Source of the DNA: Bacteroidota bacterium
Lineage (GTDB): Bacteria; Bacteroidota; Ignavibacteria; Kryptoniales; JAKASW01
NCBI GenBank assembly: GCA_021812985.1
Contig: JAKAMG010000001.1
Location: 124,001-188,000 of the forward strand
Length of the DNA: 64,000 nucleotides
Direction of reading: 5' to 3'
Below the pieces are notes generated by a model. The model searched no databases. It worked only from the letters and a program-made list of their open reading frames with translations, and was not told the origin of the DNA. Below are positions 1 to 64,000 of this stretch, one piece after another (positions within the stretch are counted from its first letter, which is position 1; each line of letters opens with the position of its first letter). The position numbers were made by a program, and so were the translations under genes.

Positions 1-53
1 TGACAGTCAAAGTGCTTCCCGATAGAATTTTAGTTTAAAATTTAATTATCCAC

Positions 54-79
54 GGCGCCAACCTACTAGGCTTGGCGCC
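54..79. other. Inverted repeat, possible terminator of an upstream gene
   Basis: Arms GGCGCCAA (54-61) and TTGGCGCC (72-79) are perfect complements, and the inner CCT/AGG can extend the stem around one bulged C. No clear T-run follows on the plus strand. It may end a gene lying left of the window or be part of a structured leader. The stretch 1-502 has no convincing gene. Confidence 0.4.
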
Positions 80-215
80 TCTCTCACCCCAAATCCGCTG
101 AAATATTCAGCAAGTCGTGCTGAGATTTGCAACAGCGTTAACCCTCAATAAGTAGCCCGTCTATAAGTAGATTCAACAGCTTTCCCAAGTTGGCTGTAGA
201 GTCATTCAACAGTGT

Positions 216-257
216 GCCGCATACGGTCAATTGTATGCGGCTCCCTCCGTCGGAGCC
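216..257. other. Two overlapping hairpins in the leader region
   Basis: GCCGCATAC (216-224) pairs with GTATGCGGC (233-241). GGCTCC (239-244) pairs with GGAGCC (252-257). The two stems share bases 239-241, so they compete or stack. The hexamer-plus ATTCAACAG also occurs twice just upstream. Role unknown: a terminator for a left-hand gene or part of the 5' leader of the redox operon. Confidence 0.35.
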
Positions 258-502
258 CTGACGTAATTCATTGAAGCGTTGATGGTTATGCCGTCAATAA
301 TAATAGCGGGTTCTGCCTGGTTTGGAACGCGTATTGATCTCTATTAGAAAGAAAGCTTGAACAAAAATATGAATGAGAAGATGTCAAAGGAGTACGGCAA
401 ACTGAACGCTCCTCGATTTTCGGGGAGCCAAGGATACGCTTAAGACGCATCGTCGGTTCGGAATACTCCCGCGATTTTCTGCAAAACACCAGGAGGTAAA
501 AA

Positions 503-1210
503 ATGGTAGCGTTATTTGTGGTTGCGACGATAATTGTTTTTTTAGTCGCCGATTATTTCGTCCAACGCGCAGCCAAAAGAAAGGCAGCGCTTTCTCCAGT
601 CCCGACGCTCGCTCAGAAACCGAGATTCATCATACCAAAGGGGTACTTCTTCGGCAAGGGGCACACGTGGGTCGAACTCCTTCCCGACGGCTCAACGAGG
701 GTCGGCCTTGATGACTTCGTCCAGAAGATACTTGGTCCGGTAGGCGAGATTGCCCTCGTCTCTTCGGGCGAATATGTCAAGCGGGGCGACAAGTTGTTCC
801 TCGTGAGGCAGGAGGGGAAGGAGATGGCGTTCCGCGCGCCGGTGTCAGGAAGGGTAATAGCGTTCAACGAAGAGCTCAAGCACTCGCCCGAGGCGGTCAG
901 GCGTGAGCCATACAGAGCGGGATGGATAGCGATGATTGAGCCGACTGACATCGCGACGGAAATAAAACAGCTCTCAATTGGCAACGATGCCGCGTTGTGG
1001 CTCAGGGACGAAATCAAGAGATTCAGAAACTTCATCACGGAACAGGTTCGCGCTCTCGCTCCTGTTGGTTCTCCTTCGCTCGCCGGGGTGACACTCATGG
1101 ACGGTGGCATACCGGTTAATGATGTCATGGAACACTCTCCACAGGAAATATGGCGGAATTTCGAGAACGATTTCCTCGCGTCTGACAAAAAAGCCAAGAC
1201 GGACTTTTAG
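503..1210 (+). CDS. Membrane-anchored GcvH-like (lipoyl-type domain) protein
   Basis: This 235-residue protein has an N-terminal transmembrane helix (about residues 2-20) and then a GcvH-like hammerhead fold (about 45-150). The signature APVSG turn lies at 112-116. In true H proteins the lipoylated Lys sits seven residues before that Ala. Here Lys106 is six residues before it in a diverged context (QEGKE), so lipoylation is uncertain. The C-terminal motif GVTLMDGG (195-202) recurs in the second GcvH-like gene of this cluster. AGGAGG at 491-496 sets the start. No gcvT or gcvP is near, and the next two genes are an Fe-S protein and a NrfD-type subunit, so a redox-complex role is more likely than glycine cleavage. 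That role is inference. Confidence 0.75.
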   Translation: MVALFVVATIIVFLVADYFVQRAAKRKAALSPVPTLAQKPRFIIPKGYFFGKGHTWVELLPDGSTRVGLDDFVQKILGPVGEIALVSSGEYVKRGDKLFLVRQEGKEMAFRAPVSGRVIAFNEELKHSPEAVRREPYRAGWIAMIEPTDIATEIKQLSIGNDAALWLRDEIKRFRNFITEQVRALAPVGSPSLAGVTLMDGGIPVNDVMEHSPQEIWRNFENDFLASDKKAKTDF

Positions 1211-1236
1211 CAGCTAACTGAAAAAGGAGAACCGTG

Positions 1237-2016
1237 ATGAAGAAGCAATCAGGAATATTAGTCGATACGACCCTTTGCGTCGGGTGCATGTCGTGCGAGG
1301 AGGCATGCGCCGACAGATGGGGGTTCCCCAAAACCGATGTCCACGAACTTACATGCGAGAAGAACACCGTCGTGCAGCAGTACGGAGACACCTATGTCCC
1401 GCGTCTCTGCATGCACTGCGAGGACCCGACATGCGCTTCGGTGTGCCCCGTCGGTGCACTGCATAAGACCGCAGAGGGCCCTGTCGTCTACGACGCAGAC
1501 AAATGCATAGGTTGCCGCTACTGCATGCAGGCATGTCCCTTCCAGATACCTAAGTACCAGTGGAACAAGGCCAACCCGAAGGTCACCAAGTGCGACATGT
1601 GCTTTGACCGGCAGCAGGAGGGCAAGCAGCCTGCTTGCGTGGAAGCATGCCCGGCACAGGCCAGAATATTCGGATGCAGGGACGACTTGATCGAAATCGC
1701 GAGGAAACGCGTGGGCGATAACCCGGGCGGTTATGTCCACCACGTTTTTGGCACTACCGAGATTGGGGGGACCTCAACCATGTATCTCGCGGGGGTGGAT
1801 TTCCCGAAGCTTGGATTCCCGTCGAACTTGCCGAAACGGGCCCTGCCGCAGTACACGATGGACATCATGGAGAAGATTCCGGACTACTTCGTCTGGGGAA
1901 GCACGATGATGGCTGGCTTCTGGTGGCTTACGAACAGGAAGAAGAAGGTCGCGGAGTACGAGAGAGATATGAAGCGCGACCGATCGCAAGACGACACTCA
2001 CGAGAACAATCAGTAA
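1237..2016 (+). CDS. HybA/HmcB-like 4Fe-4S ferredoxin subunit
   Basis: Predicted electron-transfer subunit of a membrane oxidoreductase. Four cysteine groups are visible at about residues 14-24, 58-70, 90-100 and 119-138. They match the four 4Fe-4S sites of the HybA/NrfC/PsrB family. A hydrophobic segment near 215-235 (FVWGSTMMAGFWW region) suggests the C-terminal anchor seen in HybA. No Tat signal is seen, so the side of the membrane is unclear. A GTG lies at 1234, but AGGAG at 1225-1229 is better spaced for the ATG at 1237. It sits 26 bp after the GcvH-like gene and 15 bp before the NrfD-like gene, so one operon is likely. Confidence 0.9.
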   Translation: MKKQSGILVDTTLCVGCMSCEEACADRWGFPKTDVHELTCEKNTVVQQYGDTYVPRLCMHCEDPTCASVCPVGALHKTAEGPVVYDADKCIGCRYCMQACPFQIPKYQWNKANPKVTKCDMCFDRQQEGKQPACVEACPAQARIFGCRDDLIEIARKRVGDNPGGYVHHVFGTTEIGGTSTMYLAGVDFPKLGFPSNLPKRALPQYTMDIMEKIPDYFVWGSTMMAGFWWLTNRKKKVAEYERDMKRDRSQDDTHENNQ

Positions 2017-2031
2017 AACCCTGGAGAAAAA

Positions 2032-3276
2032 ATGAATAGCAATCCTTTACTTTCGAGTGTGGTCCGATGGTTCCGACACATGACCTTTTGGAAATCGGTG
2101 TTTCTGGTCCTTGTGGTCGCGGGCCTTTATTCCACTGTGATCCGGTTTCTGTTCGGACTTGGGGCAGCCACGCACCTCAGCGACAGTTTTCCCTGGGGAT
2201 TGTGGATAGGATTTGACGTCCTGTGCGGGGTCGGGCTCGCTGCCGGTGGCTTCGTGGTCGCTGCTGCCGTTTACGTGTTCCATCTTGATGATTATAAGGC
2301 GATCGTCAGACCGTCCGTGTTGACTGCGTTTCTGGGATACGTATTGGTGGTGTTCGCGCTCCTCTTTGACCTGGGAAGGCCGTGGAACATCTGGCATCCG
2401 CTCGTCATGTGGAACCCGCATTCCGTAATGTTCGAAGTCGCGTGGTGCGTGATGCTCTATACAACTGTCCTTGCGTTGGAATTCAGCCCGATGCTTTTCG
2501 AACGGTTCAAAATGCATAAAGCTGCCCACGTGGTCCACGGTATGATAGCACCGCTCGTCATACTGGGCGTCATGCTCTCTACCCTGCACCAGTCGTCTCT
2601 TGGTTCGCTCTATCTCATCATACCCGAGAAGATGTACCCTCTTTGGTACTCCGGCAATCTCCCGTTCCTTTTCTTCTCATCGGCGGTAGCGGTGGGGCCG
2701 GCGATGGTGACTATCGAGTCTTTCTTCAGCTCCCGTGCTTTCCATCGTGAGATAGAACTTCCGATTCTGTCCAGGCTTGGAAAGGTGACTGCCGTGGCTC
2801 TGTCAATCTACCTGGTTCTGAAAGTGGAAGACATCATTAACTACCGGCTGGCATCATATCTTTTCACTTTTAACCTCGAGGGAGTGCTCTACTGGACGGA
2901 ATTGGTCATCGGGGTGCTCGTTCCGATCGGACTCCTCGTGTCCCCGAAAGTCAGGGAGAGCAAACGGGGCCTGTTCTACAGTCAATTGCTGGTCATGATA
3001 GGGTTCGTGCTTAATAGGATGAATGTGAGTATAACCTCCCTCGAGCGCCACTACGGCTCGGGATATTTCCCGGGTCCGATGGAAATAGCGGTGACGTTGA
3101 TGATAGTTGCGGTCGGGTTCGGAGCGTTCGCCTGGGCGGCAAAGAACCTGGCGGTGTTTCCGGAAGAGGCGCATGCAAAGGCAACTGCGGCAGCGGAAAG
3201 CTACGAGGTAATCCTGGCTGATAACGATGTCGAGTTGAAAGGGATGGAGCCTTCATTTGGAATGCAGTCGAAATAG
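2032..3276 (+). CDS. HybB/NrfD-like integral membrane subunit
   Basis: A 414-residue polytopic protein with about ten hydrophobic helices, typical of the NrfD/PsrC/HybB family. These subunits bind quinone or quinol in the membrane and exchange electrons with a partner four-cluster ferredoxin, here the gene just upstream. The long form with ten helices and the sequence SFPWGLWIGFDVLCG near the second helix fit the HybB/HmcC branch. GGAG at 2023-2026 precedes the ATG. No catalytic subunit (hydrogenase, molybdopterin or multiheme cytochrome) is in the cluster, so the electron donor or acceptor is unknown. Confidence 0.88.
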   Translation: MNSNPLLSSVVRWFRHMTFWKSVFLVLVVAGLYSTVIRFLFGLGAATHLSDSFPWGLWIGFDVLCGVGLAAGGFVVAAAVYVFHLDDYKAIVRPSVLTAFLGYVLVVFALLFDLGRPWNIWHPLVMWNPHSVMFEVAWCVMLYTTVLALEFSPMLFERFKMHKAAHVVHGMIAPLVILGVMLSTLHQSSLGSLYLIIPEKMYPLWYSGNLPFLFFSSAVAVGPAMVTIESFFSSRAFHREIELPILSRLGKVTAVALSIYLVLKVEDIINYRLASYLFTFNLEGVLYWTELVIGVLVPIGLLVSPKVRESKRGLFYSQLLVMIGFVLNRMNVSITSLERHYGSGYFPGPMEIAVTLMIVAVGFGAFAWAAKNLAVFPEEAHAKATAAAESYEVILADNDVELKGMEPSFGMQSK

Positions 3277-3300
3277 ATAGCTATCAGAGGCGGGTGAGTG

Positions 3301-4125
3301 ATGGAAGGAAGCAAGATGATAAGCAAGATCATACCGGAAGGAGAGCTCAAGTGCATCTGGGCTGAAGCCGGCTTGGTGTCTTACAAACTTTGCGACCGAG
3401 GCTTTGAATGCGATGATTGTCCGTTTGATCAGGTTATGCGCCAAAGGTCCAAACCCGCCTCCGATCGTCCAGTAAGTGGCAAGCCTGTCTCTGGGAGCAG
3501 TAGGGAAGAGAAGGGCCCTCGTGCCAGGGAGTGGAGTGTAGCTGAGCTGGTGAATGACCTGTTTACCTCGCCGGCCTCAAAGAGGCTTCCGAGTGACAGA
3601 CTTTATTCGCGCGGGCACGTCTGGATAAAGAGTCTAGGCGAGGAGAGATACAGGATAGGGGTGGACCACTACGCGGCGGATCTCCTGGTCGGCGTGAAGA
3701 ACGTAGCTTTCCCGCAGACGGGGAGCGCGGCCTTGAAGAACAATCCGTGCGCGTGGCTGATCTGCGATGATGGTACACTAGTCCTTCATTCGCCGATAAG
3801 CGGAAGAATCAGAGCATCGAATCCGGCCCTTATGGAATCTGCAAGGCTGGTGGCCGACGACCCGTATGAAACCGGGTGGCTCAATGATTTGCACTCGGAC
3901 GGAGACGTCGCAAGAGACTGTTTCGATTCTGCAGCGGCGGAATCGTTGTTTGCCGGCCGGTTCGATGAAGTAAGGAGCGAGATAATCGGAGAGATAGGTG
4001 GCAGACCATCCTCGCTCGGAGTGACGCTGATGGATGGCGGGGCGCGTCCGCGAAATCTTAGGGATCTCCTCGGTCCCTCAAAATACCTTGTCTTCATTCA
4101 GGAAATTCTCTCCACGAGAGCATAG
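3301..4125 (+). CDS. GcvH-like protein with N-terminal Cys-rich module, no lipoyl lysine
   Basis: The N-terminus carries Cys18, Cys31, Cys37 and Cys40 (CIW...KLCDRGFECDDCPFD), a possible metal or cluster site. A GcvH-like domain follows at about 98-200. Its SPISG turn (164-168) lacks any Lys at the lipoylation position; DDGTLVLH precedes it. The tail repeats the GVTLMDGG motif of the first GcvH-like protein. It has no signal or membrane helix, so it is probably cytoplasmic. Starts are possible at GTG 3298, ATG 3301 and ATG 3316; GGAAGGA before 3316 makes that one plausible too. It lies 24 bp after the NrfD-like gene. The function is not known. Confidence 0.72.
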   Translation: MEGSKMISKIIPEGELKCIWAEAGLVSYKLCDRGFECDDCPFDQVMRQRSKPASDRPVSGKPVSGSSREEKGPRAREWSVAELVNDLFTSPASKRLPSDRLYSRGHVWIKSLGEERYRIGVDHYAADLLVGVKNVAFPQTGSAALKNNPCAWLICDDGTLVLHSPISGRIRASNPALMESARLVADDPYETGWLNDLHSDGDVARDCFDSAAAESLFAGRFDEVRSEIIGEIGGRPSSLGVTLMDGGARPRNLRDLLGPSKYLVFIQEILSTRA

Positions 4126-4298
4126 CGGGCCGCGCGGAATTCTGCCACGTTCAGGTGCGGTGGGCGCGGAACTTGAGGTCAGATCATGCTTGAGCTGCCG
4201 TTCAACCCTCAAAGAGCGGCTGATTTTGGGCCATTCGCCGAAATTCGCCAGGCTTCTCACGGCATAATAATTGACCCCAACTTAGGTAGGGCTGTGAC

Positions 4299-5927
4299 AT
4301 GAAACTAACGAATTATCTTGCGTTCAGGCTCTTCGTGATCGTGCTTCTCGTGATGCTCGCGTCGACCGCTATCTTCACCGTCTTCACGGTTAGATGGCAG
4401 GCGGAAAAGTATCTGGCGACGACCACCGACTGGGCCCTCCGCACAAGCGACCTGATCAAGAGGTCGACGCACTACTCCATGCTCGAGAACAGGCGTGAGG
4501 ATATTTACCGTACCATCAACACGCTCGGCTCCGAGCCCGGAATAGAAAGGATACGGATTTACAACAAGAGGGGTGAGGTAACCTACTCAACTGTTGATGG
4601 TGAGATAGGCAAATATGTGAACGTGAATGCAGAGGCGTGCAACGTGTGCCATAGTCCTGGCAAGCCTTTGCACGCCAACGGTACCACCGCCCTTACGAGA
4701 ATATTCCAGTCTCCTAAAGGATACCGCGTCCTCGGCGTCATAACTCCGATTAAGAATGAACCGGGGTGCTATAACGCGCCGTGTCACGAACATCCCGCGA
4801 GCCAGACTGTCCTCGGAGTTCTCGACGTTATGCTGCCACTCAAGGATATGGACGCAGGTCTGTCGCAACTTCAGCATACCACATATTTAGGTGGCGCACT
4901 CATGGTCGTAACAGTCACCCTCTTCTCGGGAATATTCATCTGGTTGATGGTGAACATACCCGTGAGGAAACTGACGGAGGGGACCCACGAGATAACCAAA
5001 GGGAATCTGGATTACAGGATAAAAGTGCGCTCCTCCGACGAGATCGGATACCTCGCGGACTCGTTCAACACGATGACCGAGGAGCTGGGACGCGCGAGGG
5101 ACGAACTGACCGAATGGGCGCAGACGCTCGAGCAGAGGGTGGAACAGAAGACTGACGAGCTGAGGAGGGCGCTGTCGAACATGGTGCAGGTTGAGAAGAT
5201 GGCCTCCCTGGGAAAGCTTGCTGCCAGCGTAGCGCATGAGCTTAACAATCCTCTCGCGGGAATACTGGCGTACTCGAAACTGCTGAAGAAGAAGATCGCG
5301 AAGGGGAATCCGTCTCCGGAAGATTCGAAGGAGATAGAGAGTGAGCTTGGAATGATCGCGGACGAGAGCGCGCGATGCGGGAATATCGTTAACAACCTCC
5401 TCCTCTTCTCCCGCCAGAAGGTGGGTGAATTCCAGCCGCAGAATTTGAAAGCGATCATCGAGCAGAGCCTGAAGCTGATTGCCCATCATTTATCCATGAA
5501 CAACGTCAGGTGCGAGACGGCTCTTCCGGAAGAACCGGTGGAGGCGATCTGCGATCCGCAGCAGGTGGAACAGGCGCTTATCGCGCTGGAGATAAACGCG
5601 ATAGAGGCGATGCCAGGCGGCGGAACCCTCAGAATCGGAATGAAGGTGAGCCAGAATAAGAAAGATGTGGAAATCAAAGTCGGCGACAACGGGATCGGCA
5701 TAATGGCGGAAGATCTCGAACACATATTTGAGCCCTTCTTCACGACCAAGAGAGACGGGAAGGGGACGGGGCTCGGGCTGGCCGTAGTACATGGAATCAT
5801 AGAGAGGCATAACGGGAGAATAGAAGTCGAGTCGAAGCCGAACATTGGCACCGTATTCACCGTGATTCTGCCGCTTAATCCCAATGATGCGGGAGCAGCC
5901 AAATTCGCAAGCCCACAAAAGAACTGA
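4299..5927 (+). CDS. Sensor histidine kinase with periplasmic c-type heme motifs
   Basis: This 542-residue membrane kinase has TM1 at about 9-31, a periplasmic sensor at 32-195, TM2 at about 198-219, HAMP at 220-270, a coiled coil, HisKA with His313 in HELNNPL, and HATPase_c with DNGIGI and GTGLGL. The sensor holds CNVCH at 114-118, a canonical c-heme motif. CYNAPCH at 157-163 matches the rarer CX4CH form. The protein therefore probably senses redox state, oxygen, NO or a similar ligand through covalent heme. It is 9 bp from the sigma-54 regulator gene, its presumed partner. The cluster location suggests it controls the upstream redox operon (inference). Confidence 0.9.
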   Translation: MKLTNYLAFRLFVIVLLVMLASTAIFTVFTVRWQAEKYLATTTDWALRTSDLIKRSTHYSMLENRREDIYRTINTLGSEPGIERIRIYNKRGEVTYSTVDGEIGKYVNVNAEACNVCHSPGKPLHANGTTALTRIFQSPKGYRVLGVITPIKNEPGCYNAPCHEHPASQTVLGVLDVMLPLKDMDAGLSQLQHTTYLGGALMVVTVTLFSGIFIWLMVNIPVRKLTEGTHEITKGNLDYRIKVRSSDEIGYLADSFNTMTEELGRARDELTEWAQTLEQRVEQKTDELRRALSNMVQVEKMASLGKLAASVAHELNNPLAGILAYSKLLKKKIAKGNPSPEDSKEIESELGMIADESARCGNIVNNLLLFSRQKVGEFQPQNLKAIIEQSLKLIAHHLSMNNVRCETALPEEPVEAICDPQQVEQALIALEINAIEAMPGGGTLRIGMKVSQNKKDVEIKVGDNGIGIMAEDLEHIFEPFFTTKRDGKGTGLGLAVVHGIIERHNGRIEVESKPNIGTVFTVILPLNPNDAGAAKFASPQKN

Positions 5928-5936
5928 GAGACAAGA

Positions 5937-7301
5937 ATGGCGAACAATCAGAAGGTGGTACAATCCAGCATACTCATAGTTGATGACGAACTTTCGGTCC
6001 GCGATTCGCTCAGCAAATGGTTCAAGGAAGACGGGTACAGGGTCGGCGCCGCTGAGAACGCCAACAGGGCGCTTGCCCTCATGAACGAAGGTCCATGGGA
6101 CGTGATCCTTCTCGACATCAAAATGCCAGGCATGGACGGCCTCGAGCTTCAGAAGCGGCTGCGGGAAATCGACAAATCTGCGTCCATTATTATGGTCACC
6201 GCATTCGGCGCGGTTGACAGCGCGGTCCAGGCTCTGAAGGAAGGCGCGTTCGACTACGTGACAAAGCCAGTCGACCCGGAACATTTGTCCCATCTCGTGC
6301 AGAACGCCCTCAGGACAAAGAAACTAACGGACGAGAACTGGCGGCTGCGCCAACAGATGTCGGAACTTTCCGGGGTGGAGGAAATAGTCGGTGAAAGCCA
6401 GCAGATGACGAAGGTGGTAGACCTGGCGAAGACAGTCGCGCAGACTGACACGACAGTTATGATAAGAGGGGAGAGCGGGACGGGAAAGGAGCTCGTCGCG
6501 AGAACCATACATGCGAATTCGGCAAGACGCTTCTTCCCCATTATCACGGTCAATTGCGGCGCGGTCCCGGAAACACTACTCGAGAGCGAACTCTTTGGGC
6601 ACGAGAAGGGAGCTTTCACGGGGGCGCAGTACAGAAGAAAAGGCAAGTTTGAGATGGCTGACGGCGGCACGATCTTTCTCGATGAGATCGGTACGATCAG
6701 CCAGAAGATGCAGGTGCAACTGCTACGCGTCCTCGAGACCAAGCAGTTCGCACGCGTCGGCGGGAACGAAATCATATCGAGCGACTTCAGGGTGATATGT
6801 GCCACGAACCGCGACCTCGAGGCTGCCATCGGAGAGGGGAGCTTCAGAGAGGACCTCTACTACAGATTGAACGTGTTCACGATATTCATACCGCCTCTCA
6901 GGGAGCGCCGCGTAGACATCCCCCCTCTGGTGAACCACTTCGTCCAGAAATATGCCACGATGATGAACAAGCCGACTGTCGGTATCGACACCGAGGCGAT
7001 GGACCTTCTCATACGGAACAGGTGGCCGGGAAATGTGCGTGAACTGGAGAACGTAATCGAGAGGGCGATGGTGCTTGCGAAGCCGCCGGCTATCAAGCCG
7101 TCCGATCTGCCGTTCCAGCTTTCGCAGGCACAGAACTCGGTTGAAGAAGGAGACGAGCTCCTGATCAGCATGGAGAAGGTACACATCGCGCGGGTTCTCG
7201 AGAAACACAGCTGGAACATTACCCACAGCGCGGAGGCGCTCGGCATAGACAGGGTAACGCTGTACAGCAAGATCTCCAAGTACGGCCTGAAAAAGCCCTG
7301 A
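5937..7301 (+). CDS. NtrC-family sigma-54-dependent response regulator
   Basis: A 454-residue regulator in standard order. The receiver domain has Asp60 as the phosphoacceptor (DVILLDIKMP). The AAA+ domain has Walker A GESGTGKE at 178-185 and the sigma-54 contact loop GAFTGA intact at 225-230. A Fis-type helix-turn-helix sits at about 425-450. The gene follows the heme-type kinase by 9 bp. Targets are expected to have -24/-12 promoters. Imperfect sigma-54-like sites occur at 323-338, 45205-45221 and 52491-52506, but no link is shown. Confidence 0.95.
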   Translation: MANNQKVVQSSILIVDDELSVRDSLSKWFKEDGYRVGAAENANRALALMNEGPWDVILLDIKMPGMDGLELQKRLREIDKSASIIMVTAFGAVDSAVQALKEGAFDYVTKPVDPEHLSHLVQNALRTKKLTDENWRLRQQMSELSGVEEIVGESQQMTKVVDLAKTVAQTDTTVMIRGESGTGKELVARTIHANSARRFFPIITVNCGAVPETLLESELFGHEKGAFTGAQYRRKGKFEMADGGTIFLDEIGTISQKMQVQLLRVLETKQFARVGGNEIISSDFRVICATNRDLEAAIGEGSFREDLYYRLNVFTIFIPPLRERRVDIPPLVNHFVQKYATMMNKPTVGIDTEAMDLLIRNRWPGNVRELENVIERAMVLAKPPAIKPSDLPFQLSQAQNSVEEGDELLISMEKVHIARVLEKHSWNITHSAEALGIDRVTLYSKISKYGLKKP

Positions 7302-7325
7302 GCCGGGGAGACGCAGGCTGAGCCG

Positions 7326-7871
7326 ATGGCTCGTGTATCTCCCATATTGATCGTTGCGATCGATCCCGCCGACCACGCGCTCCTTGCGCCATTGATAAGA
7401 CCGCTTTCGGGTACTTTTGGAGCCGATGTTGATGTCGCTAAGGGAATGTCTTTGGACGGATCCTTCGCTTTGAACGTTTCAAGGAATCAGTACGCCTCCA
7501 CTTCTCTGATCACGGCGCTCCTCGAGAGATTCGAGGACTTCAACGGCAAAATCCTTGGGGTTACTTCGGGAGATCTTTTCGTGCCGGTGCTGACTTACGT
7601 CTTCGGCGAGGCACAGCTTGACGGAAAGGTGGCGGTCGTGTCTTCGCACAGGCTCCGAGACGACTTCTACGGTCTGGAGCCTGATCCATCGCTCCTCCGC
7701 CTCCGGTTCCTTAAGGAGTCTGTGCACGAACTCGGACATGCCTTCGGACTCCTTCACTGTCATGATTATCTCTGTGTCATGCATTCCTCCACCGGCGTCG
7801 AGGAGATCGACATCAAGACCGAGAAACTTTGCACTGAATGCCAGACCAGACTCGCTTCTTCGGTGCGATAG
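7326..7871 (+). CDS. amzA: Archaemetzincin-type zinc metalloprotease
   Basis: The 181-residue protein carries the extended archaemetzincin signature: HELGH (134-138) with catalytic Glu135, His144, then Cys145, Cys150-Val-Met, and the CTEC pair (Cys169, Cys172). Family members bind one catalytic and one structural zinc. The length is normal for the family. No signal peptide is seen, so it is likely cytoplasmic. Known members are mostly archaeal or eukaryotic, with scattered bacterial cases, and substrates are poorly defined. It starts 24 bp after the NtrC-like gene but shows no functional link to it. Confidence 0.92.
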   Translation: MARVSPILIVAIDPADHALLAPLIRPLSGTFGADVDVAKGMSLDGSFALNVSRNQYASTSLITALLERFEDFNGKILGVTSGDLFVPVLTYVFGEAQLDGKVAVVSSHRLRDDFYGLEPDPSLLRLRFLKESVHELGHAFGLLHCHDYLCVMHSSTGVEEIDIKTEKLCTECQTRLASSVR

Positions 7872-8031
7872 GTCCCTGGCGCCAGGCGGGTCCGCAGCCT
7901 CCGGCAGAAAAGAGTGTGCCAGTATCTGTATAAGTTCTCGGTAGTTGTAGTGCGCTCATCACCGAGGGACCATCAGGCCGGCATAGGGCGTAATTGTTTT
8001 TAAGCCTCAGCGGCGGTAATTTTCTCTGCCT

Positions 8032-8895
8032 ATGAGAAGAATACTTGACAGGGTTGTAACCTTTGGGAGGATGGTAAGGTTTACGCATACACTCTTTGCC
8101 ATGCCCTTCGCGCTTACCAGCGTTGTGCTTGCATCGTTCTCGCATCGGATAACCGTCATGAAACTATTCTGGATAGTCATCGCCATGGTGGGCGCAAGAT
8201 CTGCCGCGATGGGATTTAACAGGATTGTCGACAGGAAATTTGACGCCGCAAATCCGCGCACGAAGAACAGGGAGATCCCTGCCTCGAAAATCTCCGTCGG
8301 AGAGGCTGCTCTCTTTGTCGTCGGCGCGTCGATCCTTCTGGTACTGGCAGCTCACGAGCTGAACCAGCTTTGCTTCTATCTCTCTCCGGTTGCGCTTGGA
8401 GTTGTATTCTTCTATTCTTTCACGAAGAGATTCACCTGGTTGTCGCATCTTTTCCTCGGGCTCGGAATGGGGCTGGCACCGGTTGGCGCGTGGCTCGGAG
8501 TCACAGGCGAGTTTGCGCTTGCCCCTGTGATACTCGGTCTGACGGTGGTCGCGTGGGGGGCGGGCTTCGACATTATCTACGCGCTTCAGGATCTTGAGTA
8601 TGATGATGAGGTGGGGCTCTTCTCGATGCCGAAGTCTCTCGGGGTCAGGAACGCGTTGATGGTTTCCTCGCTGCTTCACCTCATAGCCTTCGCGCTTCTC
8701 GTCTCGCTCTGGTTCATCCTGCCGCTCCGGGGTATCTATCTTGCCGGTCTCGCTGTGGTAGGCGTGACGCTGGTACATCAGCACAGAATCGTGAAACCGG
8801 GGGACCTCAGTAAACTGAATTTCGCGTTCTTCAACATGAATGCATATCTAAGCGTGGGACTCTTCGTCTTTACGCTCGTAGATGTCATGAAGTAG
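8032..8895 (+). CDS. ubiA: UbiA-family polyprenyltransferase, probably menaquinone (MqnP-type)
   Basis: An integral membrane prenyltransferase of 287 residues. The first Asp-rich motif reads [15 protein letters not shown] (Asn63, Asp67, Asp71). The second is DLEYDDE near residue 190. Both bind the Mg-pyrophosphate of the isoprenoid donor. The length and second motif fit the UbiA-like branch often found with the futalosine menaquinone route. An anaerobe-leaning FCB bacterium without ubiquinone would use it to prenylate a naphthoate. The assignment to MqnP rather than 4-hydroxybenzoate transferase is inference. No clear ribosome binding site was seen. Confidence 0.85.
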
Positions 8896-8909
8896 CAACC
8901 AGCGCTAAC

Positions 8910-10571
8910 GTGGCAGAAATGAAAAGGGTATCTGTCACGGGAAGGGAACTTATGCCCGAAGTACCACCACCTCCTGACGAAGACAGACCTGAAACGAGAA
9001 ATACCGACCGCACGATCAGGAACGGCTCGGGAATAGATGTCGAACGAGTCTACTCTGAGGAGCAACTGGATTACTCGGGTCGACTGGGATTTCCGGGTGA
9101 GCTTCCTTACACGAGGGGAGTTTACCCGACGATGTACAGGGGTAGACTCTGGACTATGCGTCAATACGCCGGCTTCGGAAACGCGGAGGAATCGAACAAG
9201 AGGTACAGGTTCCTTCTGAAACAGGGGATAACTGGTCTGTCGGTTGCGTTCGATCTCCCCACTCAGATGGGGTACGATTCTGACGATGACATGAGCGAGG
9301 GAGAAGTGGGGAGAGTCGGCGTCGCCATCGACTCGCTTGAGGATATGGAGCGCCTGTTCGACGGCATAACACTATCGAACGTCACAACCTCTATGACGAT
9401 CAATTCGACGGCAGCCATACTCCTCGCGATGTACGTCGCCGTCGCAAAGAAGCAGGGAGCAGACCTGCGAAAGATATCCGGGACAATTCAAAACGACATA
9501 CTCAAGGAATACATAGCCCGAGGGACGCACATCTTTCCGCCCGAAAGTTCGCTCCGCCTCGTCACTGATATATTCGCGTACTGTGCCGAGATTCTCCCGA
9601 GCTGGAACACGATTTCTATTAGTGGCTACCATATAAGAGAGGCGGGGGCGACTGCCGTTCAGGAGCTCGCTTTCACCTTTGCGAACGCCATAGCGTACGT
9701 CGACGCGGCTAGGTCAGCGGGACTTAACTTCGACAAATTCGGGAGCCAGCTCTCCTTCTTCTTCAATTCTCACAATGATTTCTTCGAGGAAATCGCCAAG
9801 TTCCGCGCCGCGAGGAGAATATGGGGATGGATAGCCAAGAACAAGTTTGATGCGACAAACCCGGACGCCATGAAACTCAGATTCCACGCGCAGACCGCGG
9901 GCTCGACCCTGACAGCCCAGCAGATCGACAATAACGTGGTGCGTACCACTTTCCAGGCGCTTGCTGCCATACTCGGAGGATGCCAGTCTCTCCACACAAA
10001 CAGCCGGGACGAAGCGCTTGCGCTTCCGACGGAAGAATCGGTCAGACTCGCGCTGCGAACCCAGCAGATCATTGGCTTCGAATCCGGCGTTCCGAACACA
10101 ATCGACCCGCTCGGAGGTTCGTACTACGTCGAGAAGTTGACAGACGAGATTGAAAAGAGAGTGATGGAGTATCTGGAGAAGATCGAAGGGATGGGAGGCG
10201 CGGTCAAAGCCATCGAGGCGGGGTACTTCCAGGGGGAAATCGCCAGGAGCGCCTACGAGTATCAAAGACGGATCGAGATGAAGGAGCAGATTGTCGTCGG
10301 GGTGAACGAATTCACCGACTCGAAACGCGCTGACCCCGAGATATTTGAGCTCGATCCGAGCGTCAGAGAGGTCCAGGTGGAAAGGCTGAGAGATCTCAGA
10401 AAGAGAAGGGACTCCGAACGGGTCGCTCGTTCGCTAATGGAGCTTGAGCAGGCGGCCGCCGGCGACAAGAACGTGATGCCTTTCATACTCGGATGCGTCG
10501 AAGCATACGCCACTTTAGGGGAAATCGCGGGCATGTTAAGAAAGGTTTGGGGCACTTACCAGGCTGGATAG
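8910..10571 (+). CDS. Methylmalonyl-CoA mutase large (catalytic) subunit
   Basis: A 553-residue acyl-CoA mutase large-subunit protein. Landmarks include [19 protein letters not shown] near 75-93, the substrate-binding barrel with [12 protein letters not shown] and [12 protein letters not shown], and [13 protein letters not shown]. The C-terminal B12-binding domain of the fused enzyme is absent, so a separate small subunit is required; none is in this window. The reaction interconverts methylmalonyl-CoA and succinyl-CoA. The substrate could be another branched acyl-CoA, but the motif text resembles archaeal and bacterial methylmalonyl types. Start at GTG 8910 or ATG 8919; neither has a strong ribosome site. 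It begins 14 bp after the prenyltransferase gene. Confidence 0.88.
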
Positions 10572-10774
10572 CGCCACCGTCGTCCTTCGTCCATATTCGG
10601 AAGCTTATCCGTCGTACGACAAGGGCATCGACTGAACTTTGGGTTTCGGTTTATCGTTATCTATCTTGAGGTATCCACGGTGGAAGATTTGCCTCTTCGC
10701 CCCGATGTGTGGCGGTGAAGCGCCTTTCCTGTCGGAGGGACCATAATTTTGAGAAGAGGTTTGCGTTTAAGGAA

Positions 10775-11632
10775 ATGGATTCAAACACTAAGTTTATCGC
10801 GCAGGAGCTGGTTCAGAATCTCCACGAAATTCCGGATCAGAGCTCGTTCGGGATACAGGCGAAACGGAGATCCCATGAATTTGTTGACAAGCTCCTGTCA
10901 ACGCTCTTTCCACACTTCAGCCCTGATTCGAGCCACTCCGTCAACGATATGTTTGCGCGGCTCGTCGTCGTCGAGCAGGATTTGAGAAAGCTTGTTTCGC
11001 CATTTCTCGCCGAGAAGGGATCTGAAATCGAGGCTATTGTTGCCGGCTTCATCGAAAAGCTGCCGGAGATACAGTCTTCCCTATGGCTTGATGCCGAGGC
11101 GATTAATATGGGTGACCCTGCCGCCGAGAAGGTGGACGAAGTTATCCTTGCGTATCCTGGGTTCACTGCGATTGCCATCTACCGCTTCGCGCACGAAATT
11201 TACAGAGCGAAGGTCCCGATACTGCCGCGTCTCCTGACTGAATACGCGCATCAGCTGACGGGAATCGATATACACCCCGGAGCCACGATCGGCGAATCGT
11301 TCGCGATAGACCATGGTACAGGGATAGTCATCGGCGAGTCGACCGTGATAGGGAACAATGTCAAGCTGTACCAGGGAGTGACGCTGGGCGCTCTCAGTGT
11401 AGACAAAAACATGGCGAAGCAGAAACGCCACCCGACGGTCGAGGACAACTCAGTCATTTACGCGCAGGCCGTGATACTCGGCGGCGATACTGTGGTAGGC
11501 CATCACAGCATGATCGGCGGAAATGTCTGGCTGACACACAGCGTACCGCCATTCTCGGTCGTCTATCAGAAGAGCGAGACTGTGGTCCAGGCCATGGAAG
11601 ATAGGGGCGATGTTATAAACTTTGTAATCTGA
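10775..11632 (+). CDS. cysE: Serine O-acetyltransferase
   Basis: Transfers acetyl from acetyl-CoA to serine, giving O-acetylserine for cysteine synthesis. An N-terminal helical region is followed by a left-handed beta-helix with hexapeptide repeats (about residues 160-270). Marks are GIDIHPGATIGESFAIDHGTG and the acetyl-CoA-site GALS loop. The start at ATG 10775 (285 residues, MDSNTKF) fits family length. An upstream GTG at 10709 would add 22 unlikely Arg/Lys-rich residues. It is 29 bp before cysK, so the two form a cysteine operon. The 10572-10774 gap shows no recognisable riboswitch. Confidence 0.93.
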   Translation: MDSNTKFIAQELVQNLHEIPDQSSFGIQAKRRSHEFVDKLLSTLFPHFSPDSSHSVNDMFARLVVVEQDLRKLVSPFLAEKGSEIEAIVAGFIEKLPEIQSSLWLDAEAINMGDPAAEKVDEVILAYPGFTAIAIYRFAHEIYRAKVPILPRLLTEYAHQLTGIDIHPGATIGESFAIDHGTGIVIGESTVIGNNVKLYQGVTLGALSVDKNMAKQKRHPTVEDNSVIYAQAVILGGDTVVGHHSMIGGNVWLTHSVPPFSVVYQKSETVVQAMEDRGDVINFVI

Positions 11633-11661
11633 CGAAATGAATTAGAACGAAAAGGAACATC

Positions 11662-12579
11662 ATGAAGGCAAAAAATATACTTGAGCTGATCGGAAATACT
11701 CCGCACTTGAAGATAAACCGCCTCTTCGGAGACGCGGAAGTCTGGATGAAACTCGAGAGGCAAAATCCCGGCGGGAGCATCAAAGACAGGATCGGTGTGG
11801 CGATGATAGAAGATGCCGAGAGGCGCGGACTTCTTAAGAAGGACACCGTGATAATTGAGCCCACGTCCGGGAACACGGGGATCGGTCTAGCCATGGCCGC
11901 GGCCGTAAAAGGGTACAAGCTGATACTCGTGATGCCGGAGTCAATGTCTATCGAGAGAAGGAAAATAATGGCAGCTTACGGTGCGCACCTCGAGCTGACC
12001 CCGCGCGAAAAAGGGATGAAGGGGGCGATCGAGCGGGCCGCGGAGCTCGCGAAGACCCTCCCGTCAGCATGGGTGCCCCAGCAATTCGAGAACCCTGCTA
12101 ACGTCGAAATACATGCCAGGACCACCGGCGAGGAAATTGTGAGGGACTTTCCCGAAGGATTCGACGCGCTTATCACTGGCGTCGGCACGGGCGGCCACAT
12201 CACGGGCGTCGCGAAAGTCCTTAAGAAAAAATTTCCTGGTTTGAAAGTGTTCGCCGTCGAGCCAGAGCTTTCACCTGTAATCAGCGGCGGCCAGCCGGGG
12301 CCCCATCCGCTTCAGGGGATCGGCGCGGGATTCGTTCCGAAGAATCTCGACACAAAACTTCTGGATGGAGCAATCCTAGTCTCAAAGGATGACTCGTTCT
12401 CCTACGCCCGGCGCATGGCTAAGGAGGAGGGAGTACTGGTTGGGATTTCCACAGGAGCGACGCTGGCGGCCGTGGCAAAGAAGCTTTCGGAGGACAAATC
12501 GTTGAAGAGGATACTCGCATTCAACTACGACACCGGAGAACGTTACCTTTCGGTAGACGGCTTGTTCCCCTCGGCCTGA
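11662..12579 (+). CDS. cysK: Cysteine synthase (O-acetylserine sulfhydrylase)
   Basis: PLP enzyme that makes cysteine from O-acetylserine and sulfide. At 305 residues it has the usual length. Lys41 in NPGGSIKDR is the PLP lysine. PTSGNTG near 68-74 is the Asn loop. [10 protein letters not shown] binds the PLP phosphate, and GISTGA completes the site. AAAGGAA at 11650-11656 precedes the ATG. The protein pairs with the cysE product upstream. Such pairs often form the cysteine synthase complex, but the extreme C-terminus of this CysE (INFVI) ends in Ile, as the complex-forming tail usually does. Confidence 0.95.
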
Positions 12580-12587
12580 TTGGAGGC

Positions 12588-12617
12588 AGCGCGGCTGACC
12601 AGGAGGTAAGTCGCGCT
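12588..12617. terminator. Stem-loop between convergent cysK and dapD
   Basis: AGCGCGGCT (12588-12596) pairs with AGTCGCGCT (12609-12617), nine pairs with one G-T wobble and a 12-base loop. A CT-rich stretch follows on the plus side. It fills the 45-bp gap between two convergent genes, where a bidirectional terminator is expected. Confidence 0.5.
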
Positions 12618-12624
12618 CTCTTTC

Positions 12625-13467
12625 CTACCTCAGAGCCTCTTCGAGCACGGTGGCAGCGTCTGTCTTTTCGTCGCGGTACTTAATTATGATCGGCGTGTAC
12701 AGCGCGAGCTTGTGTTTCGCCGCGAATTCTCCAGCCGGCATCCTTGAGCCCGGCACGACAACCGCACCCTCCGGAATAGTCAACGGCTTCCCCTTTTCCT
12801 TTCGGTGTATCACCCCTTTTACGACATCGTAGACCGGCGTCGAGCCGGTGATAATGCATCCGGCGCCGATGACGGCACGTTTCTTAATGACCGTCCCTTC
12901 GTAAATCCCGCAGTTTCCGCCGACCATCACATCGTCTTCCACTATGATTGGGAGTGCACCAACTGGCTCGAGGACACCGCCGATCTGTGTGGCGGCGCTG
13001 ATGTGCACCCTCTTGCCGACCTGCGCGCAGGAACCAACAAGCGCGTGAGAGTCAAGCATTGTCCCTTCGTCGACGTAGGCGCCGACGTTGACATACGAGG
13101 GAGGCATGATGACGACACCGCGCGAAAGGTAGGCGCCGCGTCTGATAGCCGTTCCGCCGGGCACCACCCTTATCTGATCAGCGGCAGAAATGTCCTTCAC
13201 GGGGAAGGTGTGCTTGTCGAAGAACTGATCGCTGCAGGCATCCTCCACCTTCACAAGCTTTCCAATTCTGAAGGCGAGAAGAATCCCCTTTTTGACCCAG
13301 TCGTTGACTCTCCATCCAACGGGGGAAGAAGAGTCTGGCTCTGCCGCGCGAATCTCGCCGATGTCAAGGAGGTCGAGAAAACGCTCGACGAAGAGCTCGG
13401 CTTCCGGGCTCGTCTCATGGATCCCGTAAAGCTTCTCGATTTCGGCAATCAAAAGTTCTCGGCTCAT
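12625..13467 (-). CDS. dapD: 2,3,4,5-tetrahydropyridine-2,6-dicarboxylate N-succinyltransferase
   Basis: Catalyses the succinyl-CoA-dependent step of diaminopimelate/lysine synthesis. The 280-residue length is typical. A short helical N-terminal domain is followed by a left-handed beta-helix with hexapeptide repeats (about 100-240). The active-site stretch includes [17 protein letters not shown] and [11 protein letters not shown]. Its ATG overlaps the dapA stop codon by one base (TAATG), so translation is probably coupled. Its presence says the cell uses the succinylase branch rather than the aminotransferase or dehydrogenase branch. Confidence 0.95.
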
Positions 13468-14372
13468 TATTTCACCGCTACCTGGATTAGTTCAAGTTCG
13501 GTAAGGATCTTTCTCAGCTTCGTCCGCGTCTGCTCCATCGGAGGGACGAGGGGGAGCCGGTAGACTTCCTCAATCATTCCCATCATCGCCATGGCTGACT
13601 TGACTGGTATGGGATTCGACTCGATGAAGTTCGCGTTCATTAGCGGGAGAAGCCTGAAGTGAAGCTTTCTGGCGTTCTCCAGGTCGCCCGCAAGGGCGTA
13701 CCGTACCATGTCGCTGAAGGACCGTGGGACTTCGTTTGCCACTACTGAGATTACTCCATCACCCCCGAGGGCGACGAGCGTGAAGGCGAACTGGTCGTCA
13801 CCGGAATAAACCGCGAAATCGTCAGGTCTGCCCCTCAGTATCTCCATCATCTGAGGAACGTTTCCACTCGCCTCCTTCACGGCGTAGACGTTCGGTATCT
13901 CTTCCGCCAGGCGAATTGTGGTCTCCGCTGCGATGTTGGCGCCAGTCCGGCCGGGGACATTGTAGACGATGATGGGGATGTCCACGGCGTCAGCGATGGC
14001 GGCGTAGTGCCGGTAGAAGCCCTCCTGAGTCGGCTTATTGTAGTAGGGGGCGACGGAGAGGACGCCGTCCGCGCCGATTGCCCTGGCGTGCGCGGTGAGC
14101 GAAATAGCCTCGCTCGTCGAATTGCTTCCCGCTCCGACGATTACCGGGACTCGTTTGTTCGCCTGGTCGAGGACGACCTCCATGACGTGCTCGTGCTCCG
14201 GATGAGAGAGCGTCGCGCTCTCCCCGGTCGTGCCGGCCGGGAGTATCGCCTCCGTGCCGTTCGAAATCTGGTGCTCGACCAGTTCGCGCAGCTTCTGCTC
14301 GTCTACTGAGCCGTCTCTATTGAATGGCGTAACCAACGCGACACCTGTCCCGCGAAATAACATCCTTCTCAT
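13467..14372 (-). CDS. dapA: 4-hydroxy-tetrahydrodipicolinate synthase
   Basis: Condenses pyruvate with aspartate semialdehyde, the first committed step of lysine synthesis. The 301-residue TIM barrel shows the Schiff-base Lys166 (AVKEASGN), the pyruvate-site GTTGE at 47-51, Tyr138 and the GRTG motif at 141-144. GAGGA just upstream supports the start at 14372; a second ATG three codons in is also possible. It is the middle gene of dapB-dapA-dapD on the minus strand. Confidence 0.96.
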
Positions 14373-14461
14373 CTGATCCTCGATATGTTTGTTTCGGAGC
14401 GCGTATCCACAACCCTTGCCTGACTTTTAAAGTTCATTCGGGTCGATTGAATATTCAACAC

Positions 14462-15190
14462 TCACAATTCCTTTATGATGTCTTTGAACATGAAGAAGCC
14501 ATTTTTGCCCACGACCCATTCGGCGGCCAGCACCGCTCCGTACGCGAACCCTCGTCTGCCTCTCGAGACGTGGGTGAGCTCTATGCGATCGTTCTCCGAG
14601 TCGAAGTAAACGGTGTGCGTCCCGAATTCGCTTCCAACGCGTATTGAATTGACCTGGAGCTCCTCTTTCGGCATCCGTCCATCAGGCATTCCCGTGCGAA
14701 TCTTCCGCTTGACAGGGAAATTATCCATGATGGCTTTCCCGATTGTCAGCGCTGTACCACTCGGCGCGTCAGCCTTCTGGTTGTGGTGCTGTTCAAGGAC
14801 GGCGCAGTCGAAGGAGTCGAATTGGCCAAACAATCTCGCGGCCTGCTCAACTGCCGATATGAAGAGATTGACGCCAAGCGAGAAGTTTGACGCGACAACG
14901 GCGGCAATCCCGCCTTCTACGACCATGCGCCGGACTTCGTCGGTCCGGTCGTGCCATCCGGTGGTCCCGATGACGATTGGCTTCTTCAGCTCTGCGGCGT
15001 ATTTGACGTGCTCTTCCACCGCCGAAGCGGAGGAGAAATCAATAAGCGCGTCGCATTTGACAAACTGAGGAGCAAGCTCCGTCAGGTCGCTTCCGATATC
15101 CGCGATCGCGGTCAGGTTGTGCGAACGCTGCACCGCGACCGCCTCTATCTCTCTTCCCATTTTTCCGTATCCGAACAAGCCAATTTTCAT
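14462..15190 (-). CDS. dapB: 4-hydroxy-tetrahydrodipicolinate reductase
   Basis: Reduces the DapA product with NAD(P)H. The N-terminal Rossmann motif is GLFGYGKMG. IGTTGW lies near the cofactor site. The catalytic block EQHHNQKADAPSGTA is intact. The protein is about 242 residues, slightly short, as in many Bacteroidota. ATG at 15190 is chosen over GTG at 15193. It is first in the minus-strand lysine operon. The 89-bp gap to dapA holds no gene. Confidence 0.94.
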   Translation of the reverse strand: MKIGLFGYGKMGREIEAVAVQRSHNLTAIADIGSDLTELAPQFVKCDALIDFSSASAVEEHVKYAAELKKPIVIGTTGWHDRTDEVRRMVVEGGIAAVVASNFSLGVNLFISAVEQAARLFGQFDSFDCAVLEQHHNQKADAPSGTALTIGKAIMDNFPVKRKIRTGMPDGRMPKEELQVNSIRVGSEFGTHTVYFDSENDRIELTHVSRGRRGFAYGAVLAAEWVVGKNGFFMFKDIIKEL

Positions 15191-15816
15191 CACGAATTCT
15201 CACGAGTATAAGTTCATGTGTGGACCGAATGGATCCGGGGAGAAATCAGAATGGAGGCAATAACCGATCATGGTGGGAAATATGACCAGTTTCCCGGCCA
15301 ACCTGCCTGGGATGCCGACCGGAGCTGAATTCCGGTAAGGCAAAATAGCGCTCCATCCCGATAAAACTTTCACCGATCGCATCGGGATGACAGTCTGCAA
15401 GTTATTCACTTCAACCGGCCTGCTTCTTCTCAACGAACTCCACCGAGATCCTTTGTCGAGAGTTGGATCAATCGTGACCTCTGACCGGGCAGCCCAACCA
15501 GGAAAGCCGAAACCTTTTTCCTGATTTCGGCGGCAGTTCCTTTTGCCATGCGTTCGGGAGGCTTCGGACTCTTCCGGGCTTGGTGCCGGGCCGCAAGGCT
15601 ACTCTTAACTGTCGCGCCTCTATTTAACTACGATGTAAAATTTACTCTGGTCGGAAGATGAAAGCAAATTCTCCCAATCATCCGATCGAGCGTGCGGCGG
15701 TCAAAAAGAAGCGTCGAGTGTTTGCGCGATTGAGGATGAACCGCTGGGCTCCCCTCGTTGCATTGTTAAATGCGATCGTCGCTGTTAACTTTGTCAAAGT
15801 TTCAAGGAGAATAAAA
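15191..15816. other. Intergenic region between divergent dapB and the phosphoesterase gene
   Basis: About 625 bp without a convincing gene. Promoters for the lysine operon and for the rightward phosphoesterase gene should lie here. An 11-bp palindrome GTAAAATTTAC is at 15635-15645. An in-frame extension of the next gene back to 15658 is rejected because it lacks a ribosome site and would bury the signal peptide. Confidence 0.5.
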
Positions 15817-18180
15817 ATGGTAGATCGCTTCACAAGAATTGCTAGCATCTTATTGTTTACCTGCGGAATTGCGGCAGCACAGCTGCCGGGAGAAAAAAGC
15901 GGACGCATGCTTCTCCCGAACGGATGGTGGCTGACCCCTGCCGGAAGCTCGATACAGCTCGGTGATCTTCCGCTCAACGCCGCGATCTCGCCCGATCAAA
16001 GATATCTCGCGGTGACTCACGCTGGTCTCTCGAAACCAGTCCTGATGCTCGTCGATCTCAGGAAGCGCGAAGTGGTACAGACAGTCCCCGTCAAGGACAG
16101 CTGGCTAGGGATAGAGTTCCACGGCAGCACGCTGTATTTGTCGGGTGGAAATCAGAACTGCGTCTACACATTCGAGCTAAGGCACGGGAAACTCGAAGCT
16201 TCCCGCACCATCGAGTTTGCCCCTCCGCGTACTCCGGGATACCCTCCAAAGGGGACTTATGCCTGGGCGGCGGGACTGGATGTGTACGGCAACACGCTCG
16301 CGGTAGTCTTCAGAGGAGACAGCACTCTGCGATATTACGACCTAAAGAGCGGCAAGATCCGACTGGTCAGACTTGACGGCATGCCTTACTACTGCAAGTT
16401 TCTCGGCAACGGTACGCTTCTGGTTTCACTCTGGAGTTCGCGTAAGGTTGAGGCGTACAAGGGAGATCGGCTCCTCTACTCCGTCCCCGTCGGCGATCAC
16501 CCGACTGAGATCGCTACGCGCGGAAGATATGCCTTTGTAGCCAACGCCAACGACAACAGCGTGAGCGTAATCGACCTGAAACTCCACAGGGCTATCGCAA
16601 CTGCGTCTACCACGATCTATCCCGACTCCCCGGAAGGATCGACGACAAATTCAGTTTGCGTCTCGAATAACGGAAAGTATGTCTTTGCCGCAAATGCGGA
16701 CAACAACTCGCTTACAGTCATAGACATTTCGAAGATAAGCCGGCCGGTTCCTGTAGGATTCATTCCTGTTGGTTGGTATCCAACTAAGGTCATCGAGATG
16801 AAAAACGGAACGCTCCTCGTTCTCAACGGAAAGGGGAACAGTTCGTACGCGAATCCGCAACATCAGTACATCGGAACGCTTTTGAAGGGAACGCTCTCGT
16901 TCATCAAGTTCCCAGACGCGAAGGAGCTCGCGGCCTACACCAAGAAAGTTTACATGAACACCCCATACAGGCCGGAGGCGTCGAAGGAGGCGGCCTACGC
17001 GAGCGGCAACCCGATTCCGGACAAAGTCGGCGCCCCTTCTCCGATAAAGTATGTCTTCTACTTCATTAAAGAGAACAGGACTTACGACCAGGTATTCGGG
17101 GACATGAAGAGGGGGAATGGCGATTCGAGCCTTGTCCTCTTCGGCCGGCAGGTAACACCAAACATCCACAAACTCGTGGCGAACTTCGTTCTGTTGGACA
17201 ACCTGTACTGCGATGCGGAGGTGAGCGCTGACGGTCACAACTGGTCGACCGCGGCATACGCGACCGACTACGTTGAAAAGAGCTGGCCGTCGAACTACGG
17301 CGGCAGGGGCGCGCCGTACGAGTTCGAGGGGGGCCAACCGGCTGCATCGCCTGAAGCGGGCTACATATGGAATCTCTGTGAGAGACACGGTGTCTCGTTC
17401 AGAGATTACGGTGAGTTCATTGAGAGCGGCCTGGATTCGACCCGCCCAGGCACCCCGAACGAGAAAGCTCTCATCGGACACTTCGATCCGATGTACAGGA
17501 GCTGGGACCTTAAGTATTCAGACGTCTCGCGATTTGAGGAATGGAACCGCGACTTCACACGACTCCTCGCAGAAGACTCGATAGCGCACCTCAACATCAT
17601 CAGACTCCCGAACGATCACACCGCCGGGACGTGGAAGGGGGCGCTGACGCCGCAGGCGATGGTGGCGCAGAACGACTACGCGCTCGGTCTCTTCGTCGAC
17701 AGGATCTCACACAGCAGGATATGGGACCAATCCGCAATATTCGTAATCGAGGACGATGCTCAGGACGGGGCGGATCACGTCGACGCCCACAGGACTGAGG
17801 CGCTAGTCATCAGCCCTTACGTCAAGCGCGACTACGTGGACAGCACGCTTTACACGACTTCGTCAATGCTGAGGACGATGGAGCTGATACTAGGAATGCC
17901 GCCCATGAGCCAGTACGATGCGGCAGCGACTCCGATGTTCAACTCGTTTACTTCTACCCCTGATACTACTTCCGCATATTCCGTCATGCAGCCTTTGATT
18001 GACATACACACCCGGAATGAGGATGGCGCCTACGGGCAGAATATTATAGACAAGATGAACCTCAGGATGGCGGATGCGGTGCCGGAGAGGCTTTTCAACG
18101 AAATTATCTGGAAGGCCATAAGGGGAACAGATATGCCAGCGCCGAGATACTCGATACTTTCAGGTAAAAGGGAAGACTGA
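15817..18180 (+). CDS. YncE-like beta-propeller / phosphoesterase fusion, secreted
   Basis: A 787-residue exported protein. The signal peptide ends near AAAQ (about residue 22). Residues about 35-370 form a YncE/cytochrome-cd1-like propeller, with repeats such as RYAFVANANDNSVSVIDL and KYVFAANADNNSLTVID. The C-terminal half (about 410-780) is an alkaline-phosphatase-superfamily phosphoesterase (PF04185-like). Its metal and nucleophile marks are KENRTYD, AEVSADGHN and EDDAQDGADHVDAHR. The preferred start at 15817 has AAGGAGA at 15804-15810. The propeller may bind a ligand or partner while the enzyme domain cleaves a phosphoester. The substrate is unknown. A strong stem-loop follows the gene. 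Confidence 0.88.
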   Translation: MVDRFTRIASILLFTCGIAAAQLPGEKSGRMLLPNGWWLTPAGSSIQLGDLPLNAAISPDQRYLAVTHAGLSKPVLMLVDLRKREVVQTVPVKDSWLGIEFHGSTLYLSGGNQNCVYTFELRHGKLEASRTIEFAPPRTPGYPPKGTYAWAAGLDVYGNTLAVVFRGDSTLRYYDLKSGKIRLVRLDGMPYYCKFLGNGTLLVSLWSSRKVEAYKGDRLLYSVPVGDHPTEIATRGRYAFVANANDNSVSVIDLKLHRAIATASTTIYPDSPEGSTTNSVCVSNNGKYVFAANADNNSLTVIDISKISRPVPVGFIPVGWYPTKVIEMKNGTLLVLNGKGNSSYANPQHQYIGTLLKGTLSFIKFPDAKELAAYTKKVYMNTPYRPEASKEAAYASGNPIPDKVGAPSPIKYVFYFIKENRTYDQVFGDMKRGNGDSSLVLFGRQVTPNIHKLVANFVLLDNLYCDAEVSADGHNWSTAAYATDYVEKSWPSNYGGRGAPYEFEGGQPAASPEAGYIWNLCERHGVSFRDYGEFIESGLDSTRPGTPNEKALIGHFDPMYRSWDLKYSDVSRFEEWNRDFTRLLAEDSIAHLNIIRLPNDHTAGTWKGALTPQAMVAQNDYALGLFVDRISHSRIWDQSAIFVIEDDAQDGADHVDAHRTEALVISPYVKRDYVDSTLYTTSSMLRTMELILGMPPMSQYDAAATPMFNSFTSTPDTTSAYSVMQPLIDIHTRNEDGAYGQNIIDKMNLRMADAVPERLFNEIIWKAIRGTDMPAPRYSILSGKRED

Positions 18181-18193
18181 AGCAGATGTGAAC

Positions 18194-18275
18194 CACATAG
18201 GCGCATGAGGCGCATAGGATTGGATTCTTCTATGTGTCCTGTGTCCCTATGTGTTTCTTATTTTTCTTTTTCTCA
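18194..18275 (+). terminator. Long stem-loop with downstream T-rich tract
   Basis: Arms 18194-18217 and 18230-18253 can pair over 24 positions with a 12-base loop. On the plus-strand RNA 22 of 24 positions pair when G-U wobbles are allowed; on the minus strand those become A-C mismatches. A T-rich tract (TTTCTTATTTTTCTTTTT) follows at about 18254-18272. This fits a rho-independent terminator for the phosphoesterase gene. Confidence 0.7.
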
Positions 18276-18284
18276 CGAATGAGA

Positions 18285-18974
18285 TCAGTCGTTGATCAGC
18301 CGGACAAAACTCCTGACTCGTTCGGCATATTCTTCAGTGGTGTATCTTGAGCCTCCGAGGGAACCATGAATCTCCGATGCGCCAGTCTCCCGGAGTATCC
18401 GCACTGCGTTTCTTTCGTTGACCCCTCCTCCCGGCATGATTGAGATCGATCTCCCTCGCTTACTGATTAGCTCCCCTATGAGGCCTGCACCTTCTTCTGC
18501 CGATGGCTTGTGTCCAGAAGTGAGGAGACGGTCACAGCCGACGTCTATGATTGCTTCGAGCGCCTCAATGGGATCTGGGGTCTCGTCGAACGCCCGATGG
18601 AAAGTGACATTCATGGGACGCGCCAGCTCAACAAGCTCCCTTGTCCGCGCGGAATCCACCGCTCCGTCTCTTTTCAATACCCCTATCACCACTCCCTCGA
18701 TCCCTGTCTCCTTAGCCGCGAGTATGTCCCGTTTGATCTCTTCAAATTCCGAATCCGAGTAGCAGAAATCGCCCCCACGCGGCCTGACGAGGAGGTGAAT
18801 AGGGATATGGAGACGCCGCCTCGTTTGAATAATAGTCTCGGAGTTGGGAGTTACGCCGCCAATCTTAAGGTCAGTGCAAAGCTCAATTCGTCTAGCACCC
18901 CCCTTCTCAGCGGCGACCGCCTGTTCCACGGTTTCAACGCATGCTTCAAAGAGTCGGCCGGAATTGTTTTCCAT
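18285..18974 (-). CDS. cutC: CutC family protein
   Basis: A 229-residue TIM-barrel protein of the CutC family. Landmarks are the N-terminal FEACVETVEQA, GARRIELCTDL, HLLVRPRGGDFCYS and the C-terminal MPGGGVNERN and EIHGS. The family was first linked to copper homeostasis, but its biochemical role is unsettled. It is convergent with the phosphoesterase gene and separated from it by the stem-loop. No copper transporter is nearby. Confidence 0.93.
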   Translation of the reverse strand: MENNSGRLFEACVETVEQAVAAEKGGARRIELCTDLKIGGVTPNSETIIQTRRRLHIPIHLLVRPRGGDFCYSDSEFEEIKRDILAAKETGIEGVVIGVLKRDGAVDSARTRELVELARPMNVTFHRAFDETPDPIEALEAIIDVGCDRLLTSGHKPSAEEGAGLIGELISKRGRSISIMPGGGVNERNAVRILRETGASEIHGSLGGSRYTTEEYAERVRSFVRLIND

Positions 18975-19818
18975 GGGATTAGCTTACCCTCATGCTATTT
19001 GCTTAAGATCTCTCCTGAAATTTACATCGAAGACGTGCGGTAAGGAGAGCGGAATATCTGATTTTGATTGTCTACTCGCGCTGCGGACAGGTCTTCGAAC
19101 TCGGTATCGACTGATGCCTGCCGGAGTTTATAATATATCGGACCTTGCCGGATAATTTCTAGTTAAGTCCAATATACACTTCAGGACTTCGCAGGGTATC
19201 TTTCCGTTTAAGGTGCCGCGCGGGGAGCTGAAATAGCGCAAATGTTCCCACCGCTTCAGCCCCCTTCCCATGTCAACTCCACTCCGGTAGGAAACGTGTT
19301 GTCAAAAGTCCCACGGATCAGAGCGATGAGACCGTTCGATCCTCCCATTGAGCTCGATCGATCACTGCTTGGTTTAAACATGCCTGATGCACCTGTGCCT
19401 GACTTATCAGGTGATGAAGCCTGGAACTGATGTCCTCGCTCTGTTCGGTCGAGTGAACATGAAGGGGAGTTTGTCGGTGAGCTAGTCGATAATTTTGAGG
19501 ACATTGGACTGACCACGCCGCTTTGCCGGTAGGTCTTTCTCTGCGAGCAGGGCGTTGATCTTGATGCACTGAACTCAGTATAAGCCGCGGCATCGTTTCT
19601 GCACTCATCGGTATACTCCAGGGCAACTCTTTTTCAAGGCTACGCTCCATTGCTCTTTCATTGCCCTCATTTCCATTCTCCCGATACAATCTAACAAATT
19701 TTGTCAATGAAGGTCTGACACTCATACGCTTGGGTGCATTCCAAGGAACTCTGCCGTGAAACAAGGTGTTCACAATTCAAAGGAAGCGGCATCAGACCTT
19801 GGAGGAACCTCACGTTTA
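18975..19818. other. Long intergenic region before the propeller kinase
   Basis: About 840 bp between divergent cutC and the propeller kinase. Open frames here (for example 19318-19773 minus) have Arg/Ser/His-rich compositions and no recognisable domains, so I do not call them genes. I see no transposase remnant, tRNA or strong stem-loop. The region may hold long leaders or decayed sequence. Confidence 0.45.
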
Positions 19819-22812
19819 ATGGGACCGTATAAATTGTATTCATCATTTAAATATGTCCCGCTCCTGGTCGCCCTCACTCTTCTTAGCTCTTTGCCCATAT
19901 GCTCGGGGCAAGTCCTGCCATTCAAATCATATACCATAAGGGAAGGGCTCCTTTCGAATGGAGTCACAACTCTCTTTCAGGATTCCTATGGATACCTGTG
20001 GGTAGGTACGACGGATGGGCTGAGTGTTTATAATGGTGAATCGTTCAGGAACTACACGGTGGTGGACGGCCTTGCTTCAAGCTGGATTAATTCCATTATT
20101 GAAGACAACAGGCATAAGGGACAAATCTGGATCGCTACTCTGGGCGGTGGAGTGAGCCGTTTCACGGGAGGAGGATTTACGAATTTCGCAATTGGGACTA
20201 ATGCGTGGACGAACAGAGTTAATTCGATTTGCGAGGGTCAAGACGGCCGGATCTATTGTGCGACTGATCAGGGTGTCTACGAGTTGGCAGGTGGGAAATC
20301 ATCGCTGCTCAATGCGGAACTTGAAGATCGGGCTTTCGAGCAAATCGGATGCTTAGGAGACACCCTCTTCCTTCTTGACTCGAAAGGGGACCTCGTTAAG
20401 TACAACCTCATGAGCGGAACTATCTCAAGACTAAGGGATCCGCAGATCAACAAAATAGGGGTAAGCACATTTCTCCTGGCGAAACATAGCCAACTTTGGC
20501 TGGGGCTGAAAGATGGTACGCTCGAGGATTATTACCGGGACGCGACATTTCCCCATGTCACCAGGAAACCAGCCAATTTTCTGCTGCAGGGGAGCAGAAA
20601 TACTTTCTGGGTCGGCAGCAACGATGGGCTTTATTATTTAGACAAGCGGACTTTTGGTGAAATCCCGACTATTCACATGACCAAGTCGAACGGACTGCCT
20701 GACAACAAGGTGTGGACGGGGCTAGTTGACCGGGAAGGCGAATTATGGCTGGGTGTTGGTGCCGAAGGACTCTGCAAACTTACCGACGAAGAGAGGTTTG
20801 ATTTCCAACAATTCATTCCGAGCATTGCCATCGATAATTCGCAGGCTGCCGCCGACAGGAGAGGACACATTTGGTCGATTGATTCGAGGGGAATTCTTGA
20901 AATATGGCGCACTCGTTCCGGGATGGTTGTTAGCAGACTGCACCGGTTTGACGAGCTTGGCATCTCGCACCCCGAATATTCGCTCCGTCTTACTGATGGT
21001 TCGGAATTGTGGCTTTGCAGCGAGGACGGTTTAATAAGTCGATACAAAATCGTCGGCAAAAATCGTGCCCCGGCCTCATTAATCCTCGGAAGAGAATACA
21101 GAATCTTTCGCCCCTCCCTGGCCGGACAGTTTCTTACGTTCTACATTGACCGGCAAGATAGAATCTGGTGTAGTCTCAACAAGGTTGGGGTACTCGAAAG
21201 GGACACGAAATCGAAAATTGGAAAGCGCGTCCTTCGCCTTGTTAAGTATGGACTCCCGGACAATTCAGTTCGGACGATTTTTGAGGACGGTCGCGGCAAT
21301 CTATGGTTCGGTGGATACGTTGGCGGACTCTCTGAGTTTTCTCACCCCTTTGAGAAGGACTCTTCGATCACGGAGTACACCACCAATGACGGTTTACCTG
21401 ACAACTCCGTTCGGGCGATTAATGTTGATAGCGCCGGACATTTGTGGGTTGGGACAAGATTCGGTGGGATAGGGATATTGTCGAATGGAAAGTTCAAGTC
21501 CGTTTCGGCAATGGACGGCTTGATAAGCAACGGAGTATGGGCGATAGCGCGCGACGGAAACGGCGGGATGCTTCTCGGCACACAACTCGGACTCCAACGC
21601 ATTGAGACAACTGGTAACGACAAATGGAATTTCCAAGAGATAGGTAACCGAGTCCCAGTCTATTCAGTCGGTTTAAGTCCTTTTGGATTACTGTGGACTT
21701 GCACTCCGGCAGGGACGACTGTCATTGAAATGAAAAAGAGCGATGTCTTCAGGCGGGCGCCTTGGGTTCATATTACAGGATTCCTCGTTAACGGCGAAGC
21801 GCAACCGATCGGACACGATCCCATTTTTCCGTACAGCGAAAATACTGTTACATTTCAATTCAATGGCGTGAGTCTGCGATATGGGAAAACACTGTCATAC
21901 CTCTATAAGCTCTCAGGAATCGACAAACGTTGGCGATACTCGCCTGAACCTCGCTCGGTGACGTACGTTTCGTTGAGTCCCGGTAAATATCGATTTGAAG
22001 TGAAGGCTGTTGAGCCGTCGGGACTTAAGAGTGTGAATGCTGCAGGGTTTGATTTCTCCGTCGTTCCTCCCTATTGGCAGCGATGGTGGTTTATCGCGTT
22101 GGTGACGGGAAGCCTGGTTTCGCTAATCTACTTTGCGATGAGATACAGGTTGGGAAGGAGACGGGAAATTGAGCGTGTGCGTTCCAGGATTGCTTCAGAT
22201 CTCCACGACGAAATAGGTTCAGGTCTCACGAGGATAGCGATATTGGCGGACTCGGCTTCGCAGGCTTCAAGTGTAGTGGCGCGGGCTACCGAGGCCGATG
22301 TCGAATTGGAAAAATCTGCAGCGCGGTCCATCGAGATGGCGAAGAAAATCGGATCAAACGCTCGTGAACTTATTGACTCGATGAGCGATGTGGTTTGGTC
22401 TATCGATCCGAGGTACGATTCCTTGGCGGATTTTCTTTTTTATTTCCGTATATACGCGAACGAACTCACGGAAGCGAAAGGCATTTCCATAGAAATGAGT
22501 GCCGGTGCATTCGAAAATCTCAGGATCGGTCCGCAAATTAAGAGGACACTTCAGCTGGTATCGAAGGAAGCGCTCTCGAATGCTGTAAAGTATTCGGGTT
22601 GCCGAAGCATCAAATACAAGTTAAGCGTGGTAAACAAGCGCATATCTGTTTATATCGAAGACGATGGCTGTGGCTTCGATTTAACAAAGGTCGAGCGCGG
22701 ACGCGGTCTCAACAACATGGAAAAACATTCGCGGGAATTGAGAGGCGAGCTCGTTATCGACTCATCTCATGGAAAAGGTACTCGTCTGGTCCTTTCATTT
22801 CCCGTCGCATGA
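19819..22812 (+). CDS. Reg_prop beta-propeller / Y_Y_Y sensor histidine kinase
   Basis: A 997-residue membrane kinase. A signal-anchor region is followed by two periplasmic propellers built from at least eight ligand-sensor repeats of the type GLPDNSVRTIFEDGRGNLW. A Y_Y_Y domain (about 650-740) and one TM near 750-772 come next. The C-terminus is a HisKA_3 dimerisation domain with His796 (DLHDEIGSG) and a HATPase_c domain. This is the NarX/UhpB class, not the hybrid HTCS class, since no receiver or AraC domain is fused. The start at ATG 19819 has GGAGGA at 19801-19806. The adjacent LuxR-type regulator is its likely partner. Ligands are unknown; such sensors often bind glycans. Confidence 0.9.
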   Translation: MGPYKLYSSFKYVPLLVALTLLSSLPICSGQVLPFKSYTIREGLLSNGVTTLFQDSYGYLWVGTTDGLSVYNGESFRNYTVVDGLASSWINSIIEDNRHKGQIWIATLGGGVSRFTGGGFTNFAIGTNAWTNRVNSICEGQDGRIYCATDQGVYELAGGKSSLLNAELEDRAFEQIGCLGDTLFLLDSKGDLVKYNLMSGTISRLRDPQINKIGVSTFLLAKHSQLWLGLKDGTLEDYYRDATFPHVTRKPANFLLQGSRNTFWVGSNDGLYYLDKRTFGEIPTIHMTKSNGLPDNKVWTGLVDREGELWLGVGAEGLCKLTDEERFDFQQFIPSIAIDNSQAAADRRGHIWSIDSRGILEIWRTRSGMVVSRLHRFDELGISHPEYSLRLTDGSELWLCSEDGLISRYKIVGKNRAPASLILGREYRIFRPSLAGQFLTFYIDRQDRIWCSLNKVGVLERDTKSKIGKRVLRLVKYGLPDNSVRTIFEDGRGNLWFGGYVGGLSEFSHPFEKDSSITEYTTNDGLPDNSVRAINVDSAGHLWVGTRFGGIGILSNGKFKSVSAMDGLISNGVWAIARDGNGGMLLGTQLGLQRIETTGNDKWNFQEIGNRVPVYSVGLSPFGLLWTCTPAGTTVIEMKKSDVFRRAPWVHITGFLVNGEAQPIGHDPIFPYSENTVTFQFNGVSLRYGKTLSYLYKLSGIDKRWRYSPEPRSVTYVSLSPGKYRFEVKAVEPSGLKSVNAAGFDFSVVPPYWQRWWFIALVTGSLVSLIYFAMRYRLGRRREIERVRSRIASDLHDEIGSGLTRIAILADSASQASSVVARATEADVELEKSAARSIEMAKKIGSNARELIDSMSDVVWSIDPRYDSLADFLFYFRIYANELTEAKGISIEMSAGAFENLRIGPQIKRTLQLVSKEALSNAVKYSGCRSIKYKLSVVNKRISVYIEDDGCGFDLTKVERGRGLNNMEKHSRELRGELVIDSSHGKGTRLVLSFPVA

Positions 22813-22884
22813 ACGAACTGCTCAAATGGTTAGTTGTAATTCGCACGCAAACTCGGGTAGATTTTGTAGAGAGGAGCCGGCTAA

Positions 22885-23529
22885 ATGTCAGAGCAAAGAA
22901 AGATAAACGCCGCGATTTTGGATGACGACAGGGAGTATCGCGCTCTCTTGGCCGACTTTCTTAACGCGACGGAAGGTTTCCGGTGCGTCGGGACTTACAA
23001 GGATTGTGACCAAGCTGTTAAGAGCATAGAGGTCGATTTGCCCGACGTTCTCCTTCTTGACATTGAAATGCCTGTGAGGTCGGGCATCGAAGCCCTTAAG
23101 ATTATCAAGTTTCACTACCCGACAGTAAAAGTTCTGATGCTTACTGTGTATAGCGACAATGAGAAGATCTTCCAATCGTTGAGGGCAGGGGCCGTCGGCT
23201 ACCTTCTCAAGAAAAGCCCCAAAGAGAAGCTCCTCGAAGCGATCCGCGATGCTTTTGAGGGAGGCGCACCATTCTCCGGTGAAGTAGCTCAAAAAGTCCT
23301 CCTCTATTTTCAAAATCCATCGGGACACGCCGACTTCAGTATCCTATCCGACCGCGAGAGGCAGGTACTAGAGGATCTCGTGGAAGGGCACGGCACGAAG
23401 GCAATTGCAGAAAGGCTCTTCGTGTCGACCCACACTGTGAGGTTCCATCTGCATAACATCTACGTCAAGCTGCATGTCAACTCCAGGGCCGAGGCAATTG
23501 CAAAGGCGCTGAAGAACAGGATCGGCTGA
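22885..23529 (+). CDS. NarL/LuxR-family response regulator
   Basis: A 214-residue regulator. The receiver has the acidic triad near DDD (13-15), Asp59 as the phosphoacceptor and Lys near 109. The C-terminal LuxR helix-turn-helix covers about 150-210 (LSDRERQVLEDLVEG...HTVRFHLHNIYVKLHV). GAGGAG at 22871-22876 supports the start. It lies 72 bp after the propeller kinase, and the HisKA_3/NarL pairing is standard. A perfect 16-bp palindrome lies 94 bp past its end, before the secreted propeller gene. Confidence 0.95.
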   Translation: MSEQRKINAAILDDDREYRALLADFLNATEGFRCVGTYKDCDQAVKSIEVDLPDVLLLDIEMPVRSGIEALKIIKFHYPTVKVLMLTVYSDNEKIFQSLRAGAVGYLLKKSPKEKLLEAIRDAFEGGAPFSGEVAQKVLLYFQNPSGHADFSILSDRERQVLEDLVEGHGTKAIAERLFVSTHTVRFHLHNIYVKLHVNSRAEAIAKALKNRIG

Positions 23530-23540
23530 CACTCTGATCG

Positions 23541-23576
23541 GCAGGGCGCAGTTCTCCCCAAGCTGAAACGCCCTGC
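23541..23576 (+). terminator. Stem-loop after the LuxR-type regulator
   Basis: GCAGGGCG (23541-23548) pairs perfectly with CGCCCTGC (23569-23576) across a 20-base loop. No strong T-run follows. It may end the kinase-regulator transcript. Confidence 0.4.
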
Positions 23577-23622
23577 TGGATGACAACTCATCCTCTGTTA
23601 TCCCCGTCACAGACTTCCAAAT

Positions 23623-23638
23623 CTAATCAATTGATTAG
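23623..23638. promoter_or_regulatory. Perfect 16-bp palindrome, candidate operator
   Basis: CTAATCAATTGATTAG is a perfect palindrome 62 bp upstream of the secreted propeller gene and just after the LuxR-type regulator gene. AT-rich dyads of this size are usual for dimeric regulators. Binding by the neighbouring regulator is inference. Confidence 0.4.
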
Positions 23639-23700
23639 TTGCCGCTAGCTTGCACCGCGGATAATTTCTTGCTGACAGAGAGGAAACAAATGGTGCTATC

Positions 23701-26112
23701 ATGAGAAGCCGATTTCTTTTTGCGGCAATCCTGCTCTTGGCGAGTGTAGCGGCAGGTCAATCGCTCCAGCAGAACCTTTACATGACCAATGGAAGCGTGA
23801 AAGCGATGGCGATTTCCGGGAACATGCTTTATATCGGCGGTCTTTTTACGTACGTCGGGCCGCCGACGGGAAGTGGCGTCGCCCTCGATGCAGCTACAGG
23901 AATCTACGAGCCGAGTATGCCCTTCGTCAATGGTACTGTATGGAGTTCGGTCCCCGATGGATCGGGTGGATGGTACATTGGCGGAGAGTTTACGTCCGTA
24001 GGAGGCGTTCCCGAAAGCCACGTTGCTCACATTGAGGCTGACCATGCCGTCGATCCCGATTTCAATGCTGGTGCAAACGGAACTGTCGTGATACTCGTGA
24101 TGAGTGGCCAGGTTCTGTATGCAGCAGGTTACTTCTCGAGCATTGGCGACAGCAGCAGAAAGTATATCGCTGCCCTTAACCCGTTGACAGGCACCGCCAC
24201 AACATTCAATCCTAATCCTAACGGGATCGTCACGGCGGTCGCCGCTTCAGGTTCTGTCGTTTACGTAGGCGGTCAGTTTTCAACAATAGGGGACAGCGCG
24301 CGGTCCAACATCGCGGCAGTAGATTATTTGACAGGATTGGCAACGGGCTGGTACCCGAAACCCAATTCGCCAGTAGCCGCGATAGCTCTATCAGGTTCGT
24401 CCGTTTTCATAGGGGGAGGCTTCACGAACGTCTCAGACAGCACGCGTTGGGGAATTGCAGCCATCGACTCATCCACTGGAGTGCCGACTGCATGGAATGC
24501 CGGTTACGTCAATGGTCTGCCCGCGAGCGTGAACACCATCGTTATTTCAGATTCTGTGATATATGCCTCGGGAAGTTACATCAGTAGGATGGGGCAGAAC
24601 CTCGTGGCACTCGATGCGGCCACCGCCAATCCTCTTGCGTTCGATCCAATTCCTAACGGAGGCGTGTCGGCGATTGCCGTGTCAGATTCGGTAGTTTATG
24701 TCGGCGGGAATTTCACTACAATCGGGGGAAAGTCCAGGAATGAGCTCGCTGCCCTGGATCCCGCTACCGGAGAGGCGCTTTCATGGGATTCAAGCGTCCA
24801 GCCAAACAACACCGTCTGGACGATTTCATTCGGCCAATCCGGAATGTTTGTGGGAGGCAGTTTCGCGAGTGTGAACGGTGTGAGCAGAAGCGATCTTGCC
24901 GCCCTTGATTTGACAACCGGCAGGGCGACAAGCTGGGACCCGGAGCCGGGGAATGAAGTTGATGCCATGGCCCTGGCTGGATCAAACTTGTACATCGGTG
25001 GATATTTCCAATGGGTAGGAGATTCGACCCGCGGTTATCTTGCGGCGATCGATACTTCAACTGGTCTTGCGACTTCTTGGAATCCGAACGCAAACTACCA
25101 GGTATATGCGCTAGGCGCATCCGGATCGTCGATATATGTCGGGGGAGCTTTCTCGGCAATTGGAGATTCCTCAAGGAAGAATATCGCCGCCATAAATACC
25201 TCAACCGGTCTGGCGACGTCATGGAATCCGGGTGCTGACGGGTACGTGTCGACGCTGTGTCTCTCCGGTCCGTGTGTTTACGCTGGCGGCAATTTCTACC
25301 ATGCCGGCGATTCAGCAAGGCAATATCTGGCCGCGATAGACACTTCAACCGGGATTGCCTCTGGCTGGAACCCAAATCCGAACGGACATGTGGATGCAAT
25401 TACAGCGTTCGGTTCTTTGATCTACATGGGCGGCGAGTTTTCGGATATCGGTGATTCGACGAGAAACCGTATCGCGGCCTTTGAGCCCTCAGCATCTGCT
25501 CCTACTCCATGGAACCCGGACGCCGACGGTACTGTCGATGCGATCGCCGTTTACGATTCCATTCTTTATGCCGGCGGGGATTTCCAGAACATTGGCGGGA
25601 AGCCGAGGAATTCCATAGCGGCCCTACTCATAAGAGACGGAAGAGCGACCTCATGGAACCCGGATATCGAACCCGGCGGCGTGTCGGCAATAGCGCCTTG
25701 GACATCGAATGGAAATGTATATGTCGGCGGTTACTTCTCGTCGGTCGACGGGGATCACAGGTACGGCCTCGTCGGATTCAATGATAGCGGCGCCGTTCCT
25801 ACCAGTGTCGAGTTGGAACCGCGCGGCGTTCCCGAAGCCTTCAGGCTTCTTCAAAATTTTCCCAATCCTTTCAATCCCTCCACGCGTATCGAATATCAAA
25901 TTCCGAAACTCGGAATTGTCTCGCTGAAGGTGTTTGACGTTCTCGGGAGGAAGGTGGCAACACTGGTCGATGATAAGGAAAGCTCCGGAATCCATTTCGT
26001 GACTTTCGACGGAAGCCGCCTCGCCAGCGGAGTGTACTTCTATCGCCTCGATGTCCTTCAGTATGACGGGAAGCGGCTTATTTCGGTGAAGAAGCTGGTC
26101 CTAATTAAATGA
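23701..26112 (+). CDS. Secreted beta-propeller repeat protein with T9SS sorting domain
   Basis: An 803-residue protein. It has a signal peptide (ends near AAGQ, residue 20) and about 14 repeats of roughly 50 residues with the core Y-[IV]-G-G-x-F-x-x-I-G-D-S-x-R and a following L-A-A-[IL]-D-x-x-T-G. A C-terminal type A sorting domain at about 705-803 starts NFPNPFNPST and contains GRKVATL and ASGVYFYR. The sorting domain directs it through the type IX system to the cell surface. The repeats suggest an all-beta propeller or solenoid; no catalytic site is seen. It is 24 bp before a second T9SS gene. Confidence 0.9.
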   Translation: MRSRFLFAAILLLASVAAGQSLQQNLYMTNGSVKAMAISGNMLYIGGLFTYVGPPTGSGVALDAATGIYEPSMPFVNGTVWSSVPDGSGGWYIGGEFTSVGGVPESHVAHIEADHAVDPDFNAGANGTVVILVMSGQVLYAAGYFSSIGDSSRKYIAALNPLTGTATTFNPNPNGIVTAVAASGSVVYVGGQFSTIGDSARSNIAAVDYLTGLATGWYPKPNSPVAAIALSGSSVFIGGGFTNVSDSTRWGIAAIDSSTGVPTAWNAGYVNGLPASVNTIVISDSVIYASGSYISRMGQNLVALDAATANPLAFDPIPNGGVSAIAVSDSVVYVGGNFTTIGGKSRNELAALDPATGEALSWDSSVQPNNTVWTISFGQSGMFVGGSFASVNGVSRSDLAALDLTTGRATSWDPEPGNEVDAMALAGSNLYIGGYFQWVGDSTRGYLAAIDTSTGLATSWNPNANYQVYALGASGSSIYVGGAFSAIGDSSRKNIAAINTSTGLATSWNPGADGYVSTLCLSGPCVYAGGNFYHAGDSARQYLAAIDTSTGIASGWNPNPNGHVDAITAFGSLIYMGGEFSDIGDSTRNRIAAFEPSASAPTPWNPDADGTVDAIAVYDSILYAGGDFQNIGGKPRNSIAALLIRDGRATSWNPDIEPGGVSAIAPWTSNGNVYVGGYFSSVDGDHRYGLVGFNDSGAVPTSVELEPRGVPEAFRLLQNFPNPFNPSTRIEYQIPKLGIVSLKVFDVLGRKVATLVDDKESSGIHFVTFDGSRLASGVYFYRLDVLQYDGKRLISVKKLVLIK

Positions 26113-26136
26113 CGATCGGATGATGATGGAGGGACC

Positions 26137-27816
26137 ATGCGCTTTAAGATAAGGGTTGGAGTTGTTTCAATATTAGCACTCGGATTCGTTCTCCCACTTT
26201 TTGCCCAGACGAGCATGCTCGACAAAGCTTTCGGTACGAATGGAAGAGCGGTGACGTTTATCGCGGGTGGGGACAGTACGCAGGACGAAGGATATGCGGC
26301 CGCGATCCAGTTGGACGGAAAGATCGTCGTGGCAGGCTGGTCAAGCGATTCGTCGGCGCGTGACGCATTTGCCGTCGCCCGGTTCAACACGAACGGAACT
26401 GTAGACAATACGTTCGGAACAGGCGGCACTGTCAGGACTTTTATAGGTGGCGGGGATAGCAGTGATGATGAGGGCTATGCCGTCGCACTCCAGCAGGACG
26501 GCAAGATAGTGGTGGCCGGATATTCCAAAGACACTCTGGGCGGTGTTCAACATTTTGCGTTCGCCCTCGCGCGGTACGACACGAACGGAAATTTGGACAA
26601 TGCTTTCGGCAGAGGCGGAACCGTACGAACTTCTATCAGCGGGGGAGGCCTTTTTGATGAAGGAGAATCAATTGCCATTCAGCCCGATGGGAAGTTATTG
26701 GTCGCCGGGATTTCGAGGCCAACCGTCTATTCTGGCGGAGACGCCACCGCGGGTGGCTATGAATGCGGCATCGCAAGATTCGATCCGGACGGGACGGTTG
26801 ATGATACATTCGGAAGAAATGGCTCGGTCCAGGTTACATCCATAGGCGGAATTCCGCTCCTTGACAATTCACTCGTTCTTCAGCCGGACGGAAAGATCGT
26901 AGTTGCGGGTACCTCAGTTGACAATGTTACTGGATATCTTTATTTCTCTGCTGTACGGCTCAATCAGAATGGATCCATCGACACCACTTTCGGGAATGGT
27001 GGGGTAGCGGCGGTGTCGATATCTGGCGGGAATGAAACTGGGGATGAATGTTATGGAATCGCCGTTCAGTCCGACGGGAAAATCATTTTAGTGGGTACAT
27101 CGTATGATTCAACGAATCATGGTGCCTTCGGGATCGCCCGGCTCGATTCGGACGGTGCGATAGATAACAGCTTCGGAGTCGACGGATCTGAGAGGATATT
27201 CATAGCGGGCGCCGACAGCCTTACCAACATAGCATACTCAGCGGCCGTCCAGCAGGACGGAAAGATTGTAGTGGCGGGTAAGTCTGGTTTCCTGGGACCT
27301 GCTTTTTCAGTGGTGCGGCTGAATCCGGACGGCACGGTAGACAATAAATTTGGTATAAATGGGAGCGCGTATGCCGATTCGTTTAGCACGGATGTGGACG
27401 TGGATGATGAGGCGCACGCAGTGCTTGTTCAGTCTGACGGGAAAATCGTGGCTGCTGGTTTTTCGCAAACGACGTTCGGACCTGCTGAGTTCGCGGTCGC
27501 CCGCTTCTTGCCTTCAAATGTGACGGGAATTATGAACAATGAAATCACTCCTAAGTCATTTGTTCTCTGCCAGAATTATCCAAACCCATTCAATCCTACC
27601 ACGAATATCCGATTCCAAATGGCGGAGCCCGGATTCGTCACATTGGAGGTATATGATGTCCTCGGTAGGAAAGTGACAACGCTGGTCCACCAAAAGGAGG
27701 CGCCAGGCAATTACTCGGTTACATTCGATGGCAGCAGGCTAGCAAGCGGAGTGTATTTCTACAGACTCGTCGCCGGCAATTATTCAGAGACGAAAAAACT
27801 TATGGTTGTCAAGTGA
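26137..27816 (+). CDS. Delta-60 repeat protein with T9SS sorting domain
   Basis: A 559-residue secreted protein. A signal peptide (ends near LFAQ) is followed by seven delta-60 type repeats (DUF5122-like), each with DGKI[VL][VL]AG and FAVARx[NDL]xxGxxDxxFG. The C-terminal T9SS domain (NYPNPFNPTT...GRKVTTL...ASGVYFYR) is close to that of the gene upstream. GGAGGGACC before the ATG gives the start. No enzyme motif is seen. The shared arrangement suggests both are surface-displayed and regulated together. Confidence 0.9.
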   Translation: MRFKIRVGVVSILALGFVLPLFAQTSMLDKAFGTNGRAVTFIAGGDSTQDEGYAAAIQLDGKIVVAGWSSDSSARDAFAVARFNTNGTVDNTFGTGGTVRTFIGGGDSSDDEGYAVALQQDGKIVVAGYSKDTLGGVQHFAFALARYDTNGNLDNAFGRGGTVRTSISGGGLFDEGESIAIQPDGKLLVAGISRPTVYSGGDATAGGYECGIARFDPDGTVDDTFGRNGSVQVTSIGGIPLLDNSLVLQPDGKIVVAGTSVDNVTGYLYFSAVRLNQNGSIDTTFGNGGVAAVSISGGNETGDECYGIAVQSDGKIILVGTSYDSTNHGAFGIARLDSDGAIDNSFGVDGSERIFIAGADSLTNIAYSAAVQQDGKIVVAGKSGFLGPAFSVVRLNPDGTVDNKFGINGSAYADSFSTDVDVDDEAHAVLVQSDGKIVAAGFSQTTFGPAEFAVARFLPSNVTGIMNNEITPKSFVLCQNYPNPFNPTTNIRFQMAEPGFVTLEVYDVLGRKVTTLVHQKEAPGNYSVTFDGSRLASGVYFYRLVAGNYSETKKLMVVK

Positions 27817-27853
27817 GAGCGACGCGGCTAAACCCGAAACTCAGGAGATACAG

Positions 27854-29767
27854 ATGAGAAAGATTGAGCTGGTGACCGCGGTGGCGGTGGTGGTTTTCTG
27901 GACTTATCAGGCGGCACACGCCCAGTGTGATAACTGCCCGACGCCTCACGTGGTGATCTATGGCGTGAAGATGAAAGTCCCTATACCTCCGGCCGACTCG
28001 GCGGGATTCTATACGACCGCTTCGAGCCAGCAGGCGCTCACGAATTGGGTTTCACTCGACACCTTGGTGGGCGTCATGGGTTCAGTCATGACCAACGATC
28101 CGGACAAAGGTTGCGTGAGTTGGACCGAAGGTGCGCTTTCTTACCAGATGAGGGCATTACCCGACTCGCTTGCTGGAGTTGAGCTTGAGGGTGATACCGT
28201 CTCTGATTTGCCACCGTCCGGAAAGGTGAAAGGCGTGGAGTATCTCGTGTGGGGCGAGCTGGACAGTTCCGGCGGCAAGTATCACTTCCATGTCTACCTC
28301 GAGGACGGCTACTCCAGGGACAGGATTGCGTCCGGGGAGGCGGATTTCACGAAGGTGAGCCAGGCGGACTCGGCCGCGAACAAAGCTGTTTCCGCGATTG
28401 AGCCGGTGTTCGGGCAGATCCGAGTGTACCAGCTTGCACTCCGCGACAGCATACCGAACATGGCGCTGAAACCCAACATAGAAGTCATCCCTTCCGAGAC
28501 AGACTTGAACGGCAACCAGACCATTCCCGTTACCTTCCAGGTGAAAGACTGCGACGGCTCCCCGCTCAAGAACGTATCGCTGACCATCGGCGCGACACAG
28601 GGGAACTTCGACAACTCGACTGTAACGACCGATGCGAACGGACAGGCGACCGCGAACTATACCGCAAATAACGTGACCGCAGTCGGTACCCTGACTGCGT
28701 TCTACTATCCGTACATTACTCCTACACGAAAACAAAAGAGCGCGAGCGGAAGCGCGATCGTGTATATCAATAATCCCAATACCAAAGTCTGGGAAATGAA
28801 CGTTACTGGCAACCACTCGTTTCGCGACCACGTTGTGGGAATTGTCCCAGACTACGTTACAGGCGTGCCGTACGTCGATTACTACTATGACGATAATGTT
28901 GGAGAAAATGAAATCATCAGGGAGTACATCGCCGCCACGATCACCGACTCATCGATAGTGACTACAAATGTCTATTCAGCTTACGGAGATATTAATCTTG
29001 ATCAGACGGTGAAAAGTTATTCGACTCAGCCCGGCGGATATTCGACTCTTTCGGCATTCACCACAGGCCTGACGGCAAAAGGGTTGGACTTCGGCACAAG
29101 CCTCATCCGCCTGGATGGATGGACGCTTCCCGGCTCACAACCCACTTTCAACTTCATATCAGAAGGAAATGTCGACGAGATAACCGAAAGGGAGACCACA
29201 TCAGAAGACAACTCGGGAATGCACCAGACCGATACCACAATGACAGATTCCGGAGTTGTGGACAATTACCCGAGCACGTTTCCGACGTATCCGCCCAATC
29301 CGCATGTGACCTCTTCGTTCTCCGGGAATGCCGGTGGGTACACATTCACCGGGAACTACTCTTTCGACACCACAGACGCGCCTACACCCAGTGAAACCGA
29401 GACGATAAGCTTTGAGGCTCATGTCACCGTTTCTATAACTCCCTACAAGAATCTAACGGCTGTCAGGCCTTCCGCGGCAAATGAGCCACGGGACTTTGAG
29501 CTTTTCCCGAACTATCCGAACCCGTTCAACCCCACTACCACGATAGTGTTCGGTCTGAAGGAAAACTCCCGCGTGACGCTAAGTATATACAACGTACTTG
29601 GGGAGAAAGTTGAGCAGTGGGATGGCGGAATGATGAATGCCGGAACATACAGCCGGATTGTGAACATGTCCCGCTTTGCAAGCGGGGTATACCTATATAG
29701 GATCGAGGCGATCGGAATAAATGGGGATCGGTTCATCTCGGTAAGGAAGATGCTCGAACTAAAGTGA
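27854..29767 (+). CDS. Secreted protein with Ig-like domain and T9SS sorting domain
   Basis: A 637-residue protein starting at ATG 27854 with AGGAGA at 27843-27848. The signal peptide ends near AHAQ, followed by CDNC. Around residues 215-300 is a bacterial Ig-like (invasin/Big-1-type) domain with VTFQVKDCDGSPLKNVSLT and TTDANGQATANYTA. A Thr/Ser/Tyr-rich region with no recognised fold follows. The T9SS domain begins NYPNPFNPTT and ends with ASGVYLYR. It is third in a run of three T9SS cargo genes. The function is unknown; adhesion or surface structure is possible. Confidence 0.85.
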   Translation: MRKIELVTAVAVVVFWTYQAAHAQCDNCPTPHVVIYGVKMKVPIPPADSAGFYTTASSQQALTNWVSLDTLVGVMGSVMTNDPDKGCVSWTEGALSYQMRALPDSLAGVELEGDTVSDLPPSGKVKGVEYLVWGELDSSGGKYHFHVYLEDGYSRDRIASGEADFTKVSQADSAANKAVSAIEPVFGQIRVYQLALRDSIPNMALKPNIEVIPSETDLNGNQTIPVTFQVKDCDGSPLKNVSLTIGATQGNFDNSTVTTDANGQATANYTANNVTAVGTLTAFYYPYITPTRKQKSASGSAIVYINNPNTKVWEMNVTGNHSFRDHVVGIVPDYVTGVPYVDYYYDDNVGENEIIREYIAATITDSSIVTTNVYSAYGDINLDQTVKSYSTQPGGYSTLSAFTTGLTAKGLDFGTSLIRLDGWTLPGSQPTFNFISEGNVDEITERETTSEDNSGMHQTDTTMTDSGVVDNYPSTFPTYPPNPHVTSSFSGNAGGYTFTGNYSFDTTDAPTPSETETISFEAHVTVSITPYKNLTAVRPSAANEPRDFELFPNYPNPFNPTTTIVFGLKENSRVTLSIYNVLGEKVEQWDGGMMNAGTYSRIVNMSRFASGVYLYRIEAIGINGDRFISVRKMLELK

Positions 29768-29838
29768 TGCGAACCCGATCGGAAGCACCATGATTTGTAA
29801 ACCGAGAAACAAACTTAAAACCAACCAAGGAGAATAAA

Positions 29839-30399
29839 ATGTTAAGAAGGATGTTTGTCCTTAGCCTGGGCATTTTGTCGCTGGCGTTTCTTGCCCCTGC
29901 GGCGCGGGCCCAGTTTGCCAACCAGGTGAACTACCTTGGCCCCCATGTTGGACTCAGCGGCGTCGGAAGCACGCTGACGTTGGGAGTCGATTACGAGCGT
30001 GGCATCACGAGTGTCGGACAGGTGGGGCCTGGGATCATCGGCGTCGGCGGCCTGTTCGATTATTTCTCTTACGGCGAGAACCCAGGCGGTTATGGCGGCA
30101 CCTGGACGTACATAGATATCGGCGTGACCGGCATGTATCATTTCGTTCTGACTAATAATAAGTGGGATCCGTTTCTGGGGGTCTATCTCGGCGACGAAAT
30201 AACTTCGTGGTCGTGGGGATCGTCAGCTAAAGCGTACTACGCATCGCTCGGCATCCCCGCTCCATCGGAGACGAGCGGCGGGGTTGCTCTTGGAGGCTGC
30301 GCAGGTGTACGCTATTTCTTCAATAACGAATGGGCGGCCGAGGCTCGTGTCGGATTCGGTTTCTATGTGCTCGCTCTTGGAGTCGATTACAGCTTCTGA
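29839..30399 (+). CDS. Small outer-membrane beta-barrel protein
   Basis: A 186-residue protein with a clear signal peptide (ends near ARAQ, residue 24). The rest has alternating hydrophobic strands, Gly/Tyr-rich turns and a terminal Phe (VDYSF), typical of an eight-strand barrel. AAGGAGA lies upstream of the ATG. No family-specific motif is recognised. It stands 71 bp after the third T9SS cargo gene. Confidence 0.75.
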   Translation: MLRRMFVLSLGILSLAFLAPAARAQFANQVNYLGPHVGLSGVGSTLTLGVDYERGITSVGQVGPGIIGVGGLFDYFSYGENPGGYGGTWTYIDIGVTGMYHFVLTNNKWDPFLGVYLGDEITSWSWGSSAKAYYASLGIPAPSETSGGVALGGCAGVRYFFNNEWAAEARVGFGFYVLALGVDYSF

Positions 30400-30495
30400 T
30401 GCAGTGTTTGTAGTGGCGCACGGGCGCGGGCCGTAACGTTCGCTCGCAGACGAGTGATGATCATCATGAAACCAAACGTATCGGAGGCATGGCAA

Positions 30496-31221
30496 ATGTC
30501 TGAGATTGTGACAAGAGTATTGACATTGTTGATACTCGGTACCTTTGTGGCTGGCTGCTCTAAATCGAGCGGCCCCGGCGGAACGATAGGACCAGGAACA
30601 GCTGCGCCTCAACTGAAGACACCTCAGTTTAAAGGTCCCGGCTCCGCTTCGGCGACTGCCGATACCAGTCAGGGGGCTTTACTTGCCACCACGACTGCGG
30701 ATGAGTTCAACGCTTTGTCGGCCGGGTTCATGGCATTCTACACCGGAAACGGCGCGCATTCGGGAAACTCATGGACCTGGACATATACTGATAATGGGCT
30801 TACCGGTAAATGGACCGCGACTTCGTCGTCAACCGGCTACAACTGGGGGTTCGTCGAGAATGGCACGGCTGGCAGCATCACTTACAACGATTGGACTGCT
30901 CTCAGCGGGACCGAGAGTTCTGACGGAAAGAGTGGTAGCTGGACTTTCTACCATACAGACACGGATACGCCTGAAGCTGTGGCAAACTGGACTACCGATG
31001 GGAGTGGCAATCTCACCGGTACAATTCTGGAATACAACGCATCAGGTAATCAGACAGGCAAATGGATATTCACTGACAATGCCGACAACAGCGGCGAATT
31101 AAAAATGTATACTGGTAATACGCTGACATGGGACATAAGATGGATTTCAAGCGGCTCAGGAACATGGGTCGAATACGATCAAAATACTGGGGCCGCAGTC
31201 AACAGCGGAAGTTGGTCGTAG
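30496..31221 (+). CDS. Lipoprotein with Trp/Gly-rich repeats
   Basis: A 241-residue protein with a lipoprotein signal (LILGTFVAGC, acylated Cys about residue 21). After a low-complexity linker it has Trp-rich beta units such as WTWTYTDNGLTGKW, GSWTFYHTDTD and TGKWIFTDN. These look like short stranded repeats, possibly MORN-like, though no family is certain. The start at ATG 30496 has GGAGGC at 30483-30488. An upstream ATG at 30454 would bury the lipobox. Confidence 0.75.
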   Translation: MSEIVTRVLTLLILGTFVAGCSKSSGPGGTIGPGTAAPQLKTPQFKGPGSASATADTSQGALLATTTADEFNALSAGFMAFYTGNGAHSGNSWTWTYTDNGLTGKWTATSSSTGYNWGFVENGTAGSITYNDWTALSGTESSDGKSGSWTFYHTDTDTPEAVANWTTDGSGNLTGTILEYNASGNQTGKWIFTDNADNSGELKMYTGNTLTWDIRWISSGSGTWVEYDQNTGAAVNSGSWS

Positions 31222-31397
31222 AACTTAAAGGAACCGCAGCTCAACATAGAATGCGGCTTCCTTTCAGGAAAGCGTACATGCACCTTCGCTGTGAAAGGTG
31301 AAAACTCAAGTTCTGTGCTAAGCCTGTATTTGGAATCTCCTCCATGTCTGCCGCACACGTGAGACCAATAATCAACCATAGAAAGGAGACATTCAAA

Positions 31398-32375
31398 ATG
31401 GATCGTGTGAGCTATGTGAGATGTTTTCTATTCGTCGCCGTGCTGGCGGTTTTTTCCGCAGGATGTTTCGGCGGCTACAATGAACTCGGGCTCCCCCTTT
31501 TTTCTTTGAAAGTGAAAGCGGTCGGCCCGAAGAATGCTCCTTTAGTGGGTGCCGTCGTCAGTTGCAGCAACGGCGAATCGGTCACCGTTGATTCGACAGG
31601 CGTCTCGACTCTGAATTTTTCCGATGTCGGCCCGTATTACATAAGTGTGAGATACCAGGATAATCTTGTGGCATCTTACAACGTATCTATGCCTTCAGAC
31701 GGCGGCAAGACTCTGACTGCCAATTATATCCCCGCTGCCGCGTCGGGCAGCGGCATCCCTGCCGAAGGCGGAAACTACTTCTCAATGATGGGGGCCAGAC
31801 TTTACCCGCTCCTTTTCCAGTATGCCTTCAATGCGTACGGCTACAGCATCGATCTCGGCAAGTACAGGGCCGGCCAGTATACCGAATGGCAGATCAGCAC
31901 CGACGGGAAGGATGAATTCGTTACGAGGAAGGCCTACCTGACAAAGCTTCCGAACGGCGAAGAGTGGTGGCAGGTAAGTTTTCAGACGAAAGCGGACTCG
32001 ATGCTCATGGAGGTTCTGTTCAGCGACAAGCTTCAGTCGATAAGGAGATTGAGGGCAAAGTTTGGAAATGAATCTCCGAAAGAGGTGCCCGTCACGGAGG
32101 GGTGGTACAATTCTCCGATGCAGCTCACGCCCGAGTCTGTCGAAGGTGCGATAGTCAGGAAAAATGTGAGTGTGACAGTTCCCGCAGGGACTTTCACTTG
32201 CGACCAGCTTGAATTTGGTCTTATGCAGGGCTTCACGCTGAGGCTATGGAAAACGCGAGATGTTCCCGGCAAAGTGGTAAAATATGAGATGGTTGGAAAC
32301 AACCATAAGGCTATTTACTTGGCCGAGATGACTGGGTACGGGGACGGAGCGAGGACTCAGCTCGGATCGTATTAG
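31398..32375 (+). CDS. Lipoprotein with C-terminal DUF3108/TapB-like domain
   Basis: A 325-residue protein with a lipobox (VFSAGC). The N-terminal part (about 30-110) looks like a carboxypeptidase-regulatory or Ig-like beta domain (APLVGAVVSCSNGESVTVD). The C-terminal part has VTVPAGTFTCDQLE and WKTRDVPGKVVKYE, a pattern seen in DUF3108 and TapB-like envelope proteins. AAAGGAGA before 31398 fixes the start. Probably attached to the outer membrane; role unknown. Confidence 0.75.
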   Translation: MDRVSYVRCFLFVAVLAVFSAGCFGGYNELGLPLFSLKVKAVGPKNAPLVGAVVSCSNGESVTVDSTGVSTLNFSDVGPYYISVRYQDNLVASYNVSMPSDGGKTLTANYIPAAASGSGIPAEGGNYFSMMGARLYPLLFQYAFNAYGYSIDLGKYRAGQYTEWQISTDGKDEFVTRKAYLTKLPNGEEWWQVSFQTKADSMLMEVLFSDKLQSIRRLRAKFGNESPKEVPVTEGWYNSPMQLTPESVEGAIVRKNVSVTVPAGTFTCDQLEFGLMQGFTLRLWKTRDVPGKVVKYEMVGNNHKAIYLAEMTGYGDGARTQLGSY

Positions 32376-32851
32376 TGTGCCGCAATCAGGGCCGTGCCTC
32401 CGGCGTTGCGTGAAATCCCACAGCAACTGCTTGGGGGTACGGTTCGTCCGCAAGGCCTGATCAATTTTTGACCGGGAACATTCACAGATCGTTCGTTAGA
32501 TGTCTTCTCGAATTTTAGTTCCTCTCGGAGATAGTAGCGCTCGTGTTGCAGAAGAGGTCCTTTGCGGACTCGGCCGCGCGTCTCCTTATCATGGCGGTTT
32601 GTGGGCTGTGGCGCCTATGCTTGCCGGTTCATACGCAGCCTGAGGACTACAGGAAGCAGGCGTCCTTTCAACAACGAGAAGAGACAAATGAAGGAGCCGA
32701 TGAAAGCGTGATATGGCTGGCGGTTGTCGTGGAAGCTTTCAGCCATCAGGAAGAGTGCCCCTATGTTTACATTTGTTCCTCTCAGACAAAAAAAAGCCGC
32801 GCCTGAAAACATTTTTCTAAAATCCCTCAAGAATGTTATATTTTTCAGGAA
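32376..32851. other. Intergenic region upstream of tRNA-Leu
   Basis: About 475 bp with no convincing gene. An open frame at 32543-32806 plus has no domain and no good ribosome site. The tRNA promoter should lie near the right end; TTATAT at 32837-32842 is a possible -10. Confidence 0.4.
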
Positions 32852-32937
32852 GCCGAGATGGCGGAATTGGTAGACGCACTGGACTCAAAATCCAGCGGGG
32901 CTCACACCCCGTGCGGGTTCGACTCCCGCTCTCGGCA
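32852..32937 (+). tRNA. tRNA-Leu (anticodon CAA)
   Basis: An 86-base class II tRNA. The acceptor stem GCCGAGA (32852-32858) pairs with TCTCGGC (32930-32936), with discriminator A. The anticodon stem CTGGA/TCCAG encloses CTCAAAA, giving anticodon CAA for UUG. A long variable arm (GGGGCTCACACCCC) and the T-loop GGTTCGACTC are present. CCA is not encoded. Confidence 0.97.
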
Positions 32938-33213
32938 CATGAAAGCTGCCGGTGATCGACTGGCAGCAACCAGCCCTATCTCAAACATGCCCATCCCATT
33001 TTATTCAAAGATTCAATGGATACCCCTTGCGCGGAGTCTCCCACTCTTGCCACGGAGTAGCGAATAGACTTGAACTTCCGGCTAACGACTTCCACCTCCA
33101 TCCCCCATTATCCAGCCCACCTTAGTGTATCCTCCATTGAACCTGAATCGTTTTTGCTGATTTGTCATCTCACGTAGGACTAACGGACCATTAAAACAAA
33201 AGGGAATTTGAAA

Positions 33214-33588
33214 ATGCCGGAGCAATTGACGAAACAGACATTTTTGGAGAAGGTTTTCAATTACGAGACAAATAAAGACTGGAAGTTTGCCGGATCATTG
33301 CCAGCTGTCGTGGATTTCTGGGCGCCCTGGTGCGGTCCGTGCAGGGCAGTAGGACCGGTTATCGAAGAGCTTTCCAAGGAATACGAGGGGAAGGTTGACT
33401 TCTTCAAAGTAAATACAGATGAGGAACAGGAACTCGCCGGCGTGTTCGGTATCCGGAGCATCCCGTCGCTCCTGTTCATCCCAAAAGAGGGAACACCGCA
33501 GATGGCCGTCGGCGCACTGCCGAAGGATCAGCTGAAGGAAATCATCGAAACTGAATTAATGACGGCTGGTCAGTCCGCCGCCCAGTAA
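33214..33588 (+). CDS. trxA: Thioredoxin
   Basis: A 124-residue thioredoxin with the active site WCGPC (Cys40, Cys43) and the cis-proline in RSIPSL. It reduces protein disulfides in the cytoplasm with thioredoxin reductase. The N- and C-termini are a little longer than in E. coli TrxA. ATG 33214 with AAGGGAA upstream is preferred to TTG 33208. It stands alone, followed by a strong stem-loop. Confidence 0.95.
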   Translation: MPEQLTKQTFLEKVFNYETNKDWKFAGSLPAVVDFWAPWCGPCRAVGPVIEELSKEYEGKVDFFKVNTDEEQELAGVFGIRSIPSLLFIPKEGTPQMAVGALPKDQLKEIIETELMTAGQSAAQ

Positions 33589-33627
33589 GGCGCGACTTCC
33601 CACGCTAATTTTCCCCAGGTGTATCTC

Positions 33628-33664
33628 GCGAAGGTAACGGGGGGATGTCCCCCCTTACCTTCGC
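33628..33664. terminator. Strong stem-loop between convergent genes
   Basis: GCGAAGGTAA plus GGGGGG pairs with CCCCCC plus TTACCTTCGC around a four-base loop, 16 pairs with one bulged C. It lies between trxA and the minus-strand repeat protein. Neither side has a T-run, so it may be a bidirectional barrier or RNA-stabilising element rather than a classic intrinsic terminator. Confidence 0.6.
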
Positions 33665-33679
33665 AATTATGCTAGATAA

Positions 33680-34171
33680 CTAGAACGACCAGTTGACGAT
33701 CGGGAAAACCGGGAACTGTCCGCCGGTTTTGATGAAGTTCAGTAGACCGATCTGAAGCCCCTTCATGCTTTGCGCGACGTTTACGAGGCCGAGCTGGAAG
33801 CCGCTTACGTGGTTGCCTGAGTTATACCAGCCGTACTGAAATCCCTCAACGTTTCCGTTCGTTATGTTGGCGACTCCTCCCTGCAATCCGAGGACGTTGC
33901 CATCGACCATGTTCACGAGTCCCCACTGAAGTCCGGTGAACCCGCCGGAGCCAACGCTGTTGACGAGTCCCCAGTCAAGTCCGACCATCTTCACGTTCTT
34001 CCCGTAAATCAGGTTGATGCGGAGGCCGGCAATCGAATTATCCTCCGGGAAAACCTGTATCGGATTGAACAGGGCGACGTTGATGGGTTTGGATTGCGCC
34101 GAACTTATCGATGGGAGTGCCAGAAGCGCGAACGAAAAAAATAGTACAATTTGGCTAAGTCTTGCCTTCAT
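33680..34171 (-). CDS. Exported GLVN-repeat surface protein (LA_2272-like)
   Basis: A 163-residue protein. A signal peptide (ends near SSAQ) is followed by tandem units of the form G-[LF]-Q-x-G-[LVW]-[VY]-N, such as GLQWGLVN, GFQYGWYN, GFQLGLVN and GLQIGLLN. These resemble the surface-repeat proteins first named in Leptospira. The fold is probably a beta-solenoid or membrane-facing barrel. GGAGGAAAT just upstream sets the start at 34171, 18 codons inside the longest frame. The C-terminus ends in Phe. Confidence 0.75.
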   Translation of the reverse strand: MKARLSQIVLFFSFALLALPSISSAQSKPINVALFNPIQVFPEDNSIAGLRINLIYGKNVKMVGLDWGLVNSVGSGGFTGLQWGLVNMVDGNVLGLQGGVANITNGNVEGFQYGWYNSGNHVSGFQLGLVNVAQSMKGLQIGLLNFIKTGGQFPVFPIVNWSF

Positions 34172-34426
34172 ATTTCCTCCATCCTGTTTGTTAAGTAGAA
34201 TATAAGCGCATTCTCCTTGTTCCACAATTAGGGGCGGAGCGCATCAGGGCCTGGTGAGCCTTTAAGCCCTCTCGGAGGAATATCAAGTTTGCCAATACTC
34301 GCCTCAATTAGTAACTTGGCATTTGCACGAATACGTATCGGTAGGTTTGCCGGCAGGGATATCCAGCCAGCAACATTTCTTTCGCAGACAAAGAGTCAGT
34401 GATTTCAAAAATCGAATGGACGCCCC

Positions 34427-37400
34427 ATGAAAAGCACGGAATACTCTCGCGGTAAGATCTCTAAAGCCAGTCACTGCGCGTTTACCAATCAGCTGGAAGA
34501 GCGGCGAAGCGGCACTCCTGACAGGAGCCGAGGGGCCGCGAAGCGTCGGAGACATGCCTGGCCGACATACGGTCGAGTCTTCATCGTTTCCATCCTCTTA
34601 CTGTTCGGGATTGGCTCGGGGGCCATGGCACAGATGAAGGAAGTTCTCGAACTGTCAGGGAGCACTCACGGATGGTTCGAAGGTTTCGAGAAGAATCTGG
34701 GGGGAAACCAGTTTACATATTCGACGTTCAGGAGCGATGTAACGGATGGCCTCCTCACCCGATGCACTGACGGAAAGATGACAATTGAGTGGGCAACCGA
34801 GAATCTCCCCGCGGATTGGAGCAAGCCCGAGGCCGGATTTGTGTGGATGGCGGCCGTCAATCTGACCTCCGCTCCGGCTGCCTTCGATGTTTACATTAAC
34901 GGTGTGAAGCGGTTTGTGATCGCTGCTTCCACGAGGAAGAATTGGGAGCTCGCGGGTATAGATGGCGGAAAGCTCGCTTTTACAATGGTTCAAACAGATC
35001 AGTACGGCGACGCCCACGGGTACATGTCGCTCCTGGCTCCTACCTCATGGCTTCGCAAGGGGGAGGCGCAGACGATAAGCATCACAGGTCAGGCGCAAAA
35101 CGAAGACACGTGGATAATTGTATTTCAAGCCAACGACGCGCTATCCTTTCTACACAACTCCGTGGCCAACGATGCGTGGATGGAGATAAGGCTTGGTAAG
35201 TCCGGTGATGTGCTTTCCGCTCACCTGCAGGCGCCCGTTACTTATACCGGGGAGGAGCTCAACTATCGCTCGGGGGCTGACCAGGGGAAGATCGGGCTCG
35301 TGGGAAAAGATGGTCAAGCCGTTGGAGAGTTCACGCTTCCTGATGGCGCGTTAAACAAGCCTTTCGAATTGCGCGACTCTCACGGCGATGTCTTTATTCT
35401 CAAGTCGCTCGAGCATCCCGGCCGTTCCACGTCGCTTCTCGCAAATTCAATTCTCGTGAATACGGTCAGGAACGAAAACGGGGAAACGCTGATCACTGCA
35501 CAGAGGAGTTACCTTCCGCGGCTCACATCTGATCTTGTGAAACTTTCGGAATCCGACCTGAGGAATGGAAGGATATACCTGATGAATTCCAGTCACCAGG
35601 ATATTGCCTGGATGGACTCGCCGGCGAAGTGCGAGATCGAGCGGGACACCATGCTTTTGACCCCTCTTCTGAAGATGGCACAGAAGGATCCCGGTTACCG
35701 ATTCGATCTTGAGGAATCCCTGATGCTCCATGAGTATATCCGACGTCATCCAGACGAGAAGAGTCTTGTGAAGGAGATGTTGGCTGACGGACGTATATCG
35801 TGCGGGGCGAACTACGTTCAGCCCTATGAAGAGATGTATTCCGGCGAGAGTCTCTCGCGCGAATTCTATTTTGGCTCGAAATGGCTTAAGGACACATTCG
35901 GTTATGATGCAACTGTTTACTGGAGCGAAGATGTGCCTGGGCGGACGCCGCAGATGATGCAGATACTCAGCAAGGCCGGCGTGAAGTACATGATGATAAG
36001 CAGGATGGAGAAAGGGCTTTACAGGTGGTACAGCCCGGATGGTTCATATGTGACAATGTTTTCGCCTGGACATTACGCTGACGCGTTCACGCCGCTTCAG
36101 AAAGGATTCTACGATGCGTCAGGTTTCCTGGCGGCGAACTCTCTATATTTCCGGAAATTCTATCCTGCAAATTCTGAAAGACCCGTTCTACCGCTCCTCT
36201 CCGACTGGGACATGAGCCCGGCAAAGGACTACGGCCGTCTCATCGGTGACTGGGACAATATCAGCGAGCGTCAGCTCAGTGACGGCAGGCTTGAAAAGAT
36301 AAGCCTCCCGAAGTTCACGATTGCAACCGCTCCGGAATTTTTCCGTGCTCTCCTTGCCGCCGGGCCGAAGCTGAAGGTGATCTCAGGCGAACGACCCGAC
36401 GTTTGGCTCTATATACATGGTCCCTCGCACGAGAAGGCGCTGACCGCGAGCAGGGAGGGGGACATCCTTCTCACCGAAGCGGAGAAGTTCGCGACCGCGA
36501 ACGCTTTGGCAGACGGCTCGTTCCGAAACTATCCAGCCGCCGCACTGGATAAGGCGTGGGAGGCCAAGGTGTTCCCTGACCACGGCTGGGGAGGGAAGCA
36601 CGGTGACATCACGGACGACACGTTCAGGAGGAAGTTCGACTTCGCGAGGAGCGAGGGGGAGAGGATACTTGCTGAAAGTCTCGATGAGCTTGCTTCCAGA
36701 GTGCGGACCGCTCCGGAGAAGGGGCGCCCGCTAGTCGTCTTCAACGGCATGAATATCGACCGGACCGATCCTGTTTCGGTTCGGGTAAGGTTCAATCAGG
36801 GGGATGCGCGAGGAATTGTCCTGACCGACGCGAAGGGGAAAAGGATCCCGACCCAGTTGAGCGGCATCGAAAAATACTCCGATGGCACGATAAGGTCTGC
36901 CACGCTGCATTTCGTCGCGCAAAACGTCCCTCCGATCGGGTATGAGACTCTATATATGCGACCCGAGAAGAAAGATGTGTCGGAGAAGCCGATGCGGTTT
37001 ACCGGCGAAGCCGAAACTAAATTCTATCGTCTGAAATTCGGGAATGGCGGATTAACGTCGATCTACGACAAACGGCTGAATGTCGAACTCGTGAATCCGC
37101 AGAAGTTCGCCGCGGGCGAAATCTTCACGCTCCACTCCGAAGGAAACGGGGCCGGCGAGTTTGCTGATATCCAGCAGCCCGACACTGCTGGATTCGACAG
37201 GACGGGAAACTACGACACGCGCTGGAGAGTCGTCGAGGATGGTCCGGTGTACACGACATACGAATATCGTCAGCCGATCCGTTACGCGGTGGTGGACGAG
37301 CGCGTCAGGGTCTATCATAACTTGAAGCGGATCGATTTTCTCCCGGCCCTTCTCAACTGGCAGGGAGTATTATACCGTGAATTCAGAATGGCTCTTCCCC

Positions 37401-38104
37401 TCAATATGAAGCACGGTCAGGTTTCATATGAGGTCCCCTTTGGAGCGGTCGAGGTTGGAAAGGGAGAGATAGCGGGCGCGGCGGGTGAGCGCTACACGAC
37501 CCCCTGCAGTGAGGTACATCCTCGAGGGATACAAAACTGGATCGGTGCCAGCGGCTCAGGCTTTGGCGTCACGCTTAGCTCCTCCGTCGCCGCCGCCGAC
37601 TGGATAGATCCTACCGACACTTCGACTTCCTATCCGATACTACAGCCCATACTTCTCGCGTCGAGGCGGAGCTGTCATCCGGAAGGAAACGAGTACCTCC
37701 AGACGGGGGATCACTATTATCACTTCTCGCTCACCTCGCACCAGCCCGGCTGGATCAACGGGGCTAATTTCGGGTGTGAGGCGAATGAGACACTCAAGGC
37801 CGTTTGGGCCGACCACCGCTTTGCCGACGCGTCGCTTCCCGAATCGATGAGTTTCTTCCACACCGACGAGCCCAACGTCCTCGTATCGACTGTGAAAAAG
37901 GCGGAGGACAGGAATGATGTTGTCGCGAGGATTGTCGACCTCGAAGGGAAAGACCGAACAGTCACCTTTTCCTCGTTCAAGCCGATACGCGTGGCGACGG
38001 AAACGAACCTGATCGAATCGGAGAAGGGTCCCCTTCCGGTTGTTGGCGGAAAAGTGACGATTCGGCTGGGCCATAATTCCATAGAGACATTTGAATTTAA
38101 ATGA
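34427..38104 (+). CDS. Glycoside hydrolase family 38 (alpha-mannosidase-like)
   Basis: A 1225-residue secreted enzyme. A basic N-terminal extension precedes a hydrophobic signal segment ending near AMAQ (about residue 70). A GH38 catalytic domain covers about 380-700. His390 and Asp392 (SHQDIAW) match the zinc ligands, and Asp502 (YWSEDVPGRTPQ) the nucleophile. The usual FGH after the nucleophile is VPGR here. A helical middle domain and a large C-terminal beta-sandwich follow, as in the family. The N-terminal 300 residues are an extra beta-rich part. It likely cleaves alpha-mannosides outside the cytoplasm. It overlaps the next gene by four bases (ATGA). Confidence 0.82.
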   Translation: MKSTEYSRGKISKASHCAFTNQLEERRSGTPDRSRGAAKRRRHAWPTYGRVFIVSILLLFGIGSGAMAQMKEVLELSGSTHGWFEGFEKNLGGNQFTYSTFRSDVTDGLLTRCTDGKMTIEWATENLPADWSKPEAGFVWMAAVNLTSAPAAFDVYINGVKRFVIAASTRKNWELAGIDGGKLAFTMVQTDQYGDAHGYMSLLAPTSWLRKGEAQTISITGQAQNEDTWIIVFQANDALSFLHNSVANDAWMEIRLGKSGDVLSAHLQAPVTYTGEELNYRSGADQGKIGLVGKDGQAVGEFTLPDGALNKPFELRDSHGDVFILKSLEHPGRSTSLLANSILVNTVRNENGETLITAQRSYLPRLTSDLVKLSESDLRNGRIYLMNSSHQDIAWMDSPAKCEIERDTMLLTPLLKMAQKDPGYRFDLEESLMLHEYIRRHPDEKSLVKEMLADGRISCGANYVQPYEEMYSGESLSREFYFGSKWLKDTFGYDATVYWSEDVPGRTPQMMQILSKAGVKYMMISRMEKGLYRWYSPDGSYVTMFSPGHYADAFTPLQKGFYDASGFLAANSLYFRKFYPANSERPVLPLLSDWDMSPAKDYGRLIGDWDNISERQLSDGRLEKISLPKFTIATAPEFFRALLAAGPKLKVISGERPDVWLYIHGPSHEKALTASREGDILLTEAEKFATANALADGSFRNYPAAALDKAWEAKVFPDHGWGGKHGDITDDTFRRKFDFARSEGERILAESLDELASRVRTAPEKGRPLVVFNGMNIDRTDPVSVRVRFNQGDARGIVLTDAKGKRIPTQLSGIEKYSDGTIRSATLHFVAQNVPPIGYETLYMRPEKKDVSEKPMRFTGEAETKFYRLKFGNGGLTSIYDKRLNVELVNPQKFAAGEIFTLHSEGNGAGEFADIQQPDTAGFDRTGNYDTRWRVVEDGPVYTTYEYRQPIRYAVVDERVRVYHNLKRIDFLPALLNWQGVLYREFRMALPLNMKHGQVSYEVPFGAVEVGKGEIAGAAGERYTTPCSEVHPRGIQNWIGASGSGFGVTLSSSVAAADWIDPTDTSTSYPILQPILLASRRSCHPEGNEYLQTGDHYYHFSLTSHQPGWINGANFGCEANETLKAVWADHRFADASLPESMSFFHTDEPNVLVSTVKKAEDRNDVVARIVDLEGKDRTVTFSSFKPIRVATETNLIESEKGPLPVVGGKVTIRLGHNSIETFEFK

Positions 38105-40377
38105 GAGCAGCAATGAACCGGACAAAACTTACTTGGTCTAAGAGATTTTCGTTGTCACGGGAAGGCTTCCGTAGCACCGCGGCCCTTCTCATACTCCTAT
38201 CTCTCAACGTTACCGGCTCGGCCGGGGCTCAGGGACTCGTAGAGAAAAGACTTCAATCTCTCACAGTAGATCCCTCCGGTGAAGTCCGCACGGAAAAGGG
38301 GGACTGGCTGCTTGGTAAGTCTCATGCTCATGCGGAAATATTCAGGAGCGCCGATGGCCGGGGACTACTGATGACAAACGGGCTGATTTCACGAAGTTTC
38401 CGGCTCGTCCCGTACATGGGCTGCTTCTCGTTCAGGAATCTCGTTACCGGAGAGGAGTTCGTCCGGGCGATTGAGCCGGAGGCCGAAGTGGAGATTGACG
38501 GCAGGAACTACAGTATCGGCGGAGTGACCGGACAATTTGAATACGCGTACCTGCAGAAGGATTGGCTCGATAAATTCTGCGCAGATTCATCTGCGTTCCA
38601 TCTCACTGATTTCAAAGTGAATGATATCATGCCGAGATTTCCCTGGGAGCCGGTTCGGTGGGCGCCTGACAAGGAATGGCCTCCGAAGGGAAAGGAGATA
38701 ACTTTTGATTTCGCTTCCCCACGCGGAGAACTTTCGGGTGTCACCGTTGAGGTCCATTATGAGATGTATGACAATATTCCGCTGATGTCAAAGTGGATCA
38801 CGGTTAGGAATATGACGGGGCGCGACATCCGCCTGGATTCATTCAAGAGCGAAGTCATCGCCGCGGTCGAGAACGGGAATTCCACTCAGCCCGATGGGCA
38901 TCTGGCCATACCGCACATTCTGGTCGAGAGCGATTACGCTTTTGGCGGGATGGATGCGAATTCCGCGAATCACACCACCTATTGGCTTCCCGATACGCTC
39001 TACAAGACACAGGTGAACTACGGCTACATGACGCCGTGCCTTCTCGAGAGCAAACCGCCTATCGGCCCATGGTACAAAATCCGGAGGAGTGATTCGTTCG
39101 AATCGTTCCGGACGTATGAACTGCTTTATGACAGCACTGACAAGGAAAGGTGCGGGCTCGAAGAAAGAAAGATGTACCGCCTGCTTGCTCCATGGACCTC
39201 TGAGAATCCGATCTTTCTTCATCTGACTACGACGAATACCGCCGAGGTCAAGGCCGCCATTGACCAATGCGCGAATGTCGGTTTCGAGATGGTAATACTC
39301 AGCTTCGGCAGCGGGCTGAACATGGAAGACACGAGCGCGGCAAATATATCCAAGTTCAGGGATCTGGTCGACTACGCCCGCAGTAAGGGAATTGAGCTCG
39401 GCGGATATTCGCTGTTCTCAAGCAGAAGGATAGATGACTCGGACGATGTTATCAATCCTAAAACGGGCAAACCGGGGGGCGCGATTTTCGGAAACGCACC
39501 TTGCCTCGGAAGCAGGTGGGGACTCGGATATCTCGCGAGGCTGAAGACGTTCATTACCAGGACCGGATTCCGGGTTCTCGAAAATGACGGGCCGTATCCC
39601 GGCGACATCTGTGCTTCCACGACGCATCCTGGACACGAGGGGATGCTGGACTCGCAGTGGAAGCAGTGGCGCCTCGAGACCTACTTCTACGAATGGCTGA
39701 GGAAGAGGGATGTTTACCTGAACGCGCCCGATTGGTATTTCCTAGACGGGTCAAGCAAGATCGCGATGGGTTACAGAGAGACTGACTGGTCGCTTCCAAG
39801 AAAACAGCAGGTGATCATCGAGAGGCAGAACATTTACGACGGGACGTGGGAGAAGACACCATCGATGGGGTGGATGTTTGTTCCGCTTGTACAGTACGAG
39901 GGCGGAGGGGCGGCCGCGACCCTCGAGCCGCTCCATGAACATATCGGCTCATACAGGACCAGGCTCTTCCAGAATTTCTCGGCCGGGGTGCAGGCTTGCT
40001 ACCGTGGACCGAGGCTTTATGACACCCCGTCGACTGAGGCAATGGTTAAGAAAGTGGTCGCATGGTACAAGAGGCACCGCGATATTCTGAACTCGGACAT
40101 AATACATCTCCGCCGCCCGGACGGACGGGACTGGGACGGAATTCTTCATGTCAATCCGGCGCTGAAAGAGAAAGGCCTCGCCGTCATTTATAACCCGCTT
40201 GGGAAATCGATCAGGCGAACTATCAGGTTACCCCTTTACTACACCGGGCTAACCAGCGTCGCGAGGATTCGCGTCGGGGATGGACCTGCGAAGAGTTTCC
40301 AGCTCGACCGCCATTACTCCGTCGAGGTCAACATCGCGATACCTGCGCGGGGGCACACTTGGCTTGTCGTTGAGTGA
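38101..40377 (+). CDS. Predicted secreted glycosidase, alpha-galactosidase-like
   Basis: A 758-residue protein with a signal peptide (ends near AGAQ, about residue 44). An N-terminal beta-sandwich is followed by a TIM-barrel-like region (about 370-640). A candidate catalytic Asp lies in LENDGPYPGD. A C-terminal all-beta domain ends IPARGHTWLVVE, as in GH36-type enzymes. I could not place it firmly in one GH family. Its start overlaps the GH38 stop (ATGA), so the two are translationally coupled and probably act on the same glycan. Confidence 0.6.
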   Translation: MRAAMNRTKLTWSKRFSLSREGFRSTAALLILLSLNVTGSAGAQGLVEKRLQSLTVDPSGEVRTEKGDWLLGKSHAHAEIFRSADGRGLLMTNGLISRSFRLVPYMGCFSFRNLVTGEEFVRAIEPEAEVEIDGRNYSIGGVTGQFEYAYLQKDWLDKFCADSSAFHLTDFKVNDIMPRFPWEPVRWAPDKEWPPKGKEITFDFASPRGELSGVTVEVHYEMYDNIPLMSKWITVRNMTGRDIRLDSFKSEVIAAVENGNSTQPDGHLAIPHILVESDYAFGGMDANSANHTTYWLPDTLYKTQVNYGYMTPCLLESKPPIGPWYKIRRSDSFESFRTYELLYDSTDKERCGLEERKMYRLLAPWTSENPIFLHLTTTNTAEVKAAIDQCANVGFEMVILSFGSGLNMEDTSAANISKFRDLVDYARSKGIELGGYSLFSSRRIDDSDDVINPKTGKPGGAIFGNAPCLGSRWGLGYLARLKTFITRTGFRVLENDGPYPGDICASTTHPGHEGMLDSQWKQWRLETYFYEWLRKRDVYLNAPDWYFLDGSSKIAMGYRETDWSLPRKQQVIIERQNIYDGTWEKTPSMGWMFVPLVQYEGGGAAATLEPLHEHIGSYRTRLFQNFSAGVQACYRGPRLYDTPSTEAMVKKVVAWYKRHRDILNSDIIHLRRPDGRDWDGILHVNPALKEKGLAVIYNPLGKSIRRTIRLPLYYTGLTSVARIRVGDGPAKSFQLDRHYSVEVNIAIPARGHTWLVVE

Positions 40378-40467
40378 TGATCCGGGCGCTCACGAAATCC
40401 GGGAATGGGGATAGTTGGCTGCGGCACTCAACACTCTTCCGCTTAGAGAGGTAAGCCGGATACCGCG

Positions 40468-40677
40468 TCACTCAACTATCTTGTAGATGCCGTCCTCAAT
40501 CCTTACGAGATTCCTGTGGGCGCCTTTCCTAGAAACCTCGCACCTGAAGCTCCCATCGGCCACGTCCGGATGTTTATCGAGGTACTCCCCCCATTTCACG
40601 AAGCTTCCCTCGAGGACAAGGAATTTCCGTCCGTCATTCGTAACGTAAACGTTCCCGTTTGTCGTGTCTTCGCTCAA
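40468..40677 (-). CDS. Small hypothetical protein
   Basis: About 69 residues, acidic and soluble, with no recognised domain. Text such as NVYVTNDGRKFLVLEGSFVKWGEYL looks like a small beta protein. A TTG at 40677 preceded by GGGAGG (8-base spacing) is the best start; the ATG eight codons upstream lies before the ribosome site. It is convergent with the glycosidase gene. Confidence 0.55.
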   Translation of the reverse strand: MSEDTTNGNVYVTNDGRKFLVLEGSFVKWGEYLDKHPDVADGSFRCEVSRKGAHRNLVRIEDGIYKIVE

Positions 40678-41154
40678 ATGTAATACCTCCCTTCTGTACA
40701 AGATTTCGGAACTATTAGCAAGAACTTAAGAGCGGCGATGGGAATCATATCGGCCGGCATCGAGGGCGTTATGCACTTCCCCAGCGCAGGCCGCATTCAT
40801 CCGGGATCTCTTTCCTCTTCAGCCGGCCGCAAATCGCCCGTTGTTTATTTCGGTTGATAGGTTTAGATTGTCGCGCCAGATTTGCCCTTTGAAATCTTCA
40901 GGGCTGCTGAAGAGGGCAAAGGTGAGCTCAGGCAAATATCCTGTCTCGCATCGAGGGGCTGAAATCAAAAGCGGGCGTCCTCCCATTAGTTCCGGTCCCT
41001 TCAGCGGGCAGAAATGTTCCCGCAGCCATAAAGAGCGTCTTCTTTTTTGAATTTCTGAGCCGGTCCGCTCAGGTTGCCGCAGTGTGTATTCGTTCCGGCA
41101 ACGGCGCCCCGGCCACGTCTTTTTTTTGACTGTACTCAGGGAGATGTCTCTACC
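40678..41154. other. Intergenic region with a long stem-loop
   Basis: About 475 bp between a minus-strand small gene and the hybrid kinase. TTTGCCCT (40881-40888) pairs with AGGGCAAA (40913-40920), and the nested CTTCAG (40896-40901) pairs with CTGAAG (40907-40912), leaving a 7-base bulge on one side. It may be a structured leader or small RNA. No known riboswitch class fits. Confidence 0.45.
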
Positions 41155-43839
41155 ATGACATTGCGGCGTTTGATACAGATAACCTCCTTCGCCGGTATGG
41201 CGCTCGTTGGTTTCTCCCTCCTCTACGTCTCAATTCACATCTTTAGCAGCGCCTGGACAAAATCAAATTCAAGCGACCTTTCAGTCCTCTCCCAGACAGA
41301 GGCACTGGCAATATCCAACACCATCTCCACGAGGATTCAAAAGGCGGAGCTCATTTCACTCCTGTTGAATGGATCCTCCAATGTCAGCCCTGCAATCGAA
41401 GGCGAAATCAATTCACATCTCTTTGGACGAAGAACTTTCGGTACTGACAAGGGGATGTTTGTCACCGACGGGGATGGAACAGTGGTTTACTCCGCGCCGG
41501 CTACATCGCTCTCGCCGCGGTTCATGAGGGTCAGCCGGGAAGCTACACTTGAACTGGGAAGGCGGATGTATGAGAAGGGAGACTCCGCATTTGTCGCCTC
41601 ACTCGACAGCGAGAACTACATGGTTGTGGTTGTCCCACGCCGTTCACAGGGGAGCAAATACGCCGGTGCGGTCGGGCTCATAGTCGACGTATCGCGCGCG
41701 CTTTCCGGCGTAAGGATTCGCACGGGGAGTATTTACGGTTGCAGCGTGGTCATATATGATTCCACCGGTAAGCAACTTTCAAAAGCAGAAGGGAACTCGC
41801 CGAGGTTAAGCCGGAGAGATCTCGCAGGACTCTTCTCCACATACAAGATCGGGAGCAGGATACAAGAGCTTGATGGAACCATCCATTCGGTGGCGGAAAT
41901 ACCGTGGCTGAACTGGTATGTCATTGCGACCGAGCCGCTTTCCAATTTAACGGGTGACGTAAAGAAGCTCGAGATGTATGGAGCCGGCCTGGGGGCGGTT
42001 GGTCTGATCTTCGCACTCGTGCTTTCATTCTTTGTCTCGTCCGTTGCCACTAAGCCTCTGACCGGCCTCACACGAGCCGTTTCCAGTGTCGGTGAAATGA
42101 ATGGCGTCGCGGTCACGCCGGCCGGCACAAAGGAGCTCAGGGCACTGATCGTGACATTCAACGAGATGAGGGCACGCATCGAGAGGGATATACAGGAACT
42201 GCAAAAGCTGAACAGGCTCGGAAGGCTCGTGCTCACCAACATCACGACCGAGAGTTTCATGGACAGGATTGCCGATGCCGTGTGTGACCTTATGAGCGCC
42301 GAGAAGTGCCGCATCTTTACATTTGACTCCACGGACGGCAATCTGGTCCTGCGCGGAATATCGGGGGGAGACGACAAGAAAAGAGGGATGCATTTTTCTG
42401 TAGACTCAGGTTTGACCGGGCGCATATTTCGGACGGCGGAACCAGTCTTCACGAATGCCTACCGGGAGCAGGAGTATGTCCATGAGGCAGGGGTGAAAGG
42501 TGGCGCGCGCAATTTCATCGGAGCCCCGCTGTTGGATGGAGGCAAGGTGACCGGCGTTGTCGCGGCGATCAACGGCGCCGAAGGGAAGGCATGGAACGAC
42601 AGGGACCTTCAGCTTCTCTCGGCGCTTACTAACGAGATCGCGGTCGCCATACAAAACCACCTTCTCGTCGAACGGCTCGACAGTGAACTCAGCAGGGTCA
42701 AGCAGCTTCAGGCCGAACTTGTCCAATCCGAGAAACTCGCCACCCTGGGACAGCTTATTTCGGGAATCGCGCACGAACTGAACAATCCTCTCGGAGTGGT
42801 CATGGGTTTTTCTGAGATGGCGGTCAGGCAAAATGTGGAGCCGAGGATTGCCGGATATCTGGAAAAGGTGTATCAGAGCGCGAAGAGGGCTTCTGCGGTG
42901 GTGCAGAATTTTCTGAAGTTTGCCAGGAAGCATGAGACGGCTCTTGGGAACGTCCGGCTTAACGACGTGGCCGAGAGCGTCATCAGGCTGATGGAACACC
43001 AATTCAAAGTACAGGGAGTCGCCATATCGCTCGATTCCGAGGCCGGACTCCCTCAAGTTATGGGTGACTTCCAGGAATTGCAGCAGGTATTCGTCAACTT
43101 ACTCACAAACGCTCTCCAGTCTCTCGAGGGGAGGGAAAAGGGAAGTGTCAGCATCCGCCTGGCCTGTTCGGCCGGCAACGTTTTCGCCACCGTAACCGAC
43201 AACGGTGCCGGAATACCGGAAAACATTATCGGAAGGATATTTGACCCGTTCTTCACTACGAAGCCGATCGGAAAAGGGACTGGGCTGGGGCTCAGCATGT
43301 GCTACGAAATCATAAAGGAACATCACAACGGCAGCATCAAGGTGGTAAGCGAATACGGAAAGGGGACCACGTTCAAGATACTGATACCATCGGCACCGAA
43401 ATCTGTCGGGGAGCTGAGGGACGGCATGATCCTAGAAGACTCGGGTCTCATTAGGGGAAGGGTCCTTGTCGTGGACGACGAGGAGATGATGCGCCAGCTA
43501 ATCGCCGAGGCGCTTCATTCGGCAGGGTGCGAGGTTGTTGTCGCTGAAGACGGGATCAACGCTCTCGAAAAGCTCGCGGCGTTCCAGCCTGACGTCGTTC
43601 TTTCTGACCTTTTGATGCCGGGCATGAACGGGAGGGAGTTGTACGAACGCAGCATCGCGGTGTCTGACCGTTATGCCGGCCGATTCATTTTTATAACCGG
43701 CGACACAGCGAGCGAAGGATTCCGCGATTTCCTGGTACAGTCGAACGCGGAGGTTGTCACCAAGCCGTTCGATGTGGCCAACCTGACGAGCCTGATTGGC
43801 CGGAAAATCAGTGAGGTCGAGCAAAAGCGGGGAGTCTGA
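41155..43839 (+). CDS. Hybrid sensor histidine kinase with GAF and receiver domains
   Basis: An 894-residue protein starting at ATG 41155 (AGGGAG at 41138-41143). TM1 is near 10-30, followed by a periplasmic Cache-like sensor (about 45-265), TM2 near 280-302, HAMP, and a GAF domain (about 355-510). The kinase core has His540 (HELNNPLG), DNGAGI and GTGLGL. A C-terminal receiver has Asp818 (LSDLLMPGMNG). It should autophosphorylate and pass phosphate to its own receiver, then to an unlinked partner. No output domain or regulator gene is adjacent. The signal is unknown. Confidence 0.9.
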   Translation: MTLRRLIQITSFAGMALVGFSLLYVSIHIFSSAWTKSNSSDLSVLSQTEALAISNTISTRIQKAELISLLLNGSSNVSPAIEGEINSHLFGRRTFGTDKGMFVTDGDGTVVYSAPATSLSPRFMRVSREATLELGRRMYEKGDSAFVASLDSENYMVVVVPRRSQGSKYAGAVGLIVDVSRALSGVRIRTGSIYGCSVVIYDSTGKQLSKAEGNSPRLSRRDLAGLFSTYKIGSRIQELDGTIHSVAEIPWLNWYVIATEPLSNLTGDVKKLEMYGAGLGAVGLIFALVLSFFVSSVATKPLTGLTRAVSSVGEMNGVAVTPAGTKELRALIVTFNEMRARIERDIQELQKLNRLGRLVLTNITTESFMDRIADAVCDLMSAEKCRIFTFDSTDGNLVLRGISGGDDKKRGMHFSVDSGLTGRIFRTAEPVFTNAYREQEYVHEAGVKGGARNFIGAPLLDGGKVTGVVAAINGAEGKAWNDRDLQLLSALTNEIAVAIQNHLLVERLDSELSRVKQLQAELVQSEKLATLGQLISGIAHELNNPLGVVMGFSEMAVRQNVEPRIAGYLEKVYQSAKRASAVVQNFLKFARKHETALGNVRLNDVAESVIRLMEHQFKVQGVAISLDSEAGLPQVMGDFQELQQVFVNLLTNALQSLEGREKGSVSIRLACSAGNVFATVTDNGAGIPENIIGRIFDPFFTTKPIGKGTGLGLSMCYEIIKEHHNGSIKVVSEYGKGTTFKILIPSAPKSVGELRDGMILEDSGLIRGRVLVVDDEEMMRQLIAEALHSAGCEVVVAEDGINALEKLAAFQPDVVLSDLLMPGMNGRELYERSIAVSDRYAGRFIFITGDTASEGFRDFLVQSNAEVVTKPFDVANLTSLIGRKISEVEQKRGV

Positions 43840-43867
43840 GAGAGTACTTGTCCCGCCGTCGGGAAGG

Positions 43868-44851
43868 TCACGCGGTCCGAACGGTGCGCATGCGGTTGTA
43901 GTAGCCGGTCAGCCAGGAGTTCGACCACCCGAAAAGAGTCGTGTCGCGGACTATCCTTGTGATGTCCTGTCTCGTGATCTTCGCCTCGCTCAGCACTACG
44001 TTGATATTGTTTCGGCTGACTGCGATAGTCCTGACCGCAAAGAGAAGCGGCCACATGCAGGCGAGTCTTATCCCATGAAGCCACGAGGGGATGTTCCTGA
44101 TGTAGTCGAGCCCGTACTGCAGATGTGACTCTGCCTTGTCGGCCAGTCGGTCGATCATCCTAAGGATTTGAACCGTGTTGTCCGCGGCGAGAAGGCTGTC
44201 TCGCGTCAATCCAAGCGGTTCATAGAAAGAGCGCGGGACGTACACCCATCCTCTTTCATAATCTTTGCGGAGTCCTCTCATAATGTTCACGGTCTGGAGT
44301 GCCAGTCCGAAGTGCCGGGATAGCGGGAGGAGCTTCTCTTTCCGTTCCATGATGGAAGGGAAGTACCACGCGAAAATGTCTGTAAGGAGGTAGCCGACTC
44401 GTCCCGCCACCTGGTGCATATAGTCGTCCATCTCCTCCTCATTGTTGACCTCCGGTCCCTTCTCCTGCCAGCGTGCCATGCCCAGGGAAGTTTCATTGAC
44501 GTGAGTCGTGATGATTTCCTGAACCGGCTGGGGAAACCTGCGGAGCTCCAGGAGGAGCTCGTCTGCATGCTGGGCAACGTAGACCTCCGGGTCGTTGTGG
44601 TCGAGGCCGACGATCTCTGTGGTGAGCGAAGAAACAGGCATGTAATCCTCGAGCACCCTTGCCCACATACGGAGAAGTCGTGCCTTGTTGCCGGCCGGGA
44701 GAGACTCATTGTCTTCAAGACAGTCAGAGACTCTGAAGAGGAGGTAGGCTGTGGTTACCACTTCGCGCAGACTCGCAGGAAGTCTCTCTATCGAGAGCGC
44801 AAAAGTTCGGCTTACTGTGCGCAACATATCGTTGGGGTGCATGTAGCTCAT
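43868..44851 (-). CDS. Squalene/phytoene synthase-like protein
   Basis: A 327-residue member of the trans-isoprenyl head-to-head synthase fold. The first Asp-rich motif DCLED (43-47) is intact. In the second, the normal RDxxED reads RGLRKD (192-197): the first Asp is Gly193 and only Asp197 remains. ERGWVYVP follows, as in the family. Loss of one Mg-binding Asp may change activity or mark a divergent subfamily. The product could be squalene, a hopanoid or a carotenoid precursor; no other terpenoid gene is near. It is convergent with the hybrid kinase, 28 bp apart. Confidence 0.82.
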   Translation of the reverse strand: MSYMHPNDMLRTVSRTFALSIERLPASLREVVTTAYLLFRVSDCLEDNESLPAGNKARLLRMWARVLEDYMPVSSLTTEIVGLDHNDPEVYVAQHADELLLELRRFPQPVQEIITTHVNETSLGMARWQEKGPEVNNEEEMDDYMHQVAGRVGYLLTDIFAWYFPSIMERKEKLLPLSRHFGLALQTVNIMRGLRKDYERGWVYVPRSFYEPLGLTRDSLLAADNTVQILRMIDRLADKAESHLQYGLDYIRNIPSWLHGIRLACMWPLLFAVRTIAVSRNNINVVLSEAKITRQDITRIVRDTTLFGWSNSWLTGYYNRMRTVRTA

Positions 44852-45570
44852 CTTCTCTGTCTTTTTATGAGAAACCTTAGCGGCTTCTTCGGGTATGTCC
44901 TTTGGATCTCCATCAAATTCCGTTCAACCGCATCATACCGGCAAAATCTTTGTTTAATATAACACTTGGTACCTAACCAAGCTTTCTTTAGGTCGACTGA
45001 GATCGCGGCTCCAGCGGGTGAAGCCATTGCCAGTACGGAGGCACGATTATCTGGAGAGTCACGGAAGTGTTTCATTTCCCATCACTCCAATTCAGGAACA
45101 ATTGTGAAATCGTCGAGACGTTCCAGAAACGTAACGTCAGGCTACCATTTTGTAATCGGTCACCCTTTTCATCGGCGAAATTAGACGAAAAGGTGTAGGT
45201 TTTTACGGCACGAGTATTGTCACTATAAAAGGGTATTGATTACCGCGAATAGGCGGTAGTAGTTCTCGCAAAATTTGTTATCACGCTTGACAATGACTCC
45301 CGGGGCGTCTAAATTGACCTCAGTTTGGAGACATGCCAGCGCACCATCGGTACGGTAGAGTAGTTTATTCTGTAGGTTTGCTCGATTTTTGTGCAGGAAT
45401 GCCGATACTAAGAGCGAGTATCGGGCAGGTGGCTTAGTTAAGTTTAAGCTGTGCCTTTTGGGTGTGTTAGTAGCGGGTGTCTTCAATGGCAGCGGAGAGC
45501 GGTTGAGCGTCGCTTCGATCTTACCTTCGAAGCGAAAAAAGGCATTAAATAAAAATGGAGGAACCAAAAT
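44852..45570. other. Long intergenic leader upstream of the fibre operon
   Basis: About 720 bp with no convincing gene. CCGATACT (45402-45409) pairs with AGTATCGG (45417-45424) around a 7-base loop, and a weaker GCTTA/TAAGC pair follows. An open frame at 45389-45574 overlaps the next start and has no domain. The promoter for the DUF4402 operon should lie here. Confidence 0.45.
45205..45221 (+). promoter_or_regulatory. Possible sigma-54-type promoter
   Basis: ACGGCACGAGTATTGTC resembles the -24/-12 consensus YTGGCACGRNNNTTGCW. The -24 GG and GCACG are intact with correct spacing, but the -12 element is TTGT instead of TTGC. It would give a leader of about 340 bases before the fibre operon. 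Confidence 0.25.
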
Positions 45571-46098
45571 ATGAAGAACCTAGTAGTGGCGTTCGTGTTG
45601 GTTGCGGGCCTTGTGGCCTCGGCCTACGCTGACGGCAACAGCAAGCGGAATGCGACAAGCCAGATAACCGTCAACGCGGCGATCCAGAGAGGCCTGAGCA
45701 TGAATGTAGTCGGGACAAATGGCGACCTCAACACTGGTAATGCCACTTTGGATTTTGGCACGATAACGTTGAGCGGCTCAAACACAAGTGCAACGATTGC
45801 GCCTGCCAGCGGCGTGACATTGCACATTGTTGGAAACGACAACGACAACCTCACGTTCACAGTCCCTGCGAGCGTCTCGTTGAGTGGGCCTGGTGCAGCG
45901 CTCACGTTCACTCCTAACGTTCTGGGAAGCCAGACGAGCACGGGTGGAAGTCAGCTGTCGACCTCGGGCGAATCAGCCGATGGTAACGGAAACTACTACA
46001 TCTTCGTCGGCGGCGCGTTGAACAACATCCCCGCCACGCAGGCGACCGGAAGCTACAGCGGTCAGTTCAACATCGTCGTGAGCGACAATAGCCTTTGA
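45571..46098 (+). CDS. DUF4402-like fibre subunit 1
   Basis: A 175-residue exported protein with a signal peptide ending near AYA (residue 20). The mature part is an all-beta DUF4402-type domain. It has DFGTITLSG after the first strand, many Ser/Thr/Gly, and the C-terminal family pattern ATGSYSGQFNIVVS. GGAGGAACC precedes the ATG. It starts a tight run of four related small genes followed by a chaperone and an usher-like gene, so it is probably a pilus or surface-fibre subunit. The role is inference from context. Confidence 0.82.
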   Translation: MKNLVVAFVLVAGLVASAYADGNSKRNATSQITVNAAIQRGLSMNVVGTNGDLNTGNATLDFGTITLSGSNTSATIAPASGVTLHIVGNDNDNLTFTVPASVSLSGPGAALTFTPNVLGSQTSTGGSQLSTSGESADGNGNYYIFVGGALNNIPATQATGSYSGQFNIVVSDNSL

Positions 46099-46160
46099 TT
46101 TTTCGAGGTTAGAAATTGGCTATTAGAACAGTCGAAGTTCTAAAAGGGAATAGAAAGTAT

Positions 46161-46700
46161 ATGACAGCGGTCTCCAACATGAGACCGCTGTCTTTGTTTA
46201 TGTTAATCCTTTTTGCTGCGGCGGTTGTAAATGCGCAGTCCGTACGTTCGGCCTCAAGTCCCACAATAAAGGTCAGAGCGAATTTGGTGCAGGGACTTTC
46301 AATTACTCCTTCAGCAGGTAGTGATGGTTTAGGGAATATCAATCTGGGAATGGCGGCCCGAAGCACCTCAGCGGCGGCTGTCAATCCCAACTCAAGCCCT
46401 TCGGCCGGCATGATGACGATAAACGGCGAGTCGGCGATGAACGTGACGATTACATATACTCCTTCCGTCCAGCTGATGCACAATGGTCAGGGACAGTACT
46501 CGTTGAATTTCGTTCCGGATGTGGTAGGTGCCACAGGCCTGACGATGCAGCAGTCCGCCACGCGTTTACCGAGCGGCTCTGCGCTCTCCCTCGGCACTGA
46601 CGGTCGTTACTATTTCTGGCTGGGCGGCCAGGTCTACGTCCCGCCCGGGCAGGCTCCAGGCACATACACGGGTGTCTTCAATATAACAATAGGGTATTAG
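46161..46700 (+). CDS. DUF4402-like fibre subunit 2
   Basis: About 179 residues. The signal peptide ends near VNAQ. The mature domain has NINLGMAARS and the C-terminal pattern APGTYTGVFNITIGY. The start is uncertain: ATG 46161 is chosen, ATG 46179 is possible, and an in-frame TTG at 46116 sits 6 bases after GAGGT. Two of its strands, VNVTITYTP-like and YSLNFVPDVVG, align by eye with subunit 1. Confidence 0.8.
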   Translation: MTAVSNMRPLSLFMLILFAAAVVNAQSVRSASSPTIKVRANLVQGLSITPSAGSDGLGNINLGMAARSTSAAAVNPNSSPSAGMMTINGESAMNVTITYTPSVQLMHNGQGQYSLNFVPDVVGATGLTMQQSATRLPSGSALSLGTDGRYYFWLGGQVYVPPGQAPGTYTGVFNITIGY

Positions 46701-47249
46701 TTGTCGGCAAAGAGACTCCGAGTCGGGGGGACGTTCTTGTTTCTCCTCACCGGCTTCCTGTTTCTTGCCTTCCCCCCGCGGGTACTCTCGCAAAAGGTTT
46801 TGATGCACCAGCTCTCCTCGATACAGGTAGTGGTACCCTTTCCAGGATTGACGGTGTCGGTCGTCCGCCCTCTTGACTTCGGGCAAATCAAGAAAAATAC
46901 CGGGACTGAAAGAATTTCGCTTCACAGCGTCTCAAATGGCAAGTTCACGCTGACGGGTATCTATCACCGCCTTCCAGTATATATATCCGTTGAAGCTCCA
47001 CATGAACTGACCAATGGAGGAGACAGTCTGGACTTTGTTGGTTCCGCGGCGTTCAACGGGCTTGAAGACAAGACTGAAACAGCCACTCTCATCAGTGCCT
47101 CCGGAAAGAGACTTTCTTCGGTTGAACTGAACGCGAACAGGGAAGGCTGGACCGGATTTGCTTACGTATATTTGTATGGATACTTGAAGATGAGAAAAGC
47201 TCCCCCGGGAAAATACACGGGGACCTGCGTGGTTACTCTGATACTGTGA
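46701..47249 (+). CDS. DUF4402-like fibre subunit 3 (divergent)
   Basis: A 182-residue protein starting with TTG directly after the stop of subunit 2. AGGG at 46691-46694 is the ribosome site; no in-frame ATG precedes the signal peptide (ends near VLSQ). The mature part has RPLDFGQIKKNTG and ends PPGKYTGTCVVTLIL, the family pattern, but the middle is diverged. It may be a minor, tip or adaptor subunit (inference). Confidence 0.72.
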   Translation: MSAKRLRVGGTFLFLLTGFLFLAFPPRVLSQKVLMHQLSSIQVVVPFPGLTVSVVRPLDFGQIKKNTGTERISLHSVSNGKFTLTGIYHRLPVYISVEAPHELTNGGDSLDFVGSAAFNGLEDKTETATLISASGKRLSSVELNANREGWTGFAYVYLYGYLKMRKAPPGKYTGTCVVTLIL

Positions 47250-47259
47250 GGCATTGCAT

Positions 47260-47793
47260 ATGAAAAACTTCTATATAAAAAACGCCCTTCTTCGTATCCC
47301 CGTCGTCTTCCTTCTTCTGACGGGCGTATCGGTTGCCCAGGGCAAGCCGGGTAACCATGGTTCAGACGACGACACAAACATACAGGCCACTGTTCTCAAC
47401 CAGCTATCCTTCGGAACACTGATAGTCGGCAGGGATGTCCAGTCGACTGTCGGTTTCTCTGATCAGACAGCGGGTAGTGCCGTGATCACAGGGTTGAGCA
47501 GGAGCCAGACGGTTACGCTGATGTTCTCCCTCCCTCAGGATCTATATTCGGGGGCAAATCAGCTAAGCATTGGCTTCAGTTCTAACAGCGCCGCATGGTC
47601 CACATCGAATGACCTGTCAGGCGCGACCAGTTTCAACCCGAATTCTCAGATCACATTGCCTCAGTCCGCTACGTCCACCGGCAATCTGTATCTCTGGATC
47701 GGCGCCACCGTTCATGTAAGTCCTCAGCAGGCGACCGGGCAGTACCAGGGAACCATAACGGTCCAGGTGAGCGTGAACAACAACGATGATTAG
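47260..47793 (+). CDS. DUF4402-like fibre subunit 4
   Basis: A 177-residue exported protein with a signal ending near SVAQ. The mature part has LSFGTLIVGRDV and ends ATGQYQGTITVQVSVNNNDD, matching the family. ATG 47260 with GTGAGG upstream is preferred over TTG 47254. It lies 10 bp after subunit 3 and 8 bp before the chaperone gene. Confidence 0.8.
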   Translation: MKNFYIKNALLRIPVVFLLLTGVSVAQGKPGNHGSDDDTNIQATVLNQLSFGTLIVGRDVQSTVGFSDQTAGSAVITGLSRSQTVTLMFSLPQDLYSGANQLSIGFSSNSAAWSTSNDLSGATSFNPNSQITLPQSATSTGNLYLWIGATVHVSPQQATGQYQGTITVQVSVNNNDD

Positions 47794-47801
47794 GAGTTAG
47801 T

Positions 47802-48623
47802 TTGAAAAAGTTTTTATTTGTGGGCTTTGCGTCGGCGATTTTCGCGCTTCACGCCGAAGCTCAAGTCGTGATCGCGCCGCCGATAGTATTCATAAGCGAT
47901 CAGGTTCCCTTTGGGACTTTTACCGTCTCAAACGCCTCCCAGGTGCCTCAGGAGGTTGACATATCTTTCAGGTTCGGTTATCCGAACACCGATTCTTTAG
48001 GGAAGGTCTTCATGGATTACAGCGACAGCGCAACCGCCGAGAAATATTCGTGTGAGCAATGGATAAACGGCTTCCCGACCAAATTCATCCTGAACCCGGG
48101 ACAAGAGCAGGTCGTGCACATGTCGGTATCCGCGCCAGACTCATTAGCCGACGGCGAATACTGGACAAGACTGATCACAACCTCCCAACCCCAGCAGAGG
48201 TTCAGCGAGACTCTCAAGAACGGGATATCTGCGAACATAATTTTCGTGTTCACGCAGGTCACTTCTGTTGTGTATGAGAAGGGGAACCTCGGAACCCAAC
48301 TAGACTTCCAGAGTTTGCAGACCTCTCAGGACTCGGGCGCGGTGGATGTTTACGCTCATCTAAAGAGAGGAGGGAATGCACCCTTCCTCGGAGAAGTATC
48401 ACTGAGTGTTTCCGATCAGAGCGGGAACGTCGTGTACGAGAAGAAGGAATTGATTGCGGTCTACATGCAGTTCGTGAAGAAGTTCGCGGTTCCCCTTTCC
48501 AAACTCCCGCCAGGGAGCTATACCGCCTCGGTTACGGTGTCGTCCGAAAGGCCTGACATTCCGGCGGAAAACCTGATTAAGATTCTTCCGGTCACCAAGT
48601 CAACCAGTTTCTCGGTAAACTAG
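47802..48623 (+). CDS. PapD-like periplasmic pilus chaperone
   Basis: A 273-residue exported protein. The signal peptide ends near AEAQ (residue 21). The first Ig-like domain contains VSNASQVPQEVDIS, ILNPGQEQVV and SLADGEYWTRL, which parallel the chaperone motifs around the L-x-P-G-x-x-Q and DGEYR segments. A second Ig-like domain follows (about 155-270). It starts at TTG 47802 with AGGAG at 47792-47796. It would hold fibre subunits by donor-strand complementation and pass them to the usher. The family match is by motif and context. Confidence 0.75.
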   Translation: MKKFLFVGFASAIFALHAEAQVVIAPPIVFISDQVPFGTFTVSNASQVPQEVDISFRFGYPNTDSLGKVFMDYSDSATAEKYSCEQWINGFPTKFILNPGQEQVVHMSVSAPDSLADGEYWTRLITTSQPQQRFSETLKNGISANIIFVFTQVTSVVYEKGNLGTQLDFQSLQTSQDSGAVDVYAHLKRGGNAPFLGEVSLSVSDQSGNVVYEKKELIAVYMQFVKKFAVPLSKLPPGSYTASVTVSSERPDIPAENLIKILPVTKSTSFSVN

Positions 48624-48970
48624 GTAGGCACTCTACAGGATTTTCGGAAAGTCGGTGTCAAAGAACCAACGGGAGACAAGTGCGGCAGGAGAGGCCCAGG
48701 TGACTGGCCGTTGAGTGCCGCATTGAAGGAATCACAGCTTGAAAGCACGAAGGGATCGGCACTGGGAAGGGGCTCATCGCCGCTCGCTCCGGGAAATTCC
48801 CTTTGCTATCCAGTGTATCGATTGATGAAGAACGGGTTCAGAATCTCCCGCCACCCGGCTGGCGAGAAGAAGAATGACCTGTTGTGCGCTGCGCCCGGCA
48901 GCGGAACCGACACTGCTTGGCGAGGAGAATGAGGTAGGAGGCATCACTTTGCCTTCGTACAAAGTGGTAC
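48624..48970. other. Gap between chaperone and usher-like gene
   Basis: About 350 bp with no credible gene. A 73-codon frame at 48711-48932 has no domain. The gap is odd in an otherwise tight operon. It could hold a separate promoter or a decayed subunit gene. Confidence 0.4.
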
Positions 48971-51900
48971 ATGGATTACGATTCCTTTCGCACTGTTATC
49001 GCCCGCCATGCGGCGTCTGTTCTAGTTCTCATTTTCCTGATTCCGTTCGCGGCATTCCAGGGCTCGGCGCTCGCCGCTGAGCCCACCGTCTCCGTCCCCC
49101 GAGGCAAAGCCCAACCGGTAATACTCACGTTCGGCTACGGTGGCCTCGTCGACACATACGTCACCGCCCTCTATGTCGGCGATTCACTATACCTTCCCGT
49201 TCATACCCTCCTTACAGATCTTAAGATTTTCAACAAGCTTGATATGCGGCAAAAGAAAATCGAAGGGTTCTATGTCAATGAGTCGGACCGTTACGAGCTA
49301 AACTTCGCGAATCTTACCGCGACTATCGGTGGCAGAACAATCGCCGTGGATTCAACGAAGATTATTTCAGGTCCAGTCGATTTCTATCTCCTCCCCTCAG
49401 TATTCACGAAAGTCTTCGGGATGGACTTTAGCGTTGATATGAACAAGCTGGTGCTCATTCTCAAGACAAGGGTCAAGCTCCCGATCATAGCGAATTACGA
49501 GCGGAGGCTTAAGCTGCAGTACCAAACGCAGCCCCTCGGAATATTCCGTCCGCAGGCGCCGCTTCTATATCCTGAGAGGAGGGCCATGCTGAATGGTGGC
49601 GTTCTGGATTATGCCATTTCTGCATTCAGGGGAGCCAGCGGGACGTCATATTCATATAACCTCAATGCAGGAGCTCAGCTCCTCGGTGGAGACATCGAGG
49701 GCGCGATCAATGGGGGATACAGTGGCGGTATGTCCACCATATACTCGAAGCAGGTGCACTGGCGTTATACGATAGATTCCACTCGAGCCATAACCAGCGT
49801 GTCGCTCGGAAATCTGTTCAGCAACGGCTTGGTGCAGTATGACTTCAGAGGAATTCAGATAACGAACACACCGGTCCAGATTCGGAGGCTCTTCGGCAAC
49901 TACGCGTTTTCAGAAAAGGTGCAACCGGGATGGGACACGGAACTGTTCCTCAACGGGGCGAGAGTAGGTTACCAAAGAGCGGACGCTCTGGGAAACGTCC
50001 ATTATAACATCCCGCTCATCTACGGGACTTCGTTTATTCAAATGAAGACTTACGGCCCGTCGGGACAGTATCAGGAAGTAGACAAGAGGCTTCAGATTCC
50101 ATTCACTCTCGTGCCTGACAAGGAATTTGATTACACCCTGAGCGCGGGGCCGCTTGCCAACTCGGACAGCAGCATTGTTCAGTTCAATGCCGCTTACGGT
50201 ATTTCAGATTGGATAACCGACCGGGTCGGCATCGACTATCTTCAGAGCAAGGTTGACAAGAGACCGGTTCCCTACAACGCTCTCGCATTTCGTCTCGGGA
50301 GCCCTTACATAATAAGCCTTCAGGCTGCTCCGGCTTACGGATATGAGGTCTCGCTTAATGCCATCTATCCGTCCCAGGCCTCGTACGGATTCACATACGA
50401 CAAATTCAAGGACAACGCCCTGTATAACCCGTCGTTCAAAAGGGAGCAACTCTTCGCGACGGCCTACCTCCCTGTGTCAATTGGGGGGAACACTCTTAAC
50501 TTTAGCTTCTCGGGAACCGGACAGACATTCAAGGACGGAAGCGAAAACGTGACTTATTCATTCGGGTCGAACGCGAGCGTGAGCAGACTTAACTTATCGG
50601 CAAACTACACTGGCTCTTACCAGCGCTCGGCAAGCTCTAATCTCACGATTGGCAGGACCCTCTCCGCTTCATTCCTTTACTCGTTCTTCTTTGGGTCGGG
50701 TCCTTTGAGCTTCCTGAACGGGACTCTCTCCGGAATCTCAGGAGACTACGATATTGCCGATAGAGCGCTGACAAGCATGAGGCTCGACCTGTCCCAGTAC
50801 TTCGGCGGGTATGTATCGGTCGAGCTCTACGCGCAAAGGGACTTCCTGAACCGCTCGAACTCTTTCAATCTGCAGGTTACTTGCGACCTACCGTTCGTAC
50901 AGACGTCGTCGTCGGCAAGTTACCAGGGTAATCAGTCGTCATTTTCACAATATGTCAGCGGTTCCCTCGGCTACGATTCCCATTATGACAAATTCCTTTT
51001 CAACGGCCTGCACTGGGTCGGTCAATCCGCCGTCTCAATGCGTATGTATCTGGATGTGAATCAGGATGGAAATTTCGACAAGGGAGATGAACTCATAAAG
51101 GACGGGAGTATCACGCTCAGACAGGCCGCGTCATCTGATCTCTTTACGTCCGGGATCATAAGAGCGTGGAACCTGATGCCGTACTCGCAATATAGCGCTG
51201 ACATACAATCAGGTTCCCTGAGAAATCCACTCTGGATGCCGGACAGAGAATCGTTCTCGTTCATGACAGATCCGAATACCTATAAGGCCATAGATATCCC
51301 TTATTACTCCGCGGGAGTCATACAGGGAAGGGCTGTCCAGATAGACAAAGGGAAGGAGACGGCGGTCCCCGGACTCGAAGTGATTGTAGAGGCAAAGCAT
51401 GGTCTCTTCAGGAAGACTATTTCAGCCTTCAATGACGGCAGCCTCTACTACGTGGGCATCCCGCCGGGCGAATACCGCATTTATGTGGACCCCAGCCAGC
51501 TAGATGCTCTCGATGATCAGTCGGAACCGGCCTCGCGGGACTTCACGGTTAAGTTCAAAAGAGCCGGTGACTTCATAAAGGGGCTGACTTTCCAGCTCAG
51601 CCGCAGGGTAGAGGTTGTGCAGACCGCGCCCCCTCCGATTGTCGAACCGAAGAAATATGTGGTACAGCTTGGGGCCTTCACGACGGCCAAGAGGGCAGAG
51701 GAGTTTGCCCACGCGACGCGGCCGAAGATAGATCGTAGGATCAGCGTCATATACAACAAGGGATCTCATCTCTATTCAGTCCAGCTTGATACGATGAGTG
51801 AAAGCAGGAAAGCCTATACGCTCGTTCAGGATCTGATATATAACAAGGGGATACGCGACGCGTTCGTCATGGTGATACCTGCGCCACGGGTAGAGTACAC

Positions 51901-52372
51901 ATTCGCAGTCAGGATCGGGATGTTCCGGTCGCTCTCTTCGGCGATAGCCTTCGCGAACGATGCACGCTCTCTCCTCGGTGTAGGGGCAAGAGTGGATTTC
52001 AACTCGCCGCTGAGGATTTTCGAAGTGACGGCGGGGTCGTTCGGCACGAGAAAGGCCGCGAAGGCACTTCTCGAAAACATCAACTCAAATCATGTTTACA
52101 GGAACGCTTCTATTGTCGTCACGGGCCATTATCCGTTGAAGAGATACGCGGTGCTACTCAACACGTTCGAGAGTTATAACTCCGCGGAAAATTACGCGCG
52201 CGGCATCTTCAATAACCACAAGGTAGACGCGTTGATCGATTTCGATCCGGCGACGGTGGAATTCAGGGTCTTCACAATGCCGATGCAGCACTACGACGAG
52301 GCCGAGAGGGAACTCGAGTCAATTCGACCGCTCAAGCTGTTCAACTTGCCGACGGTGATCCTCGTCAGGTAA
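48971..52372 (+). CDS. Usher-like outer-membrane protein with three SPOR domains
   Basis: An 1133-residue protein with a signal peptide (ends near ALAAEP). The N-terminal region (about 45-175) resembles an usher periplasmic domain. A plug/middle-like part (about 300-375) has ELFLNGARVGYQRAD and GNVHYNIPL. A long barrel-like stretch runs to about 670. EF-hand-like DVNQDGNFDKGDE is near 695-707 and a carboxypeptidase-regulatory-like beta domain near 780-870. Three SPOR-type domains start near 894 (KKYVVQLGAF), 975 (FAVRIGMF) and 1056 (RYAVLLNTF). SPOR domains bind denuded peptidoglycan. Ordinary ushers end with two small beta domains instead. Predicted role: secretion and wall-anchored assembly of the DUF4402 fibre. 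Confidence 0.75.
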   Translation: MDYDSFRTVIARHAASVLVLIFLIPFAAFQGSALAAEPTVSVPRGKAQPVILTFGYGGLVDTYVTALYVGDSLYLPVHTLLTDLKIFNKLDMRQKKIEGFYVNESDRYELNFANLTATIGGRTIAVDSTKIISGPVDFYLLPSVFTKVFGMDFSVDMNKLVLILKTRVKLPIIANYERRLKLQYQTQPLGIFRPQAPLLYPERRAMLNGGVLDYAISAFRGASGTSYSYNLNAGAQLLGGDIEGAINGGYSGGMSTIYSKQVHWRYTIDSTRAITSVSLGNLFSNGLVQYDFRGIQITNTPVQIRRLFGNYAFSEKVQPGWDTELFLNGARVGYQRADALGNVHYNIPLIYGTSFIQMKTYGPSGQYQEVDKRLQIPFTLVPDKEFDYTLSAGPLANSDSSIVQFNAAYGISDWITDRVGIDYLQSKVDKRPVPYNALAFRLGSPYIISLQAAPAYGYEVSLNAIYPSQASYGFTYDKFKDNALYNPSFKREQLFATAYLPVSIGGNTLNFSFSGTGQTFKDGSENVTYSFGSNASVSRLNLSANYTGSYQRSASSNLTIGRTLSASFLYSFFFGSGPLSFLNGTLSGISGDYDIADRALTSMRLDLSQYFGGYVSVELYAQRDFLNRSNSFNLQVTCDLPFVQTSSSASYQGNQSSFSQYVSGSLGYDSHYDKFLFNGLHWVGQSAVSMRMYLDVNQDGNFDKGDELIKDGSITLRQAASSDLFTSGIIRAWNLMPYSQYSADIQSGSLRNPLWMPDRESFSFMTDPNTYKAIDIPYYSAGVIQGRAVQIDKGKETAVPGLEVIVEAKHGLFRKTISAFNDGSLYYVGIPPGEYRIYVDPSQLDALDDQSEPASRDFTVKFKRAGDFIKGLTFQLSRRVEVVQTAPPPIVEPKKYVVQLGAFTTAKRAEEFAHATRPKIDRRISVIYNKGSHLYSVQLDTMSESRKAYTLVQDLIYNKGIRDAFVMVIPAPRVEYTFAVRIGMFRSLSSAIAFANDARSLLGVGARVDFNSPLRIFEVTAGSFGTRKAAKALLENINSNHVYRNASIVVTGHYPLKRYAVLLNTFESYNSAENYARGIFNNHKVDALIDFDPATVEFRVFTMPMQHYDEAERELESIRPLKLFNLPTVILVR

Positions 52373-52490
52373 TTGTCGGGAGGAGCGAGCGAAATTCTTG
52401 TGGCACGGCTGGATTATTGACCTCCCAAAGTGTGATATTACCAAAACGCGGATTGAGGCGGCCCTCGGCGGTGCCGCGCGAGGCTTGAAA

Positions 52491-52506
52491 TGGCACGGCT
52501 GTCGCA
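52491..52506 (+). promoter_or_regulatory. Possible sigma-54-type promoter
   Basis: TGGCACGGCTGTCGCA matches the -24/-12 consensus with correct spacing and one core change (TCGC for TTGC). It lies about 46 bp upstream of the DUF3108 gene start. Confidence 0.3.
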
Positions 52507-52551
52507 CGCCGGCGTGGCCTCTGACAACCGCACAATAAAGAAAGAGTTCGG

Positions 52552-53442
52552 ATGGACACTGCTCGGAGACTGAATCGGGGGATTGTAAAGAGATTCCTTC
52601 TCAGTCTTGTCCTGTTAATTTCACTCTTCATCGCGTTCACTTCCGTTTGGGCGGCATCGATTTTCGGATCGATTGCCAATCGTCTCCATTCCGCCGGATG
52701 GTCTGCGGCATCGGCCGACGAAATAATGCAGCCGAATGAGTCTGTTACTTTTGAGGCGAGCTATTTCATATTCAAGCTCGGATCTGTTACCTTCCAATTT
52801 CTCGGCAGCTGTGAATTCAATGGAAAGCCGGCGTACCACATTCGGGCTTCAATCGATTCGTACAGCGGTATCCCGTTCGTTAATTTTCACGGCGTGTATG
52901 AGACTTACGCGGACACTTCGACGCTCACTTGTCTCTCTACTTCCAACGACCAAATGGACGGCAAAGATTGGATTCACACGAGCTACGTCTTGAATTATGC
53001 CGGGAAGAATCTAGTCTGGCAGCAGTCAAGAGAGGGACAGGTGATGAAGACTGTGGACCTTCCCCTTGACACCACGTACACAGACGGCCTAAGCTTTTTT
53101 TATTTTGTGAGACGTGCCTGCCTGAATGCCGGCGGCGCGCCGAGGACGTTGACCGTCCCCATTATTTCAGATACCAACCGCTCAACTGTAGAGCTGACGA
53201 TAGATGAAGCGCGGGAACCATGCGAAGTCACAGCGTACGATTTTCCCATTGAGGCGGAGAGATTGTCCGGTCACATCAACTTTAAAGGTACGTTCGGTGT
53301 GACTGGTGATTTCACCGGTTGGATCTCTGATGACCCGGCCGAGGTCCCTCTCCGGGCGGACCTTAAGGTTCTGATCGGAAGCATAGGAGTAAAACTGAAA
53401 GAGATACGGCGCGAGGGGTGGGTGCCGCCTCGTGCGGAATAG
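52552..53442 (+). CDS. DUF3108 envelope protein
   Basis: A 296-residue protein with an N-terminal signal or anchor (about 12-35). The beta-rich body has SVTFEASYFIFKLGSVTFQ and GKPAYHIRASIDSYSGI, matching DUF3108. The function is unknown. It follows the usher-like gene by 180 bp in the same direction. A sigma-54-like site lies just upstream. It may assist the fibre system or be independent. Confidence 0.8.
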   Translation: MDTARRLNRGIVKRFLLSLVLLISLFIAFTSVWAASIFGSIANRLHSAGWSAASADEIMQPNESVTFEASYFIFKLGSVTFQFLGSCEFNGKPAYHIRASIDSYSGIPFVNFHGVYETYADTSTLTCLSTSNDQMDGKDWIHTSYVLNYAGKNLVWQQSREGQVMKTVDLPLDTTYTDGLSFFYFVRRACLNAGGAPRTLTVPIISDTNRSTVELTIDEAREPCEVTAYDFPIEAERLSGHINFKGTFGVTGDFTGWISDDPAEVPLRADLKVLIGSIGVKLKEIRREGWVPPRAE

Positions 53443-53494
53443 CACGAGACTCTCCCCGACCGGCTTTCTAAGCAAGGTTTCTCCCGGGGCCGGG

Positions 53495-54478
53495 TTAACC
53501 CCTGCGAAGTGCGAGTAGGGTCAGATCGTCAGCCCGCCTTCCGCTGCCGGCGAACAGATCGAGATCCTTCAGACAGGCAAACGTCAAAGCATCGGGCGGG
53601 TCGCCCGCGTGTCCTGAGAGTACTTTCCTAAGTCTGTCTTCACCATACATGCCTCCGGAAATTCCAGTCGCCTCACTCAGTCCATCCGTGTAAAGAATAA
53701 GGCTCTCTCCTTTTTCGAGCCGAAAGCTTTCCGTTTTATAAATGCCATCGCAGGTAATTCCGAGAGGGAGACCCGATGAAGCGATCACCTCGGTACCTGT
53801 GGATCGGAGCACGATGGGGGGACAATGGCCGGCGTTCACGACACGGACCTCCCCGTCACGGTGCGCGATTCCACTGACAAGCGTAGCGAAATGAGTCGAA
53901 AGGCTTGCCCCGCAGAATATTCGGTTTGCTCTCTCGGTCAACAGGTCGATTGAGAGGCCGATGCCGGCGAGAGTTCTAAACGTGGCATGAAGTTGTGACA
54001 TTAGCATTGACGCCGCGATACCTTTCCCGCTGACATCTCCGATCACAAATAGGAACGACTCAAGATCATTGTCCGGAAATATTATGTCCAAGTAGTCTCC
54101 GCTCACTTCTCCGTAAGGCTCGTAGTGGTATGCGCTCAGCCATCCGGGAAGGGGGATGTTTTTACGTGGTAGGAGGCCGGTTTGTATTTGGCGCGCCAGA
54201 GAGAGATCCCGTTCAAGGGCGTGCCGTTCGGCTGCGGATAAGTGCTCGATGCAGTATCTGGCGAGTGGATCCGCGGCGAGCGTCTCAGTCTCAATCGAGT
54301 CGTGGCATGTTTCGCATAATCCGTATCCGCCGTTGGAGATCTTGTCCAGAGCCCTGTCGATGTCACGTATGAGCCTGCCGATTTCGTCAGGCCTGTTGGA
54401 CTTTGAGACAGCCCCTTCGAGCCGCTCTTTTCGCTCCTGAAGCTGCCTCGCTATTAGGTCTTCGATTTGAGTAGTCAT
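53495..54478 (-). CDS. Zinc-finger / PP2C (SpoIIE-type) phosphatase fusion
   Basis: A 327-residue protein. The N-terminal 80 residues form a DksA/TraR-like module: helices, then GGYGLCETCHDSIE with Cys55, Cys58, and Cys76 and His79 in RYCIEHL (one Cys replaced by His). Residues about 85-325 are a PP2C-type phosphatase with VSGDYLD, IGDVSGKGIAASM and RRADDLTLL metal-site Asps. Such phosphatases control anti-sigma or anti-anti-sigma partners. No such gene is adjacent, so the target is unknown. It is cytoplasmic. Confidence 0.87.
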   Translation of the reverse strand: MTTQIEDLIARQLQERKERLEGAVSKSNRPDEIGRLIRDIDRALDKISNGGYGLCETCHDSIETETLAADPLARYCIEHLSAAERHALERDLSLARQIQTGLLPRKNIPLPGWLSAYHYEPYGEVSGDYLDIIFPDNDLESFLFVIGDVSGKGIAASMLMSQLHATFRTLAGIGLSIDLLTERANRIFCGASLSTHFATLVSGIAHRDGEVRVVNAGHCPPIVLRSTGTEVIASSGLPLGITCDGIYKTESFRLEKGESLILYTDGLSEATGISGGMYGEDRLRKVLSGHAGDPPDALTFACLKDLDLFAGSGRRADDLTLLALRRG

Positions 54479-54605
54479 TATTTCGTCTCCCTGACAGTGG
54501 TCCGGCCTTTTTCTTGAATTGCCGGGACAGGCACTACTACGAAAATAATGTGCTTTGGGTACAGGCTAGAACGCCATGAGATGCAAGGCGTTCGTCCGGC
54601 GGGAA

Positions 54606-56000
54606 TCAGAGGGCTAGGAGTCTCAGGATTTCCGCTGTCAGTTCCTTTCTCGGAACCTCTTTTTGTATCTCGCGGCTCTTCTTGAGCCATTCCTCGCGCT
54701 GCGCGGCATCTTTGCTCACATTTTCCCCCGCCCTCAGATCCTTGATTGTCACGACGCCTTTTTCAATCTCGTTCGAGCCGACAATCACTGCGAACCTCGC
54801 GTTGACGCGGTCGGCGTATTGAAGCTGTTTCCGGAGTCCCTTTTCCTGACCGAGGTAGAGGTCCGTTCGGACTCCGGCTTGTCTCAGCTCGCTCGCGATC
54901 TTGAGATATTCCCCCGCCTTATCGCGGTCCATAATAGTGACGACAACTTCGGAGAAGGCCGCCTTGTCGTTGCCCTCCCCGAGCGCAGCGAGGAGTCTGT
55001 CCACACCGATCGAGAAGCCAACGGCGGGAAGGCTAGCGTCAGTGAATCTCTGGACAAGGTTGTCGTAACGTCCTCCCCCGGCAACGCTTCCAAACTGCGG
55101 CTTGTCGGTAAGGTTCACCTCAAAAACGGGACCCGTGTAGTAATCAAGGCCGCGCGCGATCGTCGGGTCAAACGATACCACTTCGCTGTCGAGTCCGAGA
55201 ACATCCAGGAATCCGTCGAGCTTCTTCAGGTCTTCGCAGCTCTCTGGTCCGAGAAGTCCGGCCAGCTCACCGAGGACGCGCTTCCGTTCTCCCTTCGGGA
55301 GGGCGAGGTAGTCTTTGATCTTGCCGACATTAATGTCGGTCAATCCGAGCCCCGGTATGAAATCGCCTGACACGTCGCGACGCCCCTTTGTGAGCTCGAG
55401 CTCGACGTTTGGCATTCCTATTTTGTTCAGCTTGTCGAGGACCCTGAAAACGTCCTTTGCGCGTCCCGCAGGTATCCCGCTGTACTCGACGACGGCGTTC
55501 AAGACTTTTCGGCTGTTCACGTTCACAGAGAATTTGCCGACACCAATTTCCTCCAGGGCGCCGACAACCGCTCCAATGACCTCGGCTTCGGCGAGCTGGC
55601 TTGACGTGCCGACCACATCTGCGTCAAACTGAGTGAACTCCCTGAAGCGGCCGGGATCCGGCTTGTCTGCCCGCCACACTGAGCCGACCTGATACCGCTT
55701 GAAAGGTTTGGGCAAGTCATTGTACTGTGCCACGATCCTCGCGAGCGGAACGGTAAGATCGAACCTGAGCGCGACATCCTGTTCCTCGGGACTCTTGAAC
55801 CTAAAAATCTGTTTCGTGTTCTCCTCTCCGTATTCGCCCAGGAGAATCTCAAGGTATTCTAGTCCGGGAGTCTCGACGGGGAGAAACCCATATCTCTCGT
55901 AAACCTTTCTTATCGTCGAAACTATTTCGTTCTTCCTGTAGGCGTATTGAGGAAGTAAGTCGCGGAAGCCTTTAACGTTTTGCGGTTCGATTTTTTCCAT
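54606..56000 (-). CDS. hisS: Histidyl-tRNA synthetase
   Basis: Class II synthetase that charges tRNA-His. At 464 residues it is slightly long. Motif 1 covers GFRDLLPQ to GFLPVETPGLE; motif 2 holds YQVGSVWRAD and GRFREFTQFD. The histidine-specific RGLDYYTG and motif 3 GFSIGVDRL are present. The anticodon-binding domain is at about 365-464. The neighbours (phosphatase, kinase) are unrelated in function. Confidence 0.95.
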   Translation of the reverse strand: MEKIEPQNVKGFRDLLPQYAYRKNEIVSTIRKVYERYGFLPVETPGLEYLEILLGEYGEENTKQIFRFKSPEEQDVALRFDLTVPLARIVAQYNDLPKPFKRYQVGSVWRADKPDPGRFREFTQFDADVVGTSSQLAEAEVIGAVVGALEEIGVGKFSVNVNSRKVLNAVVEYSGIPAGRAKDVFRVLDKLNKIGMPNVELELTKGRRDVSGDFIPGLGLTDINVGKIKDYLALPKGERKRVLGELAGLLGPESCEDLKKLDGFLDVLGLDSEVVSFDPTIARGLDYYTGPVFEVNLTDKPQFGSVAGGGRYDNLVQRFTDASLPAVGFSIGVDRLLAALGEGNDKAAFSEVVVTIMDRDKAGEYLKIASELRQAGVRTDLYLGQEKGLRKQLQYADRVNARFAVIVGSNEIEKGVVTIKDLRAGENVSKDAAQREEWLKKSREIQKEVPRKELTAEILRLLAL

Positions 56001-56308
56001 CTCGGGTAATCAGGTAATGGTTTGAAAGTATCTTCTAAAAGTCCAATCAATTTACGAATAAACAGAGAAAGTTCTGAGCCCGATTGCCTGAGTCGGCGGG
56101 AGAACGACCAAAGCCATGACACTTTGGAAACCTCATACATGCAGGGAGTGGCACACCGGCAGAGTGGGACGGCGAGTTGACTTCTCGGTCAAGAGGCGTT
56201 AAAATTCACCGGCGCGGTAATCGTTTTGTGGGTGGACTTAGAGTCTCCGCAGGTTTTGGGAGGGGATGCCGGAAATCTCAGTTAGAAACCCGCGCCGGAG
56301 GGCTGATA

Positions 56309-58768
56309 TTGCATTCTAGTCGTGTGGTTGCAGCTATACTCGCCGCTGACTGCCTCGTGTACGCATTCTGTTCCCTTGGGCTCTGGCAGATTGCTGAGAA
56401 GGCGGGTCTCCCCTTCTCGATATCCGAAGGGGCCAATAGTTCGTTCGTCGTTGAGGCGATACCGCCTCGGACACCGACTCCCATTCAGCCGGGGAATAGC
56501 ATTCTGAAGGTCGATGGTCAGCGATTGGCGTCTCTGGAGGAGGTGGAGTTCCTCCTCGATGGTAAAAGGGTAGACGATGCGATCCCTCTCCTCGTTGAGA
56601 GTGCCTCGGGTGTAAGGGAGGTTAATGTTAGCCTCGTCCAGGCCTACGGACCGACATATCTTGCAGTTGCCTGGTTCGTGGGGACTCTCTTCTTCGTATC
56701 AGGCGTGGTGGTGATTGTCAGGAAGCGTGACGACATCGCGGCACTCGTGTACCACTTCGGGGCCGTGGGTGTCGCCGTGATAATCATGTGTACCTGGGGA
56801 AGATATACAATTGGGCAGGAGGGCACAGGGCAGGCAGTCCGGGCCGTATTTTCGACAGCTTACGCGTTCGTCCCTACGCTCTTTCTTCATTTCAGCCTCG
56901 TGTTTCCGACCAGGCGGAGATCACCTTTCACGGAATCCCGCTACCTCCTGTACGTGGTTTCGGGCCTGTTGAGTGTGATGATGTCTTTGATGTTCGCGAA
57001 GGCGACGCTTCCTTATTCAGAGGCCTGGTTTCATTCCTTCATGGCTGTCTTCAACGTGACCCGGTGGTATTATGCGGCGTGTGTTGTGCTTTCCGTCTCG
57101 ATATTCGCAGGTTCGTACCGGTCGGCACGGGAAGAGATGGAGAGGAGGAAGATAAGATGGATCGTGCTTGGGCTGGCAATAAGCTCGCTGGGATTCGTTG
57201 GTCTCTGGCAGATACCTGAACTTCTGACGTCGCGGGGTCTCGTAAGGGAGGAGGTCGTCGTACTTCTTTCTGGCGTGACACCAATCGCGTTTGCCGTTGC
57301 GATCATCAGGTATCATGTCCTTGACATAGACTACCTGTTCAACCGGGGGACGGTTTATCTCGTAATGCTTGTGCTGGCGCTCTCTGTTTACGCTGCCGTC
57401 GTCGGCGCCGTCGCAGCGGTCGTTGGAGGTCTGACCGTTGCGAGGTCAGCGACCGCGTCCTTCGTGGCAGCCGTTGTTGTCGCTGTTCTTTTCGAACCGA
57501 CGAGGAAAAAAGTCCAGCAGTTCGTCGACAGGAATTTCTTCCGTGTCCGATACGATATGAAGGCCATCGAGGCGCGTTTCGACGAGGATGCAGAGCGCTG
57601 CATCTCCACCGGGGACCTCGCGAGAATTCTCGTGAGAACAATCAAGTCTACGATACCTGTAGAGAAAGTCGGCTACTTCGCTTTCGGAAAGGAACCCGAC
57701 CGGCTTCACCTCGTGGCCCACGAAGGGTTCGATGTGCTCGAGAGCCGATCTGTGCCCTTCGACTTTGCTCGTCTCAAGACCGACCTGTCGAAACCGGTGG
57801 CAGTTGAAGGGAGGGTGGAGCCGGGGGCCATCTATGAGAAGGGGGACGCTGAAGTGTTTTCGAGGTGGGGGGCAGAGATTGTGTTTGCGGCAAGAGTTAA
57901 GGGTGGTGGCGTGGTCAGCCTTGTGGTCATGGGTCAGAAAAGATCGGGTTTGCGTTACAGCATAGAAGATATTGAGCTTCTCGATTACATGACCCGCACA
58001 GCGGGGATTGCCCATGAGAGGATACTCCTCCAGACAAGCCTCGCGTTTCAACGCGAAGAGAACGAGCGGCTGGAGGAAGTCAACAGGATGAAGACGCTTT
58101 TCGTCTCGAGCGTGTCTCACGATCTCAAGACTCCGCTCACGACGATCCGGATGTACGCGGACGCCATACGCGCCGGCAAGCTGTCTGCCTCGCGCACCGC
58201 GACATATCTTACTACAATTGACGGCGAAGTGAGGCGCTTGACAAGACTGATCGACAACATCCTCGACGTCTCCAAGGCGGAGCGCGGCAAACTGGCGTTC
58301 GGTATGGCCCCTGAGCGACTTGACGACGTCGTGCGCGAGGCAGTCCGTACCATGGAGTATGAGGTTGGGAAAGGGATGGGTAAGCTGACCGCGATATACC
58401 GAGCCGGCAGCTCTTTGGTCAACCTGAACCGGGACGCAGTCGTCGAGGCGTTGGGGAATCTCGTCGCCAATTCGGTGGAGTATTCGCGAGGCCGGCCGAA
58501 GGTCCAGGTGAAGACATTCAGACGGGACGGCTGCGTCTGCGTTTCGGTCACGGACAACGGGATCGGGATCAGGAAGGAAGAGATGGACCATCTTCTTGAA
58601 CCTTTCTACAGGGGCGAAAGCGCAAGGAATGTCAGGCCGGGCGGCACGGGACTCGGCCTGTCTGTCGTGAAGTCGATCATGGATGCCCATCTTGGCACAG
58701 TAAATCTAAAAAGTGATGAGGGTCTTGGAACCGAAGTGACATTATGTTTTCCAGCGGGAGATAAGTGA
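56309..58768 (+). CDS. PDZ-multi-TM-GAF sensor histidine kinase
   Basis: An 819-residue protein when started at TTG 56309, which has GGAGGG at 56297-56302 and leaves the first TM intact. A PDZ-like domain (about 43-110) lies between TM1 and a block of about eight more helices (about 110-350), ending in the typical YHVLDIDYLFNRGTVY. A GAF domain (about 400-540) precedes HisKA with His604 (VSHDLKTPLT) and HATPase_c (DNGIGI, GTGLGL). The stop overlaps the regulator start (TGATG). The signal may be a peptide or envelope ligand through the PDZ domain (inference). Confidence 0.85.
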   Translation: MHSSRVVAAILAADCLVYAFCSLGLWQIAEKAGLPFSISEGANSSFVVEAIPPRTPTPIQPGNSILKVDGQRLASLEEVEFLLDGKRVDDAIPLLVESASGVREVNVSLVQAYGPTYLAVAWFVGTLFFVSGVVVIVRKRDDIAALVYHFGAVGVAVIIMCTWGRYTIGQEGTGQAVRAVFSTAYAFVPTLFLHFSLVFPTRRRSPFTESRYLLYVVSGLLSVMMSLMFAKATLPYSEAWFHSFMAVFNVTRWYYAACVVLSVSIFAGSYRSAREEMERRKIRWIVLGLAISSLGFVGLWQIPELLTSRGLVREEVVVLLSGVTPIAFAVAIIRYHVLDIDYLFNRGTVYLVMLVLALSVYAAVVGAVAAVVGGLTVARSATASFVAAVVVAVLFEPTRKKVQQFVDRNFFRVRYDMKAIEARFDEDAERCISTGDLARILVRTIKSTIPVEKVGYFAFGKEPDRLHLVAHEGFDVLESRSVPFDFARLKTDLSKPVAVEGRVEPGAIYEKGDAEVFSRWGAEIVFAARVKGGGVVSLVVMGQKRSGLRYSIEDIELLDYMTRTAGIAHERILLQTSLAFQREENERLEEVNRMKTLFVSSVSHDLKTPLTTIRMYADAIRAGKLSASRTATYLTTIDGEVRRLTRLIDNILDVSKAERGKLAFGMAPERLDDVVREAVRTMEYEVGKGMGKLTAIYRAGSSLVNLNRDAVVEALGNLVANSVEYSRGRPKVQVKTFRRDGCVCVSVTDNGIGIRKEEMDHLLEPFYRGESARNVRPGGTGLGLSVVKSIMDAHLGTVNLKSDEGLGTEVTLCFPAGDK

Positions 58769-59448
58769 TGAAGAAAATACTGGTGGTGGAAGACGATGCG
58801 GCGATACGTGCGGGACTCGCCGAGGCGCTTGAAAGGGAACATTACAAAGTAGAAACCGCAGCCGACGGTCAGCAAGGCTATGACAAGGGAATACAGAAGA
58901 ACGTCGACTTGATCCTCCTTGACCTGATGCTCCCGGTGATGAACGGAGAAGAGGTCTGCCGACGCCTGAGGGAACAGGGGGTGAGGACGCCAATTCTCAT
59001 GCTCACGAGTAAGAAGGACGAAACGAACAGAGTTCTCGGCCTTGAGCTGGGCGCGGACGACTACGTCACGAAGCCGTTCAGCCTTCCAGAACTGCAGGCC
59101 AGGATAAAGGCCATGTTCAGACGCCAGACATGGGGGAACGAGAATGTCGACGAGTTCAGGCTCGGGAACGTGAGGCTCGACTTCAAAAGGCATGAGGCGA
59201 CGAGAAGAGGAAAACAGATCGACCTCTCGGAGAGGGAATTCAAGGTGCTTAAATATCTGGTCGATCACAAGGGCGAAGTAGTGTCGAGAGATATGCTCCT
59301 TGACGAAGTATGGGGATATGAAAACTTTCCAACAACCAGGACGGTCGACAATTATATCCTCTCGATAAGGCACAAGATCGAGGAGAACCCCTCCAAACCG
59401 AGGTACATACTTACCGTTCACACGGCGGGGTATAAACTCAACGCGTGA
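58768..59448 (+). CDS. OmpR/PhoB-family response regulator
   Basis: A 226-residue regulator with receiver Asp52 (LILLDLMLP) and Lys near 101 (VTKPF). A C-terminal winged helix (about 130-225) has LSEREFKVLKYLV, RTVDNYILSIRHKIE and HTAGYKL. ATG 58768 overlaps the kinase stop, with GGGAG at 58756-58760; GTG 58765 is less likely. It pairs with the PDZ kinase. A PhoB-like direct repeat follows 58 bp after its end. Confidence 0.95.
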   Translation: MKKILVVEDDAAIRAGLAEALEREHYKVETAADGQQGYDKGIQKNVDLILLDLMLPVMNGEEVCRRLREQGVRTPILMLTSKKDETNRVLGLELGADDYVTKPFSLPELQARIKAMFRRQTWGNENVDEFRLGNVRLDFKRHEATRRGKQIDLSEREFKVLKYLVDHKGEVVSRDMLLDEVWGYENFPTTRTVDNYILSIRHKIEENPSKPRYILTVHTAGYKLNA

Positions 59449-59506
59449 CATTCCCGGCGATAGATTGTCCGGTACGCAGGTAATGCGCGGGAAGATTTAC
59501 ACCTTT

Positions 59507-59524
59507 GTGACAGTTTCCTGACAA
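59507..59524. promoter_or_regulatory. Pho-box-like direct repeat
   Basis: On the minus strand the site reads TTGTCAG-GAAA-CTGTCAC: two 7-base repeats with 4-base spacing. This is close to the E. coli Pho box CTGTCAT-AWAW-CTGTCAY. It lies between an OmpR/PhoB-type regulator and a barrel remnant plus phosphodiesterase-barrel gene. Regulation by phosphate is inference. Confidence 0.4.
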
Positions 59525-59619
59525 TCTAGTGCCAGTCCGGATTCAAATTCAGTCGGAATGAATGTCTGAGAGAGTTTTCTGGAATCGTCCGGTCTCAAAC
59601 CTGAGAGGAGCCCATCGTC

Positions 59620-60342
59620 ATGCTTGAAGCAAAAATCAGTTTGCCTTTAACTGCTTTAGTTTATGAGGTGATCCTGGATGCCGATGCAAAGATTCCGTCT
59701 GGCCTAGGAATAATGGAGAATCTGAATTTTGCGGCAGCTTCTGTTACAAATATGAATTTATCCATCGCCGTTTCGACCATAAAGCGGTTCGCGGTCGAGG
59801 GAGTCGCTGAGGTGGGAATACCAGATTTGCTTTATGTGCAGGGAGAGCCGAGGCATGTTCAGAAGGGAGCTGAGGTGGCTTCCAGCATCTTTGGCGCCGT
59901 GGTCTCCGAAGTATCGAAGTTCGATTGTTTTGAAATTCCGGTTTCTTTGGGAACGACATTCAGCGCACGCCCGGTCGAGCCGTTTGTCTTCGCCGGACCG
60001 AGCATCGCCTTCGCGCGTTCCGCAGAAGGCGAATTGATGGGGACAGTGAACGATCTCGGGAGCGAAGTTAAATCGCCCGAATATGGCCTGCCATTCGGTT
60101 GCGAAATTGGACGCGATATATTTCCCAAAGATAAGGGAATCGCTGACGTGCGCTACTCCATCGGCCTCTCTAGGTCAACAAGCCAAACCCGTTTGGTGAC
60201 CGAAGGTCCTGGAAGTCAAGGGCCTTCGAACTTTCGCGCGGCCTCCTCTATTTGCCATCAACCATGTAGTCAATGTCCGAGAAACGAATCATTGCCAAAC
60301 GCAAACCAGGAAGATGATCGTGGTCGAAAGTATGGGCGGTAA
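59620..60342 (+). pseudogene. Decaying outer-membrane beta-barrel gene (PF13568-like)
   Basis: Residues about 25-190 still read like an OMP_b-brl_2 barrel: LNFAAASVTNMNLS, EIPVSLGTTFSARPVEPFVFAGPSIAF, and YGLPFGCEIGRD with VRYSIGLS. The N-terminus lacks a signal peptide, and the last 50 residues (Cys, Gln, Asn and Arg-rich) do not continue the barrel. Both ends look damaged by frameshift or replacement. It overlaps the next gene's start by 29 bases. It could still be a short soluble product, but a pseudogene is more likely. Confidence 0.55.
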
Positions 60343-62521
60343 CGTTTCGCGTGGCAACGGCAGAACGCGTTCCCTGCGAGGTCCGATTTTGCTGGTGTTT
60401 CTGTCTGCCTTCCTCGGCCCTGGCTTAGGCCGCACGCTTCTTGCAGGTTCGAGGGACTCGTGTGATGAAAGAGTGCGAGTGGTAACGGTAAATGTTTGGT
60501 CGGGTCTGGATTATCATGGAGCCATTCGCTTTGGAGAGTATGAATCGAGGGAGAGGAGGGAAGCTAGGTTCCGGACTTTGATCCGCGATCTGCGCTCAGT
60601 AGCACCGGATGTCCTCTTTATTCAGGAAGCTAATCCCGCGGATGAGTTCTCTGCGAGGCTTGCCGATTCGCTCGGCCTTGATGAAATTCACCAGGTCTCC
60701 AACGCAGGGGTGAAGGTCGCCGGTTTCGGTCCTCCGCTCAATTTCGAGGAGGGGATTGCCACTCTGGCGCGCAAGGATTTAAGAATTAAAGAGTACTCAG
60801 TTTGGAAGCTCTCAGGCTCATTCGGCCTCTTCGGCGACGACGTCACTCTTAATTTCGACGAGGCTGAGTTCGCGCAGGTAGGCACGGTGACTCTCAGGGA
60901 GGGGCGCGTGTTCCTCGTCAATGTGCATCTGAGCTCGACCCCTCCTCCTGATTCGACCCTCCTGGCCGAACTGACCGCAGCGCGGGACGGGCGGGTTATC
61001 TCTCGCTCCGATTCGAGCATGGCTCAGGCTAAGCTTGAAGCGGGCGCGACGAGGAGGAAGGATGAGGTCGCGAGGCTTCTCGAGTTCATCAGGGGCCTTC
61101 CCCCCGGTGACCCTGTGATTCTGGGAGGGGACTTCAACGCTAAACCTGCTTCAGATGAAATCAAGATGATCGTCAACAGCGGTCTTTTCCCTGACGCCGA
61201 ACGCACTGTTTGTACGGGCTTCACATGGGACCCAGGCAGGAACTCGAACATTGCATATTCGACCCGGTTGGTGGACGCGTCGGGGCACCGATTTGACTTC
61301 GACGACACGCTGTCGGCTTTGTACGATACGAGAGGGAGGACAATTGATTACATATTTTTCAGCAAGCACTTCGACTCGAGCGGCATCTCCAGGGCCCATG
61401 TCATCCACGATTCGGATGACGAAGCGCTGACCTCCTCTGATCACTTTGGCATCATGTCAGACGTCACGGCGAATTGTACCACTGCGGGGGCTCTTGACTT
61501 TGAGGAAGGTGGAAGTGGTCGGCGCAGCATAGAGCCTCTCCCTATTGTCTCCTACGACACGGACATTGGATTCGGCTACGGGGCGAAGCTCTTTCTATTC
61601 GACCTCCTCGGGGCAAAGGAGTCATGCGATCTCGTGCTCTTCAACAGCACAAAGGGGGAAAGGTGGTACAGGGGAGTGCTCTCGTTCCCGGATATCGAGT
61701 GGCGGGAAGGGCGGGTCTATCCTTTCGCGTTCGACCTTTTATTCGACTACGACAAGTGGCTGAAGAACAATTTCTACGGGGTCGGAGATGGTTCGCCGTT
61801 CGCCTCACGGGAACAATACACCCGAATACCGATGGAGTTGAGCGCCTCCTTCAGCAGGGGTTTCCTTCCGGAATTCGTCGGACAAATAAGCTTCAAGTTC
61901 AGGAGAATTGAAAACACAGGTTTCACACCCTACAGTGAGCTCCTGAGGCTACCGCCTGGTCTCAACGCCGGAACAGTTCGCTATTTATCAGCAGGCCTGA
62001 GCGTCCGATATGATACCAGAAACAGCTTCGTGAACCCCTCGAACGGCTCGGTACTTCAATTCGAAACGGAGTATGCTCCTGGCGGCACCATGGGAAACGT
62101 CTCGTTTGTTAGAGCGGCGGGATGGCTGCAGTACTACCGCAGGCTGTTTTATCCGATCACGGTGCTGGCGGTTCGTCTCGGGGTGCAGGAGGTGGAGGGG
62201 GACGATCTCCCGGTCCAGCTCCTCTCTTCCATTGGCGGCAACAATACACTTCGAGGTTTCACGCAGGACAGGTTTCTTGACAAGGTGGCCTCTGTCTTGA
62301 ACACTGAACTCAGGTTCCCGATTTTCTGGAGACTCGGTGCAGTCGTGGGCATTGATGCGGGGAAGGTGTGGCGGGTGCTTTCCGATTTCGATGTCTCGCG
62401 ATGGAGAGTGAACCGTGTTGTGGGCTTGAGACTTTACATGGACAACTTCGTCGTTCGAGCTGATCTCGGGATTGGCACTGAGGGCACAGGTTTTTATTTC
62501 AATTTTGGGCAGTTGTTCTAA
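60314..62521 (+). CDS. Endonuclease/exonuclease/phosphatase domain fused to Omp85-type barrel
   Basis: A 735-residue protein. A signal-like segment at about 22-45 leads to an EEP-fold domain (about 53-388). Its catalytic marks are intact: Asn60 (TVNVWSG), Glu105 (FIQEAN), Asp273 and Asn275 (GGDFNAKP), Asp345 (RTIDYIF), Asp376 and His377 (SSDHFG). From about 405 to the terminal Phe735 it is a bacterial-surface-antigen/Omp85 barrel, with the LRGF motif at 646-649. No POTRA domain is evident. The order resembles patatin-barrel (type Vd) autotransporters, but with a phosphodiesterase or nuclease passenger. Start at ATG 60314 or GTG 60320; AGGAAG lies at 60308. Confidence 0.85.
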   Translation: MIVVESMGGNVSRGNGRTRSLRGPILLVFLSAFLGPGLGRTLLAGSRDSCDERVRVVTVNVWSGLDYHGAIRFGEYESRERREARFRTLIRDLRSVAPDVLFIQEANPADEFSARLADSLGLDEIHQVSNAGVKVAGFGPPLNFEEGIATLARKDLRIKEYSVWKLSGSFGLFGDDVTLNFDEAEFAQVGTVTLREGRVFLVNVHLSSTPPPDSTLLAELTAARDGRVISRSDSSMAQAKLEAGATRRKDEVARLLEFIRGLPPGDPVILGGDFNAKPASDEIKMIVNSGLFPDAERTVCTGFTWDPGRNSNIAYSTRLVDASGHRFDFDDTLSALYDTRGRTIDYIFFSKHFDSSGISRAHVIHDSDDEALTSSDHFGIMSDVTANCTTAGALDFEEGGSGRRSIEPLPIVSYDTDIGFGYGAKLFLFDLLGAKESCDLVLFNSTKGERWYRGVLSFPDIEWREGRVYPFAFDLLFDYDKWLKNNFYGVGDGSPFASREQYTRIPMELSASFSRGFLPEFVGQISFKFRRIENTGFTPYSELLRLPPGLNAGTVRYLSAGLSVRYDTRNSFVNPSNGSVLQFETEYAPGGTMGNVSFVRAAGWLQYYRRLFYPITVLAVRLGVQEVEGDDLPVQLLSSIGGNNTLRGFTQDRFLDKVASVLNTELRFPIFWRLGAVVGIDAGKVWRVLSDFDVSRWRVNRVVGLRLYMDNFVVRADLGIGTEGTGFYFNFGQLF

Positions 62522-62590
62522 TCGGTTTTCTGTTCGAGTACGTTTCATGAAATTTTCGAATGGGCTGTAATTATCTCGGGAGAGGAAGCT

Positions 62591-63676
62591 ATGAAAATTG
62601 CGAAAATCATGTTCATCATTATCCTGCTCGTGTCTCCTTGTTACCCGCAGGAGCTGGGTACGCCTTTGACTATCAGCAGAACCGTGGGCGATACGCTGAT
62701 GCCGGCTGAGCGGGCACGACTATCTCTCTTTCCGGAAGTGAGAGGATTTAAATGGGCGGTCTTCTTTCTCGCGGACGATTCGACCGTCAACGCGAAGGTC
62801 CATTTCGGAAAAAGCGAACAGGAAGCGAGAGACAGCAGCGTGATGGGGTATGGTACGCTCCGCTCCGTGCATCTGCGGCTTGCGAGAGACAGCGCCGCCT
62901 GCAATGATTCAGCAAAGGTACTCCTTGCCGACGGCACGCTACTAATCGCAACGGTTTACGGCGAGACAAGGGACAAACTGTATCTGGAAACTGCGAGGTT
63001 TGGACAAATCGCCATTGCAAAGAACCAGGTTGAAACCATAGGCTGGTATAATGGGACCCCCGCCCAGGGATATTTCAAGCTCGTTACTGACCCGAATGAG
63101 ACGCGGGCGTTTGTCATGCCCACGGCGACGACTCCGCAGGCCGGGAAGGGTTACGTCGCCGACTACGAGTTGATATTCTTCACGGCCGCAATCGGGGTGA
63201 CGGACTGGCTGATGATCAACGGCGGGACGCTGCTCATACCGGTGCGCCCGGAGAATATGATTTTCAACTACGGCGTGAAAGTGCGGGTGTATGAATCCCC
63301 CGAAAGGTTCGGGGTTGCCGCCGGCGTTCAGATGTTGAACAATTTCGGATTTAGCGGCAACGCCGGCATAGCATACACCGTAGCGAGCTATGGAGACAAG
63401 GACTCTCGTGTGAATCTAGCGGTCGGGCGCGCTTTTGAAAGCGGCGGCGGCTCGTCGATGCTTTATGGAATAAGCGGAGACGGGCGCGTAAGCGAGAGCA
63501 TAAAACTTGTGGCAGAACTCTGGATCATGGAACACGCTTCGTGGTCGCCTATAGTCGTCGGCGTGAGGTTCTTCGGGAGCCGCCTGTCCGCGGATTTGGG
63601 TCTCCTCTATCCCCTGGGTGAATCGCTCAACTCGCCCATAGGGATACCGGTTGCAAGTCTGACTTATACCTTTTGA
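62591..63676 (+). CDS. Exported envelope protein of unknown function, barrel-like C-terminus
   Basis: A 361-residue protein with a signal peptide ending near CYPQ (residue 20). The middle (about 100-155) has LLADGTLLIATVYGETRDKLYLETARFGQIAIAKN-type text, resembling LSm-like beta domains found in FCB envelope proteins. The C-terminal half has alternating strands and ends TYTF, as outer-membrane barrels do. GAGAGGAAG precedes the ATG. It lies 69 bp after the phosphodiesterase-barrel gene in the same direction. Confidence 0.7.
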   Translation: MKIAKIMFIIILLVSPCYPQELGTPLTISRTVGDTLMPAERARLSLFPEVRGFKWAVFFLADDSTVNAKVHFGKSEQEARDSSVMGYGTLRSVHLRLARDSAACNDSAKVLLADGTLLIATVYGETRDKLYLETARFGQIAIAKNQVETIGWYNGTPAQGYFKLVTDPNETRAFVMPTATTPQAGKGYVADYELIFFTAAIGVTDWLMINGGTLLIPVRPENMIFNYGVKVRVYESPERFGVAAGVQMLNNFGFSGNAGIAYTVASYGDKDSRVNLAVGRAFESGGGSSMLYGISGDGRVSESIKLVAELWIMEHASWSPIVVGVRFFGSRLSADLGLLYPLGESLNSPIGIPVASLTYTF

Positions 63677-64000
63677 GCCGCCCTGCTGCGAGGGTTGGTG
63701 TGTCCCTGAAGTGGGCTGAAGTCCGGCGCGAGTCAAATATGCTGGCCCGTGCCGTCCCGGCCGCGTGCGGGTCATGTTACCTCTTTGGAGTTGGGAGGCG
63801 CAAGAAGGCTCGGATCAAAATGATGCCGCCGCTTCGCGGCCGGAACGAAATGTTAATCCACCTGTAAACTCGGACTCTTTTTATTGTCGGCTCGCGAGTT
63901 ATACTCTTGACCGCCCAGTCTTTGACCCCCGTTTACTTGGTCACGAGTTCTCTCTCATGGATATTGTTAATTCAGGTTATAATGGACCGGTGTTGAGATG
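63677..64000. other. Window end without a gene
   Basis: No credible gene in the last 324 bp. A 64-codon frame at 63673-63867 has no domain. TATAAT at about 63979-63984 could be a -10 element for a gene beyond the window, but no well-spaced -35 is seen. Confidence 0.4.

Follow-up and report, generated by a model that had tools for sequence, protein, structure and literature searches.

Four consecutive genes for small exported proteins, followed by genes for a PapD-like chaperone and a large usher-like outer-membrane protein, raise the question of whether a member of the Bacteroidota assembles a surface fibre by a chaperone-usher (CU) pathway, as had been proposed in an earlier note made from the sequence alone. 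The genes lie in the window, i.e., the whole stretch of 64,000 nucleotides that was analyzed, which derives from a Kryptoniota/Bacteroidota MAG of 3.5 Mb in 64 contigs. Six ORFs, all on the + strand of window positions 45571-52372, encode subunits A to D (175-194 aa), a 273-aa protein, and a 1133-aa protein (Table 1). Taken as a whole, the locus very probably encodes a CU assembly system that is divergent and of a type not classified before, a distant version of the machine with which enteric bacteria build pili, which we regard as the best explanation of the data described below.

Table 1. Features of the locus and their positions in the window
Feature	Position	Strand	Basis or remark
Subunit A, exported DUF4402 protein, predicted major subunit	45571..46098	+	Pfam DUF4402, 5e-10; extension SQITVNAAIQRGLSM
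Subunit B, exported DUF4402 protein with N-terminal extension	46161..46700	+	Pfam DUF4402, 2.6e-10
Hairpin, 12 bp, GC-rich, with T-rich tail	46163..46192	+	Terminator scan; hairpin at same junction in relatives
Subunit C, exported divergent DUF4402 protein with N-terminal extension	46701..47249	+	Pfam, 0.0026 (below cut-off); family HMM, 4e-43
Subunit D, DUF4402 protein adjoining chaperone gene, predicted tip	47254..47793	+	Pfam, 7e-7; without alternating extension
PapD-like periplasmic chaperone, two predicted Ig domains, G1-like alternating strand, P92	47802..48623	+	PapD_N in relatives, Foldseek, hhalign
Usher-like outer-membrane assembly platform, 1133 aa	48971..52372	+	AF2, Foldseek, hhalign, control barrels
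Predicted usher N-terminal periplasmic domain, aa 48-165	49112..49465	+	AF2 secondary structure; Cu_amine_oxidN1-like match in relatives
Predicted usher beta-barrel, 6 strands (aa 207-298) + 18 strands (aa 386-669)	49589..50977	+	AF2 secondary structure
Plug-like six-strand domain, aa 310-375, between barrel strands 6 and 7	49898..50095	+	AF2; K-12 usher plug alignment
Two predicted C-terminal beta domains, aa 686-878, CTD1/CTD2 equivalents	51026..51604	+	AF2; CarboxypepD_reg/SdrD_B-like Pfam matches in relatives
Three SPOR-like repeats, aa 893-1132, predicted peptidoglycan-binding tail	51647..52366	+	Pfam SPOR, 1.8e-10; AF2
DUF3108 gene, directly 3' of usher	52552..53442	+	Pfam

Subunit and chaperone genes

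The description of A to D as four consecutive small exported proteins sharing a G-x-Y-x-G pattern of the DUF4402 type was borne out by Pfam and by a family HMM. With this HMM, which was seeded with 51 relatives including these four proteins, A to D all scored 2e-34 to 5e-50. The pattern is real, as G160 and Y162 do not vary in a 35-member subunit alignment and ≥90% of its sequences keep G164. The longest ORF for subunit B begins at 46116, and the ATG at 46161 is the likelier start; for subunit D, the ATG at 47260 is a likelier start than 47254. Searching the subunit profile against PDB sequences gave no match to solved pilins, and SCPU (PF05229) matched none of the 35 subunits; an SCPU scan of the genome gave no match, and its control was likewise without a match anywhere. 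No pilus protein was returned when the usher, chaperone, and subunit profiles were searched against PDB sequences, and the weak matches obtained (a tail spike and antibody chains) were rejected as apparent low-complexity or signal-peptide similarities. The genomic linkage of DUF4402 genes to a chaperone and an usher suggests that DUF4402 proteins function as pilus subunits.

The window chaperone has no Pfam match above the cut-off. Among its relatives, 13 of 24 match PapD_N at E values of ≤0.1 (the lowest being 4e-5), and two relatives on plasmids score above the cut-off. Using Foldseek, we found that a model of the chaperone of one relative (L072) matched CsuC, FimC, Caf1M, YadV, and EcpB with TM scores to target of about 0.5-0.64, with CsuC (0.60) among the best chaperone matches. 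Using hhalign, the chaperone family matched an alignment of K-12 homologues at 86.6%. P92 is conserved in 67 of 67 chaperones and aligned with the proline of EcpB, EcpE, and FimC, the one residue described as invariant throughout the CU superfamily (PMC4654587). R123, present in 54 of the 67 proteins, is a plausible counterpart of the strand F1 arginine of archaic/alternative chaperones (Arg89 of CsuC/EcpB), with an uncertain register that is off by two residues relative to EcpB; for the archaic carboxylate-anchor residues, the alignment register did not hold. The fold match through L072 and the PapD_N matches in relatives support the earlier reading that this protein is a PapD-like chaperone, with two Ig domains as predicted by modelling.

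The 348-bp gap between the chaperone and usher genes has no detectable similarity to the corresponding gaps of relatives, as might be expected if the locus were a decayed or non-functional remnant. We consider a remnant highly improbable, given that the six ORFs are intact, that signal peptides are present, and that members of the genus share gene order and conserved sequences. A scan of the locus against Rfam identified no family, and sigma-70-like sites at the locus were not above chance. The DUF3108 gene adjoins the usher gene in the three closest relatives as well.

The usher-like protein and its C-terminal tail

The 1133-aa protein had been proposed to be usher-like, a reading against which a protein with no large pore and plug had been named in advance as the contrary case. 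An AlphaFold2 (AF2) model based on a 13-sequence alignment (pLDDT 68, pTM 0.45; moderate confidence) contains a barrel of 24 strands in which a plug follows strand 6, as well as an N-terminal domain (NTD), two C-terminal domains (CTDs), and three SPOR-like repeats; the strand count and the site of the insert were read from the DSSP list. In a Foldseek search of this model against the PDB, the top 18 matches were all FimD/PapC ushers (E 8e-29 to 3e-14; target-normalised TM, 0.42-0.62), and the next, unrelated match had an E value of 2e-7. Using hhalign, the usher family matched six K-12 ushers at 96.3% over 523 columns, and a broader usher alignment matched the K-12 ushers at 98.5% (E 3e-15) over 549 columns with plug aligned on plug, versus 0.3% in the control against the large K-12 barrels FhuA/BtuB/FepA/LptD. 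These hhalign comparisons needed alignments of six or seven K-12 homologues, and a single FimD or FimC sequence gave no match. Thus, the AF2 model, Foldseek, and hhalign agree in predicting that the large protein is an usher.

The divergence of this usher is evident from Pfam. The window protein has no match to PF00577 at an E value of 1; none of 35 ushers matches at 0.01, the families listed for a further 26 ushers do not include PF00577, and in the sample of 395 Bacteroidota genomes no match exceeds the cut-off. In four usher relatives, the same gene contains a match to PF00577 that is below the cut-off (2e-5 to 7e-4).

The usher has a SPOR region beyond aa 893, modelled as three beta-alpha-beta-beta-alpha-beta repeats. 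Many usher relatives are ~850-900 aa long and have no tail, and others carry SPOR, OmpA, or TPR; the subunit-chaperone-usher genes of Pseudoalteromonas xiamenensis lie between two separate SPOR genes, of which one is directly 3' of the usher gene. SPOR domains bind denuded peptidoglycan glycans. Because of this specificity, the tail probably tethers the usher platform to peptidoglycan, and an usher tied to the cell wall in this way could place pilus assembly at division sites. A predicted peptidoglycan-binding tail fused to an usher appears to be new; in the literature searched, the publications naming both an usher and a SPOR domain were, judged by title, on other topics. We consider it evenly balanced whether these loci form an unrecognised CU class of Bacteroidota and Pseudomonadota, in which DUF4402 pilins are assembled on a platform tied to the cell wall either by usher-fused SPOR/OmpA domains or by neighbouring SPOR proteins.

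Subunit extensions, the hairpin after gene A, and the proposed pathway

Counting the residues that precede a conserved FG motif after a rule-based estimate of signal cleavage, we found a median of 28 residues in upstream subunits, including an alternating stretch (e.g., SQITVNAAIQRGLSM), and a median of 21 in chaperone-proximal subunits. The motif was preceded by ≤19 residues in 22 of 45 chaperone-proximal subunits versus 5 of 103 others, a comparison whose p-value takes no account of relatedness. This split is clear in the genus of the window and in many genomes of its class but fails in other Bacteroidota families, in which the chaperone-proximal subunit keeps the extension. In the window, a donor-like extension is present in A to C and absent in D, where 24 residues precede the FG motif and a polar/charged stretch replaces the alternating one. 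In most relatives of the genus, D is a two-domain protein with a first domain without and a second domain with the extension. Because D is without a donor extension, it is likely the tip subunit.

The subunits had also been expected to have a missing strand that is supplied by the chaperone. To model the subunit of L072 together with its chaperone, the stop codons between the genes were read as residues, which is a modelling device and carries no claim on translation. In this read-through model, the extension of domain 2 forms a 15-residue strand directly after the last strand of domain 1 (146-160, then 167-181), an arrangement that fits donor-strand completion in cis, and the PDB matches of the chain obtained with Foldseek include the donor-strand-linked pilin fusions 3f85, 3f83, and 5y9h. 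The model (pTM 0.42) did not resolve the contact between the subunit and the G1 strand of the chaperone.

The hairpin just 3' of A overlaps the start of B. In relatives, this junction likewise has a strong hairpin, with stem sequences that differ, paired changes included; the best hairpins have a median energy of -19.0 kcal/mol at the first junction versus -14.5 at the others. The hairpin is a probable attenuator that favours expression of A, which suggests that A, like a major subunit, is produced in excess. Because A is encoded by the first gene and has this attenuator-like hairpin 3' of it, A is likely the major subunit.

In the pathway that we propose, the DUF4402 subunits would be exported to the periplasm and bound by the PapD-like chaperone, which would lend its G1 strand to the subunit. 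The chaperone-subunit complexes would then be handed to the usher, modelled as a 24-strand outer-membrane pore with a plug. Because the subunits carry N-terminal extensions, we infer that donor-strand exchange takes place at the usher, with the extension of the incoming subunit displacing the chaperone strand in the previous one. The fibre would emerge tip first, with D as the likely tip and A as the likely major subunit, and the SPOR tail would hold the platform on peptidoglycan.

Two other products of these genes can be envisaged. The F1 antigen and Myxococcus spore-coat CU systems form a thin amorphous coat or capsule-like layer, and the same machine might make such a layer here rather than pili with a defined tip, in keeping with several loci that hold only one or two subunit genes and with the fact that rods are not obligatory for donor-strand polymers. 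We regard a coat as unlikely, since the chaperone-proximal subunit is without a donor extension and often has two domains in the window's genus, as in a tip adhesin, and since the hairpin after the first gene suggests a major/minor stoichiometry. Far less probable is a role of the large protein as a secretion pore for soluble DUF4402 proteins, in which the chaperone merely keeps these proteins unfolded and no polymer forms: the case for a fibre is built from genes and models, which leaves room for such a role, but the usher-specific plug and CTDs, the PapD-type chaperone, and the alternating extensions all point to polymerisation.

Distribution and comparison with known systems

At an E value of 1e-10, the usher HMM matched 105 of 395 sampled Bacteroidota genomes, of which 18 matched via SPOR only and were removed by hand, so that this usher is present in 87 of the 395 genomes. 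DUF4402 occurs in 62 genomes, and 62/62 carry an usher-family gene (Fisher p 2e-52, a descriptive value because the genomes are related). The earlier note had suggested a search for the same gene order in related genomes, and it was found there: the inspected Bacteroidota loci have the order subunits, chaperone, usher with few exceptions. This recurrence and the 62/62 co-occurrence argue that the arrangement is more than chance. The full gene set is also present on plasmids of the Pseudomonadota Polaromonas (two), Sphingopyxis, and Pseudoalteromonas, and the system is thus not confined to Bacteroidota; a scan of viral contigs identified no relative. In RefSeq, the plasmid ushers are named 'carboxypeptidase(-like) regulatory domain-containing protein' and one plasmid chaperone 'fimbria/pilus periplasmic chaperone'. 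The SPOR tail, the divergence from PF00577, and the phylum-wide distribution go beyond the earlier note, which had called a CU machine unexpected in Bacteroidota; such systems were indeed overlooked there, but they are frequent.

Based on structure, homology, and gene order, we conclude that the locus represents a new and widespread variant of the CU pathway. If so, approximately one-fifth of the sampled Bacteroidota genomes carry a CU system that is missed by PF00577-based annotation, DUF4402 gains a function, and the CU pathway reaches a further phylum, which makes its evolution testable. It would also raise the question of whether tethering the usher to the cell wall determines the site of pilus building. 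The usher is misnamed in databases, and the system is common in a phylum where reviews listed no such machines. Specifically, archaic systems were listed for Proteobacteria, Cyanobacteria, and Deinococcus-Thermus but not for Bacteroidetes (PMC4654587), and a 2016 survey listed fimbrial ushers for Proteobacteria, Spirochaetae, Cyanobacteria, and Deinococcus/Thermus but not for Bacteroidetes (PMC4827864).

The subunits are members of Pfam DUF4402 (PF14352), a family with no function assigned in Pfam. DUF4402 was not mentioned in the literature searched, outside of which most subscription papers lie, so that an earlier description is possible. The type V (FimA/Mfa1) fimbriae of Bacteroidia are similar in that they are donor-strand-type fibres of the same phylum and differ in being lipoprotein-based, without a chaperone or usher; P_gingi_FimA and Mfa_like_1 had no match in this genome, while a control genome was positive. 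Archaic (sigma) CU pili, e.g., Csu, resemble the system described here in the subunits-chaperone-usher gene set, the usher and chaperone folds, the N-terminal donor-like extension with alternating residues, and the wide distribution. They differ in having SCPU rather than DUF4402 subunits; moreover, the usher described here misses PF00577 and has a SPOR tail, which is no recorded feature of archaic ushers. Type 1 (FimCD) and P pili (PapDC) share with this system the 24-strand usher with a plug after strand 6, an NTD and two CTDs, and a two-domain Ig chaperone, but identity over the Foldseek alignments is ~12-15%, the subunits belong to another family, and the usher described here has an extra C-terminal tail with predicted peptidoglycan binding.

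A second set and single genes in the same genome

The genome carries another usher-chaperone-subunit set at one end of contig C42, whose usher is 40% identical to that of the window. Three DUF4402 genes, one of which encodes a two-domain protein of 346 aa, have no chaperone or usher nearby and possibly provide additional subunits or alternative tips.

Coordinates of features (L-numbers, loci examined)
Feature	Position
Second set	L049:59-5057
Stand-alone DUF4402 genes	L050:7782-8822; L051:9842-10447; L052:8269-9323
First-junction hairpin	window 46163-46192
DUF3108 gene	window 52552-53442
Small exported DUF4402-like protein (~119-131 aa)	L058:4949-5335; L074:11534-11920; L075:8850-9206; L076:11066-11458
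Two chaperone genes	L144:2961-5896
2246-aa ORF	L151:9101-15838

First subunit junction and usher-proximal genes

A hairpin follows the first subunit gene in the window and in relatives, conserved in position and variable in stem sequence, and overlaps the signal-peptide codons of the second subunit gene. The DUF3108 gene lies immediately downstream of the usher, an adjacency retained only in the three closest relatives. Just 3' of several ushers lies a gene for a small DUF4402-like exported protein, possibly an anchor or terminator subunit.

Unusual chaperones

One locus contains two chaperone genes, and another a long ORF that includes a chaperone-like domain. In four distant chaperones (L040, L147, L160, and L174), the arrangement seen in the window is inverted: Arg occupies the position of W121 and His that of R123. 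This could represent a swapped anchor for the subunit carboxylate.
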